From assembly GCA_016936235.1 (NCBI GenBank), contig JAFGPK010000018.1, positions 1 through 34,074 of the forward strand: 34,074 nt of DNA, given 5' to 3'. Every line of letters starts with the position of its first letter. Position 1 is the stretch's first letter. Below the pieces are notes generated by a model. The model saw nothing but the letters and a program-made list of their open reading frames with translations. It was not told the DNA's origin and ran no database searches. Origin of the DNA: Candidatus Fermentibacteraceae bacterium. GTDB taxonomy: Bacteria; Fermentibacterota; Fermentibacteria; Fermentibacterales; JCC-6. Made by a program: the position numbers and the translations under genes. Positions 1 to 34,074 of this stretch are shown here, one piece after another.

Positions 1-93
1 ACCTATACTATGAGCAGAAGGAAAAAGAGTCTGCCATGGTGGCAGTACTCACATAAAAAAGTCTCCGGAAAAACCGGGGCGGTTCAAGGAGAC
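1..93 (+). repeat. Inverted-repeat element, copy A (gene tail plus hairpin)
   Basis: This stretch closely matches the reverse complement of about 4418-4503 and is cut by the window start. The shared core holds the perfect hairpin CTGCCATGGTGGCAG (6-bp arms, 3-nt loop), followed by a CCGG-A-run-CCGG element. In this copy GTCTCC at 61-66 can also pair with GGAGAC at 88-93. One frame reads LYYEQKEKESAMVAVLT then stop, and copy B reads LYYEQEEDQSAMVAVL in the matching frame with conservative changes. The element therefore looks like the 3' end of an older gene plus its terminator. It lies just upstream of the promoter of the T9SS-type cargo gene. Confidence 0.6.
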
Positions 94-111
94 ATCTGCC
101 GATAACGATGT

Positions 112-140
112 TTGACTGAGATTGTTTTTCGTCGTATTGT
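112..140 (+). promoter_or_regulatory. Sigma70-type promoter for the FG-GAP cargo gene
   Basis: TTGACT at 112-117 and TATTGT at 135-140 are separated by exactly 17 nt, giving a good -35/-10 pair. Transcription would start near 147, about 45 nt upstream of the ATG at 191. It lies directly after repeat copy A. Confidence 0.55.
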
Positions 141-190
141 CAGTTGCAGATGGAAAGCAATTGTCCTGTTTTAGACAAGAAAGGCATGAC

Positions 191-2017
191 ATGCGTTTCC
201 TTGCCTTCACACCCATACTTCTTCTCGTTTCGATATGTGTCGCAGGAACGGCCACCCAGACCGACTGGTCTGGAGGCCCAGAGACATTCGGACCTGTGCT
301 CGAGTTCGGTTCCGATTTCTATATCGATACCGATGTGGACTGGTACGATACAGGTCAGCTTGAGATCAATCATATTGCGGAGTATTCCGTAGATAACGGC
401 GTTATGGGCGCAGACTGCGTCTGCTGTGATGATCTTGATGGCGATGGTGATATGGATATCGCTGGAACATCAATATCCGCCAATCTGATAGCCTGGTGGG
501 AGAATACGGACGGAAGCGGTTCTGATTGGACCTTCCACCTGGTCGCGGAGGATTTCAAATGGGTCGAATCAGTGGATCTCGATGATAGCAATAATGACGG
601 CAGAATCGACATCATCGGTGCGGCCTGGGAATCCGATGAGATATCATGGTGGGAGAATGTGGACGGATCGGGGACTATCTGGACCAAGCACATCGTAAAG
701 TCCGGATTCAATGGGGCATTCTGCGCTACGGCAGCCGACATCAACGGGGATGGATTCATGGACATCCTCGGCACTTGCGGCTACGACAACGATGTCACGT
801 GGTGGGAGAATACGGATGGTTCCGGAGTGTACTGGAACGAGCATATAGTGGACGGGCAATTCTTCGGTTACTGGGTCGATGCCGCCGACCTGGACGGAGA
901 CGGTGACCATGACATTCTGGGAGCTTCGTGCTCTTCCGACCTGGTGACCTGGTGGGAGAATCTGAACGGACTGGGAACAGCGTGGAATGAGTCTGTCATC
1001 AGCAGCAGTTTTACCGGTGCCAAGTACGTCCAGGCTGCCGATATCGACTGTGATGGCGATAATGATGTTCTTGCGACGGCATTTGTTTCCGATGAGATCG
1101 GATGGTGGGAGAACTCGGACGGCCTCGGGGATTTTTCAAGTTACCATCTGGTCGACGATGATTTCGAGTATGCCAAATCGGCAGCTGCCGCCGACATGGA
1201 TATTGACGGTGATACGGATATCATCGGAGCAGCGCAGTTCATCGACGAGATCTCGTGGTGGGAGAACACCAACGGCATCGGAACAGGCTGGGAAAAACAC
1301 CTGATCGATGGCAGAGTGGGAGGAGCGACTTCTGTCTGCCCTGCCGATATAAACGGGAACGGAACCACTGATGTAACAGGGGCAATCAGATTCGACGACC
1401 GGATCCTCTGGTGGGACATCGGGCTATACTCATTCCAAGGCTCCATGGAATCCAGCGTGTTCGATACGCAGGGTGATCCCGAATGGGGTTCGTTGAGCTG
1501 GAGCGCCATGGAACCTTCAGGGACATCAGTTTCCTTCCAGGTGCGAGCCTCTGAGGATCCCGACCAGATGAACTTCACCAGCTGGTCCGATACGCTTTCT
1601 GGTCCATGCAGTCTGTCAGGGATTCTCACCGATGGCGACAGGTACTTCCAGTACCGGGCGATAATGAGCACGTCTGACCAGGACACCACACCAGCTCTGC
1701 AGGAAGTGCTTTTCGAGTGGGACGAAATGGCCATTGGTGACTCAGGGGAACTGGAGGTTCACGGACCGGTGCTGCTGCCCTTCCATCCGAACCCGGTCCA
1801 TGGCAGCCCGGTGATCCGTTTCGACCTGACGGATTCCTCTCCGGTGAACATCTCTCTATACGATATATCAGGACGGATGGTTGTGCAGTACATCCTTGCT
1901 GCAGAGGATTCAGGACTCCACGAGATCCAAGTCGATCTTCCCGCTTCAGGGATTTACGTCTGCAGGTTGATCGCGGGAGATGCCATCGAGATGGGGACCT
2001 TCATACTGCTCAAGTGA
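191..2017 (+). CDS. Secreted FG-GAP/VCBS repeat protein with T9SS type A sorting domain
   Basis: This is a predicted exported protein of 608 residues. The ATG at 191 is preferred over an in-frame ATG at 122 because it follows an AAAGG ribosome site and starts a clean signal peptide (MRFLAFTPILLLVSICVAG). The body holds seven repeats of about 52 residues. Each has a calcium-loop-like D-x-D-x-D-G core (for example DLDGDGDMD, DINGDGFMD) followed by a WWEN(T/S)DGSG-like strand, the pattern of FG-GAP/VCBS beta-propellers. After a beta-rich linker, the last ~85 residues resemble the Por secretion tail: HPNPVHG, then NISLYDISGR, then SGIYVCRLIAG. In known systems such a tail directs export through type IX secretion and surface attachment or release. 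The substrate is unknown. It is monocistronic behind the promoter at 112-140 and converges with the next gene across a 20-bp gap. Confidence 0.85.
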   Translation: MRFLAFTPILLLVSICVAGTATQTDWSGGPETFGPVLEFGSDFYIDTDVDWYDTGQLEINHIAEYSVDNGVMGADCVCCDDLDGDGDMDIAGTSISANLIAWWENTDGSGSDWTFHLVAEDFKWVESVDLDDSNNDGRIDIIGAAWESDEISWWENVDGSGTIWTKHIVKSGFNGAFCATAADINGDGFMDILGTCGYDNDVTWWENTDGSGVYWNEHIVDGQFFGYWVDAADLDGDGDHDILGASCSSDLVTWWENLNGLGTAWNESVISSSFTGAKYVQAADIDCDGDNDVLATAFVSDEIGWWENSDGLGDFSSYHLVDDDFEYAKSAAAADMDIDGDTDIIGAAQFIDEISWWENTNGIGTGWEKHLIDGRVGGATSVCPADINGNGTTDVTGAIRFDDRILWWDIGLYSFQGSMESSVFDTQGDPEWGSLSWSAMEPSGTSVSFQVRASEDPDQMNFTSWSDTLSGPCSLSGILTDGDRYFQYRAIMSTSDQDTTPALQEVLFEWDEMAIGDSGELEVHGPVLLPFHPNPVHGSPVIRFDLTDSSPVNISLYDISGRMVVQYILAAEDSGLHEIQVDLPASGIYVCRLIAGDAIEMGTFILLK

Positions 2018-2037
2018 TGGAAGTCCTCGGCCATTGA

Positions 2038-2682
2038 TTATACTTCGACTTCGGTCAGCGGAAGGTATTCCTGAATGTGCTGGAAACTCACGTCTTCCAT
2101 AACGCGTAGTCTATTATTGATCCAGTACTTATGCTTTGAACCCACTGTGACGGTGATGCGGCTTTCAGGATTGTCCTTCACCGTCTTCTCAACAATGTCA
2201 CAGTATTGCTGATTCCAATCGTCCAACATTCTGCCCAACTCAGGAAACAGCCTGGAATAGAATCTTCCGTGAATGATCTCAGTCCACGTATCATAGGCCT
2301 GGCACAGGAAATCAAAGAGATTACGGCTGTAGATTTCTCCCATGGATTCTCTGAGCTCCTTCCAGAATTCCCATTTCCGGGATAGGGCCGGATCCTTTTT
2401 GATCCTCTCTATCTCATTCTGCACCTTGCGTTCATATTCCCTCCACGAGTCCAGTTTCTGCTGCAGTGAAACCATCGGAATACCATGCTTCCTGGCATAG
2501 GGGATGATTGCCAGTGGATACTCGGGCTTCTCATCACATGCCGACTCGTCCTCCAGCTGTTCATCGCTGAACTCGGTGCAGAGAATATCCGGATTGGTCT
2601 TCCCGATCAGACAGGAGAGAACATCGAGGCTGTACATGGGGCTGCGCAGATGCCACTGATACATCGTTCCGATTACAACCAC
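2038..2682 (-). CDS. Hypothetical protein, remotely TraB/PrgY-like
   Basis: A soluble protein of about 214 residues with no signal peptide. Its first strand (VVVIGTMYQWH) followed by NPDILCTE resembles the opening of TraB/PrgY/GumN-type domains, where the strand is followed by a GT-x-H motif and then a PD-x-x-x-x-E segment. Near the C-terminus VTVGSKHKYWINNRL resembles their second G-x-x-H strand. The first His of the family motif is absent (GTMYQ), so the match is weak. The middle is a charged helical region (residues ~75-120). The GTG at 2682 is the conventional start, but it lies 16 nt from the nearest GGAGG. An in-frame CTG at 2691 lies 7 nt from that same GGAGG (2699-2703) and may be the true start. 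It follows the metallophosphoesterase gene by 60 bp on the same strand and could be co-transcribed. No biochemical role can be assigned. Confidence 0.6.
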   Translation of the reverse strand: MVVIGTMYQWHLRSPMYSLDVLSCLIGKTNPDILCTEFSDEQLEDESACDEKPEYPLAIIPYARKHGIPMVSLQQKLDSWREYERKVQNEIERIKKDPALSRKWEFWKELRESMGEIYSRNLFDFLCQAYDTWTEIIHGRFYSRLFPELGRMLDDWNQQYCDIVEKTVKDNPESRITVTVGSKHKYWINNRLRVMEDVSFQHIQEYLPLTEVEV

Positions 2683-2742
2683 AGAGGCCAGTCCTGTTCC
2701 TCCTTCCCAGTACGCATTCCTAACGGCTGGAAATCATGATAT

Positions 2743-4185
2743 TCATTGTGCAAAGCCCATACTGAATACACCGTTCTTTAGAGTAAGGGCCCTGACCGAT
2801 CCATCTCCGTATATCAGCATGGGTGCAGGCAGGTGGTAGCGTTCCGCATCAATATCCACCCAACCACCGGTGTTATGAACCCAGAGAGGATGTACCTCTT
2901 CTCCGTGATGGCGCACGAATACCTCGTTGAAGGCTGGAATATGGGTATGGCCGTAGATAAGGGCCGTTATCCAGGATCCTTCGCTGAGACACTCCGCCTG
3001 TGCCTGTGCCAGATAGTATTCCACCAGTCCTCGCTCCGACTCCAGTGCTTCGATGCTGTGATACCTCCGTGAGGGGGTTTCAGGATCACCGCGAACGTCG
3101 TTAACTGTAATGTGCTCATCCAGGATTTGGAGGAACGTCTGTTCCCACTGTGACGGGTGCAGGTTGTCGAAGCTGTGGTCATAGACCGTTTCCCAGAACT
3201 CGTAGGGCGGAGTCTGTCCAAGGGAGTAGCTGTGCCATTCAGTCGTTATGGCATTGAACATCTCAATGTTCCGAATCGTCAGAGGTATTCCCTGCTGAAC
3301 CATCAGATCACCGAACATGATTGTCACCATGTACCAGTCCGGCTCGAAGAGGTGGCCGTGTGTCAGAAGGATATGCCCGCCTTCGAGTCCCCGGAAATAA
3401 ACATTTGGATAGGCCACGTATACAGGCGAATCATCGTCGAGGCCCAGGAGTGACGATACGATATTGTATGTGGGAATGCCCAATTCGCTCCCGGCGTTTT
3501 CTGGCAGGATATCTCCCGTGGTGATATCGAAGGAGAGGGAGAGAGTTCGAGGCATAGTCAACGGAGGTAGTCCCTGCTCGATTCTACCAGTGACCCAGTA
3601 TCTTTCCTGAAGCATTTCCCATAGATGGTGGTCGTGATTACCGGGGATATAGATGATGTTCTGAAACAGGTCTCCAAGCCCCATCCCTTCGTCCAGGGCA
3701 TTCAGCTGCTGAAAGAAATCCATTGACTGTTCAAAGGAGTCCTCCTGGTTGTTCATCGCCAGGTCCCACATGTCGCCCAGAATCACCAGGTACTTGATCT
3801 GTCCGTACTGCTGTTTCAGGCCGAGGCAGTATTCCAGGAACGACATGAACTCGGGTCGCACATAAGGTCCGTCCCCATCGGAATCATTCAGCCGGATATA
3901 ATCTCCCGGGACTGCCGGATTACCGGTAATGCAGCCGTATCTCTCGCCGATGTGAATGTCGCTGATGACGACAGCAAGAGGAGGTTCCTCAACTGCGTCA
4001 TTCATTCCGATGCCGGTGGCAAGATGTTCTGGCAAGCCGGCTTCAGTTCCCGAAGAAGAGGCTGCTGCGGCATCTTTCACCATACCGATAGCCGCTGACC
4101 AAGAGCCTGCATGATCCGATCCGAGAGATACGATCGTCAGTAGTGCGATTTGGACTGACCAGTGGCTGAACAAGGACTGTTTCAT
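2743..4185 (-). CDS. Exported calcineurin-type metallophosphoesterase
   Basis: A 480-residue predicted phosphoesterase of the calcineurin-like superfamily. The ordered metal-site motifs are all present: SDIHIG (D76, H78), LGDMWD, PGNHDHH, LTHGH and the closing YGHTHIP. These residues bind the two metals that activate water for phosphoester hydrolysis. A longer reading frame begins at 4257, but the ATG at 4185 has GGGAGG 5 nt upstream and starts a signal-peptide-like segment (MKQSLFSHWSVQIALLTIV), so the enzyme probably works outside the cytoplasm. The spacing between GNHD and GHTH is long, about 250 residues, so a large insert surrounds the active site. The substrate is unknown; UDP-2,3-diacylglucosamine hydrolases and surface phosphodiesterases share these motifs. 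A promoter is visible at 4351-4379. Confidence 0.85.
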   Translation of the reverse strand: MKQSLFSHWSVQIALLTIVSLGSDHAGSWSAAIGMVKDAAAASSSGTEAGLPEHLATGIGMNDAVEEPPLAVVISDIHIGERYGCITGNPAVPGDYIRLNDSDGDGPYVRPEFMSFLEYCLGLKQQYGQIKYLVILGDMWDLAMNNQEDSFEQSMDFFQQLNALDEGMGLGDLFQNIIYIPGNHDHHLWEMLQERYWVTGRIEQGLPPLTMPRTLSLSFDITTGDILPENAGSELGIPTYNIVSSLLGLDDDSPVYVAYPNVYFRGLEGGHILLTHGHLFEPDWYMVTIMFGDLMVQQGIPLTIRNIEMFNAITTEWHSYSLGQTPPYEFWETVYDHSFDNLHPSQWEQTFLQILDEHITVNDVRGDPETPSRRYHSIEALESERGLVEYYLAQAQAECLSEGSWITALIYGHTHIPAFNEVFVRHHGEEVHPLWVHNTGGWVDIDAERYHLPAPMLIYGDGSVRALTLKNGVFSMGFAQ

Positions 4186-4350
4186 GATTCCTCCCGAGTG
4201 CTTACTCCGATTTTCATGAATGCCGCCGGAATCGGAGTGAAAACAGGGTATTTTCATAAGATCCCCAGGGATGAGTAATCGATCGTTATTCTCAGACTAA
4301 TGTGAATCGCTAGCACAGGTTCGTACTCAGACCCTGCGCTGCTGTATTTC

Positions 4351-4379
4351 ATCATAGTGAGAGCAAAAGCAATAGGCAA
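4351..4379 (-). promoter_or_regulatory. Sigma70-type promoter for the metallophosphoesterase gene
   Basis: Read on the minus strand, TTGCCT (4379-4374) and TATGAT (4356-4351) are separated by exactly 17 nt. The start of transcription would be near 4344, giving a leader of about 160 nt before the ATG at 4185. Nothing else recognisable lies in that leader. Confidence 0.5.
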
Positions 4380-4408
4380 GTCGAGTCTTGCTCAACCCCA
4401 TTACCGGT

Positions 4409-4612
4409 TCAAAAAACTGAAGCGCTCCGGGTTTTCCGGAGAAATGCTTTTATGAGTACTGCCACCATGGCAGACTGATCTTCTTCCTGCTCATAGTATA
4501 GATTCTCGATCTCCCTGCATATGCTCCCCCGGATAGGGACAAATCGAAGATTGAGACTTCTCCGCTGGGCTTCGTTAATACGCCGGGTGGTCCGCTCTCG
4601 GGGAGCACTTCG
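4409..4612 (-). pseudogene. Possible gene remnant without a start codon
   Basis: An open frame of 67 codons runs leftward from a stop at 4613-4615 to a TGA at 4409-4411. It has no usable start codon at its upstream end, so it would be the tail of a decayed gene. Its last part contains EIENLYYEQEEDQSAMVAVL, which is shared with copy A at the window start. A second, overlapping minus-strand frame (4450-4710, 86 residues, ending SLPWWQYS) is also open. That frame is shared by both copies only as far as the same core, so frame choice is uncertain. The protein family is not recognised. The rest of 4613-4740 shows nothing further. Confidence 0.3.
4418..4503 (-). repeat. Inverted-repeat element, copy B
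   Basis: Read on the minus strand this matches copy A at 1-93 with scattered substitutions and small indels. It has the same TATACTATGAGCAG opening, the same CTGCCATGGTGGCAG hairpin and a terminator-like hairpin CTCCGG-AAAAC-CCGGAG followed shortly by six T residues. A 2-nt difference (CTCACATAA in A, CTCATAA in B) changes which frame the TAA closes. As with copy A, the element lies upstream of and in the same orientation as the next gene, here the metallophosphoesterase. Confidence 0.65.
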
Positions 4613-4740
4613 CTAATGGACTGCGCATGAGCTTCGGCTGGGAGACAATGCAGGGCTGCGACAGCAAGATCAGGGCCACAGACCTCATGATGCAGGAGGC
4701 CAATGCTCACCGTGCCGGTACCGCCAGCGTATGTAAACAG

Positions 4741-6228
4741 CTACTGAGGCAGGTCCCTTCTAATCAGATCGGAGGATATCCTGGCAGACTCGTAGATGGT
4801 CGGCAGGCCGGATCCCGGATGGGTCCCTCCGCCCACCAGGTAGCAGTTGCCTACCTCCTCGAAGCGGTTGTGCGGCCTGAAGTAGAGCATCTGCCTGATA
4901 TTGTGCCCGAGGTTGAAGGTAGCTCCCTGGTATATTGAGTATTCGTCCCTCCAGTCTGCGGGTGTTATCTCCTTCTGGAAGACTATGTGATCCTCCAGGT
5001 CCTTTATGGAAGTTCTATCGGCGATCCTGGCGATGACCCTTTCCCGGAATTCCCTTCTGCAATCATCATCCCAGCTGATGGGTGCGCGGGTGTTCGGTAC
5101 AGGGACCAATACGTACAATGCGCTGTGTCCATCCGGAGCAAGGGTCGGATCGGTCACCGATGCGTTACGCACATATACTGAAACATCCTCCGACAGTATC
5201 TTCTCACCCATTATCTCGGTGATGTTCCTGCGGTAGTCGTCGGCCAGCACGATCTGATGATGGGGCTCATCCCAGATCTTATCCATACCCAGGTAGAGCA
5301 TGTAGGTGGAGCAGGAGTAATTGGATCTGTCCAGTCTTGAGGGGGTCCACTTTCGGATGACGCCCTCCTCGAACATTTTCTCTGCTGCGTATCCGAAATC
5401 GGCATTCAGGACGACGGCGTCATACTCCTCCTTCGAGCCGTCGGGCAGCATCACTCCGGTGGCCCGTCCCCTTCCGTCGGTGAGGATTCGGGATACAGGG
5501 GTAGACGTGAGGATCTCGCCGCCATCCTCCTTTATGACCCGAGCCATAGCCTCGGAGATAGCGGATAACCCGCCCTTGACATGGTCCACACCGAAGTTGT
5601 GCTCGATGAAGGGTATCATGGCGTAGAGGCCGGGGCAGTTCCAGGGGGACATTCCAAGGTACTTGGCCTGGAAAGTGAAGGATATCCTGAGGTTGTCGTT
5701 CTTGAAGTAGTTGCCGAGCACACTGTACAGGGACCTGCCTGCGGAGAGGTGCGGAAGAGCGCGGAGAAGCCTGGGAGAGAGCATCGAGAAGGGATTGCCG
5801 TAGGGCTTCTGAAGGCAGGGGTACATGTACCGGTATCGAACGCTCTCTCGCTTGAGCAGTTTTCTGTAACCGCTCTCCTCACCGGCGAAGGTATCCCTGA
5901 TGCGCTGATAGGTGACCTCGTTGTCCCTTGAGGGATCGAAGCTCACGTCTTTGAAATTGAGCCTGTACATAGGATCAAGCGGCATCACCGTGCAGTAGTC
6001 ATCGAGATTCCGCCCCACTTCCTGGAACATTTCCCTGAGGATGAAGGTCATCATCAGGAAAGTCGGTCCTGTATCGAAACTGAAGCCGCTCTCGGTGATG
6101 GCGGCGCTTCTTCCACCAACCCGGTCCGCCTTCTCGAAGACCTTCACTCTGTAACCCCGACCCGCCAGCAGCATGGCCGCCGTGAGCCCCCCCGGTCCTG
6201 CTCCTACAACTGCGATACTACCAGACAT
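4741..6228 (-). CDS. crtN: CrtI/CrtN-family carotenoid desaturase
   Basis: A 495-residue FAD-dependent desaturase that probably introduces conjugated double bonds into a C30 (diapophytoene or squalene-derived) or C40 backbone. The N-terminus carries the dinucleotide-binding motif GAGPGGLTAA, then FEKADRVGGR and FDTGPTFLMM. The signature FQAKYLGMSPW lies mid-protein, and the C-terminus has LVGGGTHPGSGLPTIYESA, the CrtI-family hallmark near the flavin. The segments GLYAMIPFIEHNFGVDHVKGG and YSCSTYMLYLGMDKIWD track staphylococcal CrtN closely from memory. The ATG lies 6 nt after GGAGG. It is the last gene of a leftward unit after DUF2141 and ALDH, 26 bp behind the ALDH gene. CrtN (C30) is favoured over CrtI (C40) mainly because crtP, crtQ and crtO homologues sit next to it; the chain length is inferred. 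Confidence 0.8.
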   Translation of the reverse strand: MSGSIAVVGAGPGGLTAAMLLAGRGYRVKVFEKADRVGGRSAAITESGFSFDTGPTFLMMTFILREMFQEVGRNLDDYCTVMPLDPMYRLNFKDVSFDPSRDNEVTYQRIRDTFAGEESGYRKLLKRESVRYRYMYPCLQKPYGNPFSMLSPRLLRALPHLSAGRSLYSVLGNYFKNDNLRISFTFQAKYLGMSPWNCPGLYAMIPFIEHNFGVDHVKGGLSAISEAMARVIKEDGGEILTSTPVSRILTDGRGRATGVMLPDGSKEEYDAVVLNADFGYAAEKMFEEGVIRKWTPSRLDRSNYSCSTYMLYLGMDKIWDEPHHQIVLADDYRRNITEIMGEKILSEDVSVYVRNASVTDPTLAPDGHSALYVLVPVPNTRAPISWDDDCRREFRERVIARIADRTSIKDLEDHIVFQKEITPADWRDEYSIYQGATFNLGHNIRQMLYFRPHNRFEEVGNCYLVGGGTHPGSGLPTIYESARISSDLIRRDLPQ

Positions 6229-6254
6229 GAATACCTCCAGATTGGTTCATTTGA

Positions 6255-7619
6255 TCATATATGTTTCAGCATGAATTTTACGAAACGCCTGTGGATGCGG
6301 TAGGGGGGATAGAGGAGGGGCATCTCGAACCTGCCGTTCTTCCTTAGCACGATCCTTTCCCAGGAGAAGGCCCTGTAACCCTCAATTCCCCTGTACCTTC
6401 CGAATCCGCTTCCACCCACTCCTCCGAAACCGATGGATGACGACACTATACGGTGCAGCGTACCGTTGACCGTCACAGAACCGGACCTTGTATTCCGAAC
6501 GAGCATTTCCTCCATTCCCCTTTTATCAGCGGAGAAACCGTACACGGCCAGAGGCGAATCATCACCCTTTCCGGTTCCTGCAACGGTCTCCTCCAGGGAA
6601 TCGAAGGGAACGACAGGTAGTATGGGTCCGAATATCTCTTCATGAAGAAGCGGTGAACCGTCATCGATATCGACCAGTACGGTGGGCGGTATATACAGTT
6701 CTTCCCTTGAACCTGTTCCCCCGGTTGCAGCCCTTCCATGGTGCAGCATCCCCTCAAGCCTGTCCCATGCCGCACCGTCGATGATCCGGCCGTAATCCGG
6801 CGATTCCATGGGGTTCTCTCCGTAGAATTCCTTCACCGCGGAACCGAGTTCGCTGACGAAATCCCCGAAGACGCTCCTGTGGACGAAAACGTGGTTCGGG
6901 GCCAGACAGGTCTGTCCGGCGCCAAGATACTTGCCCCATGCGATGCGCCTGGCGGATGCCCTCAGATCGGCATCCCGGGAGACGAAACAGGGGTTCACTC
7001 CCCCCAGCTCGAGGATCGCAGGAACTGGTCGCTTCGCAGCATCGGCCATGACATTCTTCCCGGTCCGTCCCGACCCGGTGAAGCAGACGACATCAGCTGC
7101 GTTGGCCACCAGCCAGCGGGCTACATCTCCGCTCCCCCCGGCCACGGCAGCTGTCTCCTTGGGAAAATACTCCTCAATAAGTTTGAACATGACCTCCGCA
7201 GTTGCAGGAGCCCTCTCTGACGGTTTGAGGATCACGCTGTTACCCGCTGCAAGGGCGCTGACCATGGGACTGAGGAGCAGACCGGCCGGATAGTTCCATG
7301 GACCGATTATGACGGCAATGCCGTAGGGCTCACGACGGCTTCTGACCCGGCCGGGGATCATGGGGGGTGATAGACGGCAGCGGCAGGCCCTTCTCCATCT
7401 TCGAAGATGCTTCAGGGCATACTGTGTTTCAGCAAGTGCAAGACCGGGCTCCGCGGACCAGGATTCCAGCCAGCATCGTCCGAGATCATGCCGGATAGCC
7501 TCGGCGATCTCCTCGCCTCTGTCCCGCAGCATACTGCGGAGGATTCCCAGGGATCTCCGGGGATCCGGACCCGCCGGATCCCTCCTCTGAAGCTGAACCA
7601 GTTCCTCAAGGTCCTTCAT
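6255..7619 (-). CDS. aldH: ALDH3-type aldehyde dehydrogenase, probable carotenoid aldehyde dehydrogenase
   Basis: A 454-residue NAD(P)-dependent aldehyde dehydrogenase that oxidises aldehydes to carboxylic acids. Visible residues are the oxyanion Asn in GPWNYP (N109), the cofactor Lys in LKPSE (K132), the general base in LELGG (E204) and the nucleophile in GAGQTC (C238). The short length, the GAGQTCLAPNHV sequence and the hydrophobic, basic C-terminal tail (PPYRIHRRFVKFMLKHI) are typical of the class 3 family, whose tails often bind membranes. In staphyloxanthin synthesis an aldehyde dehydrogenase converts the CrtP-made 4,4'-diaponeurosporenal into the acid used by CrtQ, which fits its place between crtN and crtP homologues. 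The start has GGAG about 5 nt upstream. The substrate is inferred from context; general fatty aldehyde oxidation is the alternative. Confidence 0.85.
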   Translation of the reverse strand: MKDLEELVQLQRRDPAGPDPRRSLGILRSMLRDRGEEIAEAIRHDLGRCWLESWSAEPGLALAETQYALKHLRRWRRACRCRLSPPMIPGRVRSRREPYGIAVIIGPWNYPAGLLLSPMVSALAAGNSVILKPSERAPATAEVMFKLIEEYFPKETAAVAGGSGDVARWLVANAADVVCFTGSGRTGKNVMADAAKRPVPAILELGGVNPCFVSRDADLRASARRIAWGKYLGAGQTCLAPNHVFVHRSVFGDFVSELGSAVKEFYGENPMESPDYGRIIDGAAWDRLEGMLHHGRAATGGTGSREELYIPPTVLVDIDDGSPLLHEEIFGPILPVVPFDSLEETVAGTGKGDDSPLAVYGFSADKRGMEEMLVRNTRSGSVTVNGTLHRIVSSSIGFGGVGGSGFGRYRGIEGYRAFSWERIVLRKNGRFEMPLLYPPYRIHRRFVKFMLKHI

Positions 7620-7699
7620 TGCGGCTCCGCCCGTGGATGGATTCGAATCTATGATAAGGACCCGGGCTCGATGAAGTCAATTCCAGCTGACCTTTGATG

Positions 7700-8128
7700 T
7701 CAATGGATCGAGATTTCGATTATCAGTGTATCGGCTTCGAACATTACCAGGGCGTCCTCAAAATCCGGAGGACCGGTGCTTCCCCTGGCGTTGTTGGAAA
7801 AACCGTAGTCCTCCGTGGGGACGCCGAACAGGCCCCGGTCGAAAACGGCGTCGCCATCCTTGTCGTGAAAGGCCGCCATGGCGTACTCACCGGCAGCCAG
7901 CCCCGTCAGATGCATGATCACCGTGTCACCCTGAATGGATGACGTGAGTCTCACCACTGCATTCTCTATGTCCTCCGGCCAGTACTCCTCCGAATCGAAG
8001 ACCGCGAGCCGTGCAAAACCCTCTTCCGAGGAGAAACCCTCCAGCCTAACCACCAGGAGACCGCTCGAGGAATCCGGCAGAGTCTGACCTGCAAGATGTA
8101 ACCCAAGGACCAGGATCAGCGGTAACAT
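7700..8128 (-). CDS. Secreted DUF2141 family protein
   Basis: A 142-residue protein with a short signal peptide (MLPLILVLGLHLAGQ) and one beta-sandwich domain of the DUF2141 family. The family pattern is clear: LVVRLEGFSSEEGFARLAVF, then LAAGEYAMAAFHDKDGD, then FGVPTEDYGFSNNARG and a final PDFEDA segment. The ATG at 8128 follows GGGGGAG closely. Members are extracytoplasmic and their function is unknown. It is the first gene of the leftward unit, 80 bp before the aldehyde dehydrogenase, so it should be expressed with the pigment enzymes. A role in binding or placing the carotenoid outside the inner membrane is possible but is only a guess from position. Confidence 0.8.
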   Translation of the reverse strand: MLPLILVLGLHLAGQTLPDSSSGLLVVRLEGFSSEEGFARLAVFDSEEYWPEDIENAVVRLTSSIQGDTVIMHLTGLAAGEYAMAAFHDKDGDAVFDRGLFGVPTEDYGFSNNARGSTGPPDFEDALVMFEADTLIIEISIH

Positions 8129-8161
8129 CTGCTCCCCCTTTCCGTCATTTCATAGTGCCCT

Positions 8162-8169
8162 AGTATAAT
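8162..8169. promoter_or_regulatory. Overlapping divergent -10 elements between the carotenoid arms
   Basis: A perfect TATAAT lies at 8164-8169 on the plus strand and TATACT is read on the minus strand over 8167-8162, so the two divergent promoters would overlap. No good -35 hexamer is visible at the usual distance on either strand, which suggests activator dependence. The plus transcript would have a leader of about 130 nt before crtP; the minus transcript a leader of about 30 nt before the DUF2141 gene. Confidence 0.4.
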
Positions 8170-8197
8170 GTAGATACGATAGCCGCACTACGGCGGC

Positions 8198-8227
8198 GGG
8201 TTCCAGCCCATTGACCGCCTGGAACCC
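8198..8227. promoter_or_regulatory. Perfect 9-bp inverted repeat in the crtP leader
   Basis: GGGTTCCAG at 8198-8206 and CTGGAACCC at 8219-8227 are perfect inverted arms around a 12-nt spacer. It sits about 25-55 nt downstream of the plus-strand -10 and upstream of the minus-strand one. It could be an operator controlling both arms or an RNA hairpin in the crtP leader. No T-run follows, so it is not a simple terminator. Confidence 0.45.
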
Positions 8228-8304
8228 CAGCAAGTATCATCATTTAAGGAAAAGCCGGATCGGGCTGATTCAGATTTCTCAAGGCAAAAGTCTGGAGGGC
8301 AGGC

Positions 8305-9795
8305 ATGGAAGTAAAACGGGCAGAGAAGGTCGTGATAGTCGGTTCCGGTCTCGGAGGTATCTCAGCCGCCATCTCGCTTGCCCAGGAGGGATTCCAGGTA
8401 CAGATGTACGAGAAGAACGACAGGATAGGGGGCAAGCTCAACTTCCTGACGGAGAAGGGCTACACCTTTGACCTGGGTCCTTCCATCCTGACCCTGCCTC
8501 ATCTCTTCGAAGACCTCTTTTCCCGCAGCGGAAGGAAGCTGTCGGACTACGTCAGCATAAGGACGCTCCGTCCGCACTGGAGGAATTTCTTCGAGGACGG
8601 AACGGTCATAGACCTTCTGCCCGAACCAGAGGCCATGGCCCTGGAGGCCGAGAAGGCTGGAGAGGACCCAGCCGCGGTGAGAGGTTTCCTGAAGTATTCG
8701 GGGGAGCTGTACGATCTCGTGGACAGTGGATACTTCCAGCAGGGGCTGGACGATTCAAGAGATTTCAGGAAGTTCTACGGTCTGCTTCAGTTCCCGAAGT
8801 TCGATCTCTTCCGCAGCATGCACGGCAGCGTATGCAGACACCTGAAGAGCCCGTACATGAGGAACATCTTCGATTTCTTCATTAAATACGTGGGTTCCAG
8901 CGCACTGAGAGCCCCTGCATTCATGAACTGCCTGCCGACGATCCAGTTCAGGTACGATCTGTGGTATGCTGACGGCGGCATGTACAACATAGCCCGGGGG
9001 CTGGGCCGCCTCATGGAGGAACTGGGGATCGAGGTCAATCTCCGTTCCGAGGTGACGACCATCGGGAGTTCCGGCGACAGGGTGACCCACCTGGAACTCG
9101 AGAACGGCAGAAAAGTGGAAGCGGACATTGTCGTTTCCAATATGGAGGTCATTCCCGCATACCGTAGGCTGCTGAACGAAGACGAACCTTTCATGAGGAA
9201 GCTCAGAAAATTCGAGCCGGCATGTTCGGGACTGGTGCTTGACCTCGGGCTGGACAGGAAATACCCGCAGCTGGCCCATCACAATTTCTTCTTCTCCGGA
9301 GATCAGCATGATCATTTCACCAGCGTATTCCAGAAACGGGTACTTCCGCGGGATCCCACCATATACCTGGTGGCCGCCTCAAGGACGGACCCCACAGTGG
9401 CCCCGGAGGGCTGTGATTGTCTGAAGATACTTCCGCACATACCCTACATCAGGGAAGACGCTCCCATCAGCCGGGCGGAGTACATGGAATTCAAGGAGCT
9501 TATCCTGGACAAGCTGGAGCGCATGGGGCTTGAAGACCTGAGGAAAAGCGTGGTTTTCGAGCATGTCTGGACGCCCGAGGACATCCTTCAGAACTACTAC
9601 TCGAACAAGGGCTCCATTTACGGAGTTGTTTCGGACCGTTTCAGGAACTTTGCCTTCAAAGCCCCCAAACGAAGCACCAGGTACGGAAACCTGTATTTCG
9701 TGGGAGGCAGCGTTAATCCCGGAGGCGGAATGCCCATGGTGGTTCTCAGCGGCCGCAACGCTGCTCGAATGATCTCCGAGGACCATCCGGTTTGA
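8305..9795 (+). CDS. crtP: CrtP-like (CrtNb) 4,4'-diaponeurosporene oxygenase
   Basis: A 496-residue FAD enzyme of the CrtI superfamily. It matches Staphylococcus aureus CrtP along its length from memory. Shared blocks include GSGLGGISAAISLAQEGF, FDLGPSILTLPHLFEDLF, FFIKYVGSS, SNMEVIPAYRRLL, YPQLAHHNFFFS, VLPRDPTIYLV, LPHIPYI, VWTPEDI and YFVGGSVNPGGGMPMVVLSG. CrtP oxidises the terminal methyl group of 4,4'-diaponeurosporene to an aldehyde, which the neighbouring aldehyde dehydrogenase can turn into the acid. The start has GGAGG 6 nt upstream. It is the first gene of the rightward arm and its stop overlaps the start of the glycosyltransferase gene by 4 nt. Closeness to CrtP rather than CrtN is my strongest functional call in this cluster; regiochemistry on the actual substrate is inferred. 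Confidence 0.88.
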   Translation: MEVKRAEKVVIVGSGLGGISAAISLAQEGFQVQMYEKNDRIGGKLNFLTEKGYTFDLGPSILTLPHLFEDLFSRSGRKLSDYVSIRTLRPHWRNFFEDGTVIDLLPEPEAMALEAEKAGEDPAAVRGFLKYSGELYDLVDSGYFQQGLDDSRDFRKFYGLLQFPKFDLFRSMHGSVCRHLKSPYMRNIFDFFIKYVGSSALRAPAFMNCLPTIQFRYDLWYADGGMYNIARGLGRLMEELGIEVNLRSEVTTIGSSGDRVTHLELENGRKVEADIVVSNMEVIPAYRRLLNEDEPFMRKLRKFEPACSGLVLDLGLDRKYPQLAHHNFFFSGDQHDHFTSVFQKRVLPRDPTIYLVAASRTDPTVAPEGCDCLKILPHIPYIREDAPISRAEYMEFKELILDKLERMGLEDLRKSVVFEHVWTPEDILQNYYSNKGSIYGVVSDRFRNFAFKAPKRSTRYGNLYFVGGSVNPGGGMPMVVLSGRNAARMISEDHPV

Positions 9796-10883
9796 TCCTT
9801 ATCCTGGTTGTCCTGCTCCTGTGGACGACGGGCATTGTTCTAATATGGAGAATACCCGTCTGCGACGGGTCCGACGGAACCTGTTCTCCGGGGCAGCTTT
9901 CGGTTATCATTCCCGCCCGCAACGAGGCCGGGAATCTGCCCGTGCTGCTCAAGTCGATCCTGGAGCAGGAGGATCCCCCCCTTGAAGTGATAGTGGTAGA
10001 TGATCATTCCGAGGACGGTACCGCGGATGTGGCCAGAAGGAATGGAGCCAGGGTCCTGGGATCTGCACCCCTTCCCCCGGGCTGGACGGGCAAGACCTGG
10101 GCATGCCATCAGGGTGCCGCGGCAGCCGCGGGCAAATATCTTCTCTTCATCGATTCTGACACCTTCTTCCAGGACCGGGGACTGCCCGCACTGCTTGGCA
10201 GCTTCCATGGAGGAGTCCTTTCCCTTCTCCCTTATCATCGGATCATCAAACCTCACGAGGAACTCTCGGCCTTCTTCACCATTTCGATGATGATGGGGAT
10301 CGGAGCTTTCACCGTCCTTGGAGACAGAACATCTCCAACGGGCCTTTTCGGCCAGTCCATGCTGGTCGAAGCAGAGGATTACCGGAAGGCCGGAGGTCAC
10401 AGGGAGGTGAAGGGCAGGATACTGGAGAACTTCTTCATGGCCGGGAATTTCAGGAAGCTGGGAATTAAGCTGCATTGCAGAGGCGGCAGGGGTTCCCTTG
10501 GAATGCGCATGTATCCCGGAGGTATCGCGCAGCTGGCATCCGGCTGGAGCAAGGCCTTTGTCTCTGGAGCGGCTTCCGCTCCCCCGCTGCTCACTGCCCT
10601 GACATCCTTATGGATGTCCGGAGCCGTCATAGCAGCGATCATGGCCTTGCTGGCAGTTCCCTACGGCCGTCCCTGCTGGTTCCTGCCCTACTTCCTCTAC
10701 TCGATCCAGACCTGGAGCATCCTGAGGAGGACCGGCTCCTTCGGCCTGCTGACATCCCTCCTCTATCCGGTGCCCCTGCTATTCTACTTCTGGTTATTCT
10801 TCAGAGCTCTCTTCATGAGACTCACTCGCCGGTCTGTCACCTGGAAGGGCAGGCAGATGGGATCCGCGAAGGGCAGGGACTGA
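9792..10883 (+). CDS. crtQ: CrtQ-like carotenoate glycosyltransferase (GT2)
   Basis: A 363-residue membrane-associated family 2 glycosyltransferase. Residues 1-20 form a membrane helix, followed by the nucleotide-sugar domain (SVIIPARNEAGNLPVLL, VIVVDDHSEDGT) with the metal-binding DSD at 121-123, and the block PPGWTGKTWACHQGA that is typical of CrtQ and its relatives. Three hydrophobic segments near residues 265-345 end in a basic tail (RRSVTWKGRQ). Staphylococcal CrtQ adds glucose to the carboxyl of 4,4'-diaponeurosporenoate. The start is TTG, overlapping the crtP stop as TTGA, which implies translational coupling. Hopene-associated glycosyltransferases of the HpnB type look similar, but the flanking crtP and crtO homologues favour CrtQ. 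Confidence 0.82.
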   Translation: MILILVVLLLWTTGIVLIWRIPVCDGSDGTCSPGQLSVIIPARNEAGNLPVLLKSILEQEDPPLEVIVVDDHSEDGTADVARRNGARVLGSAPLPPGWTGKTWACHQGAAAAAGKYLLFIDSDTFFQDRGLPALLGSFHGGVLSLLPYHRIIKPHEELSAFFTISMMMGIGAFTVLGDRTSPTGLFGQSMLVEAEDYRKAGGHREVKGRILENFFMAGNFRKLGIKLHCRGGRGSLGMRMYPGGIAQLASGWSKAFVSGAASAPPLLTALTSLWMSGAVIAAIMALLAVPYGRPCWFLPYFLYSIQTWSILRRTGSFGLLTSLLYPVPLLFYFWLFFRALFMRLTRRSVTWKGRQMGSAKGRD

Positions 10884-10917
10884 ACTGGTACTGCATCCCG
10901 GAATCGTCTGGACCATT

Positions 10918-11373
10918 ATGCTCAATGTCCTTTTCTGGGCCGTTGTCAGTATGGGTGCAGCATGGCTTGGGACGAGATTTCCCGCCGGCAGGATATGCAT
11001 CGACGGCTGGATGTTCAGGCAGCGGGACTGGGAACGCGGCGGAAGGACCTATGAGAGACTGCTGAAGGTCCGCGGGTGGAAGGACCACCTTCCGGACTGG
11101 GGCGGTGTTTTCGCGGGAGGCTTTTCAAAAGGCAGACTGCAGTCGGCGTCAACGGACTATCTGGAGCGCTTCGCCGCGGAAACCTGCAGGGGAGAGGCAG
11201 TACACTGGGCCGTCATGATCTCCGGTCCGCTGTCCCTGATCTGGAATCCCTGGTGGGCCGGCATGCTGATGGTCCTGTACGGTACAGGGGCCAACCTTCC
11301 ATGTATTATTGTTCAGAGATACAACAGGATCAGGCTCCTGAACCTTCTACGGAACAGGCGGAATGATGGATAG
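10918..11373 (+). CDS. crtO: CrtO-like glycosyl-carotenoate acyltransferase
   Basis: A 151-residue membrane protein of the staphylococcal CrtO family. CrtO transfers a fatty acyl chain to the sugar of glycosyl-4,4'-diaponeurosporenoate, the last step to staphyloxanthin. The family blocks are plain: KDHLPDWGGVFAGGFSK, ETCRGEAVHW (R91, E93, H96), LIWNPWW and NLPCIIVQRYNRIRLL. There is an N-terminal membrane helix and a second pair after residue 95. The ATG has only a weak ribosome site; an in-frame CTG at 10885, just after the crtQ stop, would extend the first helix and is a possible start. Its end overlaps the next gene by about 11 nt. This name refers to the staphylococcal acyltransferase, not to CrtO-type beta-carotene ketolases. 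Confidence 0.87.
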   Translation: MLNVLFWAVVSMGAAWLGTRFPAGRICIDGWMFRQRDWERGGRTYERLLKVRGWKDHLPDWGGVFAGGFSKGRLQSASTDYLERFAAETCRGEAVHWAVMISGPLSLIWNPWWAGMLMVLYGTGANLPCIIVQRYNRIRLLNLLRNRRNDG

Positions 11374-13234
11374 AGCAGCAGCTTCAGCCCTGGAGACCGC
11401 GAGGCAGTGCAGGCACTACGCCATGTGCAAGATCGACTGCCTCGGCACCGGAGTCTGCCCCTCGGGCAGAAGGAACCATTTCGTATCGTACTACCCGCAG
11501 GGGATCATGGATATCACCGCCGCACTGCTCGAAGAACGGATACCTGTATCGGCTGGTCTGTTCCACGTTGCTGACCAGTGCACCATGTGCGGTATCTGCG
11601 ATCTGCAGTGCAATTTCGTGACGGGGCTCAGACCGATGAAGGCCGTAGAGGCGCTGAAGCGGCGCGTGACGGAGTTAAGGGCGAGGGGTGCCGTGCCGGT
11701 GGAAGCGCCTGAGGACAGTTTCCTGCTAAGTCTCAGGGAAATAACGGGCCGGGAGTTCTCTACTTCGGACCCGGCGCATCTGACAGCCTACTCCACCGAT
11801 CCCTGTCCCACTTCCGTGGAGACCGTCCCGGGATACGTCGCCCTTCCAGAGGATACGCAGCAGGTGAGCAGCATAGTGCGACTGTGCAGAAGCTGCGGCG
11901 TGGAGTACGTCGTTCGAGGGAACGGATCCTCCGTCATGGGGTTCGTGCTATCTCCCGGCGTTATCATAGATACCGCCAGAATGAGGACTCTGGAATTCAG
12001 GACCGAGGACAGGTCGGTAACTGTGGGAGCCGGGATAAGTTCGATGGAACTCCAGAAGGAGGCCGTCAGCATGGGTTTCAGGGTCAACACTGCCGAGCCG
12101 TCGGCTCTCTACTGCGCCAATATCATGTGTTCGGGAGTATTCTCGCTATTCTCCAGTTCCTGCGGAACCGGGCTGGACAACCTCATAGACGCTGAATTCG
12201 TGGATGATGAGGGGAATATCCTTCAGCTTTCCGGAAGGAACGGGCCGAATCCCTGTGCATTCCAGAGGTCGGGGGCGCTTCCTCCGGGCATATGCACAAG
12301 GGCCGTGGTGAAGCTTCATCCTGTGTGCGAGGGGGAATCCGCCATCGCTGTTCCCTTCGATTCGATGGAACCCGCCATCCTCTATGCGCGCGAGCTGAAC
12401 GCCATGGACATCGGACTGGGTATAGGAGTGCTGGGCACCGAATACCTTTGTACGTTCATGGCTCCCACCGCCGGCCTGGCAGGGACAATGCGCAGGATAT
12501 ACGGTGATGACCTGGGGATCGGGTACATGGTTGTCGTCCTGGGCAACCGCCACCATCTGAAGGCAGCCAGAGCCCTTGCTCCCTGCGCCATCGAACAGGG
12601 AATGATCACCGCCCTGACCCTGGGAATGACATCCCTTGAAAACAGCGGTTTCGCGTCCATTCTGAAGGGCATGGGGACCGACAGCCCCTACATGAACCTG
12701 GCGGAGCCCGGAATGCAGATACTCGTGGAAGCAGCCCTGGACCCCTCTCCCGAAGCCCTTGCCTCGGCCGTTGATCCTGACCTCAGGGAATCCTACGCGG
12801 CGCTCTACAGCAGGGATGAAATGACTGACATGCTATGGCTGAACACTTTCCGGATAATCAGCTCCAGAATGGGCAGGGAGGGTCATGTGGTGGCCTTCAT
12901 CCTCTACGTGCCCATGGATGTTCCGGACCTGGTGGCGGAGATCCACAGAAGTTTCGCCCGTGTGGCGGATGAGAACGGTGTAAGAGGCGACTTCGGCTTT
13001 CTCACTCCTTTGGAGAGGGGAAGCATGGGCGTACTTGAGTGGGACATGTACCTTGATCATACTGATGAGGACGAAGTGAAGAGGGCGCAGGAAGCCATGG
13101 TTCAGGCAGCCGGAATGATAGAGGGGCTTCAGGGGCGGGATCCGAGGATCCTGTGGATCAGGTACGTCTTCAACCAGGGGTTTGCCAGGAAGGAATCCTT
13201 CCTGCATCGGGGTTCTCTGCTTTCACATGAATGA
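11363..13234 (+). CDS. Fe-S/FAD-linked oxidase (FAD_binding_4 type) with N-terminal cysteine clusters
   Basis: A 623-residue redox protein of a type I cannot assign to a named enzyme. The N-terminus holds two cysteine sets: C16, C22, C26, C32, then a typical 4Fe-4S motif CTMCGICDLQC (C73, C76, C79, C83). From about residue 150 there is a PCMH-type FAD domain as in glycolate and lactate oxidases: PGYVALPEDTQQVSSIVRLC, VRGNGSSVMG, GVIIDTARM, VTVGAGISSMELQKEA. A GlcD-like substrate half fills the rest. Such fusions usually move electrons from a hydroxy acid or similar substrate to an Fe-S carrier, probably on the cytoplasmic side. Its start lies inside the crtO gene and its end overlaps the next gene, so it belongs to the same transcript. 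It has no counterpart in the staphylococcal crtOPQMN operon. Confidence 0.8.
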   Translation: MMDRAAASALETARQCRHYAMCKIDCLGTGVCPSGRRNHFVSYYPQGIMDITAALLEERIPVSAGLFHVADQCTMCGICDLQCNFVTGLRPMKAVEALKRRVTELRARGAVPVEAPEDSFLLSLREITGREFSTSDPAHLTAYSTDPCPTSVETVPGYVALPEDTQQVSSIVRLCRSCGVEYVVRGNGSSVMGFVLSPGVIIDTARMRTLEFRTEDRSVTVGAGISSMELQKEAVSMGFRVNTAEPSALYCANIMCSGVFSLFSSSCGTGLDNLIDAEFVDDEGNILQLSGRNGPNPCAFQRSGALPPGICTRAVVKLHPVCEGESAIAVPFDSMEPAILYARELNAMDIGLGIGVLGTEYLCTFMAPTAGLAGTMRRIYGDDLGIGYMVVVLGNRHHLKAARALAPCAIEQGMITALTLGMTSLENSGFASILKGMGTDSPYMNLAEPGMQILVEAALDPSPEALASAVDPDLRESYAALYSRDEMTDMLWLNTFRIISSRMGREGHVVAFILYVPMDVPDLVAEIHRSFARVADENGVRGDFGFLTPLERGSMGVLEWDMYLDHTDEDEVKRAQEAMVQAAGMIEGLQGRDPRILWIRYVFNQGFARKESFLHRGSLLSHE

Positions 13235-14357
13235 TGATCCGGTACTGATAACGGGGGCCACCGGCTTCCTCGGGGGGTTCCTGGCAGGTGAGCTTGTCCG
13301 AAGGGGGAAGAGGACATTCCTTGCCGCAGGGCCGCAGGCTGGGGCCGTGGACCGGATCAGGCGCCTGCTGGAATTCCTGGATGTTACTCCGAAATACTCC
13401 CCGAAAGTGTTTTCATCCGATATCACAAAACCCGGTCTCGGCCTGTGTCCGGAGGATGCCCGTGCACTGGATACCATTCGGGAGGTCATCCACTGCGCCG
13501 CCCTGACTTCCTTTTCCCATCGGGAGAGGGCGCGTCTTGAAGCGGTGAACATAGACGGGACCGCAAACATCCTGGACGCCGTGCCGGCGTGCAGACGCTT
13601 CTACCATATGAGCACGGCTTACGTGGCTGGAAAAGCTTCGGGCACATGTATGGAGGAGCCGGTGAGCACACGCTGTTTCAACAACCATTACGAGGCCACA
13701 AAGAAAAAGGCCGAGGATGTTGCCATGCATGTATGTCAGGGGAGGAACATCGACCTTACGATATTCAGGCCATCCATCACCTGCGGAGACTCGCGAACCG
13801 GAAGAAGTACAAGGTTCAATGCCCTCTACTATCCGGTAAGGGTCATGCTCTTCCTTCGGGACACCATCAGGAAGGATATTCTGGAAAGGGACGGTTCCAG
13901 GGCGTACTCCCTGGGGGCCTCGATGGATCCCTCGGGCCGGGTCAGACTTCCAGTAAGCCTTCCCGGAGCTGGTCGAATCAACGTGATCCCGGTGAATTAT
14001 CTGGTACAGGCCGTCATTGCAGTAATGGAGTCAGGGGCGACCGGGATATTTCACCTGGTGAACCCCCGGGAGAACACCGTCGGGGAATTGGCGTCCTTCA
14101 CCGAGGATTTCTACGGCATCACTGGAATATCCATCTCCCGCGAACTAGAGGCGGATGGTCCACTTCAGGCCCTTGTCAACAGCTACATGAAGGTCTACTA
14201 CCCCTATTTCTGCGACGGAAGGAGTTTTGACCGGAAAAGGTCAGACCGGGTCCTTCTGAATGAAGGGCTTGTATGTCCTTCTTTGAACAGGGAAGTATTC
14301 AAGGTGTGCATGGATTTCGCCATAGAGATGGACTGGGGTGCGAGAACGGAATTCTGA
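13227..14357 (+). CDS. NAD(P)-dependent male-sterility/thioester-reductase-like SDR
   Basis: A 376-residue extended short-chain dehydrogenase. An ATG at 13227 is chosen over an upstream one at 13182 because it begins just before the Rossmann motif (LITGATGFLGG). It overlaps the stop of the previous gene by 8 nt. The catalytic set is visible: Ser in HMSTAYVAG and the Tyr-Lys pair in NNHYEATKKKAEDVA. The region around DITKPGLGL, VIHCAALTSF and FRPSITCGDS matches the NAD-binding 'male sterility' family, which includes fatty acyl-CoA reductases and the terminal thioester reductases of carrier-protein systems. It may reduce an acyl thioester or a carotenoid-derived group, but the substrate is unknown. 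It is the last gene of the rightward pigment arm, followed by a small hairpin at 14427. Confidence 0.78.
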   Translation: MNDDPVLITGATGFLGGFLAGELVRRGKRTFLAAGPQAGAVDRIRRLLEFLDVTPKYSPKVFSSDITKPGLGLCPEDARALDTIREVIHCAALTSFSHRERARLEAVNIDGTANILDAVPACRRFYHMSTAYVAGKASGTCMEEPVSTRCFNNHYEATKKKAEDVAMHVCQGRNIDLTIFRPSITCGDSRTGRSTRFNALYYPVRVMLFLRDTIRKDILERDGSRAYSLGASMDPSGRVRLPVSLPGAGRINVIPVNYLVQAVIAVMESGATGIFHLVNPRENTVGELASFTEDFYGITGISISRELEADGPLQALVNSYMKVYYPYFCDGRSFDRKRSDRVLLNEGLVCPSLNREVFKVCMDFAIEMDWGARTEF

Positions 14358-14426
14358 TAACAGGAGAAAACTGGATTTCACGCCTTCCATCTGCTCGGCG
14401 TCAAGGCTACTCGGGGCCAGCGCCCT

Positions 14427-14450
14427 CCGGTCTTCACCGGTTTCGGTTTT
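14427..14450 (+). terminator. Weak terminator-like hairpin after the pigment arm
   Basis: CCGGT-CTTC-ACCGG forms a perfect 5-bp stem with a 4-nt loop at 14427-14440, followed by a T-rich stretch (TTTCGGTTTT). It is short for an intrinsic terminator but lies 70 nt after the last gene of the arm. Confidence 0.4.
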
Positions 14451-14490
14451 CTGCTTCATGATACGGGAGTGTGCTCCGATCAGCAAATGA

Positions 14491-14517
14491 GCAGATGAAG
14501 CAGATCAAGCAGATGAA
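14491..14517. repeat. Three tandem 9-nt repeats
   Basis: GCAGATGAA, GCAGATCAA and GCAGATGAA follow each other without gaps, and a degenerate copy (GCAAATGA) precedes them. They lie in the gap upstream of the STAND NTPase promoter. No function is evident. Confidence 0.5.
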
Positions 14518-14758
14518 CATGATACAAGGCCAGAACCCATCCGCGGGAAGAGTCTCCCCCGAGGTCCGGCATCCTTGCTGTACCACCTCTATCTCCGGCA
14601 CGTCGTCTTTCGAAGAAGTATAACCCATCCTGATCAATCAGTCTTCTCCGCTGGAATCAGTATGAAAACGATCCGGACGCTCAGAGACATCTGGTTGACC
14701 GAGGTGCAGCCAGAGTGTATCGGGATTAATGCGCCAGATTTGGGGAGGAGCCCATTTC

Positions 14759-14786
14759 TTGACATGAACAGATATCCGCGTATACT
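14759..14786 (+). promoter_or_regulatory. Near-consensus promoter of the STAND NTPase gene
   Basis: A perfect TTGACA at 14759-14764 and TATACT at 14781-14786 are separated by 16 nt. Transcription would begin near 14793, giving a leader of about 35 nt with GAGG before the ATG at 14828. It is the best promoter match in the window. Confidence 0.65.
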
Positions 14787-14827
14787 GAAATAATCCGGAA
14801 ATCCGTTCCCTTTCCGAGGTAGAGATC

Positions 14828-17584
14828 ATGGAGAGACCTTTCGTTGACAGGACCGATGAACGAAGCCATCTGCGCAGGGCTCTGAAGTACGATGGCAGCG
14901 AGAATCCTGTGCTTGTCTTCACTGGTATCGGCGGTATGGGCAAGACCGCCCTGAGGATCGATTTCGAGAACCAGGCGCTAAAACCGGACAACGTTCCCTT
15001 TGCCGCAGTGGACTACGACACCGACCCGAATCTGAAGCCCATAGAGTCAACTCTACGGGCGATGCGCCGGCAGCTGGGCAGGCAAGGTGTTCGGACGCCT
15101 GTCTTCGATTTCCTGTACGCCCGCTATTTCGAACTCAGCATGGGGGTAAAGATCTCCGCGCAGAACTGTCCCCATGAACTCGAGAGCGTGGTCAACATTC
15201 TGGAAGGGATACCGGCCGTGGGCAGCGTGGCGCAGGTGATACACGGCCTGAGCCAGCTGGGTCTGAGCATCAAGGAGCGTCTGCGTCATAAGGAATGGCT
15301 TTACCGGCTCCGTGAACTGGAACCGCGCGAGGTCCTGAATCTCCTGCCCGAGGCCATGGCCGGAGACCTGGAAGAGGCGGTATCCACCCGGACACCGAAG
15401 GTCCTGAAGTCTTCGGGAAGCCGGATTGTCCTGCTCCTTGATGCCTATGAGCGCCTTGCCGAGGCGCAACTGGACGACGCCCTGCATAGAAAACTGCTTT
15501 CTCTGACTCCCCATCTGCTGCGGGTTGTCCTGACCCGGGACCCGCTTCCCTGGGATCTGAAGTTTCCCAGTGAATGGAGCGGCAGGATAATACACGTTCC
15601 CTCTCTGGAGGATCTCTGCAGCGAGGATACGAAGACGCTGCTGCGGGAGAAGAGCGTAGACGACCCCGACCTGCAGGAGCACCTCTACCGGTTGACAGGC
15701 GGATACCCTTTTCATCTTGAACTGTGCTCCGATATCTGCAGGGAGATTGCCGAAGCCACAGGCAGGAAACCGAAGACGGAGGATTTTCAGGGGACGGCAC
15801 AGGCGAGGGACCTCACCGAGGAACTCGTGGACCGCCTGCTTCGGCAGCTTAACGATGACGAGAGAGACCTGATGGGTCTGGCCTGCTATCCGAGATGGAT
15901 TTCCGAGGAGGTCCTGGAGGAACTCTCATCCGTTCCGGAAAGCGTCTCTCGCATCTACAGGAAGTTCATGCAGCTTTCCATGTTCTCTCCCCATCCGGAG
16001 ATAGCCGACGCCGCTGTCCTTCGGCAGGAAGTACGTGACTGCCTGCTTTCCAAGCAACTGAGCAAGCGATGGTTCAGGAAGCGACACGGAAAACTGTCGG
16101 AATTCCATGCGGAATGCTGGGAGGAGACCGGGGCATTCCATCACCTTCAGGAGGCCCTGTATCATGGGTTCTATGAGGACTCTGAACGGGCCGTGGAGGT
16201 CTTTGAAAAGCACTTCTGGCAACTCCTTGAAAAGTGTCAGTTTGCCGAAGCGGGAAGCCTGCTCGAGTCCGTCCCTCATGAGACGCTGGATGAAAAGGCA
16301 AAAAGGAAGGTGGATTACGCCCGCGCGCGCCTGCTCACCGGACAGGCCGGCTCACAGCAGAGTCTGTTGACGGCGAATGGAATCTATGAGTCGCTCATTG
16401 CCGGCGAGAACGATGAGGAATCCCTCGGGCTGTACCTCTTCTCCTTCGGCGAACTGCAGTGCTGCCAGGGCGATTATGCAAAAGCGCTGGAGTATGGTCT
16501 GAAGGCTCTTGAAATCCGCCGGAAGGTCTTTGGGGAGGAACACCCCGATGTTGCCGCCTCTCATCACAACGTCGGGGATGCCCTCTACGAACAGGGCGAA
16601 TACTCAGAGGCGCTGGAGCACTACGAGAAAGCTCTCGCTATCCGCCGAGGGGCCTATGGAGAGGAACATCCCGATGTGGCTGATTCCCTCAACGACATGT
16701 GCATCATCAACAGGGAGCTGGGTCGGTACAGCGAGGCGCTGGCGTATGGCAGGAAGAGCCTCGACATTCGCCGGAAGATCTTCGGGGAAGAAGCTCCCGC
16801 CGCAGCCATCCCCCTGGTGAACATCGGAAGTGTCCATTACTACCGGAGTGAGTACGGAGAGGCCCTGGACTACTATCAGCGGGGCCTGGCCATCATGTCG
16901 AGGGTCTATGGAGAAGAACACCCGAAGATCGCCATTCTGCATAACAACATCGGGAGCGTCTGCCAGTGCCTCGGCGATTATGAAAAGGCGCTGGAACATG
17001 CCCGGAAATCCCTGTCCATGGATCTGAACGTCTACGGAGAGGAACACCCCAACGTAGCCGACTCCTACCACAACATCGGGACGATCTGCTACAGAAAGGG
17101 TGAGTACGAAAAGGCGCTGGATTACTATCAGAAGAGCCTGGCCATAAGAGTCAGGATTTCCGGACCGGAACATCCGCGGGTATCAATCTCCTACCACAAT
17201 ATAGGGATCATCCACAAGGAACAGGGCGAATACGCCACGGCCCTTGAGTATTTCCGGAAGAGCCTGGACATCTGTCTGAAGTTCTACGGAGACGAGCATC
17301 CGGGATTGGCCGGGTCCTACTATGAGATCGCCTGCTGCCTCTATGCGCTGAATGAAGTGGACCAGGCCTTCGAAAGCATCCGTAAGAGCATAGAGCGGTA
17401 CCTCGAATTCGACCTCTGGAAATCCGTGCCGGAGGCTCTTTACATGCTAGCGCAATGGCTGGATGAACAGGGAAAGAGCACCGAGGCGCAGGAGGCGCGC
17501 AGGGAAGCCCTAAAGATATGCGACGAGCATGATATGCCCGATCTCATTGCAGAACTGGAGGAAAAGAGATCGGGGAGGTATTGA
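14828..17584 (+). CDS. STAND-type NTPase with C-terminal kinesin-light-chain TPRs
   Basis: A 918-residue cytoplasmic protein with a NLR-like layout but no recognisable N-terminal effector domain. The NTPase module has a Walker A motif TGIGGMGKT (residues 32-40), a Walker B strand IVLLLDAYE (200-208) and a sensor-like VVLTRDPLPWD (233-243). It is followed by a winged-helix-like segment near 330-420. From about residue 530 come eight TPRs with a 42-residue period. Seven end in or near YGEEHPD-type linkers (GEEHPD, GPEHPR, GDEHPG), the kinesin-light-chain form, and the eighth is degenerate. Such proteins switch between ADP- and ATP-bound oligomeric states when the repeats sense a ligand. Known roles include transcription control and antiphage defence; which applies here is unclear. 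It stands alone behind a strong promoter. Confidence 0.85.
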   Translation: MERPFVDRTDERSHLRRALKYDGSENPVLVFTGIGGMGKTALRIDFENQALKPDNVPFAAVDYDTDPNLKPIESTLRAMRRQLGRQGVRTPVFDFLYARYFELSMGVKISAQNCPHELESVVNILEGIPAVGSVAQVIHGLSQLGLSIKERLRHKEWLYRLRELEPREVLNLLPEAMAGDLEEAVSTRTPKVLKSSGSRIVLLLDAYERLAEAQLDDALHRKLLSLTPHLLRVVLTRDPLPWDLKFPSEWSGRIIHVPSLEDLCSEDTKTLLREKSVDDPDLQEHLYRLTGGYPFHLELCSDICREIAEATGRKPKTEDFQGTAQARDLTEELVDRLLRQLNDDERDLMGLACYPRWISEEVLEELSSVPESVSRIYRKFMQLSMFSPHPEIADAAVLRQEVRDCLLSKQLSKRWFRKRHGKLSEFHAECWEETGAFHHLQEALYHGFYEDSERAVEVFEKHFWQLLEKCQFAEAGSLLESVPHETLDEKAKRKVDYARARLLTGQAGSQQSLLTANGIYESLIAGENDEESLGLYLFSFGELQCCQGDYAKALEYGLKALEIRRKVFGEEHPDVAASHHNVGDALYEQGEYSEALEHYEKALAIRRGAYGEEHPDVADSLNDMCIINRELGRYSEALAYGRKSLDIRRKIFGEEAPAAAIPLVNIGSVHYYRSEYGEALDYYQRGLAIMSRVYGEEHPKIAILHNNIGSVCQCLGDYEKALEHARKSLSMDLNVYGEEHPNVADSYHNIGTICYRKGEYEKALDYYQKSLAIRVRISGPEHPRVSISYHNIGIIHKEQGEYATALEYFRKSLDICLKFYGDEHPGLAGSYYEIACCLYALNEVDQAFESIRKSIERYLEFDLWKSVPEALYMLAQWLDEQGKSTEAQEARREALKICDEHDMPDLIAELEEKRSGRY

Positions 17585-17628
17585 CAATATGAAGCAATGG
17601 TAATAAGTAAATAGAAATAAATCAAATC

Positions 17629-17776
17629 ATGAGGGGGGACACTTCTTGTAGCCGTTTCGGTTATGGGAATTTTTTTTACTGCTGCCGGTCAGATGGCAGA
17701 TGGAACCGACAGAGTACAGGTTTTCTGTAACCGCGGATTCATGGAACCCGGTACAAGGCTGTTTTTTTGCTCTTAA
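17629..17776 (+). pseudogene. Possible frameshifted small exported-peptide gene
   Basis: After the ATG at 17629 there is a run of six G (17633-17638). Read as it stands, the ATG frame gives a poor 35-codon peptide. If one G were missing, the frame would read MRGTLLVAVSVMGIFFTAAG, a convincing signal peptide, then a short tail ending VQVFCNRGFMEPGTRLFFC before TAA at 17774-17776. Further homopolymers (T8, T7) lie in the tail. It could be a decayed small gene, a phase-variable tract or a sequencing error. No ribosome site is visible before the ATG. Confidence 0.25.
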
Positions 17777-17790
17777 CATAGGAGGGAAGG

Positions 17791-18648
17791 ATGAGATCAC
17801 ATAAAACGATATGGAAGAGCGGCGGGCTGCAGATCGGCGCTCTGCTCATATTCGTGCTCATTGTGCAACTCTTCGTGTGGTTGACCAAGGCATCGCCGGG
17901 TCAGGGGGAACTGGTATTCTGGGGAATCATGTTCTCCATCGTTCCCGCCCTGTTATGGCTGTCGTTCTTCTATCAGCGGGACAGGCTGGAGCCCGAGCCG
18001 AAGCATTACGTACTGGGTGTGTTCGCTCTGGGCGCTTTCCTGACCTACGCCATCGGTATTCCACTGGTCAGGCATGTATTCAGGGTGAGTGAGTGGCTAT
18101 ATCTCACGCCCTGGGGATACATACTGGGATCCATCCTTGTCGTTGGAGTAATTCATCAGTCCATCGCCTATGCCACAGTGCGATACACCGTGTATCCCAC
18201 CAGGGAATTCGATGAGCGGATCGATGGCATAGTCTATGGCACTGCGGCAGGGCTGGGAATCGCCACGATGCTCAATATCGCCTATGTGATCGAACTGGGT
18301 GGCGCCCTTCTGGTGATAGCCGCGATCTACTGCGTCATCAACGCTCTGGCCTATGCGAGTTTCGGCGGCATCATGGGCTATTTCTTCTCAGTGGCCAAGT
18401 TCGGGAAGCGCGCCGGCCAGGGGCAGTTCATATGGGGCGTCGCCATCGCTGCCGTTCTGAACGGATTGTTCTTCTGGCTCCAGAGGCTCCTTGTATTCCA
18501 GAGCACACGTTACGAACCCTGGTACGGTCTCATCGCGGGGATCGTTGTGGTTGTGATCATCTACGGAATACTGGAAGCATTGATGCGCAGCTCCGTAGCT
18601 CTGGAGGAAGCGGGGAAAAGAACCTCAGCCGAAAACGGAGGGGAATGA
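17791..18648 (+). CDS. PrsW-like polytopic membrane protein lacking the protease residues
   Basis: A 285-residue integral membrane protein with about seven to eight hydrophobic segments and the layout of the PrsW/CPBP (Rce1-like) families. The diagnostic DRLEPEP (64-70) and FDERIDGIVYGTAAGLG (140-156) are present. The catalytic positions are not: where active members have an EE pair this one has VIHQS (120-124), the E-N pair in the GLG-x-A-x-x-E-N motif reads ATMLN (158-162), and the later His is replaced in LAYASFGG (187-193). It is probably a non-catalytic member that binds or shields a membrane partner. AGGAGGGAAGG precedes the ATG. Its stop overlaps the next start by 1 nt, so it is co-translated with that gene. 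Confidence 0.75.
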   Translation: MRSHKTIWKSGGLQIGALLIFVLIVQLFVWLTKASPGQGELVFWGIMFSIVPALLWLSFFYQRDRLEPEPKHYVLGVFALGAFLTYAIGIPLVRHVFRVSEWLYLTPWGYILGSILVVGVIHQSIAYATVRYTVYPTREFDERIDGIVYGTAAGLGIATMLNIAYVIELGGALLVIAAIYCVINALAYASFGGIMGYFFSVAKFGKRAGQGQFIWGVAIAAVLNGLFFWLQRLLVFQSTRYEPWYGLIAGIVVVVIIYGILEALMRSSVALEEAGKRTSAENGGE

Positions 18649-19205
18649 TGGCCTCCAAACACAAACCATTGGACCTGTTCGTCATAGCATTCATACTCGT
18701 GTGTCTGTTGATCGGGTGGATACTCAAGGAGGGTATTGAGGCCAGGACCGTGGGCTTTACGGATACGAATGCGAATATCTCCCTTGAGTATCCGGCAAGA
18801 TGGCTTCCCAAACCCGATCCCGGCTCCCTGCTGCTGGTGTTCGATCCGCAGTCCCGGTCCTTCTTCAACGACAGGATATCGCTCCAGGTTGCCAGATGGT
18901 TCGCGCAGGAAGGTATGGACGAATTCATCGAACATCTGCAAACCCAGCGGGGAAGCGACTATCAGCTGTACCACACCATCTCGGTCGGTCCTCTCGAAAT
19001 AGACTCACTTGAGACCACCAGGATGGATTATGTCTACGCGATCCTGTCTCCTGGAATGGATATCCCGAATGTCGTGAGAGCCATCGACATCATCTTCCCA
19101 AAAGGAGACCAGGTATACATTCTTACACTATCTGCGGATGAGAGCGAATTCGACGGGAATCTGCCGGAATTCGACGCCGTCGTCAGCAGTATCCGCAGCA
19201 ATTAG
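18648..19205 (+). CDS. Membrane-anchored PsbP/DcrB-like protein
   Basis: A 185-residue protein with one N-terminal membrane anchor (LFVIAFILVCLLIGWIL) and an extracytoplasmic domain. The domain opens with ISLEYPARWLPKPDPGSLLLVF and ends with VYILTLSADESEFDGNLPEFDAVVSSI. This order of strands and helices is like the PsbP/DcrB (DUF1795) fold, but similarity is weak and function unknown. Two adjacent ATG codons (18645 and 18648) follow GGAGGGG; the second has the better spacing and overlaps the stop of the PrsW-like gene. It is the middle gene of a three-gene unit with the PrsW-like protein and a secreted protease. Confidence 0.65.
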   Translation: MASKHKPLDLFVIAFILVCLLIGWILKEGIEARTVGFTDTNANISLEYPARWLPKPDPGSLLLVFDPQSRSFFNDRISLQVARWFAQEGMDEFIEHLQTQRGSDYQLYHTISVGPLEIDSLETTRMDYVYAILSPGMDIPNVVRAIDIIFPKGDQVYILTLSADESEFDGNLPEFDAVVSSIRSN

Positions 19206-19215
19206 GGGGGTCGCT

Positions 19216-20385
19216 ATGAAATCGTTTGGCAAATCCGTTGTGATGTTCATTTTGCTCTGCGCGATTTTCATCAGCGAATCATCGGGTCAGCTGCAGAGCG
19301 GAACGAGAGAGAGGATTTTCCATTCCACCGTGCTTATAGAAGCCGCAGTGCAGCTGCAGTTGGAAACAGCCAAGGGAGTTGTTGATACCTTACTCTACTG
19401 GTCCGGGTCCGGGAATGTGATAAGCCCGTGTGGATGGATCCTGACAAACGCGCATGTGGCGTATTTCGATCCGACGTTCGGTGATCAGTCGCTGGTGGAC
19501 TATTTCCCGGAGGACTACTACATGCCTGATCAGCTCCTGGTCTGCTATACGTCGGATCCCGAATTACCGCCGCAACCCGTCTACTATGCTGATATCGTGG
19601 AAGGGTACTATCGCTATCGCGATCCGGATATTGCATTGATCAAGTGCAACTGGCGCATGGACGGCTCTGTGATTCCGCTGGATGAGGAGATCTTCACTGA
19701 ATATCACTATCTGGGGGATTCAGACGATCTTGAGCACGGTGATGAACTGTACTGCATCGGATACCCGGATTATGCCGCAGGCGGGATCAGCTACACCAGC
19801 GGCGAAGTAACCAACATACTTGCGGATGCTGACAGGTTCGGTTATACGGAGAGATACTTCATCGGGACGGACGCCAGCATATCGGGCGGCAACAGCGGGG
19901 GAGCCGCCGTGAATCGGGACGGTAAACTCATCGGGCTTCCCACAATGGGTTTATCAGGCTCAGCCGGCTGGAGAGGCTACATCACACCCATCAACAAAGC
20001 CCGGTGGATGCTGGGGACATGGGTGGAAGAAACGGGGCTGGGCGCATCGGTCAACGGTCGGGTCGTGAGCGAACAGACCGGACAGGGTGTCATCGGCGCC
20101 GATGTCTATATACTGTACCCGGAAGTGAGCGTTGACGCTTTCATGGAGCTATGGCGGAGAGATCGACTGACCGATGAGGAATATGCGGCACTGGTCTATG
20201 CGGTATTCGCCTACTGCAAGAGCGGGATCGATGGCAGGTTCTGCCTGGAACACCTTCTACCGTCCGGCTACGAGTACAGCGTCATCGTCAGCGCCAATAG
20301 TTACGAGGACATGGCCGCCCAGGACTTCCTGGATATCAGCAATGCGAATGACAGGAACATAACGCTGGAACTGGTTAGATATTAG
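19216..20385 (+). CDS. Secreted trypsin-like serine protease with C-terminal CarboxypepD_reg-like domain
   Basis: A 389-residue protein with a signal peptide (VVMFILLCAIFISESSG) and a trypsin/HtrA-type fold. The triad is visible: His80 in LTNAHVAY, Asp138 in DPDIALIK and Ser227 in GGNSGGA. There is no PDZ domain. Residues ~285-389 instead form a carboxypeptidase-regulatory-like beta domain (VNGRVVSEQTGQGVIGADVY ... DISNANDRNITLELV), which is common in surface proteins of FCB bacteria. The ATG at 19216 follows a GGGGGG ribosome site 11 nt after the preceding stop, so a longer frame from 19138 is rejected. Its place after a PrsW-like pseudoprotease and a membrane-anchored protein suggests an envelope quality-control or signalling unit. 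The substrate is unknown. Confidence 0.83.
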   Translation: MKSFGKSVVMFILLCAIFISESSGQLQSGTRERIFHSTVLIEAAVQLQLETAKGVVDTLLYWSGSGNVISPCGWILTNAHVAYFDPTFGDQSLVDYFPEDYYMPDQLLVCYTSDPELPPQPVYYADIVEGYYRYRDPDIALIKCNWRMDGSVIPLDEEIFTEYHYLGDSDDLEHGDELYCIGYPDYAAGGISYTSGEVTNILADADRFGYTERYFIGTDASISGGNSGGAAVNRDGKLIGLPTMGLSGSAGWRGYITPINKARWMLGTWVEETGLGASVNGRVVSEQTGQGVIGADVYILYPEVSVDAFMELWRRDRLTDEEYAALVYAVFAYCKSGIDGRFCLEHLLPSGYEYSVIVSANSYEDMAAQDFLDISNANDRNITLELVRY

Positions 20386-20561
20386 CAGTCCATTGGCTCC
20401 GATCGTTCTTCCTTATCGATGATCGTGATCCAATGATCGCTGTATGACTGGAAGACGGCGGTACTGAATACCTGCTCTCCTGCCGGAGGAGCATTCCAGT
20501 CCCCGTTCCATAAAGCGGTATAGGATATTCGTCTCCGCCTCGGCTCATCCCTGATGTCATG
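20382..20561 (-). pseudogene. Possible C-terminal fragment of a lost gene
   Basis: The minus strand carries an open frame whose last ~50 codons read like real protein: RISYTALWNGDWNAPPAG, then FSTAVFQSYSDHWITIIDK and a short acidic end. The part further upstream is arginine- and proline-rich and does not look coding, and there is no plausible start. The GDWN segment recalls DUF4159-type domains, but this is weak. The stop overlaps the last codons of the protease gene. Confidence 0.25.
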
Positions 20562-20692
20562 GCTGCCGGACGGGCAGTACCTGGGAAAGGAGCGCGAAGG
20601 TATAGTATGTTCCGTCTCCGGAAACGGAACTGCGCGGAAGACCAGGCATATCCGGTCACAACTGCCGGATTTCGACACTGAGGAGGTGACAG
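20386..20692. other. Intergenic region before the sugar transferase
   Basis: About 300 bases with no complete gene. It holds the possible minus-strand fragment at 20382-20561 and, on the plus strand, a TATAGT at 20601-20606 that could be a -10 element without a clear -35. The ribosome site of the next gene is at its right end. Confidence 0.4.
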
Positions 20693-22057
20693 GTGAAGAA
20701 GGGGAGAAGCATTCTCTGGATAATGCCCCCCTCGGACCTGCTGTTCATCATACTCGTGTTCATGTGCGGCTTCTGGATCCGGCACTCGCTCCTTGTTGAT
20801 CTCATGGGCACCGACTTCAGGCTGTCTGTCTACCATTATCTTCTCAGCGGTCTTGTTCTGGGTAGCGTCCAGATAGCTTTCATGGCCGTGTTCGGTGTGT
20901 ATCGGAAGGAATTCGGTCTTGGGATGATCGAAGAGATGGCGGGTATCATCAGGGCGGCGGTAGTGGCCGTGCTGCTTACTTTCGCCACTACGTTCATCAC
21001 AAGGCAGCTCTTCTTCTCGAGGTTCGTACTCGTCTTCACCTGTCCTGCTTCGATCCTTCTCCTGGGACTGTGGCACGGGATCCTCAGGAGACTCAAGAGG
21101 AGGTCCGGGGCTCCCTCCTCTGTTCTGATCGTGGGCACTTCCGAAGAGGCGAGGCAACTGGGCACCTTCATGGAAACCAGGGCCCAGCTCCCATACGTCG
21201 TCAGGGAATACGCGGACCCGTCTTCACCCTCCGGAGACATCATCAGGATGATTGACCGGCTCTCCATTGACGAACTGGTGGTGGCTGAGAAGTCCGTATC
21301 GGAGGCCACTCTCTCGGAAGTCATCCTCCATTGCGAGAAGTTCGGGATAAACTACAAGATAGCGGCTGACCTGTTCTCGCTGGTCACCCTTACCGCCAGG
21401 GTCGCGCACATGGGGGGGACCACCCTGATAGAATCGGTCCCGGCTCCGCTGGCAGGATGGGGTTACCTTCTCAAAAGGATATCGGACATTATCTTCACGG
21501 TCCTCATTCTGATACTCCTTTCACCCGTGTTCGTGGTGACCTCAGTTGCCATAGTGCTGGATTCCGGTTTTCCGGTCTTCTACAAGCAGATGAGGTTGGG
21601 CCGCGGAAACGAGCTTTTCAGAATGATCAAGTTCAGGTCCATGAGGAAGGGAGCCCATGAGGAGAAGGAACTCCTGAGGGACAGCAACGAATCCTCGGGA
21701 CCCCTCTTCAAGATAAAGGATGATCCAAGGATCTCCAGGGTGGGCAGATTCATCAGAAAATGGTCCATTGATGAGCTTCCGCAGCTATTCAACGTTCTGT
21801 CAGGAAAAATGAGCCTTGTAGGTCCGCGACCGCCCCTCCCTGAAGAGGTGGAGGAATACAACCGCAGGGATTTCAAGCGGCTTCATACTATTCCCGGTGT
21901 GACAGGGGTATGGCAGATCTCCGGCAGAAGCCATCTCGGTTTCGACGAGATGGTCAAGCTGGACCTCTACTACGTAGACAACTGGTCGATATGGATGGAC
22001 CTGGCCATTCTATTCCTCACTCCCAAGGCCGTGCTCTCCGGAGAAGGGGCATACTGA
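20693..22057 (+). CDS. Polyprenyl-phosphate hexose-1-phosphate transferase (sugar transferase)
   Basis: A 454-residue WbaP/CpsE-type enzyme that starts polysaccharide assembly by moving a sugar-1-phosphate from a nucleotide sugar to undecaprenyl phosphate at the inner membrane. The first half has four membrane helices and a CoA-binding-like Rossmann domain (SVLIVGTSEEARQLG). After a re-entrant helix (ISDIIFTVLILILLSPVFV) comes the catalytic domain: FYKQMRLGRGN, MIKFRSMR, then DDPRISRVGRFIRKWSIDEL with PQLFNVL, SLVGPRPPLPEE and PGVTGVWQISGRS. The start is GTG behind a perfect AGGAGGTGA. No other polysaccharide gene lies beside it, so the glycan is unknown; a GT4 enzyme lies 10 kb away at 32625. 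Confidence 0.88.
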   Translation: MKKGRSILWIMPPSDLLFIILVFMCGFWIRHSLLVDLMGTDFRLSVYHYLLSGLVLGSVQIAFMAVFGVYRKEFGLGMIEEMAGIIRAAVVAVLLTFATTFITRQLFFSRFVLVFTCPASILLLGLWHGILRRLKRRSGAPSSVLIVGTSEEARQLGTFMETRAQLPYVVREYADPSSPSGDIIRMIDRLSIDELVVAEKSVSEATLSEVILHCEKFGINYKIAADLFSLVTLTARVAHMGGTTLIESVPAPLAGWGYLLKRISDIIFTVLILILLSPVFVVTSVAIVLDSGFPVFYKQMRLGRGNELFRMIKFRSMRKGAHEEKELLRDSNESSGPLFKIKDDPRISRVGRFIRKWSIDELPQLFNVLSGKMSLVGPRPPLPEEVEEYNRRDFKRLHTIPGVTGVWQISGRSHLGFDEMVKLDLYYVDNWSIWMDLAILFLTPKAVLSGEGAY

Positions 22058-22118
22058 GGATAGGTCAACGGACTTCGTTCCCCTGAAACAGGTCCTTCAA
22101 GCAAATGACGGGGGTATC

Positions 22119-23570
22119 ATGAACGGTCGTATTCGTATGAAGACAGCTGGACTTACGGTTCTATCCGTGCTATGCGCAGCCTGTACAGGTCCGGCGGCGT
22201 CCACCTCCCTGATGGATTCCATGCCATCGGGACACGACGTCTACATTATCATGAGTCCGGAACGCGCCGGTATCGAACAGGTTCTGACCGAGTTCGAAGG
22301 ATACTTCGGTTCGAGTGATGCCGGTCCGGCCGGGGCAGGGGATGTCATCGGCTTCGACCCTCTGGACTGGCAGGGTTGGACCGAAGCCCTGACCCTCAGG
22401 CCGGGCGACGATATCGGCCTTGTTCTCGACCTGGATCAGGGGGATATCCGGGTCATTACCGTCTACCTTCCATCCGACGATGCTACCGCGGTGGAGGGTT
22501 TCGTCACCGGTATCAGGGAACGGGCCGGGGAAGCGGATGCGGCTGCGAGGTTCATTCGCACAGGTGAATACACCGCCGTCTCGTTCTTCGGCAATGAATT
22601 CGATCCCGGACCGGAGACCGGCTACCATCTGGATTCCTCTCTTCGGGATTACCCTGACTACTCCCGGCTGGCCGGGGATCCGCCGGAGGGTAATGCCGTT
22701 CTGATCGTGTTCGCGAATGCCGGCGCCTTCCCGGGCACCGAAGGGCTCGGTTCGGCCCTGCTGGAATGCACCGAATCCGGCAGCATGATCACCATCGCTG
22801 CCGGTTTCTCCACCGACGGGGACCTGCCGTATCTTTCCATACTGTCACCAGGCGGCGCCTGCGGGGAAGTAACGGTCCCGGAAGGCACGAACGCTGCAGC
22901 GCGGATCAGTCTAGACATGCCCTGTGTGAAGGACCTCCTTGTAGAAGGCGGCATTGACAGGGAGTTCGGAATGGGGATCGAGGAGTTCGGCTTCTCGTCC
23001 TTCGATGAGATGTTCGACTGCTTCGGCGGCGCTTTCTATGCCGGCGTCCTGCTCTCCGGAGAGAAGCAGGGGGGGGTCCTTCAGTTCAGCCTTCGGGACG
23101 TGGACGCGGTCACCCGCATGCTGGACTTGATCTTCCGTACGGTGGCAGGCAGCGACGATCCCGGAATGACCACCTTCGAGTTCAGGGGCGGGTACTGCTA
23201 CCGGACCACAAGCACCGGATCCACAGGCATTGATTTCATAGAGTTCGGTATCATCGACGATGCCGTCGCGATAGGCGCCAACATAAGCATCGAGGATATC
23301 GCGGCAGGAATGGTCTTCAGCGATTATGCGTCGGCCACCTCCCTGGGACTGGACTGCGGCGGCGGACTGATCGTGACTGCCGACCTGGGATCCATCGCGG
23401 GAAGCGACGCGGTGGACGAGGATCTCATCGAGAGGTTGAACGGCTCCGGGATCAGGAGATGTGCGGCATCCGCCGGCTACTCCGAGGGTATCCTCGATGC
23501 AGCTGTATGCCTGGAGTTCGCGGAAGGCGGCGGGTTCATGAATCTGCTGAGATTTCTCTCAGGTATCTGA
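22119..23570 (+). CDS. Exported, acidic protein of unknown function
   Basis: A 483-residue protein with an N-terminal signal sequence (MKTAGLTVLSVLCAACTGP). The CAAC segment is close to a lipobox, so it may be a lipoprotein, but position -3 is a Cys rather than Leu. The rest is rich in Gly, Asp, Ser and Ala, with few basic residues. It seems to have two related halves, each with a phrase of the type (S/D)xVxxGFDPLDW or FGxxxFDEMFDCFGG. I do not recognise the family. GGGGG precedes the ATG at 22119. It follows the sugar transferase by 61 bp with no terminator between them and may be co-transcribed. Its 3' end overlaps a convergent small gene by 35 bp. Confidence 0.7.
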   Translation: MNGRIRMKTAGLTVLSVLCAACTGPAASTSLMDSMPSGHDVYIIMSPERAGIEQVLTEFEGYFGSSDAGPAGAGDVIGFDPLDWQGWTEALTLRPGDDIGLVLDLDQGDIRVITVYLPSDDATAVEGFVTGIRERAGEADAAARFIRTGEYTAVSFFGNEFDPGPETGYHLDSSLRDYPDYSRLAGDPPEGNAVLIVFANAGAFPGTEGLGSALLECTESGSMITIAAGFSTDGDLPYLSILSPGGACGEVTVPEGTNAAARISLDMPCVKDLLVEGGIDREFGMGIEEFGFSSFDEMFDCFGGAFYAGVLLSGEKQGGVLQFSLRDVDAVTRMLDLIFRTVAGSDDPGMTTFEFRGGYCYRTTSTGSTGIDFIEFGIIDDAVAIGANISIEDIAAGMVFSDYASATSLGLDCGGGLIVTADLGSIAGSDAVDEDLIERLNGSGIRRCAASAGYSEGILDAAVCLEFAEGGGFMNLLRFLSGI

Positions 23571-23808
23571 GGAAATCCTCGCACGCCTCTGTACTCCTGA
23601 ATTTCCACTGACAGTGCCAGAAAGGGATCATGAACTCGGTACGATCGTTCAGCCACTTCTCCTGCTCCGGTCTGTACGGGTAGCACAGATCCGGTCCCCG
23701 GTGATCTCCCGGTATATGAAGGATCGGCGGATCCTGTCTCCTGTCGATGCTGAACGAGTATTCCTCAGAGGAGTCCATGAGCGAAAGGACTATCTTTATC
23801 TCTTCCAT
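23536..23808 (-). CDS. Small hypothetical protein
   Basis: A 90-residue soluble protein with no signal peptide. It is rich in aromatic and charged residues (DLCYPYRPEQEKWLNDRTEF, PFWHCQWKF) and ends in a helix (ACEDFLRYLREI). The ATG has GGAGGG 3 nt upstream, which supports it as a real gene although its 3' end overlaps the convergent gene ending at 23570. The family is not recognised. It lies beyond the nifJ terminator and so has its own transcript. Confidence 0.55.
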   Translation of the reverse strand: MEEIKIVLSLMDSSEEYSFSIDRRQDPPILHIPGDHRGPDLCYPYRPEQEKWLNDRTEFMIPFWHCQWKFRSTEACEDFLRYLREISADS

Positions 23809-23823
23809 GAACCCTCCATGATC

Positions 23824-23848
23824 AACCGGCTGTCATGATACGCCGGTT
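23824..23848. repeat. Inverted repeat beyond the nifJ terminator
   Basis: AACCGGC at 23824-23830 and GCCGGTT at 23842-23848 are perfect 7-bp arms around an 11-nt loop. It lies between the nifJ terminator and the small gene at 23808 and could be a second transcription stop or an operator for that gene. Confidence 0.4.
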
Positions 23849-23862
23849 CGTGCCGGTATCTG

Positions 23863-23895
23863 AAGGCCCGGCCGCCATTTCGGCGACCGGGCCTT
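23863..23895 (-). terminator. Strong hairpin terminating the nifJ transcript
   Basis: AAGGCCCGG (23863-23871) pairs perfectly with CCGGGCCTT (23887-23895), with further pairing possible inside (CCGCC-ATTT-CGGCG). It starts about 37 nt after the nifJ stop codon. The T-tract is short on both strands, so it may be leaky or bidirectional. Confidence 0.65.
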
Positions 23896-23931
23896 TGAAC
23901 GGAGCGGATTTGCCTTTGACCGACCTGTACG

Positions 23932-26900
23932 CTACTTCCAGGTCATCTGCTCCATCTGCTTGTAGATCTTCCATCTGCGGTCCACTTCCACCTGTGCTTC
24001 CTTGATCAGCTCCTCGGCGTGCTCAGGCATGGTCTTCACAAGGCTCTTGAAACGGGCCTCGTTGTAGGCGAAATCCCTGAAGGAGATGGAAGGGTCCTTG
24101 CTGTCCAGTGTCAGCGGTCTGCCGTCCGCGGCTATCTTCCTCGGGTCGAACCTGAGGAGAGGCCAGAACCCGGAATTGACCGCGTTCTTCTGCTCGTCAA
24201 GACCGCAGGTCATGTCGATGCCGTGGGCTATGCAGTGAGTGTAGGCGATGATGATGCTGGATCCCCTGTAGCTCTCGGCCTCGGTGAAGGCCTTCACCGC
24301 CTGACCGTAATTGGCTCCCAGAGCTATCTGGGCGACATAGATGTTGCCGTAGCTCATGGACAGCATCGCCAGGTCCTTCCTCGGCTGGGGTTTGCCCGAG
24401 TAGGCGAACTTGGCCACGGCAGCAAGCGGCGTGGCCTTGGAGCACTGCCCTCCGGTATTGGAGTAGACGCCCGTATCCAGCACCAGGACGTTCACGTCCC
24501 TGCCCTGGGCCAGAACATGGTCCAGGCCGCCGTAGCCTATGTCGTAGGCCCAGCCGTCGCCGCCGATGACCCAGATGCTCCTGTGGACGAGGTAGTCGGC
24601 TACGCTCTCCAGCATCCTCGCATCCTCGGAGTCCACTGATGAGAGCTTCTTTCTAAGCGCAGCCACCCTTTCCCTCTGAAGGGATATGTCGCTTTCGGTA
24701 TCCTGCCCGGCTTCCAGCAGTTCCTTCACCAGGCTCTCACCTACTTTGGAAGCGAGTTTCTCGAGTAACTCACGTGCAATCTGGGTGTGCTTGTCCGCCG
24801 TGAGCCTGAACCCGAACCCGAACTCCGCAGCGTCTTCGAAGAGGCTGTTGTTCCAGGCCGGCCCTCTCCCTTCGTCATTGCTGGCGTAGGGCGTGGTGGG
24901 CAGGTTGCCTCCGTAGATGGAGCTGCAGCCAGTGGCGTTGGCGATGGTGGCCCTGTCTCCGTAGAGCTGTGTGAGCAGCTTTACGTAGGCGGTCTCACCG
25001 CAGCCGGCGCAGGCGCCTGAGTATTCGAAGAGCGGCCTGAGGAGCTGGGTCTCCTTGACGTTTCCGGTGTTCACCTTCGTGCGGTCGTAGTCGGGAAGAC
25101 CGAGGAAGAAGCTGTAGTTTTCCCTCTCCGGCTCCCTGAGAGGAATCTGGTTCTCCAGGTTTATGGCCTTCCTGTCAGGATTCTCCTTGTTCTTGGCGGG
25201 ACAGACATGTACGCATGTCCCGCATCCGGTGCAGTCCTCCGGAGCGACCTGGACGGTGAACTTGAGGTCCTTGAAGCTGCCGCCCTTCGCATCCGTGTGC
25301 TTGAAGGTCCCGGGAGCGTCCTTCAGACAGGTGTTCTCGTAGACCTTCATCCTGATCGCCGCATGAGGACAGACCAGGCTGCAGAAACCGCACTGTATGC
25401 ATGTATCAGGGTCCCATACGGGTATCTCCAGCGCTACGTTGCGCTTCTCCCACCGGGTCGTGCCCAGCGGCCAGCTGCCGTCTGCGGGCATGTGGGAGAC
25501 GGGGACGCTGTCGCCTTCCATCCTTATTATCTTCGCTGTCACCCTCTGCACGAACTCGGGCGCCTCCTCCGGGACCGTGGGAGGCATGGGGATTTCGCTG
25601 GTGGCCGTTTTGGGGTATTCAACCAGGTGCAGGTTCGCCAGGGTCTGGTCCACCGCGTTGTAGTTCTTCCTGACTATCTCGTCGCCCTTGCGGCTGTAGG
25701 TCTTCTTGATGGCTTCCTTTATCCTGGCGATGGCCTCGTCCCTGGGAAGCACACCTGAGATGGCGAAGAAGCAGGTCTGCATTATGGTGTTTATCATCAC
25801 TCCCATGCCGGTCTCCCTGGCCACTTCGTAGGCGTCGATGACGTAGAATTTCACCTGTTTCCTGATCATCGACTCCTGGACCTGCTTCGGCAGCATATTC
25901 CAGACCTCGTCCCTGCCGTAGGGGGAGTTCAGGAGGAAGGTGGCTCCTTCGGCCGCGTATCCCAGCACATCGTACTTCTCCAGGAAGATGAACTGGTGGC
26001 AGCCGACGAAATCAGCCCTGCGGATCAGGCATGTCTGCTTGATGGGCTCGGGGCCGAACCTGAGATGGCTCACGGTCCTGGCCCCGGCCTTCTTCGAGTC
26101 GTATACGAAGTAGCCCTGGGCGTAGTTGTCCGTCTCCTCGCCGATTATCTTGATGCTGTTCTTGTTGGCACCTACCGTGCCGTCCGAACCCAGCCCCAGG
26201 AATACGGCCTGGATAGTCTCGGGAAACTCTATCTTGAAGTCGTAGTCCACATCCAGGGAGGTTTCGGTGACATCGTCGGTTATCCCCACCGTGAAATGGT
26301 TCCTGGGTTTGCCCTTGACCGCCTCGTCGAGGACCGTCTTGACCATGGCCGGGCAGAACTCCTTGCTGGACAGCCCGTACCTGCCGCCGATGACCCTGAT
26401 GTTGCTCCTGCCGTTCTCCGCCAGGGCGGTGACCACGTCAAGGTACAGGGGTTCTCCGGGGGCTCCCGGCTCCTTGGTCCTGTCAAGGACGGCTATGTTC
26501 CTCACGGAGTCCGGTATGGAGGCCAGGAGGGAAGCTACATGGAAAGGCCTGTAGAGCCTGACCTTCACAAGGCCGACCTTCTCTCCCCTGGCTGAAAGGT
26601 ACTCCACCGTCTCGTGGGCGGTCTCGCAGCCGGATGCCATCTGCATGACTATGGTCTCCGCGTCGGGGGCACCCACGTAGTCGAACAGGCGGTAGCTCCT
26701 GCCGGTGAGCTCCGCGAACCTGTCCATGTAGTCCTGTACTATGCCCGGTGTGGCCAGATAGTACGGATTGACCGTTTCCCTGCCCTGGAAGTAGACATCG
26801 GGATTCTGGCTGGTCCCGCGGACCACCGGGTGATTGGGATCAAGGCCCCTGTTCCGCGCGGCTATCACCAGTTCGTCGTCCATCATGCTCTTGAGGACCT

Positions 26901-27465
26901 CGTCGGGGACAAGGGCGATCTTCTGTATCTCATGGCTCGTCCTGAAACCGTCGAAGAAGTGGACGAAGGGTATCCTTGCCTTGAGTGTCGATGCATGGGC
27001 GATCACGGCAAGGTCCATGGCCTCCTGAACCGATGCGCTGGCCAGGAGGGCGAAACCGGTCTGTCTCACGCCCATGGTATCGCTGTGGTCTCCGAAGATG
27101 GAGAGAGCCTGGCACGCCAGGCTGCGCGCGGAAACGTGGAACACCGCCGGCGTCAGTTCCGCCGCTATCTTGTACATCGACGGTATCATCAGGAGAAGCC
27201 CCTGGGAGGCGGTGAAAGTCGTGGTCAGGGCACCGGTCTGGAGGGCTCCGTGAACTGCCGCCGAAGCTCCTCCCTCACTCTGCATCTCCTGCACCAGGGG
27301 AACGGTGCCCCAGATGTTCGTCTTCCCCTGGGCCGACCATGCGTCGGCATGCTCTCCCATGGGACTGGATGGAGTGATGGGGTAGATGGCCACCACTTCA
27401 CTGAGTTTGTGGCCTATTCTGGCCGCAGCCTCATTGCCGTCAATAGTTATCATCGTGTTTTTCAT
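23932..27465 (-). CDS. nifJ: Pyruvate:ferredoxin (flavodoxin) oxidoreductase
   Basis: A full-length single-chain enzyme of 1177 residues that converts pyruvate and CoA to acetyl-CoA, CO2 and reduced ferredoxin. All domains are in the usual order: the pyrimidine-binding domain (IDGNEAAARIGHKLSEVVA, YPITPSSPMGE), the transketolase-like domain, the gamma domain (GLGSDGTVGANKNSIKII), two 4Fe-4S motifs (CIQCGFCSLVCP, CTGCGTCVHVCP), a third-cluster Cys (ACAGCGET) and the thiamine diphosphate domain (GGDGWAYDIGYGG, then NTGGQCSKATP). The ATG at 27465 follows GGAG, so a 15-residue longer frame is rejected. It has its own promoter at 27502-27530 and a terminator at 23863. It implies anaerobic or microaerobic acetyl-CoA production. 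Confidence 0.97.
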   Translation of the reverse strand: MKNTMITIDGNEAAARIGHKLSEVVAIYPITPSSPMGEHADAWSAQGKTNIWGTVPLVQEMQSEGGASAAVHGALQTGALTTTFTASQGLLLMIPSMYKIAAELTPAVFHVSARSLACQALSIFGDHSDTMGVRQTGFALLASASVQEAMDLAVIAHASTLKARIPFVHFFDGFRTSHEIQKIALVPDEVLKSMMDDELVIAARNRGLDPNHPVVRGTSQNPDVYFQGRETVNPYYLATPGIVQDYMDRFAELTGRSYRLFDYVGAPDAETIVMQMASGCETAHETVEYLSARGEKVGLVKVRLYRPFHVASLLASIPDSVRNIAVLDRTKEPGAPGEPLYLDVVTALAENGRSNIRVIGGRYGLSSKEFCPAMVKTVLDEAVKGKPRNHFTVGITDDVTETSLDVDYDFKIEFPETIQAVFLGLGSDGTVGANKNSIKIIGEETDNYAQGYFVYDSKKAGARTVSHLRFGPEPIKQTCLIRRADFVGCHQFIFLEKYDVLGYAAEGATFLLNSPYGRDEVWNMLPKQVQESMIRKQVKFYVIDAYEVARETGMGVMINTIMQTCFFAISGVLPRDEAIARIKEAIKKTYSRKGDEIVRKNYNAVDQTLANLHLVEYPKTATSEIPMPPTVPEEAPEFVQRVTAKIIRMEGDSVPVSHMPADGSWPLGTTRWEKRNVALEIPVWDPDTCIQCGFCSLVCPHAAIRMKVYENTCLKDAPGTFKHTDAKGGSFKDLKFTVQVAPEDCTGCGTCVHVCPAKNKENPDRKAINLENQIPLREPERENYSFFLGLPDYDRTKVNTGNVKETQLLRPLFEYSGACAGCGETAYVKLLTQLYGDRATIANATGCSSIYGGNLPTTPYASNDEGRGPAWNNSLFEDAAEFGFGFRLTADKHTQIARELLEKLASKVGESLVKELLEAGQDTESDISLQRERVAALRKKLSSVDSEDARMLESVADYLVHRSIWVIGGDGWAYDIGYGGLDHVLAQGRDVNVLVLDTGVYSNTGGQCSKATPLAAVAKFAYSGKPQPRKDLAMLSMSYGNIYVAQIALGANYGQAVKAFTEAESYRGSSIIIAYTHCIAHGIDMTCGLDEQKNAVNSGFWPLLRFDPRKIAADGRPLTLDSKDPSISFRDFAYNEARFKSLVKTMPEHAEELIKEAQVEVDRRWKIYKQMEQMTWK

Positions 27466-27501
27466 TCTGCTCCATCCTGTTCCAGAACTCCGCCGTTTCC
27501 A

Positions 27502-27530
27502 TAAATACAATCGTCTTGAAGCCAGATCAA
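27502..27530 (-). promoter_or_regulatory. Promoter of nifJ overlapping the asnS stop
   Basis: On the minus strand TTGATC (27530-27525) and TATTTA (27507-27502) are separated by exactly 17 nt. The -35 overlaps the asnS stop codon. It would allow nifJ to be expressed apart from the upstream tRNA synthetase. Confidence 0.45.
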
Positions 27531-28903
27531 AGCATCCTGCCTTTTGACCTGGGGAATGGTATGACGTCCCTGATGTTCTCCATTCCCGTGAAGTACATGA
27601 GCAGCCTCTCGAACCCCAGGCCGAAACCGGCGTGAGGCGCCGTACCCCATTTCCTGATATCGAAGTACCAGGAATAATCCTCTATGTCGATACCGCACTC
27701 CAGAGCCCTGCTCCTGAGGACGTCGGACCTCTCCTCCCTCTGGCTTCCTCCCACTATCTCGCCCACCTGGGGAAAAAGGAGGTCAGTGCAGGCCACGGTC
27801 CTGCCGTCGTCGTTGAGCCTCATGTAGAACGGCTTGATGGAAGCCGGGTAATCGGTCACGAACACCGGTGAGCCGAAATGTTCGTCGGCCAGGAATCTCT
27901 CGTACTCGGTCGCGATGTCGCATCCCCATTGGGGCGCGGTCTCGAAATCCCGGCCGCTTCCCTGCATCAGCTCTATCGCCTCCGAATACGATATCCTTGC
28001 GAAATCGCCTTCGATCAGCATCCGATAGCGGTTCTCAAGTTCCTTCTCGTAGAAGCGGCTGAAGAACCCTATGTCCTCGCCGCACTTTTCCCTCAGGTAG
28101 GAAGCCGTATACTTCACGAACCTCTCGATAAGGGCGATGTCGTCGTCGAGATCGAAGAACGCCATCTCTGGCTCTATCATCCAGAACTCCGCCGTATGGA
28201 ATCTCGTGTCCGACGGATCAGCCCTGAAAGTGGGTCCGAAGGTGTAAACCTTTCCCATGGCGAGGGCCATCGGCTCAGCTTCCAGCTGGGCGCTCACCGT
28301 CAGGAAAGCCTTCCTCCTGAAGTAGTCCTCCGAATAATCGACTCTTCCGTCGCTGACCTTTATCCTGTCCAGAGGCATGGAGGTGACCTGGAAGGATTCC
28401 CCCGCTCCCTCGGCATCGCTGGTGGTTATCAGGGGGGCGTGTATGAAATAGAACCCGTTCTCGTCGAAGAACCGGTGGATCGCCAGGCTCAGGTGGTGGC
28501 TCATCCTGAAGACAGCACCGAATGTATTGGTACGGACCCTCAGATGGGGCATGGACCTGAGGAACTCCAGGGAATGCTTCTTTTTCTGAAGGGGGAAATC
28601 CTCGCCCGCCGGTCCCACGATCTCCAGTTCGACGGCCTCCAGTTCCCTGGACTGCTCCTGGCCCGGAGAGCGGACCACCTTTCCCTTTACCCTGATGCAG
28701 GCTCCCGTGGCAAGCCCTGAGAGGTCTTCGAATCCGTCCCTGTTGAATACCACCTGGAGGGTGGACGGTGTGGATCCGTCGCTTATCTCGGCGAAGGAGA
28801 CGTTCTTGCCGGACCTGGCCGTTCTGACCCATCCGTATACCACGACCACCTCATCGCTGCATTCACCGTTCAGCACTGAAACCACGGGCGTGCGGTCTAT
28901 CAT
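27527..28903 (-). CDS. asnS: Asparaginyl-tRNA synthetase
   Basis: A 458-residue class IIb synthetase that charges tRNA-Asn with asparagine. The N-terminal anticodon-binding OB fold (VVVVYGWVRTARSGKNVSF) is followed by the catalytic core: motif 1 region, motif 2 (YTFGPTFRADPSDTRFHTAE, then FWMIEPE) and motif 3 (GFGLGFERLLMYFTGMENIR). The EFWMIEPEM and DRTPV features fit AsnRS rather than AspRS. A TTG-started form 11 codons longer is possible, but the ATG at 28903 has GGAG about 7 nt upstream and is preferred. It is flanked on the same strand by the radical SAM gene (73 bp upstream) and nifJ (61 bp downstream). Confidence 0.95.
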   Translation of the reverse strand: MIDRTPVVSVLNGECSDEVVVVYGWVRTARSGKNVSFAEISDGSTPSTLQVVFNRDGFEDLSGLATGACIRVKGKVVRSPGQEQSRELEAVELEIVGPAGEDFPLQKKKHSLEFLRSMPHLRVRTNTFGAVFRMSHHLSLAIHRFFDENGFYFIHAPLITTSDAEGAGESFQVTSMPLDRIKVSDGRVDYSEDYFRRKAFLTVSAQLEAEPMALAMGKVYTFGPTFRADPSDTRFHTAEFWMIEPEMAFFDLDDDIALIERFVKYTASYLREKCGEDIGFFSRFYEKELENRYRMLIEGDFARISYSEAIELMQGSGRDFETAPQWGCDIATEYERFLADEHFGSPVFVTDYPASIKPFYMRLNDDGRTVACTDLLFPQVGEIVGGSQREERSDVLRSRALECGIDIEDYSWYFDIRKWGTAPHAGFGLGFERLLMYFTGMENIRDVIPFPRSKGRML

Positions 28904-28927
28904 CGATAACTCCAGGTCCAAGGGTAT

Positions 28928-28944
28928 TCCCGACAACGTCGGGA
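28928..28944. repeat. Short perfect hairpin in the asnS leader
   Basis: TCCCGAC and GTCGGGA are perfect 7-bp arms around a 3-nt loop, 25 nt upstream of the asnS ATG. It has no T-run. It could be an operator or an RNA structure, and it lacks the size and motifs of a T-box. Confidence 0.35.
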
Positions 28945-28976
28945 CTGGTTGATACTGCCGGCTCGGAGAGTTTAAT

Positions 28977-29978
28977 CTATTCAGGCGGAGGGGTTACTGC
29001 AATAGTTTCGGCTTCCCCGACGTGACCTGCGGCCGGAGGGATCTCCTCAAGAGCTTCCACGGGAAAGCCCAGGCGCTTCCCCTGCCAGGTGTCCCTCTCT
29101 TCCATCCCGGCCTCGATGGTCCTTATGATCAGGCTCTTCTCCAGGGACCAGGAGGGGGCGACAGTCATGTCCGCCGGAGCCTGTCCGCTCAAGCGCAGAA
29201 CCACCGCGCCCGGGTCAGTGAGTTCGAGGAAACCTATGGCCATGTCGGCGTATTCCTCCATCCCCTGCGGAATGAATTCCCCCCGCCTGAACCTGGACTC
29301 CATGGGAGTGTCGCGAACCACATGGAAGTTCTGCAGCTTGATGCCTGCCGTACCGGACGCGCTCAGCAGCATGGCGTCCTCCAGGACGGTCTCCATGGTC
29401 TGTCCGGGATAACCCAGTATCATATGGGCCGCGGACATTATGCCCCTGCGGTGAAGTCTTTGAAGGGCCGCCAGGGACTGCTCGGCGGTATGGCATCTGT
29501 TCATGTCCCGAAGCAGGTCGTCATCCAGCGTCTGGATACCCAGCTCGACCCAGATGAAGGTCCTCCCGGACAGTTCCTGCAGAACGTCCAGAACCGAATC
29601 AGGGAGGCAGTCCGGCCTTGTGCACAGAGACACGCCGACCACTCCGGGATGTCGGAGCACGCTTGAGAGAAGCTCCTTGAGTTCCGAGGGGTCTCCGTAC
29701 GTTGTGGTATAATCCTGGAAATAAGGCAGGAACGCGGAGACGCCGTACCTGCCCGCTATGTACCGGCAGCCCTCCTCAAGCTGCCTATGGACGCTCATTC
29801 CCTCCCGCCGGCCGGCGGGTCTCGAAGCCGCTGGATTACAGAAACTGCAGCCGTTTCTTCCCAGCGTCCCGTCACGGTTCGGACAGCTGAAGCCGCCCAC
29901 GAGACCCACCTTGTGGACCTTTCTTCCGAATGTATCCGTCAGAAAGCCGCTGAGCTTGCGCAAACGGAGCCGTTGCAT
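28977..29978 (-). CDS. TIGR01212-family (YhcC/YtqA-type) radical SAM protein
   Basis: A 333-residue member of the TIGR01212 radical SAM family. The family start is clear: RKLSGFLTDTFGRKVHKV, then SCPNRDGTLGRNGCSFC, giving the SAM-cluster cysteines C32, C44 and C47 in a C-x11-C-x2-C form typical of this family. Further family blocks are LPYFQDYTTTYGDP, SLCTRPDCLPD, WVELGIQTLDDDLL and GYPGQTMETVLED. The physiological substrate of the family is not firmly known to me. A GGGAGG lies about 12 nt before the ATG. It heads a minus-strand series with asnS and nifJ, and its start faces the divergent arylamine N-acetyltransferase gene 72 bp away. Confidence 0.9.
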   Translation of the reverse strand: MQRLRLRKLSGFLTDTFGRKVHKVGLVGGFSCPNRDGTLGRNGCSFCNPAASRPAGRREGMSVHRQLEEGCRYIAGRYGVSAFLPYFQDYTTTYGDPSELKELLSSVLRHPGVVGVSLCTRPDCLPDSVLDVLQELSGRTFIWVELGIQTLDDDLLRDMNRCHTAEQSLAALQRLHRRGIMSAAHMILGYPGQTMETVLEDAMLLSASGTAGIKLQNFHVVRDTPMESRFRRGEFIPQGMEEYADMAIGFLELTDPGAVVLRLSGQAPADMTVAPSWSLEKSLIIRTIEAGMEERDTWQGKRLGFPVEALEEIPPAAGHVGEAETIAVTPPPE

Positions 29979-30050
29979 TAAACTCTCACACCTCCCGTGA
30001 CATGCAGCTGCGATGGCTCAAAGATACAATAAGGAAAGGGGACGCGCCGA

Positions 30051-30863
30051 GTGGAACAGCGAACAGCCTCGAAGAATGCAGCCAGGATGTTCCTGGACCA
30101 TTTCGGCCTGCTGCCGGGTAGAACGGATGTCCTCAGCCTCTCCCGGATAGTGGACGAGTTCTCGCGGATCCCGTGGGAGAACCTCACGAAATTCCTTGTC
30201 AAAGCAAGCGGGATACCCCGTGAAGGAAGGCTCAGATCGCCGGATATCGTGATCAGGCAGCATATAGAGGACGGGACCGGGGGCACGTGTTTTTCCCTGA
30301 CCGACACGCTGGGTGCGGTACTCAGCTTCGCCGGTTTCCGTTGCTTTCCGGTGATGGCTGACATGAACCATGGAATGAACATACACTGCGCCCTGTCGGT
30401 GTTCACCTCCGACGGTGAGAGGTACCTGGCGGACCCCGGATACCTGGTGCCGTTGCCTGTCAGGATCCCCCGGGGGATCGCCGCCGGGACTGAGATCCAT
30501 GGACAGAGAATGGTATGGGAGCCCTCCGCAGGCGATTCCTACGACCTGTTCACCATGGAGGACGGCGGAAGGACATGGCGCTACAGAGTCCGGATGGCTC
30601 CCGTGGACAGGGAGGAGTTCGTCCTTCACTGGCAGAACTCCTTCGAGGCCGCCGGCATGAACAGCCTGCACGCCAACCTGAGGCTGGACCGGCAGAGGCT
30701 GTCGGCCCACAACATGAACCTCAGAAGGACCGATGGCGTGGACAGGAGCAACGAGAAGCTGAGGGATCGCTATCCCCTCATGATGGAGGAGAATTTCGGC
30801 ATAAGCCGCAGGATCGCCATGGAGGCGGAGACGGAGTGGAGGCGATCGTGTCTGGTCCGGTAG
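30051..30863 (+). CDS. nat: Arylamine N-acetyltransferase family protein
   Basis: A 270-residue member of the NAT family, which moves an acyl group from a thioester such as acetyl-CoA to an amine through a Cys-His-Asp triad. The triad is visible as C80 in GGTCFSLTD, H112 in NIHCAL and D128 in LADPGY. The preceding IPWENLTK is the family substrate-loop motif. The GGTCFSLT sequence differs from the common RGGYCFE form, so the substrate may not be a typical arylamine; acyl transfer in a natural-product pathway is possible. The start is GTG behind AAGGAAAGGGG. The next gene overlaps its end by 16 nt, so the two are translationally coupled. Confidence 0.83.
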   Translation: MEQRTASKNAARMFLDHFGLLPGRTDVLSLSRIVDEFSRIPWENLTKFLVKASGIPREGRLRSPDIVIRQHIEDGTGGTCFSLTDTLGAVLSFAGFRCFPVMADMNHGMNIHCALSVFTSDGERYLADPGYLVPLPVRIPRGIAAGTEIHGQRMVWEPSAGDSYDLFTMEDGGRTWRYRVRMAPVDREEFVLHWQNSFEAAGMNSLHANLRLDRQRLSAHNMNLRRTDGVDRSNEKLRDRYPLMMEENFGISRRIAMEAETEWRRSCLVR

Positions 30864-31393
30864 AACCTCTTCCCGTGGCGCTTATGGTCAGCGTGATCTA
30901 CTCCGATGCGGATGTTCTGGTGAAAGCCAGGACGGCCCTGGAGGAGGAGTTCGGCGAAGTGGCCATGTCCAGCGAGCCCTTTCCCTTCGACAGGTCCGAT
31001 TACTACCGTGATGAGATGGGGGAGAGCCTTGAGCGCGTCTGGCTCTGCTTCCGGCGCACCGCCGACCCTTCTCTGCTGCCCGCCTTGAAGCGATCGTGCC
31101 ACAGGATCGAACGTGACCTTTCACAGGAGGACGGGAACAGGATGGTGAACATCGATCCCGGCTACCTGGATTACGGAAAGCTGGTCCTGGCCTCGTTCAA
31201 GGAGGCTCCGGACAAGATCTACATGGGAAACGGGGTGTGGGCCCACACCTGTCTGCGGTACGGCCACGGTTCCTTCACGGCGCCGGACCACAGTTTCCCT
31301 GATTTCAGGGACGGAAGGTTCAACGATTTCATGATGGAGGCCAGGCGGAGTTACCGCAGGATGATCAGGTCAGCGGGGGAACGAGACCTGTGA
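30848..31393 (+). CDS. DUF4416 family protein
   Basis: A 181-residue soluble protein of the DUF4416 family. The family landmarks are in order: ALMVSVIYSDADVL, SSEPFPFDRSDYYRDEMGE, HRIERDLS, MVNIDPGYLDYGKLVLASFK, KIYMGNGVWAHTCLRYGHG and FPDFRDGRFNDFM. Function is unknown. The GTG at 30848 is chosen because GGAGG lies 5 nt before it and the protein then starts as other members do; an in-frame GTG at 30836 is also possible. It overlaps the acetyltransferase gene upstream by 16 nt and converges with the aminotransferase gene, overlapping its end by 24 nt. Confidence 0.82.
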   Translation: MSGPVEPLPVALMVSVIYSDADVLVKARTALEEEFGEVAMSSEPFPFDRSDYYRDEMGESLERVWLCFRRTADPSLLPALKRSCHRIERDLSQEDGNRMVNIDPGYLDYGKLVLASFKEAPDKIYMGNGVWAHTCLRYGHGSFTAPDHSFPDFRDGRFNDFMMEARRSYRRMIRSAGERDL

Positions 31394-32542
31394 CAGTATC
31401 TCCATCGCGGGGTCCAGTTCTTCCCTGGAAAGGCATCCAAAGCTTATCCTGAGGTGCTTCTCTCCTGCCGGTCCGAAGGCGGAGCCCGGTATGGTGCCTA
31501 TCCCGTATTCGTCAAGCAGGTGCATGGCGGCTTCCTCCGAGTTCATGCTCCCCTCGTAGGCGGCCAGTGTGAAGAAAGCCCCACCCGCATCTCTCCAGTG
31601 CAGCTGCCCGTTGCCGGAAAGGGCGGACCTGCAGCGATGCAGACGGGTCCTTACACCCATGGACATCTCCTCTATCCATTCCTGTTCTCCAATGACCATT
31701 TCAAGCAGGCGCTGCGATGGCGCGGGGGGACAGATCACAACCGAGTCCTGCACTTTCAGCGCATGCCTGAGAAGCTCCTCGGGCCCGAAGAGGTATCCCA
31801 GCCTCCATCCCGGCATTCCCAGGCTCTTGGAGAAACTCCCCAGCGTGAGGACGTTCCCGGGCCTGCCGTCCATCCAGGGATGCCATCGATCACGGGTATA
31901 GTTGAATCTCTCGTAGGTCTCGTCGATGATGAGGAAAGTCCCGTTCTCACGGGAAAGCTCCGCCAGCTCCCTCATCCGGGCGTCCGGGATCACGGACCCG
32001 GTGGGATTGCCAGGGTTGACTATAACCAGCGCCTTCAGGGTTCCCATGATCCTTCCGAGGTCGTCCACGGGGAGGGTCCATCCCGCTTCCGTCTCGGCCA
32101 TGGGCAGGGAGACGAGTTCAAGGTCGCTGAACCGGATGGCGAAGACGTGATCGAAATAGTAGGGCTCTATCACGGCCACCCTGTCACCGGCCGAGGTCAC
32201 CGAAAGGAGGGCGCTCAGGAAAGCCTGGCTGGCGCCGCAGGTAAGATGAAGCTCCGAGGACGGATCCAGCCGGATACCCCTTCTCCGATGGAAATCGTCC
32301 GCCACCGCTGTCCTTGCGGTCATGAAGCCCGGGTCGGGGCTGTATCCGTGAAGCGATGGATCACCGAGCCGTGCCGACAGTTCCGAGAGAACATGTTCGG
32401 GAGGCGCATACCAGGGTACTGCCTGGGCCATGCTGTAGACTGTCCCGCCCTCCCGGCGGAGCCCGGATATCCTCTCCATTATCCGCGCTATGGGAGGCAT
32501 GACCACGGCCTTCATCCTCCCCGAGGGCGAGAAGCTGTTCAT
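31370..32542 (-). CDS. Class I/II pyridoxal-phosphate aminotransferase
   Basis: A 390-residue fold type I aminotransferase. The cofactor Lys lies in LGSFSKSLGMPGWRLGYL, with the family NPGNPTGSVIP, the DETYERF segment that holds the ring-stacking Asp and Tyr, and the final carboxylate-binding Arg in HLRISFG. These features fit the aspartate/alanine aminotransferase group; the exact amino acid is not readable. An ATG at 32542 behind AAGGGG is preferred over longer frames (to 32644) that enter the upstream promoter region. It faces the GT4 gene divergently with 82 bp between the starts. It may make an amino acid or an amino donor, and no pathway neighbour indicates which. Confidence 0.88.
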   Translation of the reverse strand: MNSFSPSGRMKAVVMPPIARIMERISGLRREGGTVYSMAQAVPWYAPPEHVLSELSARLGDPSLHGYSPDPGFMTARTAVADDFHRRRGIRLDPSSELHLTCGASQAFLSALLSVTSAGDRVAVIEPYYFDHVFAIRFSDLELVSLPMAETEAGWTLPVDDLGRIMGTLKALVIVNPGNPTGSVIPDARMRELAELSRENGTFLIIDETYERFNYTRDRWHPWMDGRPGNVLTLGSFSKSLGMPGWRLGYLFGPEELLRHALKVQDSVVICPPAPSQRLLEMVIGEQEWIEEMSMGVRTRLHRCRSALSGNGQLHWRDAGGAFFTLAAYEGSMNSEEAAMHLLDEYGIGTIPGSAFGPAGEKHLRISFGCLSREELDPAMEILSQVSFPR

Positions 32543-32624
32543 GGAGTCCCCTTTCCTTCTTATATTGCAGCAGTGCCGGTGGAACATACAAGGGATAGCA
32601 GCACCGAGAAAACTCTGGAGACAA

Positions 32625-33722
32625 TTGAGAATACTGGTAACCATAAACTGCTCCGGCGTGGATGCCTCCGCCGATGGAGGCCTGGCCCTTGCGAGGATGA
32701 TGGGCGAGGGAGGGCATCAGGTGCTGGTCCAGGCGCCTCCCGGGGGACCTGTCAGCGCTTGCGCTGGCGAAATGGGACTGGACACTTCAGGGCCTGATCT
32801 GAGGAAGGCGTCCCTTGTCACGGGACTGTTCCCGTTCAGGAGGCTGGTGCGCCGGTTCGCCCCCGATGTCATCTGCGCGACGAGGGCCGACGGCCAGACA
32901 GCCAGTGCCCTGGCGGCTGCAGGATTTCCTCTGGTGCGCATCAGGTGCGACATCAGGAAGCCCGGGTCCGGCAGGGCATGGAGTATCGTCGACCGCCGCA
33001 CCGATCTTGTGGTGTTCCCGTCTCCGTTCATGGCGGACAGGGGCTATCACGGGGAGAGACAGGGCCCCGTCGCAGTGGTTCCTCACCCGGTGGACACCGA
33101 GAGATTCTGCTGCAGCCCCCCTCCCTCCACGGGGGAACAGGTGCTTGTCTCCCTGGGAAGGCTGAGCCCGATGAAGGGCCACAGGACGCTCATTAAGGCC
33201 CTCGGTCTGCTGCCGGGGAATGTCACCGCCATAATAGCAGGGCCTCCCAGCCAGCAGTCAAAGGAGGAGCTGATGGCATTCGCCGATGAGCTGGGTGTGG
33301 CTGACAGGCTAACCGTGACCGGGAGACTGGAAGATCCGGTGGAGATCATCTCCAGGGGCTCCATAGGAGTGGTGACCAGCCTTGGCAGCGAGGTGGTATC
33401 GAGGGCGGGCATGGAGATGATGAGTTCAGGCTTGCCTCTCCTGGCGGCGGCGACCAACGGTCTGCTGGACCTCGTGAAGGATGGCGAGACCGGCCTTCTT
33501 CATTCACCGGGAAACTACAGGCAGCTGGCTTCCCAGGCCGGGTTACTTTTCGATAGCCCGTCACTGGCGGACAGGATGGGAAGGAAGTCCAGGAAGATGT
33601 GCGTGGACGAGTACAGCTTCGCCGCCGTAAGACGCAAATGGGAGGATCTCCTGGCGTTCATCGTCCCTGGGGAACAGAATCCCGTTTCACAGGTATCATC
33701 AGTAAAAAAGGAAAGCAGGTAG
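32625..33722 (+). CDS. GT4-family (group 1) glycosyltransferase
   Basis: A 365-residue GT-B glycosyltransferase. The start is a TTG at 32625 with GGAG 4 nt upstream, giving the typical opening MRILVTINCSG; a longer frame from 32490 runs into the divergent aminotransferase leader and is rejected. The N-terminal acceptor domain is followed by the donor domain: VSLGRLSPMKGHRTLIKAL, ADRLTVTGRLEDP and the EX7E-type motif SEVVSRAGMEMMSSGLPLL with ATNGLLDLVKDGETGLL. Such enzymes build lipopolysaccharide core or other surface glycans from nucleotide sugars. It is followed after 3 nt by a DUF3108 gene, so the two form a transcription unit. Confidence 0.85.
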   Translation: MRILVTINCSGVDASADGGLALARMMGEGGHQVLVQAPPGGPVSACAGEMGLDTSGPDLRKASLVTGLFPFRRLVRRFAPDVICATRADGQTASALAAAGFPLVRIRCDIRKPGSGRAWSIVDRRTDLVVFPSPFMADRGYHGERQGPVAVVPHPVDTERFCCSPPPSTGEQVLVSLGRLSPMKGHRTLIKALGLLPGNVTAIIAGPPSQQSKEELMAFADELGVADRLTVTGRLEDPVEIISRGSIGVVTSLGSEVVSRAGMEMMSSGLPLLAAATNGLLDLVKDGETGLLHSPGNYRQLASQAGLLFDSPSLADRMGRKSRKMCVDEYSFAAVRRKWEDLLAFIVPGEQNPVSQVSSVKKESR

Positions 33723-33725
33723 TGC

Positions 33726-34074
33726 ATGGTCCATCTCCTTATGATCCTCAGCATGTTCATGGCCGATTCCCTGGATACCGGGGGATTGGATGAGAGCTAC
33801 GCTCCGCGCTACGTCGAGAACCGCGCCTTCGGCCCCGGAGAGAGACTGGAGTTCAGTGTGGAGTACGGGATAATCAAAGCCGGGACGGCAGTTCTGGCGA
33901 TCACCGGACCGGAGCAGTACCAGGGTCTGATGGCATACCGGATAACGGCCACCGCAAGGTCGAATCCAGCCTTCAGCACCTTCTTCGAGGTCAACGACGT
34001 GAACGAGGCCCTGCTGGATATCATCCAGTTCCACACTCTCAGGTTCTTCAAGGACCTCCACGAGGGTGATTTCA
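33726..34074 (+). CDS. DUF3108 family protein, N-terminal part (runs off the window)
   Basis: An open frame starts at the ATG at 33726, 3 nt after the stop of the GT4 gene, and has no stop before the window end, leaving 116 residues. After a short hydrophobic start (MVHLLMILSMFMADS) the order FGPGERLEFSVEYGIIKAG, TAVLAITGPE, YRITATARSNPAFSTFFEVND and FHTLRFFKDLHEG is that of DUF3108, an exported or envelope beta-rich family of unknown function often found near lipid- and glycan-related genes. The signal peptide looks short for export. The C-terminal half is missing from the window. Confidence 0.75.
   Translation, partial: MVHLLMILSMFMADSLDTGGLDESYAPRYVENRAFGPGERLEFSVEYGIIKAGTAVLAITGPEQYQGLMAYRITATARSNPAFSTFFEVNDVNEALLDIIQFHTLRFFKDLHEGDF

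Follow-up and report, generated by a model that had tools for sequence, protein, structure and literature searches.

Staphyloxanthin synthesis in Staphylococcus, encoded by crtOPQMN together with aldH, is among the described systems closest to the locus analysed here. CrtP of S. aureus and its relatives is an oxygenase. The staphyloxanthin genes form one operon. According to the accessible part of PMC7764019, the aldehyde dehydrogenase gene of S. aureus lies remote from the others. In what is accessible of PMC10448405 and PMC10745290, all the characterised C30 pathways start with an enzyme of the PF00494 family (CrtM, CrtB, HpnC, HpnD, squalene synthase). The window, by which we mean the whole stretch of 34,074 nucleotides that was analysed, likewise has genes for CrtN, CrtP, CrtQ, CrtO and an aldehyde dehydrogenase (ALDH). 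It differs from the staphylococcal system in holding the ALDH gene inside the cluster, in its layout as two divergent arms with a DUF2141 gene between them, and in that no CrtM or other PF00494 protein was found in its source genome or in the other 41 genomes of the phylum that were covered.

Gene content and affinities of the locus

The five pathway genes are uninterrupted reading frames at positions 4741-11373, the CrtN-like and ALDH genes on the left (minus) arm and the CrtP, CrtQ and CrtO genes on the right (plus) arm. This side-by-side, divergent arrangement had been described in the sequence-only reading. The family scores of the proteins lie far above chance:

4741..6228, minus strand: CrtN-like carotenoid desaturase (CrtI family), 495 aa; TIGR02734, 468.9 bits (cut-off 238.1)
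6255..7619, minus strand: aldehyde dehydrogenase, 454 aa, presumed carotenal dehydrogenase; Aldedh, 4.1e-77
7700..8128, minus strand: DUF2141 protein, 142 aa; PF09912, 7.2e-28
8129..8304, no strand: intergenic region between the arms; weak promoter-like site at 8211-8240 (plus)
8305..9795, plus strand: CrtP/CrtNb-like 4,4'-diapocarotenoid terminal oxidase, 496 aa; TIGR02734, 348 bits (cut-off 238.1)
9792..10883, plus strand: CrtQ-like family 2 glycosyltransferase, 363 aa; PF00535 (Glycos_transf_2), 1.1e-21
10918..11373, plus strand: CrtO-type acyltransferase, 151 aa; PF18927, 8.3e-33, 113.8 bits (cut-off 27.3)
11363..13234, plus strand: FAD-linked oxidase with a CxxCxxCxxxC motif at 73; PF01565, 5.6e-19; overlaps the end of the CrtO gene; pathway membership uncertain
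13182..14357, plus strand: NAD_binding_4 reductase; PF07993, 9.3e-31; overlaps the FAD-linked oxidase gene; pathway membership uncertain

The two Crt proteins alone exceed the TIGR02734 cut-off in the source genome, and their FAD motifs lie at residue 9 (GxGxxG, CrtN-like) and residue 13 (CrtP-like). The ALDH carries LELGG at 203 and Cys238 within AGQTC, which match ALDH catalytic motifs; the label ALDH3 once attached to it was not upheld, its top NCBIfam model being MdlD, below cut-off (284 of 550 bits). The CrtQ-like protein has DSD at 121 and hydrophobic segments at 1-25, 158-177, 265-292 and 317-337. Between the arms, promoter-like sites are not commoner than in shuffled sequence (5 found versus 5.0 expected). 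The sequence-only reading had left out the DUF2141 gene (7700-8128) and the two genes that overlap the right arm at its 3' end. The latter pair (11363-14357) was rejected as a conserved partner of the module, with homologues in none of 80 related loci.

In pairwise comparison with the plasmid-borne crtOPQMN cluster of S. xylosus, each window Crt protein finds its best match in its namesake: CrtP at 46% identity over 475 aligned positions (449 bits, versus 210 for CrtN), CrtN at 32% (268 bits, versus 182 for CrtP), CrtQ at 32% (187 bits) and CrtO at 33% (61.6 bits). On the CrtN tree the window clade stands apart from the staphylococcal one. Neither CrtP nor CrtO falls with unrelated CrtI or acyltransferase families, and the profiles, namesake matches and CrtP tree together bear out the proposal of a staphyloxanthin-type tailoring set in an FCB-group bacterium. 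By homology, its substrate would be a C30 rather than a C40 chain.

The source genome (94% complete, 117 contigs) belongs to the same genus as Candidatus Aegiribacteria MLS_C (G001; 97% complete, 40 contigs). The asparaginyl-tRNA synthetase (AsnRS) encoded on the window contig, which has matches in 36 of 42 genomes of the phylum, is 81% identical to the G001 copy; identity is 72-80% with the remaining matches in the genus, whether full-length or partial, and lower beyond it. The contig is thus no stray, and bin contamination is ruled out by this agreement with kinship and by the related genes present in G001 and in a further genome of the phylum, G035. The window CrtN shares 74% identity with those of G001 and G035, all in one clade (support 100). 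The ALDH is 64% identical to the CrtN-adjoining ALDH of G001, and CrtO is 57% identical to that of G001 and 44% to that of G037. The DUF2141 gene adjoins ALDH in G001 and shares one 20-kb stretch with it in G035.

Related clusters are found well outside the phylum. A locus scan, from which the best 80 of 301 loci were kept, returned mostly Verrucomicrobiota, many of the loci being cut by contig ends. Among these 80, all five genes occur together in 35, ALDH is divergent from CrtP in 59, and the exact window layout recurs in 22; ALDH is present in 67, CrtO in 60 and DUF2141 in five. The tailoring module is, from these loci, already known in kind. The two-armed clusters of Verrucomicrobiota and Hydrogenedentes (L046-L124) have the CrtN-ALDH and CrtP-CrtQ-CrtO genes as in the window. 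The window differs from them in its DUF2141 gene and its two extra 3' genes, and PF00494 is present in 71 of their 79 genomes. The window CrtP is 78% identical to that of G001 and 58-73% to those of the other 79 loci kept. On the tree it groups with G001 (support 99); by path length the Hydrogenedentes loci L047 and L051 come next, at a weakly supported position (84). The G035 protein forms a long branch of unsure placement, and the tree is a biased sample because the scan kept the best 80 of 301 loci. An origin from Verrucomicrobiota is at most a possibility. The view that such a pigment is not usual in FCB phyla is weakened by two Kapaibacterium/Ignavibacteria loci (L120, L123), which hold all five genes in genomes with PF00494.

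The search for a backbone synthase

The suggestion that the cell makes an acylated C30 glycosyl ester stands as far as the finishing genes are concerned and is not supported for the cell's own backbone step. A genome search found no PF00494 protein in the source genome, in any of the 42 genomes of the phylum, or among the 24 of them that are at least 90% complete. The same search was positive in 77 of 89 other carriers of the module and in seven of 14 control genomes. In the source genome taken by itself, the absence of PF00494 carries little weight: PF00348, which all 35 others among the 36 genomes searched possess, is missing there too, so that the assembly has at least one hole.

Several substitutes were considered. 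One related locus, L113, encodes a divergent squalene-synthase-like protein inside the cluster, and a search for its like in the phylum found none (best E 0.035 in the source genome, G001, G035 and G037). A spare PF00348 prenyl synthase was not seen: G001 has one copy, like most non-carriers, and the two adjacent part matches in G035 are most likely one split gene. A protein upstream of CrtP in seven loci was rejected as the missing enzyme, since it has TPR domains only and does not occur in the window, L145 or L146. Clusters from genomes without PF00494 have TPR, DUF116 and DUF2141 proteins as neighbours, and no synthase-type gene is common to their surroundings. In the literature covered, with most subscription journals outside that coverage, neither carotenoid genes in Aegiribacteria or Fermentibacterota nor a C30 cluster lacking PF00494 has been reported.

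Possible sources of the carotenoid backbone

We tentatively read the two arms of the locus as one module that tailors an acyclic C30 polyene, the backbone of which is taken up rather than made by the cell. Squalene or a diapocarotene from surrounding biomass would be imported and then modified: CrtN would desaturate the C30 backbone, CrtP would turn a methyl group at the chain end into an aldehyde, ALDH would convert this aldehyde into a carotenoic acid, CrtQ would attach a sugar and CrtO would acylate that sugar, the predicted product being a staphyloxanthin-like glycosyl ester. The data themselves establish which genes are present and in what order, their common history with other such clusters, the purifying selection on them, and a search of genome and phylum that found no known head-to-head synthase; reactions, chain length and product are all assigned here by homology. 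Uptake itself is reached by elimination of the other sources. MLS_C, according to the accessible part of PMC4846661, comes from the sediment of a sulfidic meromictic lake, is presumed to be fermentative and cannot synthesise some amino acids, traits in keeping with scavenging. Against uptake count the oxygenase nature of staphylococcal CrtP, which would here call for an oxygen supply, and the erosion of the module within the phylum. In G001 the CrtQ gene is broken, and in G035 the ALDH reading frame is interrupted, CrtO is absent and no CrtQ lies within the 20 kb read.

Instead of being imported, the backbone might be made in the cell by an unrecognised head-to-head synthase outside PF00494, common to Fermentibacterota and the PF00494-less carriers of Kiritimatiellota and Hydrogenedentes. 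Such carriers cluster on both trees: on that of CrtN (10 of 55 labelled rows without PF00494) the character changes three times against a shuffled mean of 9.4, and on that of CrtP (15 of 92 rows) eight times against about 14.1, with none of 500 shuffles as low in either case. One CrtN clade (support 97) of seven Kiritimatiellota/Hydrogenedentes-type rows contains six without PF00494, the seventh (L113) having only its divergent in-cluster copy. CrtN and CrtP, moreover, remain under strong purifying selection in two carriers without PF00494, G235 and G371, between which dS is unsaturated (0.45-0.57) and dN/dS is 0.082 for CrtN, 0.079 for CrtP and 0.154 for ALDH. Clustering alone does not show replacement, however, because kin inherit gene absences together, and neither a candidate gene by the clusters nor a spare PF00348 copy in G001 has come to light, so that we consider a synthase of this sort unlikely.

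Erosion may also mean that a laterally acquired module is being lost and that the species makes no pigment today. The patchy record in the phylum agrees with this: crtI-family proteins above cut-off and CrtO are each found in only three of 42 genomes, the G001 cluster lies on two separate contigs, and CrtN is 74% identical between the source genome and G035 where AsnRS is 64% identical, as after transfer between lineages. The window genes, on the other hand, are all intact, and between the window and G001 dN/dS is low (CrtN 0.12, CrtP 0.11, ALDH 0.18, CrtO 0.21), although dS is saturated and these values are averages over time. Ongoing loss thus appears rather improbable.

We give similarly little credence to the idea that the pathway is an ordinary one, by the squalene route or CrtM, and that its first genes fell into assembly gaps. 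In other carriers the synthase usually lies elsewhere in the genome (it is in or near the cluster in only four of the best 80 of 301 loci) and could drop out of a draft; the carriers without PF00494 are, as far as listed, all draft assemblies, among them the source genome with its missing PF00348. Gaps would nonetheless have to recur across all 42 genomes of the phylum, including the more complete G001, and the absences in other phyla are clustered rather than scattered. The genomes G103, G235, G301 and G371 were chosen with a completeness floor of 85%. A different lipid substrate for the module, be it a C40 carotenoid or a polyprenyl chain, is highly improbable: no C30 maker was found, chain length is assigned by homology, and G037 keeps CrtQ and CrtO with no crtI-family protein above cut-off, so that this pair can serve another acceptor, but CrtP is 46% identical to its staphylococcal namesake over 94% of its length, the acyltransferase of C30 glycosides belongs to PF18927, and a C40 route would require PF00494 too.

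Comparison with known C30 pathways

Beyond uptake in this one species, we see close to an even chance that "headless" C30 pathways form a kind of their own. In Fermentibacterota, in several Kiritimatiellota and in one or more Hydrogenedentes, CrtN, ALDH and CrtP, often joined by CrtQ and CrtO, would then be maintained by selection without PF00494, and the cells would draw on foreign squalene or carotene or on an unrelated synthase. If so, they would reveal either a carotenoid-finishing habit of fermenters or a head-to-head synthase unlike every known squalene or phytoene synthase. A tailoring line kept by selection without PF00494 would point to trade in carotenoids or squalene between cells, or to a synthase class yet to be discovered; to our knowledge, such trade is hard to prove and has rarely been shown. 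The case is a corrective, too, to the widespread habit of naming a pigment solely on the strength of its late genes.

Set beside known systems, the window shares CrtN and CrtP-type tailoring genes with the squalene-route C30 pathways of Planctopirus limnophila, Methylobacterium and Methylomonas. In the accessible text of PMC10448405 and PMC10745290, these pathways use HpnCDE or squalene synthase; no HpnC, HpnD or squalene synthase was found in the window genome or the other 41 genomes of its phylum. The Methylobacterium pathway also glycosylates and acylates its product, although M. extorquens AM1 lacks a CrtO homologue and relies on a different acyltransferase (PMC10448405, accessible part). 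Eubacterium limosum, according to the part of PMC11611032 available, has crtM, unlike the window genome, and makes no carotenoid under strict anaerobiosis; as an obligate anaerobe with the C30 genes crtMN, it nevertheless offers a likeness to the present locus in the possession of C30 carotenoid genes by an anaerobe.

The tailoring cluster and its host

The window's source genome is a draft of 2.68 Mb in 117 contigs, with a completeness of 94%. The genes at issue form two divergent arms:

within 4741-11373, minus strand: a pair of CrtN-like and aldehyde dehydrogenase (ALDH) genes, from family matches
7700-8128, between the two arms: a DUF2141 gene, from a family match
within 4741-11373, plus strand: the trio CrtP, CrtQ and CrtO, with ends overlapping or closely spaced
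first of the two extra genes, overlapping the trio at its 3' end: an FAD-linked oxidase that carries a cysteine motif, from a family match
second of the two extra genes overlapping the trio's end: an NAD_binding_4 reductase, from a family match

Since profile searches gave strong family assignments for the module proteins, and comparison with the S. xylosus crtOPQMN cluster bore out the Crt names one protein at a time, the sequence-only reading of Crt and ALDH genes at 4741-11373 stands. Its remark on T9SS-type sorting tails agrees with an FG-GAP repeat protein at 122-2017, whose Por secretion-tail domain lies barely above the Pfam cut-off (28.5 vs 27 bits). A 918-aa protein with TPR repeats at 14828-17584 resembles, below cut-off, FxSxx-system TPR proteins.

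Identity to the window's AsnRS, for the 36 of 42 phylum genomes with a match, is 81% in Candidatus Aegiribacteria MLS_C (G001, same genus by genome grouping), 72-80% in the other members of the genus, 62-69% across the family and 59-63% across the order; the contig thus belongs to the genome in which it was binned. NCBI taxonomy places the genus Aegiribacteria in the FCB group, incertae sedis; GTDB assigns it to Fermentibacterota.

Distribution of the module

Within the phylum, crtI-family proteins above cut-off occur in 3/42 genomes (the window's own, G000; MLS_C; and G035), and CrtO likewise in three (G000, MLS_C and G037). The CrtN proteins of the first three form a single clade (support 100) with pairwise identities of 74-79%. 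In MLS_C the arms lie on separate contigs, CrtN-ALDH-DUF2141 on one and CrtP-CrtQ-CrtO on another, and CrtQ is broken by an internal stop and a frame change, its match ending at residue 224 of 363. G035 (71% complete) carries CrtP divergent from ALDH-CrtN, with an interrupted ALDH reading frame, and CrtO was not found in it. G037, from another family of Fermentibacterota, has adjoining CrtQ and CrtO (L014:3185-4771), and the crtI-family search of this 95% complete genome returned neither CrtN nor CrtP.

Outside the phylum, genome contigs were scanned by means of a CrtP alignment, which gave 301 relatives. The best 80, which include MLS_C, are mostly titled Verrucomicrobiota, with Hydrogenedentes, Kiritimatiellota, Kapaibacterium, Ignavibacteria, Omnitrophota and others also represented. 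Five loci (L048, L086, L095, L101, L103) are titled Akkermansia muciniphila, a doubtful label given contig names suggestive of environmental MAGs. Among these 80 loci, many of them truncated at contig edges, ALDH is present in 67, CrtQ in 63, CrtO in 60, CrtN in 48 and DUF2141 in 5. The full set of five Crt/ALDH genes occurs in 35, the window's exact layout recurs in 22, and the two extra 3' genes appear in none. This recurrence indicates that the tailoring module is a widespread and already known kind.

DUF2141 lies near carotenoid genes in the window, MLS_C, G035, L120 and L123; PMC5989583 describes a DUF2141 beside carotenoid genes, in the neighbourhood of crtG, in Sphingomonadales. Seven loci from different phyla (L047, L051, L099, L113, L115, L124, L144) have a TPR protein of ~280 aa directly upstream of CrtP. 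A DUF116 (PF01976) gene sits inside the cluster at L099:1907-2347, L144:12217-12684 and L147:12019-12525; all three genomes lack PF00494, and DUF116 dN/dS between two of these loci is 0.06, at high dS.

The missing backbone synthase

Every C30 pathway covered by PMC10448405 and PMC10745290 starts from a PF00494 enzyme (CrtM, HpnC/HpnD or squalene synthase). Profile searches, positive in 7/14 control genomes each time, found no PF00494 in the window's 94% complete draft or elsewhere among the 42 phylum genomes, of which 24 reach 90% completeness or more with contamination of 5% or less. Carriers outside the phylum have it in 77/89 cases, mostly in two copies (34/41 in a first set; 43/48 in a further set of 38 carrier loci and 10 added genomes); the remaining twelve are G061, G065, G074, G086, G094, G095, G100, G103, G235, G301, G371 and G423. 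The synthase is seldom near the cluster (L055, L065, L089 and L113, by profile search of the best 80 of 301 loci). In the Kiritimatiellae locus L113, a divergent PF00494 gene (L113:7362-8168; E 7e-24) lies two genes upstream of CrtP, its best likeness being to squalene synthase (TIGR01559, 70.7 of 286.75 bits); as a query it reached a best E of 0.035 across G000, MLS_C, G035, G037 and seven PF00494-less carriers of the first set. The sole PF00348 gene of MLS_C (C30:44262-44930) shares a contig with CrtN, ~12.6 kb away.

Is the absence real? Most PF00494-less genomes are draft assemblies, and G000 also lacks PF00348, though 35/36 searched genomes have it; both points favour an artefact of incompleteness. 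Against this, the absence is clustered on quick gene trees with SH-aLRT support only, in which the long branches G035 and L126 are of unsure placement: 10/55 labelled CrtN rows lack PF00494 with 3 changes (shuffled mean 9.4), and 15/92 CrtP rows with 8 (shuffled mean ~14.1), 0/500 shuffles being as low in either case. The CrtP pattern is not clean, given its 8 changes and the isolation of G074 among synthase-bearing carriers. Such clustering excludes random gaps; it does not prove replacement, because related genomes share gene content.

Selection and the source of the backbone

Between the window and MLS_C, dN/dS is 0.12 for CrtN, 0.11 for CrtP, 0.18 for ALDH, 0.21 for CrtO and 0.28 for DUF2141, values that are rough because dS is at least 1.5. 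A better test is the PF00494-less pair G235 and G371, sampled at a completeness floor of 85%, whose genes are free of internal stops and give 0.082 for CrtN, 0.079 for CrtP and 0.154 for ALDH at dS 0.45-0.57; G086 vs G103 is consistent (0.10, 0.11 and 0.17; dS 1.3-1.6). These low ratios show that, in these Kiritimatiellota-like bacteria at least, selection keeps the tailoring enzymes in genomes that have no known head enzyme. In the 20 kb examined, G235 has no CrtO, and G371 neither CrtO nor CrtQ, so that their final product may differ.

In the pathway we propose, CrtN would desaturate a C30 backbone, CrtP and ALDH would form a terminal acid, and CrtQ and CrtO would convert it to an acylated glycosyl ester. 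PMC7764019 describes P. faecalis enzymes in E. coli, where CrtP2 yields the aldehyde and AldH the acid. An anaerobe can also retain C30 genes that stay inactive without air: PMC11611032 reports no carotenoid in E. limosum under strict anaerobiosis. The boldest alternative, an unrecognised synthase making the backbone within the cell, is weakened by the lack of any visible substitute gene for the PF00494 enzyme. This same lack, together with a fitting lifestyle, leads us to favour, at modest odds, an outside source of squalene or a C30 polyene. According to PMC4846661, MLS_C came from the sediment of a sulfidic meromictic lake and is presumed fermentative; a word search of the same paper found carotenoids unmentioned.

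The literature searched held no published report of a PF00494-less C30 cluster. The tailoring module itself is of a known kind and not new; as far as that literature shows, what is new is its occurrence without a PF00494 enzyme in carriers that cluster phylogenetically and keep the module under selection.
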